From NCBI GenBank assembly GCA_024232355.1, contig JAAEPW010000951.1:1-35756 (forward strand): a DNA stretch of 35,756 bases, given 5' to 3'. The DNA is from Chloroflexota bacterium (lineage in GTDB: Bacteria; Chloroflexota; Anaerolineae; B4-G1). Below the pieces are notes generated by a model. That model saw only the letters and a list, made by a program, of their open reading frames with translations. It did not search any database and was not told the origin of the DNA. Each line of letters starts with the position of its first letter. Within the stretch, counting starts at the first letter, position 1. The position numbers and the translations under genes were made by a program. This document shows positions 1-35,756 of the stretch, one piece after another.

Positions 1-99
1 CTCGTGCGCTTGTCTATCTTACCCTGTGGAGAAACCATCATTGAACTCTCGCCGACCTTGCTGGACGTTTATGGCTTACCTGCTTTCTGTTTTTCGTGA
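1..99 (+). CDS. Possible C-terminal tail of a sulfatase/phosphodiesterase-like protein (partial)
   Basis: The first 32 codons of frame 1 are open from the window edge to a TGA at 97-99. They contain ELSPTLLDVYGLP, which resembles the conserved 'D-x-x-PT-LLD-x-x-G-L-P' segment near the end of alkaline-phosphatase/sulfatase-superfamily enzymes. The residues normally following (a 'DG' segment and more C-terminal sequence) are absent, so if the assignment is right this is either the natural end of a short family member or a truncated or frameshifted remnant. The match is short and the body of the gene lies outside the window, so confidence is low. Confidence 0.25.
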   Translation, partial: LVRLSILPCGETIIELSPTLLDVYGLPAFCFS

Positions 100-211
100 C
101 TGGGTTTAGTGAATTACTTATGTCAATGGGAAACTCCTGCTTGATTATAGTTGAATAGTGATGCTTGCACAAATATTCGGGCGCGCAGAAACAAGTTTAA
201 CTTTTCAGTGG

Positions 212-227
212 TGTGACGTTCGTCATT
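212..227 (+). promoter_or_regulatory. CRP-like operator upstream of the DUF3307-crp pair
   Basis: TGTGA-CGTTCG-TCATT matches the E. coli CRP consensus TGTGA-N6-TCACA at 8 of 10 positions. It abuts the predicted -35, and its centre (219.5) lies 41.5 bp upstream of the start predicted from the -10 at 249-254. That is the classical class II activator position. The second gene downstream encodes a Crp-family protein with the recognition residues that read TGTGA, so autoregulation is plausible. This is inference from position and motif only. Confidence 0.45.
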
Positions 228-254
228 GCTGGGGCGCATAAAACCACCTATACT
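226..254 (+). promoter_or_regulatory. Sigma-70-type promoter for DUF3307 gene and crp
   Basis: TTGCTG (226-231), a 17-bp spacer and TATACT (249-254) form a good promoter. The transcript would start near 261, shortly before the ribosome binding site AAAGGAGAT (272-280). This also argues against the in-frame upstream ATG at 226, which lies inside the -35. In the rest of 100-285 I see no gene. Confidence 0.6.
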
Positions 255-285
255 AGAAGCGAAGAATGCAGAAAGGAGATGTCCA

Positions 286-996
286 ATGTTATACCTAATG
301 TTTGTGGCTCATTTACTAGGGGATTATGTACTCCAGTCAGGCAGTCTCGCCCGTTGGAAGAAACGTTCGTGGGTCGGAGTCCTGGTGCACGGCGGCATCG
401 TCACCGTCACCACGATGATGTGCGCCGGATTGCTGGCTCCCTCCTGGTGGCCCTATGCCCTGCTGATCGGGTTGGCCCACACGACGATTGATTTGGTACG
501 AGCGCGTCTCTTGCCCACGACGAGCCTGGGATGGGAATTGCTTTGGTACATACTCGATCAACTGGCCCATTTGACAATCATTTCATTGATAGTGACGTGG
601 AGTGACATACCTTTACAATCGACACTGACCAGTACAACCGGCCTGGTATCTGCTCCACGCATATCGATCTATGCGATCGGTTATCTCTTGCTGCTCAATC
701 CGGTGTGGATTCTTTTCCGCTTTACGGCGTGCGGCGTGTGGGGAGCAGACGTTCTCCTCCACCTAAACGAAGGAGAGACGTTGGGCGCAATGGTGGAACG
801 GATGCTGATTGCCAGTTGCGTACTCGTCGGATGGTTCCACCTCGTACCGCTAGTGCTGCTCCCCCGCCGATTGCTTCCTTTCCACGTGCAAGGAACGGGA
901 GCAGGTGTGCTGGTACGGCCAACGAGTCATTGGGCAGTAACAATACTGAGCGTGTCGCTGGCGGTTGCAGTTGGTTTGGTTTTGAGAATGGTGTGA
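286..996 (+). CDS. DUF3307 family membrane protein
   Basis: The product has 236 residues. The N-terminus MLYLMFVAHLLGDYVLQS carries the DUF3307 signature (hydrophobic stretch, then H-L-L-G-D-x-x-x-Q), followed by a basic segment ARWKKRSW and several hydrophobic helices. It is therefore an integral membrane protein of unknown function. In other genomes DUF3307 proteins often sit beside regulatory genes; here a Crp/Fnr-type regulator follows after 9 bp, suggesting co-transcription. I chose the ATG at 286 because it is preceded by AAAGGAGAT at ideal spacing and the residues upstream of it (ATG 226) are not membrane-like and overlap the promoter. Helices are spread across the whole length, with a final one just before the stop. 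Confidence 0.75.
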   Translation: MLYLMFVAHLLGDYVLQSGSLARWKKRSWVGVLVHGGIVTVTTMMCAGLLAPSWWPYALLIGLAHTTIDLVRARLLPTTSLGWELLWYILDQLAHLTIISLIVTWSDIPLQSTLTSTTGLVSAPRISIYAIGYLLLLNPVWILFRFTACGVWGADVLLHLNEGETLGAMVERMLIASCVLVGWFHLVPLVLLPRRLLPFHVQGTGAGVLVRPTSHWAVTILSVSLAVAVGLVLRMV

Positions 997-1005
997 GGGA
1001 GGTGA

Positions 1006-1737
1006 ATGATGGGTTGGGTTGACGGAAGAATTGAACGGAACTACAATAGGCCTATGCCAAATGGACTTGCAGAAAAGACGACTTTTCTCAAATCGCTTTC
1101 TCTCTTTCACGATCTGAGTGACAAAGAGTTGCGCTACCTGGCTGAAGAATCCCGGCGCTGCCGGTTTACGGCGGGCGAGATGATCATGTACCAGGGAGAT
1201 CCAGGGGCCGCCTGCCACGTTCTGGTGCGAGGTCGAGTGCGAGTCTTTGTGGTAGGAGAGGATGGACGGGAACTGGCGATGCACATCCTTGGGCCAGGGG
1301 AAATCATTGGAGAAATGTCCCTCTTTGACGATCTGCCCCGTTCGGCCAACGTGGAGGCGTTGGAAGATACCCAAACGCTGGAATGGCGTCGCGATGCACT
1401 GCTTCGCTGCCTGCAAAAGTCGCCCGCGCTAGCACTGAGCCTGCTGCGATCAATGAGCACGCGGCTGCGATACGCCACCGGAGACGCGGAAGGATTGGCC
1501 TCGTTGACAGTGGCGGAGAGACTGCTGCAAAGGCTCCGCCGGCTGGCCAATTGGTCGGGAATGTCGGTGCCAGACGGCGTGCGCATCGTACCTCCAATGA
1601 CCCAACAAGAGTTGGCGGCCCTGGTCGGCACCAGCCGGGAGAGCGTTAATCGGGCATTGGTCCGGTTACGCCGTCAGAATAAAGTGCGGCTGGACGGCGG
1701 GTGGATCGTGCTTTTGAATGGTAAATCAGAGAAATAG
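1006..1737 (+). CDS. Crp/Fnr family transcriptional regulator
   Basis: A 243-residue regulator with a cyclic-nucleotide-binding beta-barrel (about residues 27-145) and a C-terminal winged helix-turn-helix. The phosphate-binding-cassette region reads GEIIGEMSLFDDLPRSANV, with the G-E and R-S-A residues that contact cAMP in E. coli Crp. The recognition helix reads TSRESVNRAL, keeping Arg, Glu and Arg at the positions of Crp R180, E181 and R185, which read TGTGA. No Fnr-type cysteine cluster is visible. GGAGGTGA precedes the tandem ATGs at 1006 and 1009; an internal ATG at 1054 is a possible shorter start. A CRP-like site upstream of the gene pair suggests self-control. A PAS-cyclase gene at 27290-28297 is a possible, though compromised, source of nucleotide signal. 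True ligand unknown. Confidence 0.88.
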   Translation: MMGWVDGRIERNYNRPMPNGLAEKTTFLKSLSLFHDLSDKELRYLAEESRRCRFTAGEMIMYQGDPGAACHVLVRGRVRVFVVGEDGRELAMHILGPGEIIGEMSLFDDLPRSANVEALEDTQTLEWRRDALLRCLQKSPALALSLLRSMSTRLRYATGDAEGLASLTVAERLLQRLRRLANWSGMSVPDGVRIVPPMTQQELAALVGTSRESVNRALVRLRRQNKVRLDGGWIVLLNGKSEK

Positions 1738-1747
1738 AACTGAAACA

Positions 1748-1784
1748 AGACACGGACCGAAACTTTGCATTTCGGTCCGTGTCT
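1748..1784. terminator. Bidirectional terminator between crp and the membrane protein gene
   Basis: A perfect 15-bp stem (1748-1762 with 1770-1784, core CACGGACCGAAA) with a 7-nt loop lies just after the crp stop. The gene on the other side (1815-2525, minus) converges on it. Flanking T/A runs are short in both directions. Confidence 0.8.
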
Positions 1785-1814
1785 CATTTATGTGCAGTGT
1801 TGGGCAATAGCGAT

Positions 1815-2525
1815 TTACTCCGCCGCCAGTTCCGGTGATGGCGAGCGGCGTACCACTCCCCAGATCAGCAGCAACAAACCGACAATGATAAAGAGAGCTG
1901 GCCCCATCAGGTTGAGCAGCCAATACGTGGGCATAATGGCCGTCATACCGATCAGCCCCAACCCGGCAATCCCACACAAGATAATGCCGGCCATAAAGAG
2001 GCCAACCGAGCGCCGGGCGGCACTGATTATCAAAAACGCCAACCCCAGCGCCAGCGGCTCGACCGTCCACAGCACAGCCCAGGCCTCCCATTGATCGGTG
2101 AGGGTGCAGAATTGAAACACAGCACCATTGGCCCCGAGCACAATGGCCGGTATGAGCAGCCAGATTGACCGCATATATATCGCGGTGAACAAAAAGCCCA
2201 GCGCCAGCCCCAACACCTCCAGCGGCCAGAGGAACTCCCAGGCTCCCCACACGTCCAAGATGCTGGCATAAAACAAAATACCACTGGTCACCAGGATCGG
2301 CACACCGGGGATAAAGAGGCCACCCAAGCCCTTTTGACCACGTACCAAAAATGGCGGGACCACAAAGAACAACCCCGCGCCTACGACGAGCAGTGGCCAA
2401 AGCCGCCACGCGCCCCAGTACCAGATGTTAAGACCCAGCGCCGGCACAATCAGGTTGAACGCCAAAGCCAGAGCCCCCATCAAAATCAATGTGATGCCTG
2501 CCAGAATTGAAAATCGTTTGTTCAT
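1815..2525 (-). CDS. Polytopic membrane protein with internal W-rich repeats
   Basis: 236 residues, almost entirely hydrophobic, with about 8 predicted helices in four modules. Successive modules begin with similar Trp-rich turns: YWGAWRLWPLLVVGAGL, VWGAWEFLWPLEVLGLALG, QWEAWAVLWTVEPLALGLAF and a weaker YWLLNLMGPALFIIVGLLLL. This looks like internal duplication of a two-helix unit. The 'W-P-L-L-h-h-G-h' pattern resembles the LiaI/LiaF-type transmembrane domain (DUF5668), but I would not assign a function. Start ATG at 2525 has AAAGGAG with an A-rich spacer. It diverges from dnaK and converges with crp. Confidence 0.7.
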   Translation of the reverse strand: MNKRFSILAGITLILMGALALAFNLIVPALGLNIWYWGAWRLWPLLVVGAGLFFVVPPFLVRGQKGLGGLFIPGVPILVTSGILFYASILDVWGAWEFLWPLEVLGLALGFLFTAIYMRSIWLLIPAIVLGANGAVFQFCTLTDQWEAWAVLWTVEPLALGLAFLIISAARRSVGLFMAGIILCGIAGLGLIGMTAIMPTYWLLNLMGPALFIIVGLLLLIWGVVRRSPSPELAAE

Positions 2526-2620
2526 TTTTTTTCTCCTTTAGAGGTTTTTATCCAACTTGGAAATACAATACCATATTCCTAATTGCATTGCCTATCCATT
2601 AGCTAACAGCCTGCTATCGA

Positions 2621-2660
2621 AACCAGACTTGGCAGTCTCAGAGACTTGCAAAATCTGGTT
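2621..2660. repeat. Imperfect 40-bp inverted repeat in the dnaK upstream region
   Basis: Arms AACCAGACTTGGCAGTCTC and GAGACTTGCAAAATCTGGTT are reverse complements apart from a few mismatches and a one-base gap. It lies between two divergent genes, so a terminator role is unlikely. It is not a CIRCE element (no TTAGCACTC/GAGTGCTAA). It may be a short dispersed palindromic repeat or an operator for dnaK or the divergent gene. Confidence 0.5.
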
Positions 2661-2761
2661 GCTTATCTAACGAAATGTTAATATGCCTCTAATATATTTC
2701 TGATGCACGTAGGATATACTCGACGCAAAATAAAAAACAATCAGTATGTATGGAGGTAAAA

Positions 2762-4732
2762 ATGAGCAAGATTATTGGAATCGATCTAGGTACGACCAAT
2801 TCTGTGGTCTCTGTGATGGAAGGTGGCGAGCCGGTAGTGATCTCGACTGCTGAGGGCGGCCGGTTATGTCCGTCGGTTGTCGCGTTCACCAAGAGCGGCG
2901 AGGAGCCGGTGGGGCAGACCGCCCGGCGACAGGCAGTCGTCAACCCAGACAACACGGTCTTTTCCGTCAAGCGGCTGATGGGCCGGCGGTATGATGAGGC
3001 CGAGGTCGCCAAGGCGCGTGAGGTCTTGCCATACAAAATCGTGCAAGGCTCGGCAGGAGACGCGCGCGTCCATATTTCCCAGACTGACAGGGAATACACC
3101 CCGCAGGAAATCTCGGCCAAGGTGCTCCGCAAGCTCAAGCAGGACGCCGAGGCATACCTGGGCGAGACGGTCACCAAAGCCGTCATCACCGTGCCTGCTT
3201 ATTTCAACGACAGTCAACGCCAGGCGACCAAGGATGCGGGTCAGATCGCCGGGCTGGAAGTGCTGCGTATCATCAATGAGCCGACGGCAGCCAGCCTGGC
3301 CTACGGGCTGGACAAGGAAAAATCTGAAACCATCCTGGTATTTGACCTGGGCGGCGGCACCTTTGACGTCTCTATCCTCGACGTGGGCGAGGGCGTCGTC
3401 GAGGTGCAGGCGACCAGCGGCGACACCTTTTTGGGCGGCGACGACTGGGACCAGCGCATCGTGGATTACATTGCCAACGAGTTCAAAAAGGACCAGGGCA
3501 TTGATCTAAGAGGGGATCGCCAGGCGTTACAGCGGCTTAAAGAGGCAGGGGAAAAGGCCAAGATCGAACTATCCACTGTGATAGAGACCGAGATCAACTT
3601 ACCCTTTGTTACCGCCGACGCCTCTGGCCCCAAACATCTTCAGATAAAGCTGACGCGGGCCAAGCTGGAGCAATTGACCGACGACTTGGTGGAACGCTGC
3701 CGGGTTCCCTTTGAACAGGCGCTAAAGGACGCCAAACTAAAGGCCAGCGATCTGGACGAGGTAGTGTTGGTTGGTGGTGCGACCCGGATGCCAATGATCC
3801 AGAACCTAGTGCGCGGGCTGACCGACGGCAAGGAGCCTCACAAGGGCGTCAACCCCGACGAGGTTGTCGCGATTGGCGCGGCCATTCAGGCAGGCGTCTT
3901 GGGCGGCGAGGTCAAGGATGTGCTATTGCTCGACGTGACGCCACTGACACTGGGCATCGAGACCTTGGGCAGCGTGATGACACCCCTCATCGAGCGGAAC
4001 ACCACCATCCCGGTGCGCAAAGGCGAGACGTTCTCCACCGCCGCAGACGGGCAGACCGCGGTGACGGTCCACGTCTTGCAGGGCGAACGCCCGATAGCTG
4101 GCGACAACAACAGCCTGGGAATGTTCAACCTGGAGGGCATCCCGCCCGCCCCGCGCGGCATCCCGCAGATCGAGGTGACGTTTGACATTGACGCCAACGG
4201 CATTATGAACGTTTCGGCCAAGGACAAGGCCACCGGCAAAGAGCAGCAGATCACCATCACCGCCAGCACCAACCTGGACGAGAACGAGGTCGAACGATTG
4301 GTGCAAGAGGCCAAGCGAAACGAGGCCAGCGACCAGCAGCGCAAAGAGTTGATCGAGGCCCGCAACACGGCCGACACCTTGATCTACCAAATGGAAAAGA
4401 CGTTGCGCGACCTGGGCGACAAAGTATCCGCCGACGACCGCGGGCGCATTGAGCAAATCAGTGAGGACCTCAAGCAAGCCAAAGACGGAGACGACGCCGC
4501 TCGCATCCGACAGTTGATCGAGCAGTTGCAGCAGGCCAGCTATGCCATCGGGCAGCAGATGTACGCACAGCCGGACCAACAGGGAGCAGACGCCGGTGGA
4601 CCACAAACCGGATACAGTGCCGGGCCAGCCCCTGGATTTGACGCCGGACCACCTCCTGGACACGGAGCCGGGCCCACTCCTCCGCCCCCTGGTGGAGATG
4701 ACGTGGTCGAGGGCGAGTTTCAAGAGATGTAA
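2762..4732 (+). CDS. dnaK: Molecular chaperone DnaK (Hsp70)
   Basis: 656 residues, the normal DnaK length. The N-terminal ATPase domain begins [19 protein letters not shown] and includes the phosphate-binding GGGTFDVS near residue 196. The linker [14 protein letters not shown] leads to the substrate-binding domain (e.g. [15 protein letters not shown]), followed by the helical lid. A Gly/Pro-rich tail ends [13 protein letters not shown], a variant of the usual DAEFEE end. DnaK binds unfolded segments in an ATP cycle driven by DnaJ and GrpE, both encoded just downstream. I chose the ATG at 2762 because GGAGGT (2752-2757) sits correctly before it and overlaps the upstream in-frame ATG (2750). 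A TATACT -10 lies at 2715-2720 but I see no good -35. No CIRCE operator and no hrcA are present. Confidence 0.97.
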
Positions 4733-4753
4733 GACGTTGTTCAGAGCAATGAG

Positions 4754-4788
4754 AGCTGGTAGATTGGTGGCTCACCAATCTACCAGCT
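4754..4788. terminator. 35-bp perfect inverted repeat after dnaK (possible terminator)
   Basis: AGCTGGTAGATTGGTG pairs perfectly with its reverse complement around a 3-nt loop (GCT), 21 bp after the dnaK stop. There is no downstream T-run (the next bases are TGTAAACC), so if it terminates it does so weakly. It could instead stabilise the dnaK mRNA end or be a small palindromic repeat. Confidence 0.55.
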
Positions 4789-4804
4789 TGTAAACCGGAT
4801 CCAG

Positions 4805-4833
4805 TTCCTTAATCGCGCTTTTTATGGTACGAT
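4805..4833 (+). promoter_or_regulatory. Possible extended -10 promoter for the STAS-like gene
   Basis: TGG-TACGAT (4825-4833) has the TGn extension of an extended -10 element. A poor -35 (TTCCTT, 4805-4810) stands 17 bp upstream. It lies after the dnaK palindrome, so grpE and dnaJ may also be transcribed from here independently of dnaK. Confidence 0.35.
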
Positions 4834-4908
4834 ACCTGCACCGATTGTCATTCACACAAGTCAATTTGAACATCCGGCAGAATTTTAAAGAGCAGATTGA
4901 GGAGAAAA

Positions 4909-5280
4909 ATGAGCGAACGAGTGAAGGAAATCGTATACAAAGGGAAAACGATCGTGTACTGTGATCTGTCAAATACAAAAGGCGATGAAATCAAAACAAC
5001 AACTGACAGAGTCGATCAAATCGTCATTGACAAAGGCACCAGCGATCAATTGTTCTTGGTGAATATTAATGACTGTGTGATCGATCCCAAAGCCTTGCAG
5101 GTATTCAAAGAGAGCGCAAAACGGCTTCAACCGTATCTAAAAGGTTCGGCAAGTTTCGGATTATCTGGTTTAAAGGCCCTTTTTATGAATGCTATCAACA
5201 GATTTTCCGGCATGGGGATGACGGCGCATCCGAGTATGGAGGACGCCAAAGAGTATCTAGTCCTTCAAGTGAATAAATAA
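4909..5280 (+). CDS. Small STAS/SpoIIAA-like protein
   Basis: 123 residues; soluble, mixed alpha/beta. The pattern (YKGKTIVYCDLS near the start, a central LFLVNINDCVIDPKAL strand-turn, then an AKRLQPYLKGSASFGLSGLKALFMNAI helix region) resembles small STAS/SEC14-like (SpoIIAA-like) proteins found singly in many environmental bacteria. This is a fold-level guess; function unknown. GAGGAG (4899-4904) sits just before the ATG at 4909, which I prefer to the in-frame ATG at 4897. The gene is visibly AT-richer than dnaK and grpE on either side and interrupts the usual chaperone order, so it may have been inserted here. The grpE start follows after 29 bp. Confidence 0.6.
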   Translation: MSERVKEIVYKGKTIVYCDLSNTKGDEIKTTTDRVDQIVIDKGTSDQLFLVNINDCVIDPKALQVFKESAKRLQPYLKGSASFGLSGLKALFMNAINRFSGMGMTAHPSMEDAKEYLVLQVNK

Positions 5281-5309
5281 TTGATCTGTATAGGAGATGA
5301 GGTCAGAGG

Positions 5310-5900
5310 ATGAGCACAAGAGTACGAGTACCAATCCGCGTCAGACCGGCGTTCGTCTCGGAACCAGTATGGCAAGCCAGTGCGCCGGATGACGTCCAAG
5401 CTGCTCCGTCACTGACGGAGCGAGAACCGTTACCTCCGGTTTCCGTGCAGCCAGAACCAAAAGACGCAGACGAGGGAAACATGGAAATGTGGCGCGATCG
5501 AGCACAACGTCTTCAGGCCGAGATGGAAAATTTCCGCAAACGTCATCAGCGGCTGGCCGACGAGCGCGTCACCGCCGACCGCGAGCGGCTTTTGCGGGCC
5601 TTTTTGGACGTGGCCGACAATCTGGAACGGGCGCTGAATGCCGACGGAACGGATGTCGAGAGCCTCCGTCAAGGCATCAGTTTGACGCACCAGACGATGG
5701 AGCGACTCTTGAACCAAGAGGGAGCGGAACTCGTCCAGGCCAAAGGACAACCCTTTGACCCAACGTGGCACGAAGCGGTCAGCACCATCCCTCACCAAAA
5801 CGCCAATGTTGAACCGAGCACGGTCGCCGAGGTCGTGCAAGCGGGCTACCGCGTGGGAGATCGTCTCTTGCGCCCCGCTCGCGTCATCGTCGCCACCTAG
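5310..5900 (+). CDS. grpE: Nucleotide exchange factor GrpE
   Basis: 196 residues. After an acidic, low-complexity N-terminal stretch (about residues 1-55) comes the long dimerisation helix (WRDRAQRLQAEMENFRKRHQ onward) and the C-terminal beta-wing domain with the family signature: QPFDPTWHEAVSTI and VVQAGYRVGDRLLRPARVIVA. GrpE releases ADP from DnaK and resets the chaperone cycle. AGGAGATGAGG and a second AGAGG precede the ATG at 5310. dnaJ begins 17 bp after its stop. Confidence 0.95.
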   Translation: MSTRVRVPIRVRPAFVSEPVWQASAPDDVQAAPSLTEREPLPPVSVQPEPKDADEGNMEMWRDRAQRLQAEMENFRKRHQRLADERVTADRERLLRAFLDVADNLERALNADGTDVESLRQGISLTHQTMERLLNQEGAELVQAKGQPFDPTWHEAVSTIPHQNANVEPSTVAEVVQAGYRVGDRLLRPARVIVAT

Positions 5901-5917
5901 CACACGAGATATATCCG

Positions 5918-6865
5918 ATGGAATACAGAGACTATTACCAAACACTCGGCGTGAGCAAAGACGCCAACGAAAAAGATATCAAACGGGCCTTTCGCAAGCT
6001 CGCCCGCGAGTATCACCCGGACGTCAATCCCGGTGACGCCAAGGCCGAGGAGCATTTCAAGGCGATCAACGAAGCTCACGAGGTGCTCTCCGACTCGGAA
6101 AAGCGGGCCAAGTATGATCAATTGGGCTCCGCCTGGCGAGATTGGGATCGGCAAGGTGGCCGTCCCGGCGACTTTAATTGGGGGCAGTGGACGGCCGGTG
6201 CTCCCGGCGGTCAGCGATTCCGTTATACTAGGGCAGAAGACCTGGGAGACCTGTTCGGTGGTAACAGCCCGTTCTCTGATTTCTTTAGCCAGATCTTTGG
6301 CGGAACGGGAGGCGGTTTTCGGCAACAAATCCGGCCCCAACGCGGGCAGGACTATGAACAAGCGGTCGAAATCAGCCTGCAGGAAGCGTACCAGGGCACC
6401 ACCCGTATCATGCAGAAGGATGGCCGCCGGCTGGAAGTCAAGATTCCGCCCGGAGCACGAACCGGTACCCGCGTCCGTATGACGGGCGAAGGCGGGCCAG
6501 GCGCTGCTGGCGGGACAACCGGCAACCTGTACCTGCGCGTCCAAGTATTGATCGACCCGCAGTTCGAGCGAAAGGACGACGATGTACACGTCGCTGCATC
6601 GGTGGATCTCTACACAGCCATCCTCGGCGGCAAGATTCGAATTCCGACGTTGAGCGGTTTTGTGATGCTCACCATCCCGGCTGGCACACAGAATGGCCGC
6701 ACCTTTCGCCTCCGGGGCAAGGGGCTGCCTCGCTTGAAGCAACCCGACCAGCACGGTGACCTGTACGCCAAAATCGATGTGCAATTACCGACGAGCCTGA
6801 CTTTACGCCAGCGAGAACTGTTTGAAGAATTGCAACGCATCTCGCGCAAACCTGATCCAACCTGA
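5918..6865 (+). CDS. DnaJ-type co-chaperone lacking the zinc finger (CbpA-like)
   Basis: 315 residues. The J-domain (1-70) has the HPD tripeptide at 33-35 that stimulates DnaK ATPase. A Gly/Phe-rich linker follows (about 80-145, e.g. DLFGGNSPFSDFFSQIFGG), then two beta-sandwich substrate-binding domains (about 150-300: QDYEQAVEISLQEAYQGT, VKIPPGARTGTRVRM, VMLTIPAGTQNGRTFRLRGK). The CxxCxGxG zinc-binding repeats of classical DnaJ are absent, so this is a type II Hsp40 (CbpA/DnaJ2-like). It still sits in the dnaK-grpE operon and is probably the main partner of this DnaK, unless another dnaJ exists elsewhere. No clear Shine-Dalgarno precedes the ATG at 5918, so translation may be coupled to grpE. 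Confidence 0.93.
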   Translation: MEYRDYYQTLGVSKDANEKDIKRAFRKLAREYHPDVNPGDAKAEEHFKAINEAHEVLSDSEKRAKYDQLGSAWRDWDRQGGRPGDFNWGQWTAGAPGGQRFRYTRAEDLGDLFGGNSPFSDFFSQIFGGTGGGFRQQIRPQRGQDYEQAVEISLQEAYQGTTRIMQKDGRRLEVKIPPGARTGTRVRMTGEGGPGAAGGTTGNLYLRVQVLIDPQFERKDDDVHVAASVDLYTAILGGKIRIPTLSGFVMLTIPAGTQNGRTFRLRGKGLPRLKQPDQHGDLYAKIDVQLPTSLTLRQRELFEELQRISRKPDPT

Positions 6866-6872
6866 GGTAGAC

Positions 6873-7701
6873 CTGAACAAATCCCGTATCGCCGTTTTCA
6901 TAACAATCATAATGCTAATGGGCATCGTCTCAGGATGCTATAGACTATCACATTCTGACATGACTCCCGCACCTTTGCTTCCCCCGATGCCCGATGAGGA
7001 ACCAGCCAACGCGCTGGATGCCCAGGTAGAAGCCGTCTACGACTTGGCCGGTCCGGCGGTCGTCAACATTACCACCGTCAGCTATGCGTACGATTTCTTC
7101 TATCGTCCTGTACCTCAAGAAGGCTCTGGCTTTTTCTACGACGCAGAGGGGCACATTGTCACCAACTACCACGTGGTGGAAGGCGCGGAGGAACTGTCGG
7201 TGAGGACCCCTCCAACGACCTGACAGTGATCCGCATCGAGACGGACGCTGACGACCTGCCGCAACCAATCGTGTTGGGTGACTCGGACAACTTGCGCGTG
7301 GGACGGTTCGTCATCGATAATTGATCGCCCACGGACGTTACCCGCATCACTGGTTGGGCGTGGATTATCTTCCCCTCAAGCCCGAATGGGCGCGAGCCTT
7401 CCGCCAGGCCGGGGCAAACGTGCCGGTAGACGAAGGGTTGTTGGTGCTGCAAGTCGCGCCGGGATCTCTCGCCGACCAATCCGACATCCGGGGCGGGAAC
7501 CAGATCGCGCGGCTGGGCAATGTCCGCATTCCACTGGGCGGCGACATTATCACTGCCATCGAAGGCGTGCCGATGGTCAATTCCCGAGAGTTTGTCGTCT
7601 ACCTGGAAACCGAGACCCAGGTGGGAGATACCGTCCAGGTGACCATCATTCGGGATGGAGAAGAGCAGAACGTTCAAGTCACCCTGACCGAGCGCCCGTG
7701 A
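6873..7701 (+). pseudogene. Broken HtrA/DegP-type serine protease (catalytic-serine segment deleted)
   Basis: Three pieces of one HtrA-like gene lie in three frames. Piece 1 (to about 7199) has a lipoprotein-type signal (lipobox VSGC), then VVNITTVSYAYDF, GSGFFYDAEGHIVTNYHVVEGAEEL with the catalytic His. Piece 2 (7199-7324) resumes at GEDPSNDLTVIRI with the catalytic Asp and stops after LGDSDNLRVGRFVI. Piece 3 (7321-7701) resumes at LIAHGRYPHHWLGVDY and contains a PDZ domain ending RDGEEQNVQVTLTERP. The joint between 1 and 2 lost about 10-15 codons; the joint between 2 and 3 lost roughly 90-100 codons including the whole GNSGGP serine region. No shift of reading frame could restore a protease. 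Piece 1 has no good start: an in-frame ATG at 6822 lies inside dnaJ, and a CTG at 6873 follows GAGG. It probably was the last gene of the chaperone operon. A sequencing error cannot easily explain the large second deletion. Confidence 0.85.
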
Positions 7702-7870
7702 TGATGGTTCGACGACGGTCACCGTCTACCCTGATCGTTTCCCCTCCCCCATACTCCTAACAAGCATCGCATACACCTTTTCGTGTGCTTGAATTATCCG
7801 TTTGACGGTTTGTCGTCTTTGCAAAGGCGAGGCAGTCATCATAAACTCTGTTCACCCCTAATGACGAACA

Positions 7871-7928
7871 TGTAGCCGCGGATTCCATATCGCGCCACCT
7901 GGCACGCGGAATGGAATCCGCGGCTACA
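7871..7928. repeat. 58-bp palindromic repeat, copy 1
   Basis: TGTAGCCGCGGATTCCAT forms a near-perfect 24-bp stem with its complement at the other end; the loop is about 10 nt, with 2 mismatches near the loop. A second element of identical length and end sequence lies at 35647-35704, so this is a dispersed repeat family rather than a one-off hairpin. It sits in the 374-bp gap between the htrA remnant and the macroglobulin gene. In the rest of that gap I see only the promoter below. Confidence 0.75.
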
Positions 7929-7963
7929 GAGTTGTTTTCGGGGTAGGAACCTTTGACCGACGT

Positions 7964-7992
7964 TTGGCGTCTTGGGAATAGTAGAGTAAAAT
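7964..7992 (+). promoter_or_regulatory. Probable promoter of the alpha-2-macroglobulin gene
   Basis: TTGGCG (7964-7969), a 17-bp spacer and TAAAAT (7987-7992) give a predicted start near 7999, about 77 nt before the GTG start codon. An overlapping, poorer -35 candidate TTGACC begins at 7953. The gene thus seems to have its own transcription unit, ending at the strong terminator at 12996-13032. Confidence 0.5.
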
Positions 7993-8075
7993 GATAAATG
8001 AACATTTCTCTTCTTGCCCGCGTGTAACCTAATAGAATCAGCTCTTGTACACTGTATCAAGAAAGGAGAAAAATC

Positions 8076-11000
8076 GTGAACACTCAAACCCCTATTACAG
8101 ATTCACCTACCCGTAACCGCAGACGCTGGATCGTCCCTGCCCTCTATGCCCTCATCATCTTGTGCGTCATCGCCGGATTTGGAGCGTTGCAATGGTTTGC
8201 CACCTTGCCAAAGCGTGTGGATGACCAACAGACCATCGTTGTGGGACCCACTCGCTTTGCGCCCGATAGCGACGCTTCGGTGCGCGTGGTGGTCCAGGAT
8301 TTTGGAGCCGGAAAGCCCATCGTCAATGCCCACGTCAAGGTAAGCCTCAAACCAGCCAGTGGGCGAGCGATTCTGCTCTTTGAAGGGCAGACCGACGAAA
8401 CCGGCAGCCTGCCGGTCAGCTTTCACGTGCTCGCCGACGCGCCCGCCGAGGCGCAACTGGTAGTCGAAACCGAGTCGGACGTGGGAAACGACCGGGTAGA
8501 GCATCCAGTGACCATCGAGCGCGAGTATCGCTTGCTGCTGACCAGCGACAAACCCCTCTATCAGCCCAGCCAGACCATCCACATGCGCGCTTTGGCCCTC
8601 AGCACCTTTGATCTGACCCCCGCCCGAGGCGCGACCGTCAACTTTTTGGTCGAGGACGCCAAGGGCAACAAGGTCTTTCGCCAGAGCGTGGTCGCCTCTG
8701 ATTTTGGTATCGCGGCCGCTGATTTTATCCTGGCCGACATGGTCAACCAGGGCAACTACAAACTCGGTGTCTCTATAGGCAATACAACCTCGGAAAAAAC
8801 GGTAGAGGTGCGTCCCTACGTGCTGCCCAAGTTTGGCGTCAACGTCTCCACCAACCGCAGTTTCTATCTGCCCGGCGAGCGGGTCGAAGGTGTGGTGCAG
8901 GCCGACTATTTTTTCGGCAAGCCCGTGGCCGAGGGGCAGGTGCAGATCGTTGGCAGTGTGTGGGACGTCGAGCGCACGGTGCTCATCGATCTGCTCGGCG
9001 AGACCAACGAGAACGGCACCTACGAGTTTGGCTTTGACATGCCCGAATACTTTGCCGGGTCAGGACTGGAATTGGGGCAGGCTCAGTTTGCGCTGGAGGT
9101 AACCGTCATAGACCAGACCGATCACCCGGAACAGATCAGCCAGGTGCTACCCATCGCAACCCAGCCATTGGTCATCGAGGCGGTCGCCGAGAGCGGGACG
9201 CTCAAGCCAGGCGTCGAGAACATTGTCTATATCCTCACCTCTTACCCCGACGGTCAGCCCGCGCCGACGACGTTACAGATTCGCGTGGACGGCGGCAGTG
9301 TGACCGAACTTGCCACCGGCGAGTTTGGTCTAGCCGAGTTTACCTTTACACCACAAACCGGGGCACATCCCAATCTCGACATCATTGCCCAAGACGAGAC
9401 CGGACTCTCAGCCAAGCGACAAATTGTCTTTGAGGCCGAGTACGGCAGCGACAGCGTGCTCCTACGCGCCGACCGGGCTGCCTACGTCGTCGGCGAGACG
9501 ATGCACTTGGTTGCCTTTACGCCGGTCGAGTTTGGCGACATTTACCTGGACATCGTCAAGACCGGGCAGACCCTCTCTACCCGCTCGACCCGTGTAGAGG
9601 GCGGTAAGGCCGAGTTCGCCGTCGATGTGAGCGCCGACCTGTACGGCACACTGGAACTCCACGCCTACAAAGTGCTGCTCGATGGCACCATCGTCCGCGA
9701 CACGCGGCTGGTGGTGGTCGATGCGCCCAACGATCTGGACATTGCCATTACGGCCGATGCCGACCTACGGTCGGTTGAGACCTATCTGCCGGGCGAGACA
9801 GCAACGCTCGACTTTCAGACCAGCAATGCCGGACAAGGCGGCGGGGTACAGACAGCCTTAGGATTGGCCATCGTGGACGAATCGGTCTTTGCCCTGCAAC
9901 GTCAAGACCCTGGTTTTGCCAAGCTCTACTTTATGCTGGAACAGGAATTGATGGAGCCCTTTTACCAGATCAAGAGCTTTGAACTGCCCGCCGCCATCCC
10001 CCCCGACGAGGAACAAGTCCGATTGGCCCAAGATGATGCGGCAAAAGCAACCTGGGCCGGAGCACCTGTCTTGGCCGCTCCCCGCCCCGTCAACTCGCGC
10101 CAGGAAAAGATGGCCAAGGTGCGCGAGAGACAGCAAAAGGGATTCGAGCGCATCAGCCAGGCATCCGTCGTCGGACTGATCCTTCTCCCGATAGTGCTGT
10201 GGGTTGTGGTCATCGCCACCTTGCGAGGTTCAGGCATCATAAAGCGCTCACTCAAACAGTTGGCCATCGTCTCTGGAGTGATCCTGCTGATGGGCGGATG
10301 CCTGGTCGGCTGGTTCATCGCACTGACAGAGGCTTTCTACCTCTTTGATCCGGAAATCGTATTCATTCTGCTAGCCGCCGTCTTTGGTCTGGCAATGTTG
10401 ATCTTTGTCGGCTATGCTTGGATCAAACGTGACTCGGCAGCCCGGTGGTTCACCCTGCTGACTCTGGTATGGGCGGCTCTGTGTTTCTTGTTGGTACAAG
10501 CCTCGGACAAAGCGGGAGGGCCACCAGAAGTATTGGCCATTTTCGCGCTTTTAGCCCTCGTGCTAGTCCCCGGTGCATATCTGCTCTTGGGACAGGCCCG
10601 CTGGGTCCAGGAACGTCGTTTTGCTGGCGTATTGATGACTGTCGTGGGAACGCTGACGGCGCTGCCCGCGATGGCCATCCCCCTGCTTGTTCTCGTTCTC
10701 CTCGCTTCTGGCGGTATGATGATGGGCGCGATGGCCCCTTCCCCTCCGATGGATTTAGAGATGTCAACCCCCGTGACACAAGAAATAGAGATGCCGCCAG
10801 TGGATGAGGGCGAGGGGGCACGATCCGATGAACAAGCGGCCGGAGATGCCCCACGCCTGCGCCAATACTTTCCCGAAACCCTCTATTGGGCCCCCGAGGT
10901 CCTCACCGATGAGGACGGTTTCGCATCCCTCGAAATCCCAATGGCCGACTCGATCACCACCTGGCGGCTGACGGCACTGGCTTCGTCGCAGGATGGACGG

Positions 11001-12962
11001 CTGGGTTTTAGCACACGCGGTATTCGGGTCTTTCAGGATTTCTTTGTGGACGTTGACCTGCCCGTCTCGCTGACGCAGGGGGACGAGATCAGCATCCCTA
11101 TCGGCGTCTTTAACTATTTGCCCGAGGCCCAGGAAGTGCGGCTGGTGGTCGAGCCGGAATCCTGGTTCGAGCTGCTGGGCGAGGAAGAACAGACGCTGAC
11201 CATCGCCTCCAACGACATCGAGGTGGTCTACTTTCCCATCCGCGTCGTCAAGTTTGGACGGCGAGGCTTCCAGGTGACGGCCTGGGGCGAGCAAATGAGT
11301 GACGCCATCCGCCGCGAGGTCAACGTCGTGCCCGATGGCAAAGAGTTCCGCCTGACAGAGAGCGACTGGCTGCGTGAGGAAGCGGATTTACAGGATCCAT
11401 TAGAGATCGAACTCACCATCCCACCGGAGGCCGTGCCAGAGACGCCCTACGTCGAGGTCAAAATCTATCCGGGGGTGATGGCCCAGGTGGTAGAGGGATT
11501 AGAGAAAATACTCAGACTGCCTCACGGCTGATTTGAACAAACTACGTCGGCGACGTACCCGAATGTTCTTGTTCTAAATTACTTGCAGACGACCGGCCAA
11601 GCTAACCCCGAGTTACAGATGCAGGCCGAAAAATACGTGGGCACCGGCTACCAGCGCTTGCTGACCTTTGAGGTGAACGGAGGCGGATTCTCCCTGATGG
11701 GCAACCCACCGGCGCGGGTCTTTCTCACCGCCTACGGGCTGCTCGAGTTCAACGACATGTCCAAGGTCTACCCGGTGGACGAGGCCGTCATCGAGCGGGC
11801 CGTGGAATGGCTGTTCAGCCAGCAGCAATCCGATGGCACGTGGCTGGTCGGCGATTACCGCGCTGGACAGGGGGCGCTGGGCGCGACGTCTTACGTCGTG
11901 TGGGCGCTGACCGAGGCCGGTTACGAGGACACTTCTCAGGTGGGGCAAGCGGTCTCCTACATTCACGAGTTTGCGCTGCAAGAGGAAGACCCATACAACC
12001 TGGCGCTGGCGGCCTACGCGCTGGCGGCCTACGATCCCGAAGGCTCGATGACAAAAGCCGTGCTCGATCGGCTCTACGAGATGCGCGTTCAAGACGGGGA
12101 TACCGTCTATTGGCCCATCGGTGAAGCCTCGTTTATGGGCGCGACGGGTGAAAGCGGTAGCCTGGAGACAACGGCACTGGCAGCCTACGCTTTTATGAAA
12201 GCCAACGCTCATCCCGACGTGATAGGCGGCACACTGGCCTACCTGATCCAGGGCAAAGATAGTTGGGGCACCTGGGGCACCACCCAGGCGACCATCCTCA
12301 CCCTCAAAGCCCTGTTGCTCGCAACAGAGCAAGCCGGAGCGGCTGAAGGCCCATCCATAGTACACGTGAGTTTGAACAAGGAGCAGACGCAGCAAATCAC
12401 AATTGACGAGACCAACGCGGATGTGGTGCATCTCGTCACCTTTGACCGCGGTTTTTCACCCTCTGGAGCCAACCGAGTGCAAATACAGGTGGAAGGAGGC
12501 GGCAACTTGATGTACCAAGTCGCCACCCGTTACTATTTGCCGTGGGATCAGGTGCCACCCACAACCAATATGAAGGAACTGATCTCCATCGACGTAAACT
12601 ATGATCGCACGGCGTTGGCCGTCAACGACGAGGTGACGGTGGACGTGAGCGCAAGGCTCAACGAGGAGGGCGTAGTCAGGATGGCACTGATCGACCTGGG
12701 TGTGCCCCCTGGCTTTACCGTGCTGACCGAGGACCTGAGCCGGTTGGTGGAGCAAGGCGTCATCGCCCGCTACGAGCTGACGGGGCGGCAGATCATCATC
12801 TACCTGGAAGATTTCTCGTCCGGGTTCCCGCTCCGGTTTAACTACCGGCTGCGGGCGCGCTTCCCGATGCGGGCGCAGACACCGCCCTCCAGCGCGTACG
12901 ATTACTACAATCCGAGTGATTTAACGGTGCAGCCACCGCTAGAGGTGACGGTGAGCGAGTAA
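8076..12962 (+). CDS. Alpha-2-macroglobulin family protein with in-frame TGA at the thioester cysteine (candidate selenoprotein)
   Basis: Read through the TGA at 11529-11531, this gene encodes 1,628 residues. A membrane anchor (about 15-42, after a basic RNRRR) is followed by macroglobulin domains, including the MG2 signature TSDKPLYQPSQTIHMRALAL (from 156). A block of about six helices (about 698-885) interrupts the protein. Then comes the A2M core (LYWAPEVLTDEDGFASLEIP, from 936), the thioester domain starting LRLPHG-[TGA]-FEQTTSATYPNV with the TGA at residue 1152, and a C-terminal receptor-type domain ending near the stop. In the family the residue after PHG/PYG is the Cys whose thiol forms the internal thioester with the Gln of 'CxEQ'; here that codon is TGA. 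Such proteins trap proteases at the cell surface. The GTG start has AAAGGAG at 8062-8068. Downstream of the TGA there is no start with a ribosome binding site and no signal peptide, so the C-terminal part is not a separate gene. Either UGA is decoded (as selenocysteine) or the gene is dead by one mutation. Confidence 0.85.
11529..11531 (+). other. In-frame TGA replacing the thioester Cys codon (candidate selenocysteine codon)
   Basis: Codons on both sides are in the same frame and conserved: CTG CCT CAC GGC [TGA] TTT GAA CAA ACT ACG. This aligns TGA with the reactive Cys of the macroglobulin GCxEQ thioester motif. No other stop occurs in 1,628 codons. Cys codons (TGC, TGT) become TGA only by a transversion. 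Sec/Cys exchange at a reactive thiol is the hallmark by which selenoproteins are recognised. I see no selA, selB, selD or tRNA-Sec in this window, so the decoding machinery must be sought elsewhere in the genome. Confidence 0.6.
11532..11568 (+). promoter_or_regulatory. Candidate bacterial SECIS hairpin
   Basis: Directly after the TGA there are 11 nt (TTTGAACAAAC), then a perfect 6-bp stem TACGTC/GACGTA (11543-11548 with 11552-11557) closed by a GGC loop. A lower 5-bp stem GAACA/TGTTC (11535-11539 with 11564-11568) brackets it across an asymmetric internal loop. Published bacterial SECIS rules ask for a short apical loop with a G in its first two positions, an upper stem of at least 4 bp, and about 16-37 nt from UGA to loop; here that distance is 17 nt. 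In E. coli fdhF the SelB-binding mini-hairpin also begins 11 nt after UGA. The E. coli bulged U is not evident. A 6-bp hairpin can arise by chance in coding DNA. Confidence 0.5.
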
Positions 12963-12995
12963 CCATATCTTGTGCAATACAGTTCACAAAAAGAG

Positions 12996-13032
12996 AAACC
13001 GGGTTTTGTCGCTTGTACAAAACCCGGTTTCT
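12996..13032. terminator. Strong terminator after the macroglobulin gene
   Basis: A perfect 15-bp stem, GAAACCGGGTTTTGT (12996-13010) with its complement (13018-13032) and a 7-nt loop, followed by TTTCTC. It lies 33 bp past the macroglobulin stop and can also serve the convergent small gene at 13058-13375. Confidence 0.85.
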
Positions 13033-13057
13033 TTCTCAACAGCAATGCTGTGCCGTA

Positions 13058-13375
13058 TTATTCGTAGGGAAAATCGTCCTCAATAGTTCCCTCAAACTCT
13101 TCCTCTATTTCCATCCCTACGGGATCTTCCTTGCCGCGCACCAAAAAGACCCAGCAGAGCACAGGCACAATCAGGAACAAGATACTAAGGCAGCACGGTG
13201 CAATGCCATAAGCCTGTGGGATACTGCCCGAGTCAGAATACGAGCCAAAGTCGGAACTCCAAGTGCCCACATTAGCAAATATAGCAATGCCCGAACTGCA
13301 CAATGGACCTGTGCAACACAAAAACACAATGATGGCTACTACAATGGTGATAATCGTACCGTTTTGCTTTGTCAT
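13058..13375 (-). CDS. Small Cys-rich two-helix membrane protein
   Basis: 105 residues, family not recognised. Two hydrophobic helices (about 8-32 and 60-79) contain or flank clustered cysteines (FLCCTGPLC and APCCLSIL), separated by a Ser/Gly-rich outside-type loop. The C-terminus is strongly acidic (EIEEEFEGTIEDDFPYE). The paired CC motifs could carry lipidation, disulfides or a metal; nothing distinguishes these. AAGGAGGAG precedes the ATG at 13375, an excellent ribosome binding site, which argues that it is real. It lies 77 bp after tatC on the same strand and may be the last gene of that operon. Confidence 0.6.
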   Translation of the reverse strand: MTKQNGTIITIVVAIIVFLCCTGPLCSSGIAIFANVGTWSSDFGSYSDSGSIPQAYGIAPCCLSILFLIVPVLCWVFLVRGKEDPVGMEIEEEFEGTIEDDFPYE

Positions 13376-13452
13376 TTGATCTCCTCCTTATTTGGAATAT
13401 AGGGTGGGAGCACTCGCCCCCGTCATCAAACCAACAAACGAACCAAGACCAA

Positions 13453-14169
13453 CTATACTGCTATCCGTGCCAACAAGATGCCAAACTCATACAACAGCAT
13501 GAATGGCACCATGACCAACATCATATTCAGCGGATCGGTGGTGGGAGTGACGATAGCGGCTCCGGCAGCCGCACCAACAACAACAAGCCGCCGTGCTTTG
13601 GCGAATCCCCGGTGGTCAACAACGCCCAACTTTGCCAGAAAATACATCACCAGCGGCGTCTCAAAGACGAGGCCCGCCCAGACCATTATGTTACTGACAA
13701 AAGAAATATAATAGTCAATAGAATACTGATTTTTGACAACGGTCGATAAAAAGCCTGTTAGGAAAGGTAATGCAGCCGGGAGCAGAATATAGGCCGCAAA
13801 GAGCACTCCGGTGGCGAAACTCAGCGCAGCGAGCGGCGCACCAATGAGCACGTACCGTTTTTCACGAGATTCCAGGCCCGGTGCTACGAACAGAAACAAC
13901 TGATACACAATGACGGGCATAGCAAGCACGGTGCCGATCACAATGGCGACTTTGAAAAAGACAGCCGTAGATTCAGTGGGTCGCAGCGCCTGAAGTTCGA
14001 TACCCAGGTCTTTGGTAGGCTTGGCCAACGTCTCCAGGGTCAGTGGAGTGAAAAAGCTGCCTACGACTATACCCACAGCGAGAGCAATGATCGCTCGAAT
14101 CAGCCGTCGGCGTAGATCCTCAATGTGTTCGAGGATGCTCATCCCTGGTGAGTCACTTTCGGAGGTCAT
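13453..14169 (-). CDS. tatC: Twin-arginine translocase subunit TatC
   Basis: 238 residues with six helices. The cytoplasmic N-terminus MSILEHIEDLRRRLI is the conserved Tat signal-peptide contact segment (family: 'HLxELRxRL'). FVAPGLESREKRYVL matches the conserved 'F-x-x-P-G-L-x-x-x-E' loop. TatC recognises folded proteins with RR signal peptides and recruits TatA/TatB-type partners. The start overlaps the stop of the TatA/B-like gene by one base (TGATG), with AGGAG just upstream, so the two are translationally coupled. Confidence 0.95.
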   Translation of the reverse strand: MTSESDSPGMSILEHIEDLRRRLIRAIIALAVGIVVGSFFTPLTLETLAKPTKDLGIELQALRPTESTAVFFKVAIVIGTVLAMPVIVYQLFLFVAPGLESREKRYVLIGAPLAALSFATGVLFAAYILLPAALPFLTGFLSTVVKNQYSIDYYISFVSNIMVWAGLVFETPLVMYFLAKLGVVDHRGFAKARRLVVVGAAAGAAIVTPTTDPLNMMLVMVPFMLLYEFGILLARIAV

Positions 14170-14600
14170 CAGTTCTCCTGTGTGGTGCTGTTTCTGGCAT
14201 CAATCGGAATGATTTCCCCTTGCTCCAGAACCTGGGTCGTTTCACGCGCGGTGACATCGAGTTCGGCCTGGATGCTTTGGATCGGTTCTGCCTCGTTCTC
14301 GACAACATTCATCAGGGCTTGACGCGTCTCGCGCCCCACAGCCGAGAGTTCAGCCCGGAGACTGGTGAGCGGTTCCGTCAAGCTCCTGATAGCGTTTCCT
14401 GGTGGCTCTCCTGTCCCACGCTCGGAAGCCACAACTTCGGCTTGCAGAGTAGACGTAAACTCGTTCGAGAATCGACGCAACTGGGCAGTCACGCGGCTGA
14501 TGGAGCGAACAATCTCCACCATGCGCTTGGGACCGATCGTCAAAATGGCGATAATCAAGATAACGGTCAGTTCCAATGGGCCGACGTTCATAAAGTTCAC
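14169..14600 (-). CDS. TatA/TatB-family sec-independent translocase component
   Basis: 143 residues. A single N-terminal helix (GPLELTVILIIAILTIGPKRM) with the TatA/B 'L-x-I-L-x-x-h-h-h-h-G-P-K-x-h' pattern is followed by an amphipathic segment and a long, partly coiled-coil hydrophilic tail. The length and the tail are closer to TatB than to TatA, but single TatA-type proteins can do both jobs. The start is a GTG overlapping the nusB stop (GTGA, 4 nt); an ATG at 14591 is an alternative. It forms one translational unit with tatC. Confidence 0.85.
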   Translation of the reverse strand: MNFMNVGPLELTVILIIAILTIGPKRMVEIVRSISRVTAQLRRFSNEFTSTLQAEVVASERGTGEPPGNAIRSLTEPLTSLRAELSAVGRETRQALMNVVENEAEPIQSIQAELDVTARETTQVLEQGEIIPIDARNSTTQEN

Positions 14601-15052
14601 GCCTTTGCCTCGTTCCCCTTTGTCATGTCGCGGACCGCTTGTATAATGGCGTGTTTATGTTCCACCAATGCGCCCAATACTCCGTTTACAAATCGTGGGG
14701 CGCTGTCAGAGCCAAAGGTCTTGGCCAACTCGACAGCTTCGTTGATGGCCACTTTGACGGGCGTTTGACCATCTACGGCAAACTCGAAAATCGCCATACG
14801 TAGAATATTGCGATCAATGTAGGCCATTTGATCCAACGGCCATTCGGGAGCGTGACGGTGGATAAAAACGTCGAGGGTAGATTGGTGCTGGATCACGCCG
14901 TTCACCAGATGGCGGCTAAAGGCTCTAACAGATTTCGGCAGTTGAGTGGCATCCAATCGCTGTTCCAACGCAACAGCAGGTGTGTGATTTGCACAGTCAA
15001 CTTCGTACAATACCTGTAGTGCAACGACGCGAGCCTGATGACGTGCTTTCAC
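14597..15052 (-). CDS. nusB: Transcription antitermination factor NusB
   Basis: 151 residues, all-helical. Family segments seen: ARVVALQVLYEVD at the start, LDVFIHRHAPEWPLDQMAYIDRNILRMAIFE in the middle, and VAINEAVELAKTFGSDSAPRFVNGVLGAL near the end. NusB binds boxA RNA with S10 (NusE) in rRNA antitermination. The start is GTG at 15052 with GGAGG upstream. Its stop overlaps the TatA/B-like start. Confidence 0.95.
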   Translation of the reverse strand: MKARHQARVVALQVLYEVDCANHTPAVALEQRLDATQLPKSVRAFSRHLVNGVIQHQSTLDVFIHRHAPEWPLDQMAYIDRNILRMAIFEFAVDGQTPVKVAINEAVELAKTFGSDSAPRFVNGVLGALVEHKHAIIQAVRDMTKGNEAKA

Positions 15053-15080
15053 AGTTGCGTTGCCTCCAGCAGCGGGTCAG

Positions 15081-15419
15081 TCACGCCTCCTCCGATGAGG
15101 AAACTACGTCCTCAATAAATACATCAACGGATTCGACTTGCATACCAATCATATCCTGGATCGCGCGGGTGACCTCGGCCTGGATTTGCCGCCCCACGTT
15201 GAGCATGTTGACGCGCGGCTCGGTCATAAGGTACAGTTTCACCCACACGTTGTTTCCAACAACCTCGATTTTTACGCCATCGTGCCGAAGCAGGCGCCGC
15301 ATACCCGGTGGTGAGATCAAACGGGCAACGCCTGGCACAGCCAAGGTCGTAAGACGGGCCGTAGTCTCTAGCACTTCTGGTGCAATAGTGATCTTGCCAA
15401 TCTTGGGTTCCACGTCCAT
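15081..15419 (-). CDS. Asp23/Gls24 family envelope-stress protein (copy 1)
   Basis: 112 residues. The sequence has the Asp23 pattern: IGKITIAPEVLETTARLTTLAVPGVARL, a central VKIEVVGNNVWVKLYLMTE strand pair, then VGRQIQAEVTRAIQDMIGMQVESVDVFIEDV. Asp23/Gls24 proteins of Gram-positives are membrane-associated and linked to envelope stress; many genomes carry one next to nusB, as here. AGGGGAT precedes the ATG at 15419. A second paralogue (24449-24805) heads the neighbouring operon. Confidence 0.88.
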   Translation of the reverse strand: MDVEPKIGKITIAPEVLETTARLTTLAVPGVARLISPPGMRRLLRHDGVKIEVVGNNVWVKLYLMTEPRVNMLNVGRQIQAEVTRAIQDMIGMQVESVDVFIEDVVSSSEEA

Positions 15420-15454
15420 TTTTATCCCCTGTGCAGGTTGTTTGGCAATTTGCC

Positions 15455-16198
15455 CTACATCACCAAACCGCCATCCACGGTTAGTACCTCTCCAGTGATA
15501 AAGGCAGCCTCATCGGAAGCCAGGAAAGCGACGGCGTAAGCAATTTCTTCAGGCTTGCCCATTCGTCTCAGCGGCGTAACCTCGATGGCCTGTTGTATCA
15601 ACTCTTCTGGCAAGTCGGAGGTCAAATCGGTCGGCACAAATCCCGGCGCGATGCAGTTCACGGTGATGCTGCGGGGGCCGAGTTCCTTGGCCAAGCTCTT
15701 GGTGAAACCGATCATGCCAGCCTTGGAAGCAGCATAGTTGGTTTGTCCCCCCTGGCCCGAGATACCAGAGACAGACGTGATATTGATGATCCGCCCCTGT
15801 CGCCGCCGCACCATTGGACGAGCAGCGGCCTTGCAACAGTTGAACACGCTTTTGAGATTGATGCGTAGGACGTCGTCCCAATCCCCTTCTTTCATCAACA
15901 TCAGCAATTGATCTCGGGTGGTGCCCGCATTGTTGACCAAGATATCTATCTGGTCAAAGGTATCCCGCGTCGCCTTGATCAACCTAGCAGCCTGCTCGAA
16001 ATCGCCAACGTCGGCCTGCACTGCGATGGCTTGCCCCCCATCGGCCTCAATAACTGCCACAACCTCTGCAGCGGCATCTGCATTCCGGTTATAGTTGATC
16101 ACGACACGCGCTCCCCGCCGTGCCAGTTCTACAGCGATGGCTCGCCCGATGCCGCGCGACGCGCCGGTTACGATAGCGACTTTGTTTTCCAGTTTCAT
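15455..16198 (-). CDS. fabG: 3-oxoacyl-[acyl-carrier-protein] reductase FabG
   Basis: 247 residues, a classical short-chain dehydrogenase. The NADPH-binding TGASRGIGRA is at 11-20 and NNAG at 89-92. The catalytic Ser142 (NITSVSG), Tyr155 and Lys159 (YAASK) are all present. The C-terminus FITGEVLTVDGGLVM is typical of FabG. The enzyme reduces 3-oxoacyl-ACP in fatty-acid elongation. It follows fabD by 25 bp in the same operon. No acpP lies next to it, unlike the common fabD-fabG-acpP order. Confidence 0.95.
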   Translation of the reverse strand: MKLENKVAIVTGASRGIGRAIAVELARRGARVVINYNRNADAAAEVVAVIEADGGQAIAVQADVGDFEQAARLIKATRDTFDQIDILVNNAGTTRDQLLMLMKEGDWDDVLRINLKSVFNCCKAAARPMVRRRQGRIINITSVSGISGQGGQTNYAASKAGMIGFTKSLAKELGPRSITVNCIAPGFVPTDLTSDLPEELIQQAIEVTPLRRMGKPEEIAYAVAFLASDEAAFITGEVLTVDGGLVM

Positions 16199-16223
16199 TG
16201 GACTTTTCAGCCTCTAGTCTCTT

Positions 16224-17168
16224 TTACTCTTCATCAAAAGCCAAAACCTTGGCAGTGGTCAACCGCTCCACTTTACGATCAATACGCTTTACAAGCCCGG
16301 TGAGCACATCCTTGGGACCAACTTCGATAAAGCGCGTCACTCTATGAGCAATCATCCATCGCATCGACTCGGTCCAACGCACAGGCGAGGTGAGTTGTCG
16401 TCCCAGGGCATCGCGGATCTCGCCAAGATCGGTGAGTGGGCCAGCGGTAGCGTTCGCCACAAGGGGAACCGACGGCTGGCTTAACGGTGTCGCGTCGAGG
16501 GCACTCTTGAATTCAGTAGCGGCTTGGGCCATCAAGGGAGAATGGGCGGCGATACTGATGGCGAGCCGTTTGGCCCGTTTGGCGCCATGCTCTTTCGCCA
16601 GTTCCATCGCCAGTTCCAACGCACCTATCGCGCCAGAGATAACGATCTGTCCAGGGCAGTTGTCATTGGCGATCCCAACGTACTCGCCGCTCTGTTCTTG
16701 CGCCATAGCACAGATTGCGTCTACTGGCTCGCGTTGCAGTCCCAGTATGACTGCCATACCGCCAGGGCTATGCTCATCGGCCTGTTTCATCAACCGACCA
16801 CGCTCTCGCACCAGTTTCAGCCCATCCTCAAAAGAAAGCGCGCCTGCTGCTACCAGCGCGCTAAACTCGCCCATACTATGCCCGGACACACAGGTCGGGA
16901 AATCTATTCCCTGTTCTTCCATCACGCGCAGCGCAGCCACGCTGGTGACGAAAATTGCCGGTTGCGTGTTCCACGTATCGTTCAGTGTGTCGGTGGGACC
17001 GTTAAAGCACAACTGTGACAAATCAATGTCAAGGATACGATCGGCATGTTCGAATACAGCACGGGCCACGGGGAAAGCATTACAAAGGCTCTTCCCCATT
17101 CCAACGTACTGGGAGCCTTGTCCCGGAAACAAGTAAGCGCACTTATCCGCCAATGGATACCCCCACAC
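16224..17168 (-). CDS. fabD: Malonyl-CoA:ACP transacylase FabD
   Basis: Up to 314 residues. GQGSQ at 16-20, the nucleophile Ser97 in GHSMGE, and catalytic His209 in IAAHSPLM are all present. FabD loads malonate onto ACP for fatty-acid synthesis. The longest frame starts with GTG at 17168; a TTG at 17150, five residues before the conserved CAYLFPGQGSQ, has a GGGGGT just upstream and may be the true start. The gene follows rpmF after 59 bp that hold a stem-loop. rpmF-fabD-fabG is a frequent bacterial order joining ribosome and lipid synthesis. Confidence 0.95.
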   Translation of the reverse strand: MWGYPLADKCAYLFPGQGSQYVGMGKSLCNAFPVARAVFEHADRILDIDLSQLCFNGPTDTLNDTWNTQPAIFVTSVAALRVMEEQGIDFPTCVSGHSMGEFSALVAAGALSFEDGLKLVRERGRLMKQADEHSPGGMAVILGLQREPVDAICAMAQEQSGEYVGIANDNCPGQIVISGAIGALELAMELAKEHGAKRAKRLAISIAAHSPLMAQAATEFKSALDATPLSQPSVPLVANATAGPLTDLGEIRDALGRQLTSPVRWTESMRWMIAHRVTRFIEVGPKDVLTGLVKRIDRKVERLTTAKVLAFDEE

Positions 17169-17178
17169 GACAAAGCGC

Positions 17179-17216
17179 GAAACGTGATGCGTAATCTATT
17201 TTACGTCTCACGTTTC
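17179..17216. repeat. Inverted repeat between rpmF and fabD
   Basis: GAAACGTGATGCGTAA (17179-17194) and TTACGTCTCACGTTTC (17201-17216) pair with two mismatches around a 6-nt loop. It lies in the transcribed spacer of the operon. It may attenuate or process the mRNA so that rpmF exceeds fabD, or it may be a short palindromic repeat. There is no T-run on the coding strand. Confidence 0.5.
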
Positions 17217-17227
17217 ACGCCTCGATT

Positions 17228-17413
17228 TTATTCCTCTTGGATTTCAATGACCTGGGTGCCGCGATAAGTTCCGCATGACAGGCAAACGTGGTGTGGCCGT
17301 GCTGGCGCACCACACTGCGGGCAAGTTACCAACTGTTTTACCTTTAATTTCCACTGACTGTGACGGTGTCTCGCACGCTGTTTCGATATTTTTACTTTGG
17401 GCACTGCGCCCAT
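17228..17413 (-). CDS. rpmF: 50S ribosomal protein L32
   Basis: 61 residues. The basic N-terminus MGAVPKVKISKQRARHRHSQ is the L32 signature (family: 'MAVPKxKxSKxRxxxRRSH'). Four cysteines, CPQC and later CLSCG, form the zinc ribbon, so this is the Zn-binding form. AAAGGAG precedes the ATG at 17413. The perfect promoter at 17466-17494 drives it. Confidence 0.97.
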   Translation of the reverse strand: MGAVPKVKISKQRARHRHSQWKLKVKQLVTCPQCGAPARPHHVCLSCGTYRGTQVIEIQEE

Positions 17414-17465
17414 AATTCTTGGTACTCCTTTCTGTGATTTATCCTTCTTTTACAAAGGAGGATAT

Positions 17466-17494
17466 ATTATAGAGGCGAGCAGTGAACCTGTCAA
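17466..17494 (-). promoter_or_regulatory. Consensus sigma-70 promoter for the rpmF operon
   Basis: On the minus strand TTGACA (17494-17489), a 17-bp spacer and TATAAT (17471-17466) match the consensus at all 12 positions. The start is predicted near 17459, giving a leader of about 45 nt before rpmF. The -35 overlaps the stop codon of the upstream coiled-coil gene, so it is an internal promoter between two otherwise head-to-tail gene blocks. Confidence 0.85.
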
Positions 17495-17973
17495 GGTTCC
17501 TGATCAGTTGATTTATTCTCTCTGCTCTCCCGCTCCATCTGAATGGTCTGAAGGCCGTTTTCGATCACCGTCAACGACCGCTTTAGTTCTTGCTCCAAAT
17601 TGCAGAGCACATCGAACGCATAGTCATCAGCGCCAGTACGAATACCATCGGCTTCCTGTTCGGCATAAGAACGGATGGAGGTCGCCTGTTCCTCAGCGAT
17701 TTGGACGAGGGCATGCTCGGCGGTAAGTTGGACAGCCTCACTGCGGGCCAATGCGAGGATGCGCTCTGTCTCCTCCTGGACTTGGGCCATCGTGCGATCC
17801 TTCTCGCGAATTGTGCGCTCGGCGCGTCGCACTTCTTCAGGAATTGAAATGCGCATCTGGTCGAGCAAAGGCCAGATGTGACGCTCGTCTACCATCCGTA
17901 TGCCGCTAAAAGGCAACTGGGTGCTTCCTTTGATGATTTCTTCTAGACGATCTACCAAATGCAGAATATCCAT
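17491..17973 (-). CDS. Coiled-coil protein of unknown function
   Basis: 160 residues, no named family recognised. An N-terminal part (MDILHLVDRLEEIIKGSTQL to about 50) contains the amphipathic, DivIVA-like start seen in small proteins encoded between coaD and rpmF in Gram-positives. A long, charged, heptad-rich helix follows (REKDRTMAQVQEETERIL to QELKRSLTVIENGLQTIQM). It resembles the subunit-b/H stalk proteins of ATPases only through its coiled coil. GGGAGG precedes the ATG at 17973, 12 bp after the coaD stop, so it is co-transcribed with recG and coaD. A scaffolding role is possible but not shown. Confidence 0.7.
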   Translation of the reverse strand: MDILHLVDRLEEIIKGSTQLPFSGIRMVDERHIWPLLDQMRISIPEEVRRAERTIREKDRTMAQVQEETERILALARSEAVQLTAEHALVQIAEEQATSIRSYAEQEADGIRTGADDYAFDVLCNLEQELKRSLTVIENGLQTIQMERESRENKSTDQEP

Positions 17974-17985
17974 TTCGGCCTCCCG

Positions 17986-18516
17986 TCAATCTCGTAGTGA
18001 ATACAATGGCACAGGTTCATGGTTTTGTTCCCGTTCACGTCGTTTCTCCGCCAACGCAGCCGCGACCTGTGGCGGAACCATCTTGCTCACGTTGCCTTTT
18101 AGCAACGCGATCTCTTTGACGATGCTCGAACTCAGGAAAGCGTGAGTATTGCGCGTCATCAAGCATACAAACTCGACTTCTGGCGCGAGTTGGCGGTTGG
18201 TGAGCGCCATCTGATACTCTAGCTCAAAATCGGAAATGACGCGCAACCCACGTACGATAGCCAACGCGCCAACTTGCTGAGCGTATTCTACCGTCAATAA
18301 TCCCCCATAAGGGGCCGCTCGCACGCCCTTTAGGTCGACCAGGGCCTCGTTGGCTAACGAGACTCGTTCCTCGATAGTAAACATCAAGTTTTTCGACGGC
18401 TGGTCATAGACGGCGACGATTAATTCGTCGAAAATATTGGCTGCACGGGTAGCAATATCCACGTGCCCCAGGTGAATGGGGTCGAATGATCCAGGGTAAA
18501 TGGCGATACGGGTCAA
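17986..18516 (-). CDS. coaD: Phosphopantetheine adenylyltransferase CoaD
   Basis: 176 residues from a TTG start. The nucleotidyltransferase motif IAIYPGSFDPIHLGH is at 4-18, and the C-terminal HAFLSSSIVKEIALLKGNVS matches the family's 'S-S-S-x-V-K-E-h'. It makes dephospho-CoA from 4'-phosphopantetheine and ATP. I chose TTG at 18516 because AAAGGAGA stands just before it and it overlaps the recG stop (TTGA); the longer frame from 18540 would translate the ribosome binding site itself. Confidence 0.95.
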   Translation of the reverse strand: MTRIAIYPGSFDPIHLGHVDIATRAANIFDELIVAVYDQPSKNLMFTIEERVSLANEALVDLKGVRAAPYGGLLTVEYAQQVGALAIVRGLRVISDFELEYQMALTNRQLAPEVEFVCLMTRNTHAFLSSSIVKEIALLKGNVSKMVPPQVAAALAEKRREREQNHEPVPLYSLRD

Positions 18517-20909
18517 CTGATTTCTCCTTTTTCTTCCCAAAATCGTGTTACTTGGCGGGCCAACAGCTGGTTGTCTGGGGCTGTTAATTCAGGATCGATC
18601 TCGAAAAAGCGGCGAGCAGTTTCACGAGCAGCTTGAATGATCTGTACATCTGCTATATTGGCCAGCTTGAGATCTGGAAAGCCCGACTGACGGGTCCCCA
18701 AAAAGTCTCCTGGCCCACGCATTTCAAGGTCTTTTTGTGCCAGCACAAAACCATCGCCGGTCTCTTCGACCGCCTGCAAACGTTCCTGAGCCTCCGGGGT
18801 GGAAGAGTCAGATACCAAGAGGCAGTAAGAGGGATGCTCTCCTCGTCCAACGCGCCCCCGAAACTGGTGGAGTTGTGCCAGACCAAAACGGTTAGCGCCT
18901 TCGATCAACATTGCCGTGGCGTTGGGCACGTCGATTCCCACCTCGACGACGGAGGTCGAGACCAAAATATCCAAGTTTCCCTGAACAAATTCAGCCATCG
19001 TTTTTTCTTTTTCCTCGCCCTTCATTCGTCCATGCAACAGACCGATCTTTAAGTCGGGAAAAATATATTTTTGCAGACGGTCGTACTCTTCGACGGCAGC
19101 CTTGGCCTCGATCTTGTCCGATTCCTCAACCAGGGGGCAGATGATGAACGCTTGATGTCCTTTTTCAATCTGGCTGCGCAAAAAGCTGTAGGCTCGCTCT
19201 CGTTCGGTGGGTAGAATCAAACGGGTCACAATCGGTTGGCGTCCTGGCGGCATCTCGTCAATGACCGAAACATCCAAGTGACCCCATACCGTCAGTTCCA
19301 ACGAACGCGGGATCGGAGTGGCCGTCATCACCAGTAAATGGGGGGTGTATCCCTTTTGCCGCAGTGCAGCCCGCTGATGTACGCCAAAGCGATGCTGCTC
19401 ATCGATCACACCAAGCGCCAATTCCTTGAATTCTACGCCCTCTTGAATCAATGCATGCGTACCCACCACGATATTCACACTGCCGTCGGCCAGTCCTGCA
19501 TAGACGGCTGCCCTTTCTTGTCCGGTGACGTTGCCCGTAAGAAGGCGAATACGAGGCGGCTGATCTGACCAACTCTCGAAAAGCCGGGTCAGGGTATGAT
19601 AGTGCTGTTCGGCCAGGATGGCAGTAGGTGCCATCAACGCAGCCTGCACACCGGCAGTTACCGCCAGGGCCATCGCCGCCGCTGCTACGACGGTTTTGCC
19701 CGATCCCACGTCTCCTTGCAAAAGCCGGTTCATCGGTCGATTGGAACGCAGATCGGCCATAATTTGTTCGAGCGACTTTTTCTGGGCAGCGGTCAGTTCA
19801 TACGGCAAGTGTTGAACGAAATTGTCGAGCGCAGCATTGTCTATCGCCAACGATTTGCCTGGCTCCGAGCGCCACAGATGGCGCTGGCGCAACAAGCCGA
19901 TTTGCAGCAAGAACAACTCGTCAAACATCATGCGGTAGCGGGCGCGCTTTAACAAGGTTTGGCTGTTCGGAAAGTGGGCTTGCACGATAGCGGTTTCCAG
20001 GTCCAGCAGTTTCGCCTCTTGACGCACCGAGTCTGGCATATGATCGGGCAGCCTCTTGGACCAATAGTCCACGGTACGCTTCATCAAGCTGCGCAACCAC
20101 TTGGCCCGGACGCCCGCGGTGAGCGGATAGACCGGCACGAGGCGGGCTGTGTGTAACAGTTCTTTTTCCAGCGGTTCCCATTCGGGGGAATTGAAACACA
20201 ACCGGCCCAAGTACTCGTTGACCTTGCCGCTGACAACGATCTGTAAACCTTGCTTGATCCTGTCGGCCAGGTAAGGTTGATTGAACCAAGTAGTTTCGAT
20301 GAGTCCCGTGCCGTCGGAAAGAGTGGCCTTAAAGAGGCTGCCACCTCCCCTGGTCTTGCGCGTACCCGCATCCCAGACTTGGGCAATAATAGTCACCTCT
20401 TCCCCATATTCGAGCCGGTTGATGGGTCTGAGTTTCGAATAATCATCATAGCGGCGGGGAAAGAGATAGAGCATATCGCGGATAGTGTGTATGCCTAGCT
20501 TGCCCAGTCGCTTGGCCTGTCGTGGCCCTATCCCCTGCAAGGCGATCACCGAAGAATCGAGACCTGTACGTTCAGTTTTTGGAGAATCGGCGGCGGCAGG
20601 TGGAGTTTTTGAGGGGCTAGGCTTGTCTCTTGTTTCTTTGATCTCTTTTCTGGGAGGAGCATTTTTGAGCATTTCCAACAGCGCCATTACAGCCTCCTGG
20701 CGAGCGATATGTTCCGAGAGGTTGCTGTAGGCGCGTAACTGCTTGGTTACTCCTTGAGCCCATTCGAGTGTGTTTGATTCGAAAAAGGTTTCGGCTTCCT
20801 TGGACCAGGTGTCGGCATAGCGAACTAGACCGCCAAACACAGCCCGGTCCTGACATTTTTCTGCTTCCAGTTCGAGTATCTTTGTTAGTTTCTCAATAGG
20901 TGTTGTCAT
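18513..20909 (-). CDS. recG: ATP-dependent DNA helicase RecG
   Basis: 798 residues, about 100 more than usual. An N-terminal extension of about 125 residues (charged helices and a low-complexity KPSPSKTPPAAADSP linker) precedes the canonical protein, which starts at LQGIGPRQAKRLGKLGIHT. Then come the wedge OB-fold domain, Walker A GDVGSGKT (near residue 400), the DEQH box (near 500), TATPIPRS, and the C-terminal helicase domain with STSVVEVGIDVPNA and QFRGRVGRG. RecG remodels stalled forks and Holliday junctions. The stop overlaps the coaD start. Confidence 0.96.
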   Translation of the reverse strand: MTTPIEKLTKILELEAEKCQDRAVFGGLVRYADTWSKEAETFFESNTLEWAQGVTKQLRAYSNLSEHIARQEAVMALLEMLKNAPPRKEIKETRDKPSPSKTPPAAADSPKTERTGLDSSVIALQGIGPRQAKRLGKLGIHTIRDMLYLFPRRYDDYSKLRPINRLEYGEEVTIIAQVWDAGTRKTRGGGSLFKATLSDGTGLIETTWFNQPYLADRIKQGLQIVVSGKVNEYLGRLCFNSPEWEPLEKELLHTARLVPVYPLTAGVRAKWLRSLMKRTVDYWSKRLPDHMPDSVRQEAKLLDLETAIVQAHFPNSQTLLKRARYRMMFDELFLLQIGLLRQRHLWRSEPGKSLAIDNAALDNFVQHLPYELTAAQKKSLEQIMADLRSNRPMNRLLQGDVGSGKTVVAAAAMALAVTAGVQAALMAPTAILAEQHYHTLTRLFESWSDQPPRIRLLTGNVTGQERAAVYAGLADGSVNIVVGTHALIQEGVEFKELALGVIDEQHRFGVHQRAALRQKGYTPHLLVMTATPIPRSLELTVWGHLDVSVIDEMPPGRQPIVTRLILPTERERAYSFLRSQIEKGHQAFIICPLVEESDKIEAKAAVEEYDRLQKYIFPDLKIGLLHGRMKGEEKEKTMAEFVQGNLDILVSTSVVEVGIDVPNATAMLIEGANRFGLAQLHQFRGRVGRGEHPSYCLLVSDSSTPEAQERLQAVEETGDGFVLAQKDLEMRGPGDFLGTRQSGFPDLKLANIADVQIIQAARETARRFFEIDPELTAPDNQLLARQVTRFWEEKGEIS

Positions 20910-20928
20910 ACATTTCCTTGAAAAAGCT

Positions 20929-21792
20929 CTACTTGGTAGTCACGGCAGCCACACCTAACGCTCGCGGTCCTACATGAGTGCCGATGATGGTGGTGACTGA
21001 GACGGTTAGTAACGGTTCAGGTAAAGACAAGCGCGTACAGCGCTCGGTCAGTCGGTGACGGAATGCTTCTAAATCTGGAGCGTATGTATGGAGAAATGCC
21101 AGCCGCTCCAATGCCCCCAAAGTGCACGTCAGATCTACCAATTGATCAATAGCCCGGCGCCTCGTCCGCGTTCGTCCCACATCTTTGACCTGACCAAGAA
21201 GCACCTCTATGATCGGTTTGATGCGCAAAATTTGGGCCGTTTTTGCCCGTGCCCAACTCACCCGACCGCTGCGGCGCATATATTCTAGCGTGTCAAGCAT
21301 TGCGTAGACGTGCACGCGAGGTTTCATCTCCTCGATCAGAGTCAGTATCTCTTGCACACTCTTACCTTCTGCGGCTGCTTCTGCGGCTGCAATGACTAGC
21401 CACCCACTCCCTATCGAGATCTGTTCCGAGTCTACAACGTGTACTTTTAACTCTGGCACATCTTGTGCGCCCAGGCTCGCGACGTTGTACATGCCACTCA
21501 GTTTAGTTGAAATCAAAATAGCGATCACTTGATCCGTCTCGCCAGCCAGTTTGCGGTACGCAGTGCTAAAGTCGTGGGCTGGCGGCACAGCAGTAGTTGG
21601 CAGATCAGGCATTGTGGGCAATTGGGAATAGAATTCTTCTCGGCCCAGCCCCTGGGAAGAAGGGCTGGATTCGTCCCGATAGCTGCGGTCGCCAACCTGA
21701 ACGTAGGCCGGCACGACAGTGATACCAAGTCGCTCCGCCACGTGAGCAGGTACGTCGGACATGCTATCGGTGAGAATACGCACTTTATTCAT
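20929..21792 (-). CDS. DegV family fatty-acid-binding protein (FakB-like, copy 1)
   Basis: 287 residues. DegV fold: VRILTDSMSDVPAHVAERLGI at the start, LPTTAVPPAHDFSTAYRKL, then ILISTKLSGMYNVASLGAQD, and the C-terminal GTHVGPRALGV carrying the His used by FakB for the fatty-acid carboxylate. In Gram-positives FakB presents a bound fatty acid to the kinase FakA, which is encoded two genes upstream. The ATG at 21792 overlaps the stop of copy 2 (TGATG); a GTG at 21795 is an alternative. recG follows after 19 bp. Confidence 0.88.
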   Translation of the reverse strand: MNKVRILTDSMSDVPAHVAERLGITVVPAYVQVGDRSYRDESSPSSQGLGREEFYSQLPTMPDLPTTAVPPAHDFSTAYRKLAGETDQVIAILISTKLSGMYNVASLGAQDVPELKVHVVDSEQISIGSGWLVIAAAEAAAEGKSVQEILTLIEEMKPRVHVYAMLDTLEYMRRSGRVSWARAKTAQILRIKPIIEVLLGQVKDVGRTRTRRRAIDQLVDLTCTLGALERLAFLHTYAPDLEAFRHRLTERCTRLSLPEPLLTVSVTTIIGTHVGPRALGVAAVTTK

Positions 21793-22703
21793 CACAATAT
21801 CAGTTTTCGCCCCTGCCCCTCGTATACGATCAACCCCATTCCATCAGGCCCAATGTGAGAGGCTAGCAGCGGGCCATAGAGCCAAATGGGGAGCTCGTGT
21901 CCCTTTACGATAGATTCCAATCGTTCGCGCAATATTTTCGTCTGATCGGTGGGATAGGGAGTGCTCTGTAAAATAGCGATCTGTTCGACACTGGAAAACT
22001 CGCTGGCAAATTCGATCAGCTTGTCTATGGCCCGTTCACGACTGCGAACTTTTTCCATCGGGATGATCCGGCCTTCTTCGATTGCCAGAAAGGGCCTAAT
22101 GTTCAACATACTTCCTAGAATAGCCTGAGCTGGGCTGATGAGCTTGCTGTACTCCAAATAGTCCATTGTATCGGTGATGAGCACGATATAGATTCGGGGA
22201 ACCGTTCCCCGAATCTGACGTAGAATCTCACCCAAAGGAACAGACTGGTTTGCTAACTGGGCTGCTTGTTCGACTAGAATACTCAACCCCAGAGAAATGG
22301 TCTCCGAGTCCAATACTACAATATCACAACGGCCCAGGAATTCGCTGGCGGCTTTTTCAGCCTCGCGACAGACGAGACTAAGACTAGCCGAAGAGTGGAG
22401 TGAAATGATCTGATTGGTTTGACGTGTTAATTGGCTGTATATCTTTCGAAACTGCTCAGATGTCGGGCCTACAATGCTGGGGTGAACCCGATTGCTCCCC
22501 ATACGAAGCAATAACTCTTCATGATCTACTTCTGTGCTGTCTTGATAAACGTCTATGGTCTCTGAATTGGATGAACTTGATCGGACTTTTGATCCATTAT
22601 CATCAATACAAACCGTCAGGGGAACGATGGTAATACCAAGCTGCTCGGCAACATCTGGTGTAATGGTTGTTGCACTATCAGTGACAATATGGACTTGAGA
22701 CAC
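21792..22703 (-). CDS. DegV family fatty-acid-binding protein (FakB-like, copy 2)
   Basis: 303 residues. VHIVTDSATTITPDVAEQLGITIVPL is a typical DegV start. PSIVGPTSEQFRKIYSQL and SLHSSASLSLVCREAEKA correspond to the fatty-acid pocket strands, and ASHIGPDGMGL to the C-terminal His region. A Ser-rich insertion (RSSSSNSET) follows the first beta-strand pair. The pocket loop is SASLSLVCREA where most DegV proteins have SxxLSGTYxSA, so the two neighbours may prefer different fatty acids, as FakB1 and FakB2 do. GTG start with AGGAGGT five bases upstream. Confidence 0.87.
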   Translation of the reverse strand: MSQVHIVTDSATTITPDVAEQLGITIVPLTVCIDDNGSKVRSSSSNSETIDVYQDSTEVDHEELLLRMGSNRVHPSIVGPTSEQFRKIYSQLTRQTNQIISLHSSASLSLVCREAEKAASEFLGRCDIVVLDSETISLGLSILVEQAAQLANQSVPLGEILRQIRGTVPRIYIVLITDTMDYLEYSKLISPAQAILGSMLNIRPFLAIEEGRIIPMEKVRSRERAIDKLIEFASEFSSVEQIAILQSTPYPTDQTKILRERLESIVKGHELPIWLYGPLLASHIGPDGMGLIVYEGQGRKLIL

Positions 22704-22769
22704 GGGACCTCCTAGTTGGAAAATTGGTAAATTGATGGCTTGGTGGATTGATAATCAGTACCCATTGTT

Positions 22770-24434
22770 TTACTCCACCGAAAGAAAATAATGATAATGA
22801 GGTTGCCCTCCAGCAACGACCTCTATCTCAAGATCAGGCCAGTCTTGCTCCAAGAGATCGGCCAGCGCGTTAGCGTCGTCTTCGCCGACAGATTCGCCAT
22901 AGTACAACGTGATGATCTCACGGTCGGCTGCCTCCATCTTTTTCACAAGCGTTCGCACAACCTGATCAACCGTTGTGCCCGATGCCTTTAGTTCGCCATC
23001 GTGCAGGCCGATGATCTGCCCATCAGTAACTTGCATACCGTTGATAGTCGTCGAACGAACCGCAGTCGTGACCTCACCGGTCTCGACATCTTGCATTACA
23101 TCTGACATCATGGATACATTGGTGTCAAAATCAGCTTGAGAATTAATGGCCAATAAGGCCGCAATGCCCTGTGGAATGGAGCGGCTGGGGATAACGGCCA
23201 TCGGTTTGTCACAGAGATCGCGCGCTTGCTCGGCGGCCAGAATCACGTTCTTGTTGTTGGGCAGCAAAATCGCCCGTTCTACGGGCAGACTCTCAACGGC
23301 CTCCAACAAATCTTGCGTGCTGGGATTCATCGTCTGTCCACCGTACACGATACCACTTGCCCCCAGGCTTTGAAACACACTAGCCAGCCCGTCACCCATC
23401 ACAACAGCCACAACGCCGAATCCGATTTCTTGAAAGGGCTGGGCTAATGAAGGAGACGACGCTTCACGCTCGATGATAAAATCTTGATACTGGGCCTGCA
23501 TATCCTCGATCACGACGTCACGTAGCGATCCCAAGCTGGCTCCATAGCTGATGGGGATGCCTGGGTCATCCACATGGACGTGTACTTTGATCGTTGTGGA
23601 TTCGCCCACGACGAGCGGGCAATCACCCATCGCCGTGATTTTATGACGGATGTCGTCCACCACCATATCTTGACCAACGATGAGGAACTGCACATCGTAA
23701 CCGTATCCAATCTCGCCGGGGTCCAACCCTGTAGAAATGAGATCCACGGCCTCGGTCAGTTCCATGTCCTCGGCGATGGGTTCCCCCCGCATATGGCGCA
23801 ACATCCCCTCCAGGATAACAAATAGTCCCTGACCACCAGCATCGACTACGCCTGCTTCGGCAAGCACTGGTAGCAGCGAGGGTGTAAGCTTGACGGCCTC
23901 GCGGGCGGCATGCACCATGTGTTCCAGAACGTGCAATAGGTTGTCCGTCTCTTTCACTGTCCGAGTTGCCTCGTCAGCGACAGCACGGGAGACAGTAAGA
24001 ATCGTGCCCTCAACCGGTTTGACTACTCCCTTGTAGGCGGTCGCGCTTGCTTCCTGGCAAGCAACGGCCAAGTCTTGGGCATAATAAACATCTTTTCCAT
24101 CCAAGCTGCGCGCAAAACCCCGCCAGATCTGGGAGAGGATGACGCCCGAGTTGCCACGCGCGCCCATAAGCGCGCCGTGAGCCATTTGGCGGGCTATTTG
24201 TCCCACATTGCGCTCTGGCGAGTCCTCAATCTCTGCCCAAGCAGACTGCATCGTCAGCACCATGTTGGTTCCTGTATCGCCATCGGGGACAGGGTAGACG
24301 TTGAGTGTGTTGATAAGAGTCTGATGATGTCGCAGCCAGGATAGGGCGGCTTTGACCAGTTGTTTAAAGTCCTGACCGTCTGTGGTCAGGCGTGTGGTCT
24401 CTTGCATAATTGTTGAAGCTATCTTGTTTGTCAC
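22770..24434 (-). CDS. fakA: Fatty-acid kinase catalytic subunit FakA (DAK2 domain, YloV-like)
   Basis: About 554 residues. The N-terminal DAK2 domain has the Mg-ATP motif NVYPVPDGDTGTNM and GARGNSGVILSQIWRGFA; the middle and C-terminal YloV-type domains include NNKNVILAAEQA and an end near HYHYFLSVE. FakA phosphorylates fatty acids held by FakB; the acyl-phosphate then enters phospholipid synthesis. Both putative FakB partners follow directly. The longest frame starts with TTG at 24452, overlapping the asp23 stop. I favour GTG at 24434 because GAGGGGG stands before it. ATG 24407 is a third option. Confidence 0.9.
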   Translation of the reverse strand: MTNKIASTIMQETTRLTTDGQDFKQLVKAALSWLRHHQTLINTLNVYPVPDGDTGTNMVLTMQSAWAEIEDSPERNVGQIARQMAHGALMGARGNSGVILSQIWRGFARSLDGKDVYYAQDLAVACQEASATAYKGVVKPVEGTILTVSRAVADEATRTVKETDNLLHVLEHMVHAAREAVKLTPSLLPVLAEAGVVDAGGQGLFVILEGMLRHMRGEPIAEDMELTEAVDLISTGLDPGEIGYGYDVQFLIVGQDMVVDDIRHKITAMGDCPLVVGESTTIKVHVHVDDPGIPISYGASLGSLRDVVIEDMQAQYQDFIIEREASSPSLAQPFQEIGFGVVAVVMGDGLASVFQSLGASGIVYGGQTMNPSTQDLLEAVESLPVERAILLPNNKNVILAAEQARDLCDKPMAVIPSRSIPQGIAALLAINSQADFDTNVSMMSDVMQDVETGEVTTAVRSTTINGMQVTDGQIIGLHDGELKASGTTVDQVVRTLVKKMEAADREIITLYYGESVGEDDANALADLLEQDWPDLEIEVVAGGQPHYHYFLSVE

Positions 24435-24448
24435 CCTGTTGATCCCCC

Positions 24449-24805
24449 TCAATCGGTGTCGCTGACGCGCAGCCCTGCGACGTGTACGTTGACCTCGGCG
24501 ACGGGTAGGCCCAACGTTCGTTCTACACTAAATTTCACTACATTCATCACACTGCGAGCTACAGACGTGATGCGAGTGCCGTATTCGATAATCACGTACA
24601 CGTCAATGATAATCCGCTCATCCTCGATTTGCACGTTGATTCCGCGTTTGCTGTCTCGGGAAAGGACGTTGGCGATGCCGGTAGCCAGGTCCTTGGGCGC
24701 AGTTCCAACGACCCCGTAACAACTCAATATGGCTTTATGCGTAATACTGGCAATGGCTACGGGCGAAACTTCGATGCGCCCCAGACTAGATTCTGCTTCT
24801 GACAT
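24449..24805 (-). CDS. Asp23/Gls24 family protein (copy 2)
   Basis: 118 residues. ASITHKAILSCYGVVGTAPKD, INVQIEDERIIIDVYVIIEYGTRI and VKFSVERTLGLPVAEVNVHVAGL follow the Asp23 pattern. In Gram-positives an Asp23-like gene commonly sits directly before fakA, exactly as here, next to rpmB on the other strand. I chose ATG 24805 because GGAGGA sits just before it; a GTG at 24817 would include this ribosome binding site. It heads the fakA-fakB-fakB-recG-coaD operon. Confidence 0.88.
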   Translation of the reverse strand: MSEAESSLGRIEVSPVAIASITHKAILSCYGVVGTAPKDLATGIANVLSRDSKRGINVQIEDERIIIDVYVIIEYGTRITSVARSVMNVVKFSVERTLGLPVAEVNVHVAGLRVSDTD

Positions 24806-24826
24806 AGATTCCTCCACGGTGATTCA

Positions 24827-24901
24827 GGGTTTTTGATTTGAGGCAAATGTATCTCGTGCAGTATCAAGTCTACAAATCTCAAATCAGCAAATCCTAAACC
24901 C
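24827..24901. repeat. Inverted repeat with GATTTG iterations in the asp23/rpmB divergent region
   Basis: GGGTTTTTGATTTGAG (24827-24842) is mirrored by CTCAAATCA and AAACCC (24878-24901) with an insertion in one arm. Read on the minus strand, the far arm contains three GATTTG units 7-8 bp apart. The region must hold the promoter of the asp23-fakA operon, for which I see only weak candidates (TTGTAG at 24875-24870). The repeats may be an operator. Confidence 0.4.
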
Positions 24902-24907
24902 GTACGG

Positions 24908-24936
24908 TTGCGTAAACGTTCTTCTTGTGGTATGAT
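24908..24936 (+). promoter_or_regulatory. Promoter of rpmB
   Basis: TTGCGT (24908-24913), a 17-bp spacer and TATGAT (24931-24936). Transcription would start near 24943, about 27 nt before the rpmB ATG. It is divergent from the asp23-fakA operon. Confidence 0.7.
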
Positions 24937-24969
24937 GTGCCCCGTTATAAATCATTGCGAGGTGAAAAA

Positions 24970-25152
24970 ATGGCAAAATGTGAAGTCTGTGGCAAGAGTC
25001 CTCAATTTGGGCACAACGTCAGCCACTCAAAGAAAGCAACTAATCGACAGTTCAAGCCCAATGTTCAGCGTATGCGAGTGGAAAAGGATGGCAAGACGCG
25101 CCGGATGCATATTTGCACTCGCTGCCTACGAACATTGAACAGAAATCGTTAA
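24970..25152 (+). CDS. rpmB: 50S ribosomal protein L28
   Basis: 60 residues. MAKCEVCGKSPQFGHNVSHS is the L28 signature. A first CxxC (CEVC) and a second (CTRC) make it the zinc-binding form. KATNRQFKPNVQRMRV is typical of the family. AGGTG precedes the ATG at 24970; the in-frame ATG at 24925 lies inside the -10 region and is not used. Monocistronic, with a terminator 45 bp downstream. Confidence 0.97.
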   Translation: MAKCEVCGKSPQFGHNVSHSKKATNRQFKPNVQRMRVEKDGKTRRMHICTRCLRTLNRNR

Positions 25153-25196
25153 TCCCTCCTCATACTCTCTATGCTGACAAGAGTGCCGCTCTAATG

Positions 25197-25225
25197 GCCC
25201 CCACAATATAGGGGGCTTGTTTTTG
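25197..25225 (+). terminator. Rho-independent terminator of rpmB
   Basis: A 6-bp GCCCCC/GGGGGC stem with an 8-nt loop, followed by TTGTTTTTG. On the opposite strand there is no T-run, so it serves rpmB rather than rpe. Confidence 0.85.
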
Positions 25226-25245
25226 CACCTTTGATAAAAATCGTC

Positions 25246-25932
25246 CTAGACCCGTACCTGCTGCCCTCTATGGGCTGCTTCTCGGATTGCCTCGACCGCT
25301 GCGGTAACTCCCTCTGTCGCACCAAAGACCGCTGTCCCACTCACCAATACTGTCGCTCCGGCAGCCACCACTCGTTCCGCCGTTTGCGGTCCGATGCCGC
25401 CGTCCACCTCCAACTCGGCCTCACTCCCGGCACTATCCAACATGTTTCGCACCTGCTCAATTTTGCGCAGTGTGTGTTCGATAAACGCCTGTCCCCCAAA
25501 ACCTGGATTTACGGTCATCACCAGCACCAAATCCACATCGTGCAGCACCTCACCAATGGCAACCGCCGGTGTAGCCGGGTTCAAAGTGACACCGGGGCGC
25601 AAACCCAAATCTCGAATTTGTTGTAGCACGCGGTGCAAATGTGGCGTGGCCTCAACGTGAACGGTGAGACCATCAGCCCCAGCATCGGCAAAGGCGGGTA
25701 CGTAGCGCGTCGGGTCACTGATCATCAGATGTACGTCGAGCGGCAGATGCGTAATACGCCGCAAGGCACGTACAACCGGAGGACCAACGGTGATATTTGG
25801 TACAAAATAGCCATCCATCACATCCACGTGGATATAGTCGGCACCGGCAGCCTCGGCACTTGAGATCGCCTCGCGCAGGCAGGAAAAGTCGGCGGCAAGT
25901 ATAGAGGGAGCAATTTTAATCGGCTTGGTCAT
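25246..25932 (-). CDS. rpe: Ribulose-phosphate 3-epimerase
   Basis: 228 residues, a TIM barrel of normal length. IAPSILAADFSCL at the start (Ser and Asp of the active site), HVDVMDGYFVPNITVGP with the catalytic Asp and metal His, LDVHLMISDP, MTVNPGFGGQAFI and EVDGGIGPQTA with the second catalytic Asp. It interconverts ribulose-5-phosphate and xylulose-5-phosphate in the pentose phosphate pathway. I use the ATG at 25932 rather than the TTG at 25935. It lies 44 bp downstream of rlmN, probably in one transcript. Confidence 0.96.
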   Translation of the reverse strand: MTKPIKIAPSILAADFSCLREAISSAEAAGADYIHVDVMDGYFVPNITVGPPVVRALRRITHLPLDVHLMISDPTRYVPAFADAGADGLTVHVEATPHLHRVLQQIRDLGLRPGVTLNPATPAVAIGEVLHDVDLVLVMTVNPGFGGQAFIEHTLRKIEQVRNMLDSAGSEAELEVDGGIGPQTAERVVAAGATVLVSGTAVFGATEGVTAAVEAIREAAHRGQQVRV

Positions 25933-25976
25933 CAACTAGATAATACAACGAGTTGAAAGATTTGGCAACTGGTTGT

Positions 25977-27029
25977 TCACTTGCGTCCTTTATTACGTTG
26001 CCTCAACTGACCACAACCAGCCCGGATGTTAACTCCTCGTCGCACCCTGACCGTGTAAGGAGTGTGATAACGTTCCAGAACAGCCGTAAAATCAGCCAGT
26101 GTAGATTGGGAGGATGGTCGCCCTGCATAACTCGATGTAGGGTTGAGGGAAATAAGATTGACGTGGGCCGTAATCCCTGCGAGTCGAGTGATCAACGCCT
26201 CGGCCTGATCCGGAGTATCGTTCACACCCTTGATGAGGGCCCATTCAAAACTGATCCGCCGCCGAGTGCGCTTGATGTAATGATGACAAGCTTCAAAGAG
26301 GGCGTCGAGTCCATAACGGCGGTTAATGGGGACGAGTTGATCGCGCAACTGGTCTGTGGCGGCATGCAAGGAAACGGCAAGAGTGATTTGGAGGTCCTCG
26401 TTCGACAATCGCTCGATACCCGGTACCACCCCCACGGTAGAAAGCGTAATGCGCCGCTGACCCAGGTTAAAACCCTGCGGATGGATCAGGCAACGGATGG
26501 CGGCCAAAGACGCATCATAATTGAGCAGTGGTTCCCCCATTCCCATCAGTACAACGTTGGTCAGGCGCTCTCCCTCCACCTCGTTGTGGAGAATGCGGGC
26601 AAAGTGGAGAACCTGAGCAACGATTTCACCACTGGTGAGGTGGCGGTGAAAGCCCATCTGACCGGAGGCACAAAAGGTGCAACCCACGGCGCAACCCACC
26701 TGAGTAGAAATACAGACTGTACGGCGGCGCTCGTATCGCATCAATACCGCTTCAACCGTCTCATCATCCTTCAGACAAAGCAAATCCTTGCGTGTTTCAC
26801 CATTAGGCGATTGAATCATCTCTGCCACTTGCGGCACGCCGACAATCATCTTTTTTACCAAGCGCTCACGCAACGATTTGGGCAGGTTGGTCATCTGGTC
26901 AAAATCGGTCGCCAGGTGGACATAAGCCCATTCCCACAATTGGCGAGCGCGATAAGCGGGCTCCCCCCAATTCTGAAAAAGAGTTTGTAGAGAGGAAAAA
27001 CTGAGATCGTAAAAAAGTTTAGGTTTCAT
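25977..27029 (-). CDS. rlmN: Dual-specificity 23S rRNA/tRNA adenine C2-methyltransferase RlmN
   Basis: 350 residues. The radical-SAM cluster cysteines are C113, C117 and C120 in GCAVGCTFC; GMGEPLLNYD is the SAM-binding segment. The methyl-carrying Cys is in the C-terminal AGCGQLR (C339). The other essential Cys lies in the radical core, and the N-terminal helical domain (PAYRARQLWEWAY) is intact. It methylates A2503 of 23S rRNA and A37 of some tRNAs. Start ATG at 27029, about 18 nt after the predicted transcription start. Confidence 0.96.
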   Translation of the reverse strand: MKPKLFYDLSFSSLQTLFQNWGEPAYRARQLWEWAYVHLATDFDQMTNLPKSLRERLVKKMIVGVPQVAEMIQSPNGETRKDLLCLKDDETVEAVLMRYERRRTVCISTQVGCAVGCTFCASGQMGFHRHLTSGEIVAQVLHFARILHNEVEGERLTNVVLMGMGEPLLNYDASLAAIRCLIHPQGFNLGQRRITLSTVGVVPGIERLSNEDLQITLAVSLHAATDQLRDQLVPINRRYGLDALFEACHHYIKRTRRRISFEWALIKGVNDTPDQAEALITRLAGITAHVNLISLNPTSSYAGRPSSQSTLADFTAVLERYHTPYTVRVRRGVNIRAGCGQLRQRNKGRK

Positions 27030-27053
27030 CGCTAGTAATCAGCACATAACTTC

Positions 27054-27081
27054 CGTATAGTAAACGTAGGGTTAGCGTCAA
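27054..27081 (-). promoter_or_regulatory. Promoter of rlmN
   Basis: On the minus strand TTGACG (27081-27076), a 16-bp spacer and TATACG (27059-27054). The start is predicted near 27047, leaving a leader of about 18 nt. Confidence 0.55.
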
Positions 27082-27113
27082 GTTTATAGAGTAGAATGTG
27101 GTATTATATTTAC

Positions 27114-27223
27114 AGAGTTAGGTGCGTTTCATTTTTTTCCTCCTTTTGGTGAGGGCCGGGGTAGGCGACCCCGGCTCTCATTACGTTATGTAAGGGCTGG
27201 TGATTATAATCCACCAGCCCTTT
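27114..27223 (+). ncRNA. Candidate small RNA with a C/U-rich anti-Shine-Dalgarno stretch
   Basis: The 260-bp gap between rlmN and the cyclase holds no gene. On the plus strand an extended -10 (TGG-TATTAT, 27099-27107) could start an RNA near 27114. It would run through CATTTTTTTCCTCCTTTT (27130-27147, complementary to Shine-Dalgarno sequences), a 12-bp GC hairpin (27151-27162 with 27168-27179, one mismatch), and an 11-bp hairpin (27192-27202 with 27212-27222) followed by TTTCTG. The -35 is poor. The two hairpins could instead terminate the cyclase transcript on the other strand. Confidence 0.3.
27192..27222. terminator. Hairpin between cyclase gene and rlmN (terminator)
   Basis: A perfect 11-bp stem, AAGGGCTGGTG with its complement, and a 9-nt AT-only loop plus one C. 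It lies 68 bp past the cyclase stop. T-runs are weak on both sides (TTTCTG on plus, TTACAT on minus), so direction is uncertain. Confidence 0.55.
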
Positions 27224-27289
27224 CTGTATACTGCCGAATTCGCAAGCCAGGAATCGTTCAGCAACGACTGTTTGTTTTCAATGCAACGC

Positions 27290-28297
27290 CTAGTTTGTTT
27301 GTAATCCCAACACTTCAATCACCAAGTCGGGCTTGCTGTGACCTTTGAGATGTACGAGGCCCAACTCTTGCCCAACAATGTGTTCCTCTACCCGTTCATA
27401 GGAAGGCCCGCTCAGAAGAATCTGACCAGGCCGTGCATGTGATTGAAGAAGATAAGCCAGATTTACAATGTCGCCAATGGCCGTATAGTTGTAGAGCTTG
27501 GTGGATCCAATATTGCCGACGACCGCATGCCCAGCGGCAATCCCGATACCAAAATGAAGTCGTTCGTTTGGAGGTATCTGGGCATGCATCTCGGCAATGG
27601 CTCTCTGGATGGCCAACGCCGTTCGTACTGCACGCAACGTGTGGTCAGGTTGGGGTTGCGGCGCGTTAAATATAGCCATCATACAATCCCCCATAAACTT
27701 GTCCAACGTCCCTTCTTCCGCCATCACAGCCGCAGCCGCCCGTGTCAGGTGCCGGTTGAGCATTTCAATCTGAAACTCGGGCTCGACCTTTTCGCCAAAA
27801 GACACAAACCCCCGCACATCCGCAAAGAGAACGGTGACGTTCTTTCGCACACCACCCAACCGCGCACTGGTTGGATCAGAAAGCACCTGCTCGACCACAC
27901 ACGGTGCCACGTGACGCTCAAAAGCCGCGCGTACATGTTGCACTTTTCGTTCTAATTGACGCTGTTTTGTCAAATCATCCAGAACAATTGCGACACCCGC
28001 AGCATGGCCATTGTTTCTCAACGGGCTGATGTGCAAGCGTAAGAAAACCTGACCCCTGTGGGGCAGATCGAGTTCCAACTCGTGTTCTGTGGCTTGCTCG
28101 CGTTGTTGTCTAACAGTATTAACCAACGGGACGAGCACTTGTCCCAGCCCAGGCAATGCCTCGACATAAGACCGCCCCCTGGCCTCTTCTTCCTTTACAG
28201 TCAAGATGTGTTCAGCCGCTTGGTTCAAACCGATCACTGTATCTTGGGCATCGGTAGTAATGACGCCACTGGCAATATTAGCAAAAATCTGATTCAT
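27290..28297 (-). CDS. PAS domain-class III adenylate/guanylate cyclase
   Basis: 335 residues. An N-terminal PAS domain (MNQIFANIASGVITTDAQDTV to about 115) is joined by a helix (QRQLERKVQHVRAAFERHV) to a class III cyclase domain. The metal-binding Asp residues are present (VTVLFADVRGF and FMGDCMMAIF), as is the purine-selecting Lys (DKFMGD) and Asp (YTAIGD). The transition-state pair is damaged: the family's N-L-A-x-R reads NLAYL here, so Asn remains but Arg is Leu. The enzyme may be weak, work as a heterodimer, or act as a sensor only. I chose ATG 28297, with GGCGGGG upstream, because the upstream ATG at 28333 lies inside the predicted -10. Confidence 0.87.
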   Translation of the reverse strand: MNQIFANIASGVITTDAQDTVIGLNQAAEHILTVKEEEARGRSYVEALPGLGQVLVPLVNTVRQQREQATEHELELDLPHRGQVFLRLHISPLRNNGHAAGVAIVLDDLTKQRQLERKVQHVRAAFERHVAPCVVEQVLSDPTSARLGGVRKNVTVLFADVRGFVSFGEKVEPEFQIEMLNRHLTRAAAAVMAEEGTLDKFMGDCMMAIFNAPQPQPDHTLRAVRTALAIQRAIAEMHAQIPPNERLHFGIGIAAGHAVVGNIGSTKLYNYTAIGDIVNLAYLLQSHARPGQILLSGPSYERVEEHIVGQELGLVHLKGHSKPDLVIEVLGLQTN

Positions 28298-28331
28298 ATT
28301 TTCGTTCCCCGCCTTAACATTCATAGCCAGC

Positions 28332-28340
28332 ATTATACCA
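28332..28340 (-). promoter_or_regulatory. Extended -10 promoter of the cyclase gene
   Basis: On the minus strand TGG-TATAAT (28340-28332) is a perfect -10 with the TGn extension; no good -35 is present. Start predicted near 28325, which rules out the longest reading frame of the cyclase gene as its true start. Confidence 0.55.
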
Positions 28341-28518
28341 TAATTTTATAGAACTACTCAGCCGCCTTTGTCAGATCAGTAAATTCCGCAACCCGGTGAC
28401 TTTTGGGTTGCTATATAACCGTATGCGCAAGAAATAAAACACGGAAAAACACAAATAGACACGCAATAATCAAGAAAACCGGAAATCTATATCATATTAC
28501 GTGAAACGACACACCATT

Positions 28519-28546
28519 TTGACTTGAGAGCAAATCCGAATATACT
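28519..28546 (+). promoter_or_regulatory. Promoter of the hydantoin-utilisation operon
   Basis: TTGACT (28519-28524), a 16-bp spacer and TATACT (28541-28546); start predicted near 28553, followed by GGAGGT and the cupin ATG. It is divergent from the cyclase promoter. A GCAACCC/GGGTTGC hairpin (28388-28411) lies between them; no clear operator is visible. Confidence 0.65.
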
Positions 28547-28587
28547 GATGACATATTAGCGCAACCATATCTAAATTGGAGGTCGAA

Positions 28588-28917
28588 ATGGAATACTTTT
28601 GTGATTTGGAAAATAGGGAAGCGAAAGATATCGTTCCCGGCGTGCAGATTCGCACCTTTTGGGGCAACGAGATGTTATTGTCCATCGTCGATTTTTTTCC
28701 CAACTCGGTTGTACCCGCCCATAGTCATCCTCACGAACAAGCCGGTACCGTTATCTCTGGCACGTTCGAGTTGACCATCGGTGGGGAGGCACGCTGGATC
28801 GAGCAAGGAGACACGTATATCATTCCTGGCGGTGTCGAGCATAGTGGCAAGACCGGCGATGCTCATGCCAAAGTCTTGGATGTATTTAGCCCCGTTCGCG
28901 AGGACTATCAGTACTGA
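28588..28917 (+). CDS. Small single-domain cupin
   Basis: 109 residues. Cupin motif 1 is PAHSHPHEQAGTVISGTFEL, with His45, His47 and Gln51 as probable metal ligands; motif 2 is IPGGVEHSG with His85. Small cupins of this type act as isomerases, dioxygenases or metabolite sensors, and the substrate cannot be read from sequence. GGAGGT stands before the ATG at 28588. It is first in an operon of hydantoin and N-carbamoyl amino acid enzymes (racemase starts one base after its stop), so it probably handles an intermediate of that pathway or helps regulate it. Confidence 0.85.
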   Translation: MEYFCDLENREAKDIVPGVQIRTFWGNEMLLSIVDFFPNSVVPAHSHPHEQAGTVISGTFELTIGGEARWIEQGDTYIIPGGVEHSGKTGDAHAKVLDVFSPVREDYQY

Positions 28918-28918
28918 T

Positions 28919-29605
28919 ATGAAAATATTGCTGATCAACCCCAACAGCGATCCCGAAATGACGTCCGTGATCCAAACCGCTGCCGATGATTTTGCGAATG
29001 GCGATTTTGAGGTAATTTGCAGACCAACGCCCAGTGCACCAAAGTTCATCGACTCTTATATGGACGAGATCGATACGGCCGCGGGGATGGTCCAGTTGCT
29101 CAAACAACACGAGGACGCGTTTGACGGATTCGTCATCGCTTGCCAGGATGATCCCAACCTCGACGCGATGAAGGAAATGACGGACAAACCTGTCGTGGGC
29201 ATCGCCGAGGCTTCGATGAAAATCGCCTCGATGCTGGGGCATAAATTCTCCATCGTCTCAACTTCCAGGACGTCCATACCCAATCACGAGGTCCAGGCAA
29301 GAAAATACCACCTCCAGGATGCGTTGGCTTCGGTCCGAGCGCCAGGAGACGACATGGCCGGGTGCAGCGACGAGGAAAAGTACATGTGGGCCGCGCAGAC
29401 AGCCGTCCAAGAGGATATGGCCGAGGTGATCGTGTTGGGCTGTGCTGGGATGGCGGATCTGGCTAGGCGAATGAGTGAACAGCTTGGCGTCCCGGTGTTG
29501 GACGGCGTCGTGTGTGGGTTGACCATCGTGACAGGTTTGGTCCGGGCTGGCTTTTCCACCAGCAAGATCGGGCGATACCGTCCGCGACCGTCGAAGGCAG
29601 GTTAA
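28919..29605 (+). CDS. Asp/Glu/hydantoin racemase
   Basis: 228 residues. MKILLINPNSDPEMT is the family start (NPN-S). Two catalytic cysteines are present: C75 in VIACQDDPNLDAMKE and C175 in VIVLGCAGMADLARRM, the positions of C76 and C181 in characterised hydantoin racemases. The two Cys act as acid and base to invert the C5 centre of 5-substituted hydantoins. Start ATG 28919 lies one base after the cupin stop; a longer frame from 28781 overlaps the cupin gene and is rejected. Next to a hydantoinase and a carbamoylase, hydantoin is a more likely substrate than Asp or Glu. Confidence 0.88.
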   Translation: MKILLINPNSDPEMTSVIQTAADDFANGDFEVICRPTPSAPKFIDSYMDEIDTAAGMVQLLKQHEDAFDGFVIACQDDPNLDAMKEMTDKPVVGIAEASMKIASMLGHKFSIVSTSRTSIPNHEVQARKYHLQDALASVRAPGDDMAGCSDEEKYMWAAQTAVQEDMAEVIVLGCAGMADLARRMSEQLGVPVLDGVVCGLTIVTGLVRAGFSTSKIGRYRPRPSKAG

Positions 29606-29608
29606 CAG

Positions 29609-30847
29609 ATGACTGACTACTCGACGCTCCGCATTGATCCCGACCGCTTTTTGGCACGCTTTGAGGCGCTGGCGAAAATTGGGGCCACGCCCGGCGGCGG
29701 CGTCCATCGTCCGGCGTTCAGCGACGCGCATCTCAGTGCCCGGCGCTGGTTTCTCGAACAAGCAGAGCAAATTGGCCTGGAAACCCAAGTGGATGGTGCT
29801 GGCAATCACTCGGCGATCTTGCGCTGCGGTCCGCCCGATGGTCGGACCCTGCTCCTGGGGTCTCACCTGGATTCCGTTCCGTACGGTGGGCGTTTTGACG
29901 GACCCTTGGGCGTGCTTGCTGCCCTGGAGGTGATCCAGATGGTGCAAGAGCAAGGGATCAGGCTGAACACTCACCTGGAGGTGATCGATTTCACCGACGA
30001 AGAGGGGTATCTGATGGGCCTGATGGGCAGCCAGGCGTTGGCCGGGTTGCTTCAGGAGGAGCACTTGCAACACCCCGATTGCGACCGGGACGAGTTCGAG
30101 CGGATACTCGGCTACGTCGGGTTGAGCGATGGCACCATACTCTCCGCGGCCCGAGATTCCACAGAGATCGCCGGGTATCTAGAGCTCCACATCGAGCAAG
30201 GGACGCGACTGATCGAAATGGGCGCGCAGATCGGCGTCGTGACGGGTATCGTCGGCATCCGGTGCTTTAGGGTAAAGTTCATCGGGCGGGCTGATCATTC
30301 TGGAACGACGCCGATGGACAGACGATTAGACGCGGCTCAGGGCGCTTGCGCATTCAGTCTGGCAGCCAGAGAGATAGTGATGGCGGATTTTTCGGGATGC
30401 GTGACCAACGTCGGGAATATGAAATTTGAGCCGGGGGCCTCGAATATCGTCCCAGAGGTGGTGACGGTCGCACTCGAGTTCCGATCAGGCGATGAGGCTA
30501 TGCTCGACGCAATGCAAGCTGCCTTGCTGGAACGCGCTTTGGCAAAAGCGCAGCGCTTTGGCCTCGAACTGGAAACAGAGGCTTTTGAGAACGTCGTTCC
30601 CGCCCACACGGACGAAAGATTTCGGCAGACGCTGTCCGGTGCATGCCAAACGCTTGGCCTGGAGCACGCGTTAATGTCGTCGGGAGCGGGCCACGACGCT
30701 CAATCCCTAGCCCACATCTGCCCGATCGGAATGGTTTTCGTGCCCTCGGTGAGCGGCTTTAGCCACTCGTCGCGAGAGTTTACACAGTGGGAGGATTGCG
30801 TGAACGGCGCGAATGTGCTGTTACAGACCGTGTTGACCATTCTCTAA
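29609..30847 (+). CDS. N-carbamoyl-L-amino acid hydrolase / allantoate amidohydrolase-type M20 enzyme
   Basis: 412 residues, normal for the family. Metal and substrate motifs: GSHLDSV (His86, Asp88), GGRFDGPLGV (Asp97), FTDEEG (Glu131, Glu132), LELHIEQG (His194) and the C-terminal GAGHDAQ and GFSHSSREF. The lid domain (about 210-325) carries DHSGTTPM. These di-metal enzymes hydrolyse N-carbamoyl amino acids, allantoate or beta-ureidopropionate. With a hydantoinase beside it, an N-carbamoyl-L-amino acid is the best guess. It starts 3 bp after the racemase. Confidence 0.92.
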   Translation: MTDYSTLRIDPDRFLARFEALAKIGATPGGGVHRPAFSDAHLSARRWFLEQAEQIGLETQVDGAGNHSAILRCGPPDGRTLLLGSHLDSVPYGGRFDGPLGVLAALEVIQMVQEQGIRLNTHLEVIDFTDEEGYLMGLMGSQALAGLLQEEHLQHPDCDRDEFERILGYVGLSDGTILSAARDSTEIAGYLELHIEQGTRLIEMGAQIGVVTGIVGIRCFRVKFIGRADHSGTTPMDRRLDAAQGACAFSLAAREIVMADFSGCVTNVGNMKFEPGASNIVPEVVTVALEFRSGDEAMLDAMQAALLERALAKAQRFGLELETEAFENVVPAHTDERFRQTLSGACQTLGLEHALMSSGAGHDAQSLAHICPIGMVFVPSVSGFSHSSREFTQWEDCVNGANVLLQTVLTIL

Positions 30848-30868
30848 TCTCTCGCAAGGAAAATCAAC

Positions 30869-32269
30869 ATGACAAAACCAGACAACATACTCATCAAAGG
30901 TGGAACGGTTGTCCTTGGTCAAACGGTGTCCCCGCAAGATGTGCTCATCCAAGGCGAACGGATCGCTGCCATCGGCAACCTTTCCGATTGCAAGGCTGAC
31001 GTTGAAATAGACGCATCGGGCCTGCTGGTGCTGCCCGGCGCTATCGACACCCACGTCCATCTGAACGACTCTTTTATGGGCACGGTCAGTGTGCACGATT
31101 ACTATTCTGGCACGCGGGCCGCCGCCTACGGAGGCGTGACGACGATCATCGACTTTTGCAACCAGGTCCCCGGAGGTTCCTTGCTCCGGTGCATCAGCGA
31201 CAAAAAAACCGAGGCCGAGGGGATGGCCCTGGTCGATTGGGGCGTCCATCCGGTGATCACCAATCTGATGCCCCAGACGCTGGCCGAGATCTCGCAGGTG
31301 GTCGAGTTGGGCGCGCCGACCATCAAGTGTTACATGACCTATCGTGAGGATGGGTTGATGATGGAGATCGACGACTTGAAGCAGATACTCGGTGCTCTGC
31401 GCGAATCTGGCGGTATGTTGATGGTGCATGCCGAGGACAATGACATGATCGAGGCCAACATCCCCCGCCTGATCTCGGAAGGCAAGACCCAGGCGCATTA
31501 CCACGCGGTCAGCAAACCGCCGGAGGTCGAGGACAAGGCCATCCGTGACTGCATCGACGTGGTGCGCGAGGTCGGTGGTCGATTGTTCGTCGTTCATTTG
31601 GCCAGCGCCAACGGGATAGAGATGATCGCCCGCGCCCGCGCCGAGGGGTTGGACGTCGCCGCCGAGACTTGCATTCACTATCTCGTCTTTACCGACGAGA
31701 TTCTCAAGCGGGACGATGGCATCAAGTGGATCTGCTCGCCGCCGCTCAGGAACCAAGCGATTCAGGATCGATTGTGGGATGGCTTGCGAGATGGTCGCAT
31801 CGCACTCGTGACCACCGACGATGCTGCCTTTTCGTGGGAGGCCAAACTGTACGGCGCTGATCGCTTTGATATCTGCCCGAATGGACTGCCAGGCGTTGAG
31901 GTCCGCCTCAGTTTGCTCTATTCGGAAGGCGTCGCCAAAGGCCGCATCTCGCTGCCCCGCCTCGTCGAATTGGTCGCGACGGCACCCGCTCGCTTGTTTG
32001 GCCTGGCTCCCCAAAAAGGCAGTCTGACCCCCGGCGCTGATGCCGACATTGTCCTTTTCGATCCGGCGGAAAAGTGGATAATGGCACAGGAAACGCTCCA
32101 CATGGCCGCCGATTGGTCCGGTTACGACGGGATCGAGGTGACGGGCAGAGTCAAAAAGGTCTTTTCCCGGGGCGAACTGATCATCGACGGCGAACAATGT
32201 CTGGCCGAAAAGGGTCGGGGACGCTACTTGCATCGTAAACTTGATCCAGACATTCGCCTCTCGATTTGA
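30869..32269 (+). CDS. Dihydropyrimidinase / hydantoinase
   Basis: 466 residues, cyclic amidohydrolase. Metal ligands: His62 and His64 (DTHVHL), Lys153 to be carbamylated (TIKCYMTY), His187 (MVHAED), His243 (VVHLAS) and Asp317 (TTDDAAF). In most D-hydantoinases the Asp is followed by His (S-D-H); here it is Asp-Asp, so the substrate side of the pocket may differ. It opens the hydantoin or dihydropyrimidine ring to an N-carbamoyl (ureido) acid. AAGGA precedes the ATG at 30869. Confidence 0.92.
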   Translation: MTKPDNILIKGGTVVLGQTVSPQDVLIQGERIAAIGNLSDCKADVEIDASGLLVLPGAIDTHVHLNDSFMGTVSVHDYYSGTRAAAYGGVTTIIDFCNQVPGGSLLRCISDKKTEAEGMALVDWGVHPVITNLMPQTLAEISQVVELGAPTIKCYMTYREDGLMMEIDDLKQILGALRESGGMLMVHAEDNDMIEANIPRLISEGKTQAHYHAVSKPPEVEDKAIRDCIDVVREVGGRLFVVHLASANGIEMIARARAEGLDVAAETCIHYLVFTDEILKRDDGIKWICSPPLRNQAIQDRLWDGLRDGRIALVTTDDAAFSWEAKLYGADRFDICPNGLPGVEVRLSLLYSEGVAKGRISLPRLVELVATAPARLFGLAPQKGSLTPGADADIVLFDPAEKWIMAQETLHMAADWSGYDGIEVTGRVKKVFSRGELIIDGEQCLAEKGRGRYLHRKLDPDIRLSI

Positions 32270-32308
32270 TTTACCGTCGGACAGTTTTCTTTTTCAATGG
32301 AGGTACAT

Positions 32309-33685
32309 GTGAGTAGCAAGAAACACGATCGAATCTATTCCGGCGCCACGCCGGAGGAGATTGCCACGGATCTAGCCCCTCTCGTTGATTTTCAAGAGCA
32401 GGGAGTGTCGCTGGACGAGTTATCCAGCCTGATCGACGAGCATCTGATCCCCCACCTGGTCAAGTACGATCATCCCGGTTTTCATTCGCTGTACAATTTC
32501 TTCCTGGAAGAAGGGGCTGAATTGGGAGCCCGGGTCGCGTTGCCGTACAACCAGGGAGTGACCAACTATCAGGTCTCGCCGGGGGCGGTGATGTTGGAGG
32601 AACTCTGCGGCAAAGCCCTGTGCCGCCTCTTTGGATTCCCACCTGGGTCTGACGCGACCTTTGCGTACTCGGGCACCTATGCCAATCAGCAAGCCCTGTA
32701 CATGGCCCTCCATTGGAAAGCAGAACAGCAAGGGGTTGATTTTGCGGAAAAGGGATTACTGGGTTTTCGGGACCCAAGTCGCTTGACCGTCGTCTGTTCT
32801 GAAGAAGCGCACTTTTCGTTGAGACAGGCATTGCGCGTGATGGGACTGGGCGAGCAGAGCCTCAAGACCGTGGCGGTGGACGGAAACCGACGGATGGGCG
32901 TCGATGCGTTGCAAGAGACACTCGAGGCATTGCGCAAGACGCACGATGTATTTTGCGTCGTCCCCACGGCTGGCACATCCTCCACGGGTTCGGTCGACCC
33001 GGTCGCGCCGGTTGTTGATCTATGCCAGAACATGGAAATTTGGGTGCACGTGGACGCGGCGTACGGAATGATATACGGCCTGCTCCCTGAAAAATCCGCC
33101 TTGTTCTCCGGGGCAGAACGAGCAGATTCTGTCTGCTGGGACCCACACAAACAGTTTGGCGTGCCCATCCCCAGTTCCCTGCTATTCGCTCGCCGGGGGG
33201 AGGATCTGTACCGGATGGCCATTTACGGCGAATACTTTAACCGTCCGGGCGAATCGGTGCCCAACCCCGGGCTCAAGTCATTGCCATCTACCCGGCCTTT
33301 TTCGGCGCTGCCGTTGGTCGCTTCTATCCGCCATCAAGGGATGGAGCGGCTGCGGCAGAGGTTACGGGCACCGTTCGTCGCCATTCGTACTGCCATTGAT
33401 TACGTCAACAGCGTGGAGGACATCGAATTGATGCACGAACCCGATTTGGGCATATTCTGCATCCGCCTCGTCCCCCCGGGTTTTCCAGTGGACGAGTTGG
33501 ATCAATTGCAGAAATATATCTATGACAGGGTTATGGCAGAGGGACGACGCTCCGTCTCGATGACGAGCATAGACGGCAGAACGGCCTTGCGCTTTTTGGT
33601 TATCTCGTTGTCTGTAACGGGCGACGCATTGTTAGAGACGTTCGTCTATTTGCGGGCGCTGGCACGCGATTACGCAGAAACTTGA
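32309..33685 (+). CDS. PLP-dependent amino acid decarboxylase (group II)
   Basis: 458 residues. The Schiff-base Lys281 is in WDPHKQFGVP, the PLP-ring Asp249 in HVDAAYG, and the stacking His168 in SEEAHFS. YSGTYANQQAL is the phosphate-binding region. Group II enzymes decarboxylate Glu, Asp, Tyr, Trp, DOPA or 2,4-diaminobutyrate; some act in lyase or oxidase reactions. I cannot tell the substrate. In this operon it would convert the amino acid released by the carbamoylase into an amine. GTG at 32309 is chosen because GGAGGT (32299-32304) sits just before it and overlaps the in-frame ATG at 32297. Confidence 0.9.
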   Translation: MSSKKHDRIYSGATPEEIATDLAPLVDFQEQGVSLDELSSLIDEHLIPHLVKYDHPGFHSLYNFFLEEGAELGARVALPYNQGVTNYQVSPGAVMLEELCGKALCRLFGFPPGSDATFAYSGTYANQQALYMALHWKAEQQGVDFAEKGLLGFRDPSRLTVVCSEEAHFSLRQALRVMGLGEQSLKTVAVDGNRRMGVDALQETLEALRKTHDVFCVVPTAGTSSTGSVDPVAPVVDLCQNMEIWVHVDAAYGMIYGLLPEKSALFSGAERADSVCWDPHKQFGVPIPSSLLFARRGEDLYRMAIYGEYFNRPGESVPNPGLKSLPSTRPFSALPLVASIRHQGMERLRQRLRAPFVAIRTAIDYVNSVEDIELMHEPDLGIFCIRLVPPGFPVDELDQLQKYIYDRVMAEGRRSVSMTSIDGRTALRFLVISLSVTGDALLETFVYLRALARDYAET

Positions 33686-33766
33686 TCCACTCATCCTGGG
33701 GATACTTGAATATGAGCCAATCGTGCCCGTCTCGGGACTGGCGGATGATAAAGACTGTAACTTTAT

Positions 33767-34699
33767 CTATGGATCGAGGCGTTGTCGTTCTCTATCTATT
33801 GTTGGTGAACCTTCCTCATCAACAGCATCTTTTGCCAAGTCGTCGCGATTTGCCCCAGGCAAAGCCTGATCGGGTACAGTGAATATTGGGCGTCCATCTG
33901 ACCGTGTCAACGCGAAGAAAATGCTGCCCCAGAGAATGCCCAATATCGCCAGAATGATGATCCAAAGCCACTGATCATTCTCTCCCCACCACGCTAGGGT
34001 CAAGCCTATAACGACACCCGCGTACAGAATCGCCAACGTTATCCCTATTGCCCCGATAATGACCAGACCCCATTTAATATAGTAGCGAGTCTTCCTGGGT
34101 GCGTGTCGGGCGGTCATCATACCAGAGCGTTCACCGTACCACTGTAGTAACTCTGCGGTGGGATATTGTAACACGAGCACCAACACCAAGCCCGTGATCA
34201 TTCCACTCACCGCTGCTTGATTGACTGTATGAGCCAGAATGCGTATGATCCCTACGTCGATGGGTTGGCTCACGACTCCACTCAATCGCGCAACTGCCGC
34301 CAAGATCAGGTATTCGCCAATTGTTCCAACCGCCGCCCACAAGCTGGCCCGACGCCCCCACTGCCGTAGAACCAGCCACCATAGTATCATCTGCACTATG
34401 GGCATAAGCAGGCTCACAAATCCATTCCAGAACCCGAGTCTGTGCAAGGTAGACGTCGTGACGTAATACAAGACATTGACCCACATCCACGAATCTGCCC
34501 TGTGAACGCACTTTCGCAAGAGCAGCCATTGTATGACAAGCGGGACAATGCAAGACATTGCTCCAAGAAGCCATTCGATGTGCAGGGAGGAAAAGAGAAT
34601 CGTGTCCACAATCCAGCCCAAAGCACCCCCTAATGTACTGGCAAGCACCCACCGGACCCAAAATCTCCATTGAATAGGTAATACGCTGTCGTTAGGCAT
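33767..34699 (-). CDS. Polytopic membrane protein of unknown function
   Basis: 310 residues, family not recognised. About eight hydrophobic helices with frequent Trp and Gly (WVLASTLGGALGWIVDTILF, WWLVLRQWGRRASLW, LWIIILAILGILWGSIFF) and a hydrophilic C-terminal tail of about 45 residues (from DGRPIFTV). The WxxA-T-x-G-x-x-x-G N-terminus is common to many uncharacterised membrane proteins of filamentous and Chloroflexota-type bacteria. It converges with the decarboxylase gene, 81 bp away, with no clear terminator between them. Confidence 0.65.
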   Translation of the reverse strand: MPNDSVLPIQWRFWVRWVLASTLGGALGWIVDTILFSSLHIEWLLGAMSCIVPLVIQWLLLRKCVHRADSWMWVNVLYYVTTSTLHRLGFWNGFVSLLMPIVQMILWWLVLRQWGRRASLWAAVGTIGEYLILAAVARLSGVVSQPIDVGIIRILAHTVNQAAVSGMITGLVLVLVLQYPTAELLQWYGERSGMMTARHAPRKTRYYIKWGLVIIGAIGITLAILYAGVVIGLTLAWWGENDQWLWIIILAILGILWGSIFFALTRSDGRPIFTVPDQALPGANRDDLAKDAVDEEGSPTIDRERQRLDP

Positions 34700-34765
34700 A
34701 GCTCATTTTCTCCCAATCGCTTTCCGCTGTAGCAAGTAACTGGTCAGATATCCGGGCCTATCTTT

Positions 34766-35545
34766 CTAAGCCTCGATGCACGCCGGGCACACGGCCATAC
34801 ACTTGAAACAGAAATACTGAAACCCGAGGAATTGGGCCTGGTAGAGGTGCAGCAGCCGGGGATCTTTGAGCAGTTCTTTTTGCTCTTCCGGCGAGGCTCC
34901 GATGAACTGCCGCAAGTACCGTATGATCCCGCCGATGCCGTAGGGCTGGGATACTCGCAAACACTTGAATGCATCGGTCTTGGTTTCCTCGTCCAGGGCC
35001 TGGGCCGGACACGCCTCGACGCAGAGGTCGCACTGGGTGCACAGTTCATCCTCGACGGGCGGATCAGATTCCAGGGGCAGTTCCGTCAGGATAGCCGTAA
35101 AGACGATGCGGGTTCCAAAGCGGGGGTGAATGACCAGGTTGTGCCGTCCAAAGATCCCCAGCCCTGCCGCCACCGCCGCGTGCCTCAAGGAGACGTCCCC
35201 GACCAACCCCATCACCTCTGGCTCCATATTCAAAGGATAAGAGGCCGGAATGGCGGCCGCTTTGACGTGATAATGATCCTCAATGTACCGGCTGAGGAGA
35301 TAATTGTTCTTGATCGAGAGTTCCATCGCCCCCATCCGAGAGGCAAAGCTCACGCGGGGGTTTTCGCTCTCCACCACCCCGTCGAGTTCCCTGTAGCCCA
35401 GCACGACGAGAGATTTCACACCCGGCAAGATGATCCTGGGGTCCGGTGGCCTCTTGGCCTGGTAATCGTCAATCGCGGCAAACCCGACGACGTCCGCTCC
35501 TAGTTCGTGGCCGAATTGTCTGATTTGTTCTTTTTTCTCATTCAT
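34766..35545 (-). CDS. Double 4Fe-4S protein related to epoxyqueuosine reductase/reductive dehalogenase
   Basis: 259 residues. The N-terminal part (1-160: KSLVVLGYRELDG, YPLNMEPEVMGLVGDVSLRH, AAGLGIFGRHNLVIHPRFG) resembles the cobalamin-binding core of QueG-type proteins. The ferredoxin motif CTQCDLCVEACP (C169, C172, C175, C179) is followed by a second cluster CFKCMAVCPAC (C246, C249, C253, C256). It is shorter than QueG (about 340-380) and ends just after the second cluster, so the HEAT-repeat tRNA-binding end is missing. It is therefore probably not QueG itself but one of the many QueG-like redox proteins. Confidence 0.75.
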   Translation of the reverse strand: MNEKKEQIRQFGHELGADVVGFAAIDDYQAKRPPDPRIILPGVKSLVVLGYRELDGVVESENPRVSFASRMGAMELSIKNNYLLSRYIEDHYHVKAAAIPASYPLNMEPEVMGLVGDVSLRHAAVAAGLGIFGRHNLVIHPRFGTRIVFTAILTELPLESDPPVEDELCTQCDLCVEACPAQALDEETKTDAFKCLRVSQPYGIGGIIRYLRQFIGASPEEQKELLKDPRLLHLYQAQFLGFQYFCFKCMAVCPACIEA

Positions 35546-35626
35546 TGTTCAGTGTTATCTTCCCCCCAAGGGGTCGTTCAAAAATAACCTGGGATTTTGA
35601 TACGCATTTTCCGAGTGGGTACTGGT

Positions 35627-35756
35627 TCAGTTGAATGGGATTACGATGTAGACGAGGTTTCCATACCTCGTAGAGCCTTACGCGCTATGGAAAGCGCGGC
35701 TACAAGCTCAATTTCGAGCCACAACAGACTATTCTCTAAAAATCCCACCCAACTGA
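35627..35756. mobile_element. Possible MITE-like element with 16-bp terminal inverted repeats
   Basis: TCAGTTGAATGGGATT (35627-35642) and AATCCCACCCAACTGA (35741-35756, the window edge) are reverse complements at 14 of 16 positions and enclose about 98 bp with no gene. The 58-bp palindrome below lies inside. The right end is at the window edge, so target duplications cannot be checked. Confidence 0.35.
35647..35704. repeat. 58-bp palindromic repeat, copy 2
   Basis: Same length as the repeat at 7871-7928, with the same ends (TGTAG...GGCTACA) and the same internal TTCCATA and ATGGAA blocks at identical offsets; the loop and several stem bases differ. Several changes in one arm are not compensated in the other, so this copy is more degraded than copy 1. 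Confidence 0.7.

Follow-up and report, generated by a model that had tools for sequence, protein, structure and literature searches.

A probable selenocysteine form of the alpha-2-macroglobulin thioester site in Anaerolineae

Anaerolineae very likely possess a selenoprotein form of alpha-2-macroglobulin (A2M) that is conserved and has apparently gone unrecognised. The window analysed here, a whole stretch of 35,756 nucleotides from a Chloroflexota bacterium (contig JAAEPW010000951.1), carries an A2M-family gene with an in-frame TGA at the position of the thioester cysteine. Sequence comparison indicates that the organism almost certainly reads this UGA as selenocysteine (Sec), and the reading is very likely because the same UGA and the same hairpin are conserved in related genomes. 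In the mechanism proposed, which as a whole we regard as highly probable, a SECIS hairpin just 3' of the UGA would direct Sec insertion. A selenoester would join Sec 1152 to Gln 1155 in place of the Cys-Gln thioester, and the anchored A2M, with its thioester domain (TED) outside the cell, would trap proteases when they cleave the bait region. A first-pass annotation of this DNA had proposed that the UGA encodes Sec, with a dead gene as the main alternative, and had named homologues at this codon, Sec machinery and dN/dS past the TGA as points to check. Its proposal is supported by the conserved TGA, by a hairpin limited to TGA copies and by repeated exchange of Sec and Cys.

The gene, its domains and the candidate RNA element are listed in Table 1. 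As the first-pass annotation had described, the frame is open for 1,628 codons except for one TGA, its sole internal stop, and this TGA falls exactly on the thioester Cys (P-H-G-[UGA]-F-E-Q; translated flanks LRLPHG-stop-FEQTTSATYP). The Pfam domains follow the order of the A2M family: MG2, MG3, bait region, A2M, TED and receptor-binding domain. The first four lie upstream of the stop, TED spans it and the receptor-binding domain is downstream. When the post-stop part was searched alone, TED was still found (E 2.2e-37), together with the receptor-binding domain. Third-position G+C is 0.71 upstream and 0.75 downstream of the TGA.

Table 1. Coordinates of the A2M-family gene and of the features assigned within it
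Feature	Position	Strand	Details
A2M-family gene, membrane-anchored (predicted)	8076..12962	+	1,628 codons, UGA as Sec at codon 1152, TAA end
N-terminal transmembrane anchor, predicted	8130..8186	+	residues 19-37; hydropathy
MG2 (PF01835)	8532..8810	+	residues 153-245; Pfam
Bait-region domain (PF07703)	9462..9896	+	residues 463-607; Pfam
Hydrophobic insert, about six predicted transmembrane segments	10143..10742	+	residues 690-889; hydropathy
A2M domain (PF00207)	10878..11147	+	residues 935-1024; Pfam
TED (PF07678)	11475..12314	+	residues 1134-1413; Pfam E 4.6e-43 read through
In-frame TGA at thioester Cys position	11529..11531	+	U-F-E-Q, Gln = residue 1155; very likely Sec codon
SECIS-like element	11535..11568	+	imperfect lower helix 11535-11539 with 11564-11568
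Upper hairpin TACGTC-GGC-GACGTA	11543..11557	+	apical loop GGC 11549-11551, 17 nt past UGA
Receptor-binding domain (PF07677)	12678..12926	+	residues 1535-1617; Pfam

The C-x-E-Q thioester motif itself is altered, UGA standing for Cys with E and Q retained. This motif is usual in the A2M family and does not define it, complement C5 being described as lacking it (PMC9156758). A motif that lacks Cys but keeps E-Q places the gene as a Sec variant of the A2M family. The AlphaFold model (mean pLDDT 69) matches A2M folds overall; its thioester segment is below 50, and no claim is therefore made about the geometry of the site. The strongly hydrophobic insert lies between the bait-region domain and the A2M domain. 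To our knowledge, classical A2M has no comparable transmembrane insert. Both the insert and the N-terminal anchor are present in all eight homologues inspected (P0001 and seven other proteins). The arginines before the first segment and the even number of segments in the insert predict that TED lies outside the cell.

Orthologues were compared at codon 1152 in 49 copies, made up of the window, 22 TGA copies from 21 genomes and 26 Cys copies. TGA is present in 23/49 and Cys in 26/49, and neither TAA nor TAG occurs, so the homologue check returned TGA relatives as well as Cys relatives. The 23 TGA copies comprise 20 class genomes, two copies of G002 and the window. When GTDB species genomes were scanned, the four copies that reach across the site (L001, L002, L003, L005) all had TGA. 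TGA at the same codon, as the sole stop of the matched stretch, was seen in 15 copies from 14 genomes. A TGA-motif pattern was run against 396 genomes, a sample defined by the class of G001 (CP070811.1), and matched 17 places in 16 genomes. Twelve are A2M; the other five (L025, L027, L028, L037, L038) are not and were dropped. The backward control pattern gave no match in the table for the same 396 genomes. A protein search of 396 class genomes found an orthologue in 46 (E 7.4e-123 or better): the matched stretch is interrupted exactly once in 20 of these, in every case by TGA, and is free of stops in 26. Weaker A2M matches in that search were stop-free among the matches listed. A strict hairpin pattern run on 400 genomes of the phylum, a sample that partly overlaps the class, matched once, in G001, with no carrier outside the class in the sample.

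On contig JAAEPZ010000557.1 the TGA occurs in at least two A2M genes, a complete one (L002:4001-9913) and a second whose C-terminal part lies at the opposite end of the contig (L005:2-1489). A further N-terminal A2M part adjoins the complete gene and stops short of the TGA site.

Protein databases carry the trace of the stop. The 1,151-residue ORF was searched against 5.8 billion proteins, and the best 120 of 1,309 matches consist of the window's own protein, P0001, P0002 and 117 others. Among those 117 records, 116 stop at P-x-G just before the UGA site and one is labelled partial. P0001 and P0002, close relatives, have Cys and no break at the site. P0192, apparently the NCBI entry from the CP070811.1 chromosome, ends at 1,139 residues. 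At least 116 database proteins, P0192 among them, thus seem to be cut off at the Sec codon. A second search could return only proteins that pass the TGA site; in the best 120 of its 4,793 matches, 119 fit the motif pattern, all with Cys, and the remaining one, P0009, also has Cys before F-E-Q.

The hairpin 3' of the UGA was compared with published bSECIS limits, given as an upper stem of 4-16 bp, a loop of 3-9 nt, a UGA-to-loop distance of 16-37 nt, a G within the first two loop positions that is often followed by G or U, and a folding energy of -7.5 kcal/mol or lower (PMC13188914). All 23 TGA copies fall within the structural limits, with stems of 6-7 bp, loops of GGC, GGT, GTC or GTT and a spacing of 17 nt. 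The core ACGTC-N3-GACGT, starting 12 nt past the stop, is present in 23/23 TGA copies and 0/26 Cys copies (Fisher p 1.7e-14, kinship ignored). The energy limit is reached by 21/23 TGA copies, two failing, versus 7/26 Cys copies, each count taking the best of several stretches of up to 44 nt; the window hairpin has -8.3 kcal/mol on 38 nt. Rfam gave nothing useful at 11400-11700, with one chance match (E 1.4).

Codon choice and base pairing were compared in TGA and Cys copies. First, wherever TGA copies agree in residue at codons 5, 6, 7, 8 and 11 past the UGA, they also agree in codon (1.00), while sharing in Cys copies at these codons is 0.18-0.59. At codons 13-60, read without gaps, sharing in TGA copies averages 0.49 and peaks at 0.83. 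Second, both bases of the outer pair (alignment pair 15-29) differ in 8 of the 22 distinct rows, which have G-U or A-U for U-A, and the pair is broken in none. The total of two-sided changes is 8 cells against 3.0 in shuffles, and none of 500 shuffles reaches 8. The same pairs in Cys copies have 45% of cells paired, equal to shuffles. Against the SECIS reading, five of the seven pairs of the upper helix are invariant and one shows a two-sided change, a number (1) as in shuffles; the lower helix is imperfect, one pair failing in 11/22 rows. Third, synonymous shuffles give a mean z of -1.00 in TGA copies versus +0.27 in Cys copies. Also against the reading, just 5/23 TGA copies reach p 0.05 singly, because the residues alone favour part of the hairpin. 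Finally, 24/26 Cys copies have Ser where the hairpin has ACG (Thr). Since the hairpin needs ACG, one TED residue seems to have been imposed by the RNA element. In the copies compared, the hairpin and its synonymous sites are retained in the UGA form only.

Granted that Sec is inserted, its role in the protein has to be considered. Many known selenoproteins are thiol oxidoreductase homologues or carry redox motifs (PMC13188914), and a Sec that serves as a redox centre or sensor in TED, with no selenoester formed, might also fit the missing acyl-transfer histidine loop of the window copy. This is unlikely, however, since 48/48 fetched copies, Sec and Cys forms alike, retain E-Q in the thioester motif, and the window copy has no Cys codon 3' of the UGA and hence no downstream UxxC partner. 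The Sec-Gln bond probably forms as the Cys-Gln bond does in the Cys homologues, given that the E-Q of the motif and the entire domain are retained.

In A2M, a protease that cuts the bait region exposes the C-x-E-Q thioester and may itself become linked to it (PMC4498604, PMC9156758), and in A2ML1, C3 and C4B a nearby His is reported to take the acyl group first (PMC9156758). The corresponding alignment column was located through GLVHE in G016, where the His aligns with the first Asn of the human A2M sequence LLNN; the column has His in 30/38 Cys rows versus 7/23 Sec rows. In the window copy the acyl-transfer His loop (11844-11885) is shortened and has no His. Loss of the His tracks clade as much as Sec, which makes it a lead rather than a result.

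Selenoesters are generally more reactive to amines than thioesters, and selenoester-assisted aminolysis is used in synthesis. A better leaving group may make the acyl-transfer His dispensable; the idea that the selenoester transfers its acyl group faster, and might thereby offset the lost histidine loop in the window copy, is somewhat doubtful. Protease trapping as the use of the protein is suggested by family knowledge only. For the Anaerolineae lineage it seems fairly likely that there are A2M traps in which a Sec-Gln selenoester acts as acyl donor, in acyl transfer and not redox chemistry, and in which the hairpin lies within the TED codons.

The UGA could instead act mainly as a selenium-dependent switch between a 1,151-residue A2M that lacks TED and the full protein made by read-through. 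The truncated product would still have its anchor and hydrophobic insert along with the MG and bait-region domains, and read-through at SECIS elements is as a rule not complete. Selection is, however, equally strong on the two sides of the UGA. The Nei-Gojobori median dN/dS in TGA copies is 0.277 before and 0.283 after the UGA (191/210 pairs, the other 19 having no finite value; G328 and G002b were omitted because of short upstream parts), and Cys copies have a median of 0.280 after the site (307/325 pairs). Because dS is high these values are rough, but relaxation is not seen after the UGA. The dN/dS check thus gave purifying selection downstream of the TGA equal to that upstream. Together with the finding that 26/46 orthologues simply have Cys, this indicates that the full-length form is kept by selection, so that a switch as the main role is quite improbable, although some truncated product may be made.

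Sec and Cys forms interchange within one family in these sequences. On a 61-row tree, accounting for the Sec/Cys label takes 8 changes, of which starred branches force at least 5, and P0005 (Cys) groups with G277 (Sec) with support 100/99. For the 12 P rows, Cys was read from protein records rather than from DNA.

Sec insertion further calls for its machinery, and the counts given here cover the 21 genomes of TGA relatives, not the window's own genome. A clear tRNA-Sec was found in 18/21 (3/3, 8/11 and 7 others): ARAGORN reported tRNA-SeC(tca) in 11 of the 14 TGA genomes tested, and the remaining 7 have a tRNA-Sec match at E < 1e-12 (hand-read). In G015, G180 and G328 the best match is a tRNA-Ser; these are assemblies of hundreds of contigs, with SelA present. 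SelA is above cut-off in 19/21, being absent in G101 and G304. SelB is above cut-off in 19/21 (2/3, 10/11, 7/7), and in G015 it appears as pieces below cut-off. G001, which has SelA and tRNA-Sec, shows a 42-residue SelB-like stretch (L039:16773-16898) near its tRNA-Sec gene, either an assembly frameshift or a gene remnant. No genome lacks tRNA-Sec, SelA and SelB together, and not every genome has all three. Most genomes sampled with the UGA form therefore have Sec machinery, which answers the machinery check for tRNA-Sec, SelA and SelB in the relatives. The window holds no tRNA genes.

Co-occurrence of tRNA-Sec with the TGA is modest, because tRNA-Sec is common in the class anyway. It is present in 17/20 TGA versus 15/26 Cys orthologue genomes (hand-read counts; one-sided p 0.045, two-sided 0.059). 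Across the class, 334/396 genomes are over the Rfam cut-off, which a tRNA-Ser (L009) can also pass, and about 294/396 have tRNA-Sec at E < 1e-10 by hand count.

These data also bear on a reading of the UGA as another residue, either Cys through a UGA-reading tRNA-Cys or the product of wide reassignment. The site requires Cys or Sec on chemical grounds, and some bacteria have tRNA-Cys variants that read UGA. Against it, tRNA-SeC(tca), SelA and SelB occur in most TGA genomes, and the SECIS-like hairpin is found in UGA copies only, whereas a plain UGA-reading tRNA would not need one. Wide reassignment is rejected because UGA is the ordinary stop of DnaJ, RecG, RlmN and other genes in the window and the terminal stop of four TGA-bearing A2M genes (G001, G277, G101, G032). 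Such a reading is therefore very improbable.

The dead gene, whether by nonsense mutation, pseudogene formation or a sequencing error that makes the TGA unreal, has a negligible probability and is refuted: under table 11 TGA ordinarily means stop, database gene calls end at this one, neighbouring genes of the window use TGA, and the closest site-spanning proteins have Cys (in a search restricted to proteins passing the site), but 22 further copies in 21 genomes share this TGA, and no second stop interrupts their matched stretches, 116 of 119 relatives among the matches listed end at the same residue, dN/dS is equal on either side, and the hairpin with its synonymous sites is conserved in TGA copies only.

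The surroundings of the gene were also recorded. A dnaK, grpE and dnaJ cluster (2750-6865) lies directly upstream, and tatC is next after the A2M gene, on the opposite strand. On the minus strand, two DegV proteins adjoin a YloV/DAK2 protein (20929-24452), a set that resembles fatty acid kinase. A likely operon at 29609-33685 encodes an allantoate/hydantoin amidohydrolase, a D-hydantoinase (dihydropyrimidinase) and a PLP decarboxylase-like protein, the last of which is below all cut-offs.

The first-pass annotation knew of no described selenoprotein in the A2M family, and Table 1 of the 2026 catalogue of 119 prokaryotic selenoprotein families likewise names no macroglobulin and no thioester protein (PMC13188914). 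The word "macroglobulin" is absent from the text of that paper and, in term searches, of PMC12013277, PMC2398784 and PMC1794560. Full-text searches of the main text of openly available journal articles returned nothing relevant.

The nearest known relatives are the Cys-type A2M orthologues of Anaerolineae (P0001, P0002, G016). Like the window protein they have the P-x-G-x-F-E-Q site and the same domains, with up to 76% identity over residues 900-1628. They differ in that the codon is one for Cys and the hairpin is missing, as seen in the DNA of 26 copies, and most keep the acyl-transfer His. Close Sec/Cys pairs such as G277/P0005 and G003/P0001 make a direct comparison of the two chemistries possible. 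Among solved structures, human CD109 and A2M are the best sequence matches (E 2e-71 and 5.9e-61), and A2ML1, CD109 and C3 come at the top of a fold search with the predicted window model; human CD109, A2M and A2ML1 however have the thioester Cys in C-G-E-Q. The A2M proteins of E. coli and Salmonella (YfhM, PDB 4rtd; 4u48) are also bacterial and membrane-anchored, with a C-L-E-Q thioester (PMC4498604). They differ in having Cys and in being called lipoproteins, and their match to the window is far weaker (E 3.7e-9 for 4u48, about 1.6e-6 for YfhM). Known bSECIS selenoproteins (119 families) likewise have UGA at a reactive Cys, Cys homologues, and a hairpin with a G opening the loop 16-37 nt past the UGA (PMC13188914). 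If the selenoester forms, the Anaerolineae protein would be a natural covalent trap with a selenium leaving group. If the Sec reading is true, it would add a new sort of selenoprotein family to a catalogue in which many families are homologous to thiol oxidoreductases or carry redox motifs (PMC13188914).
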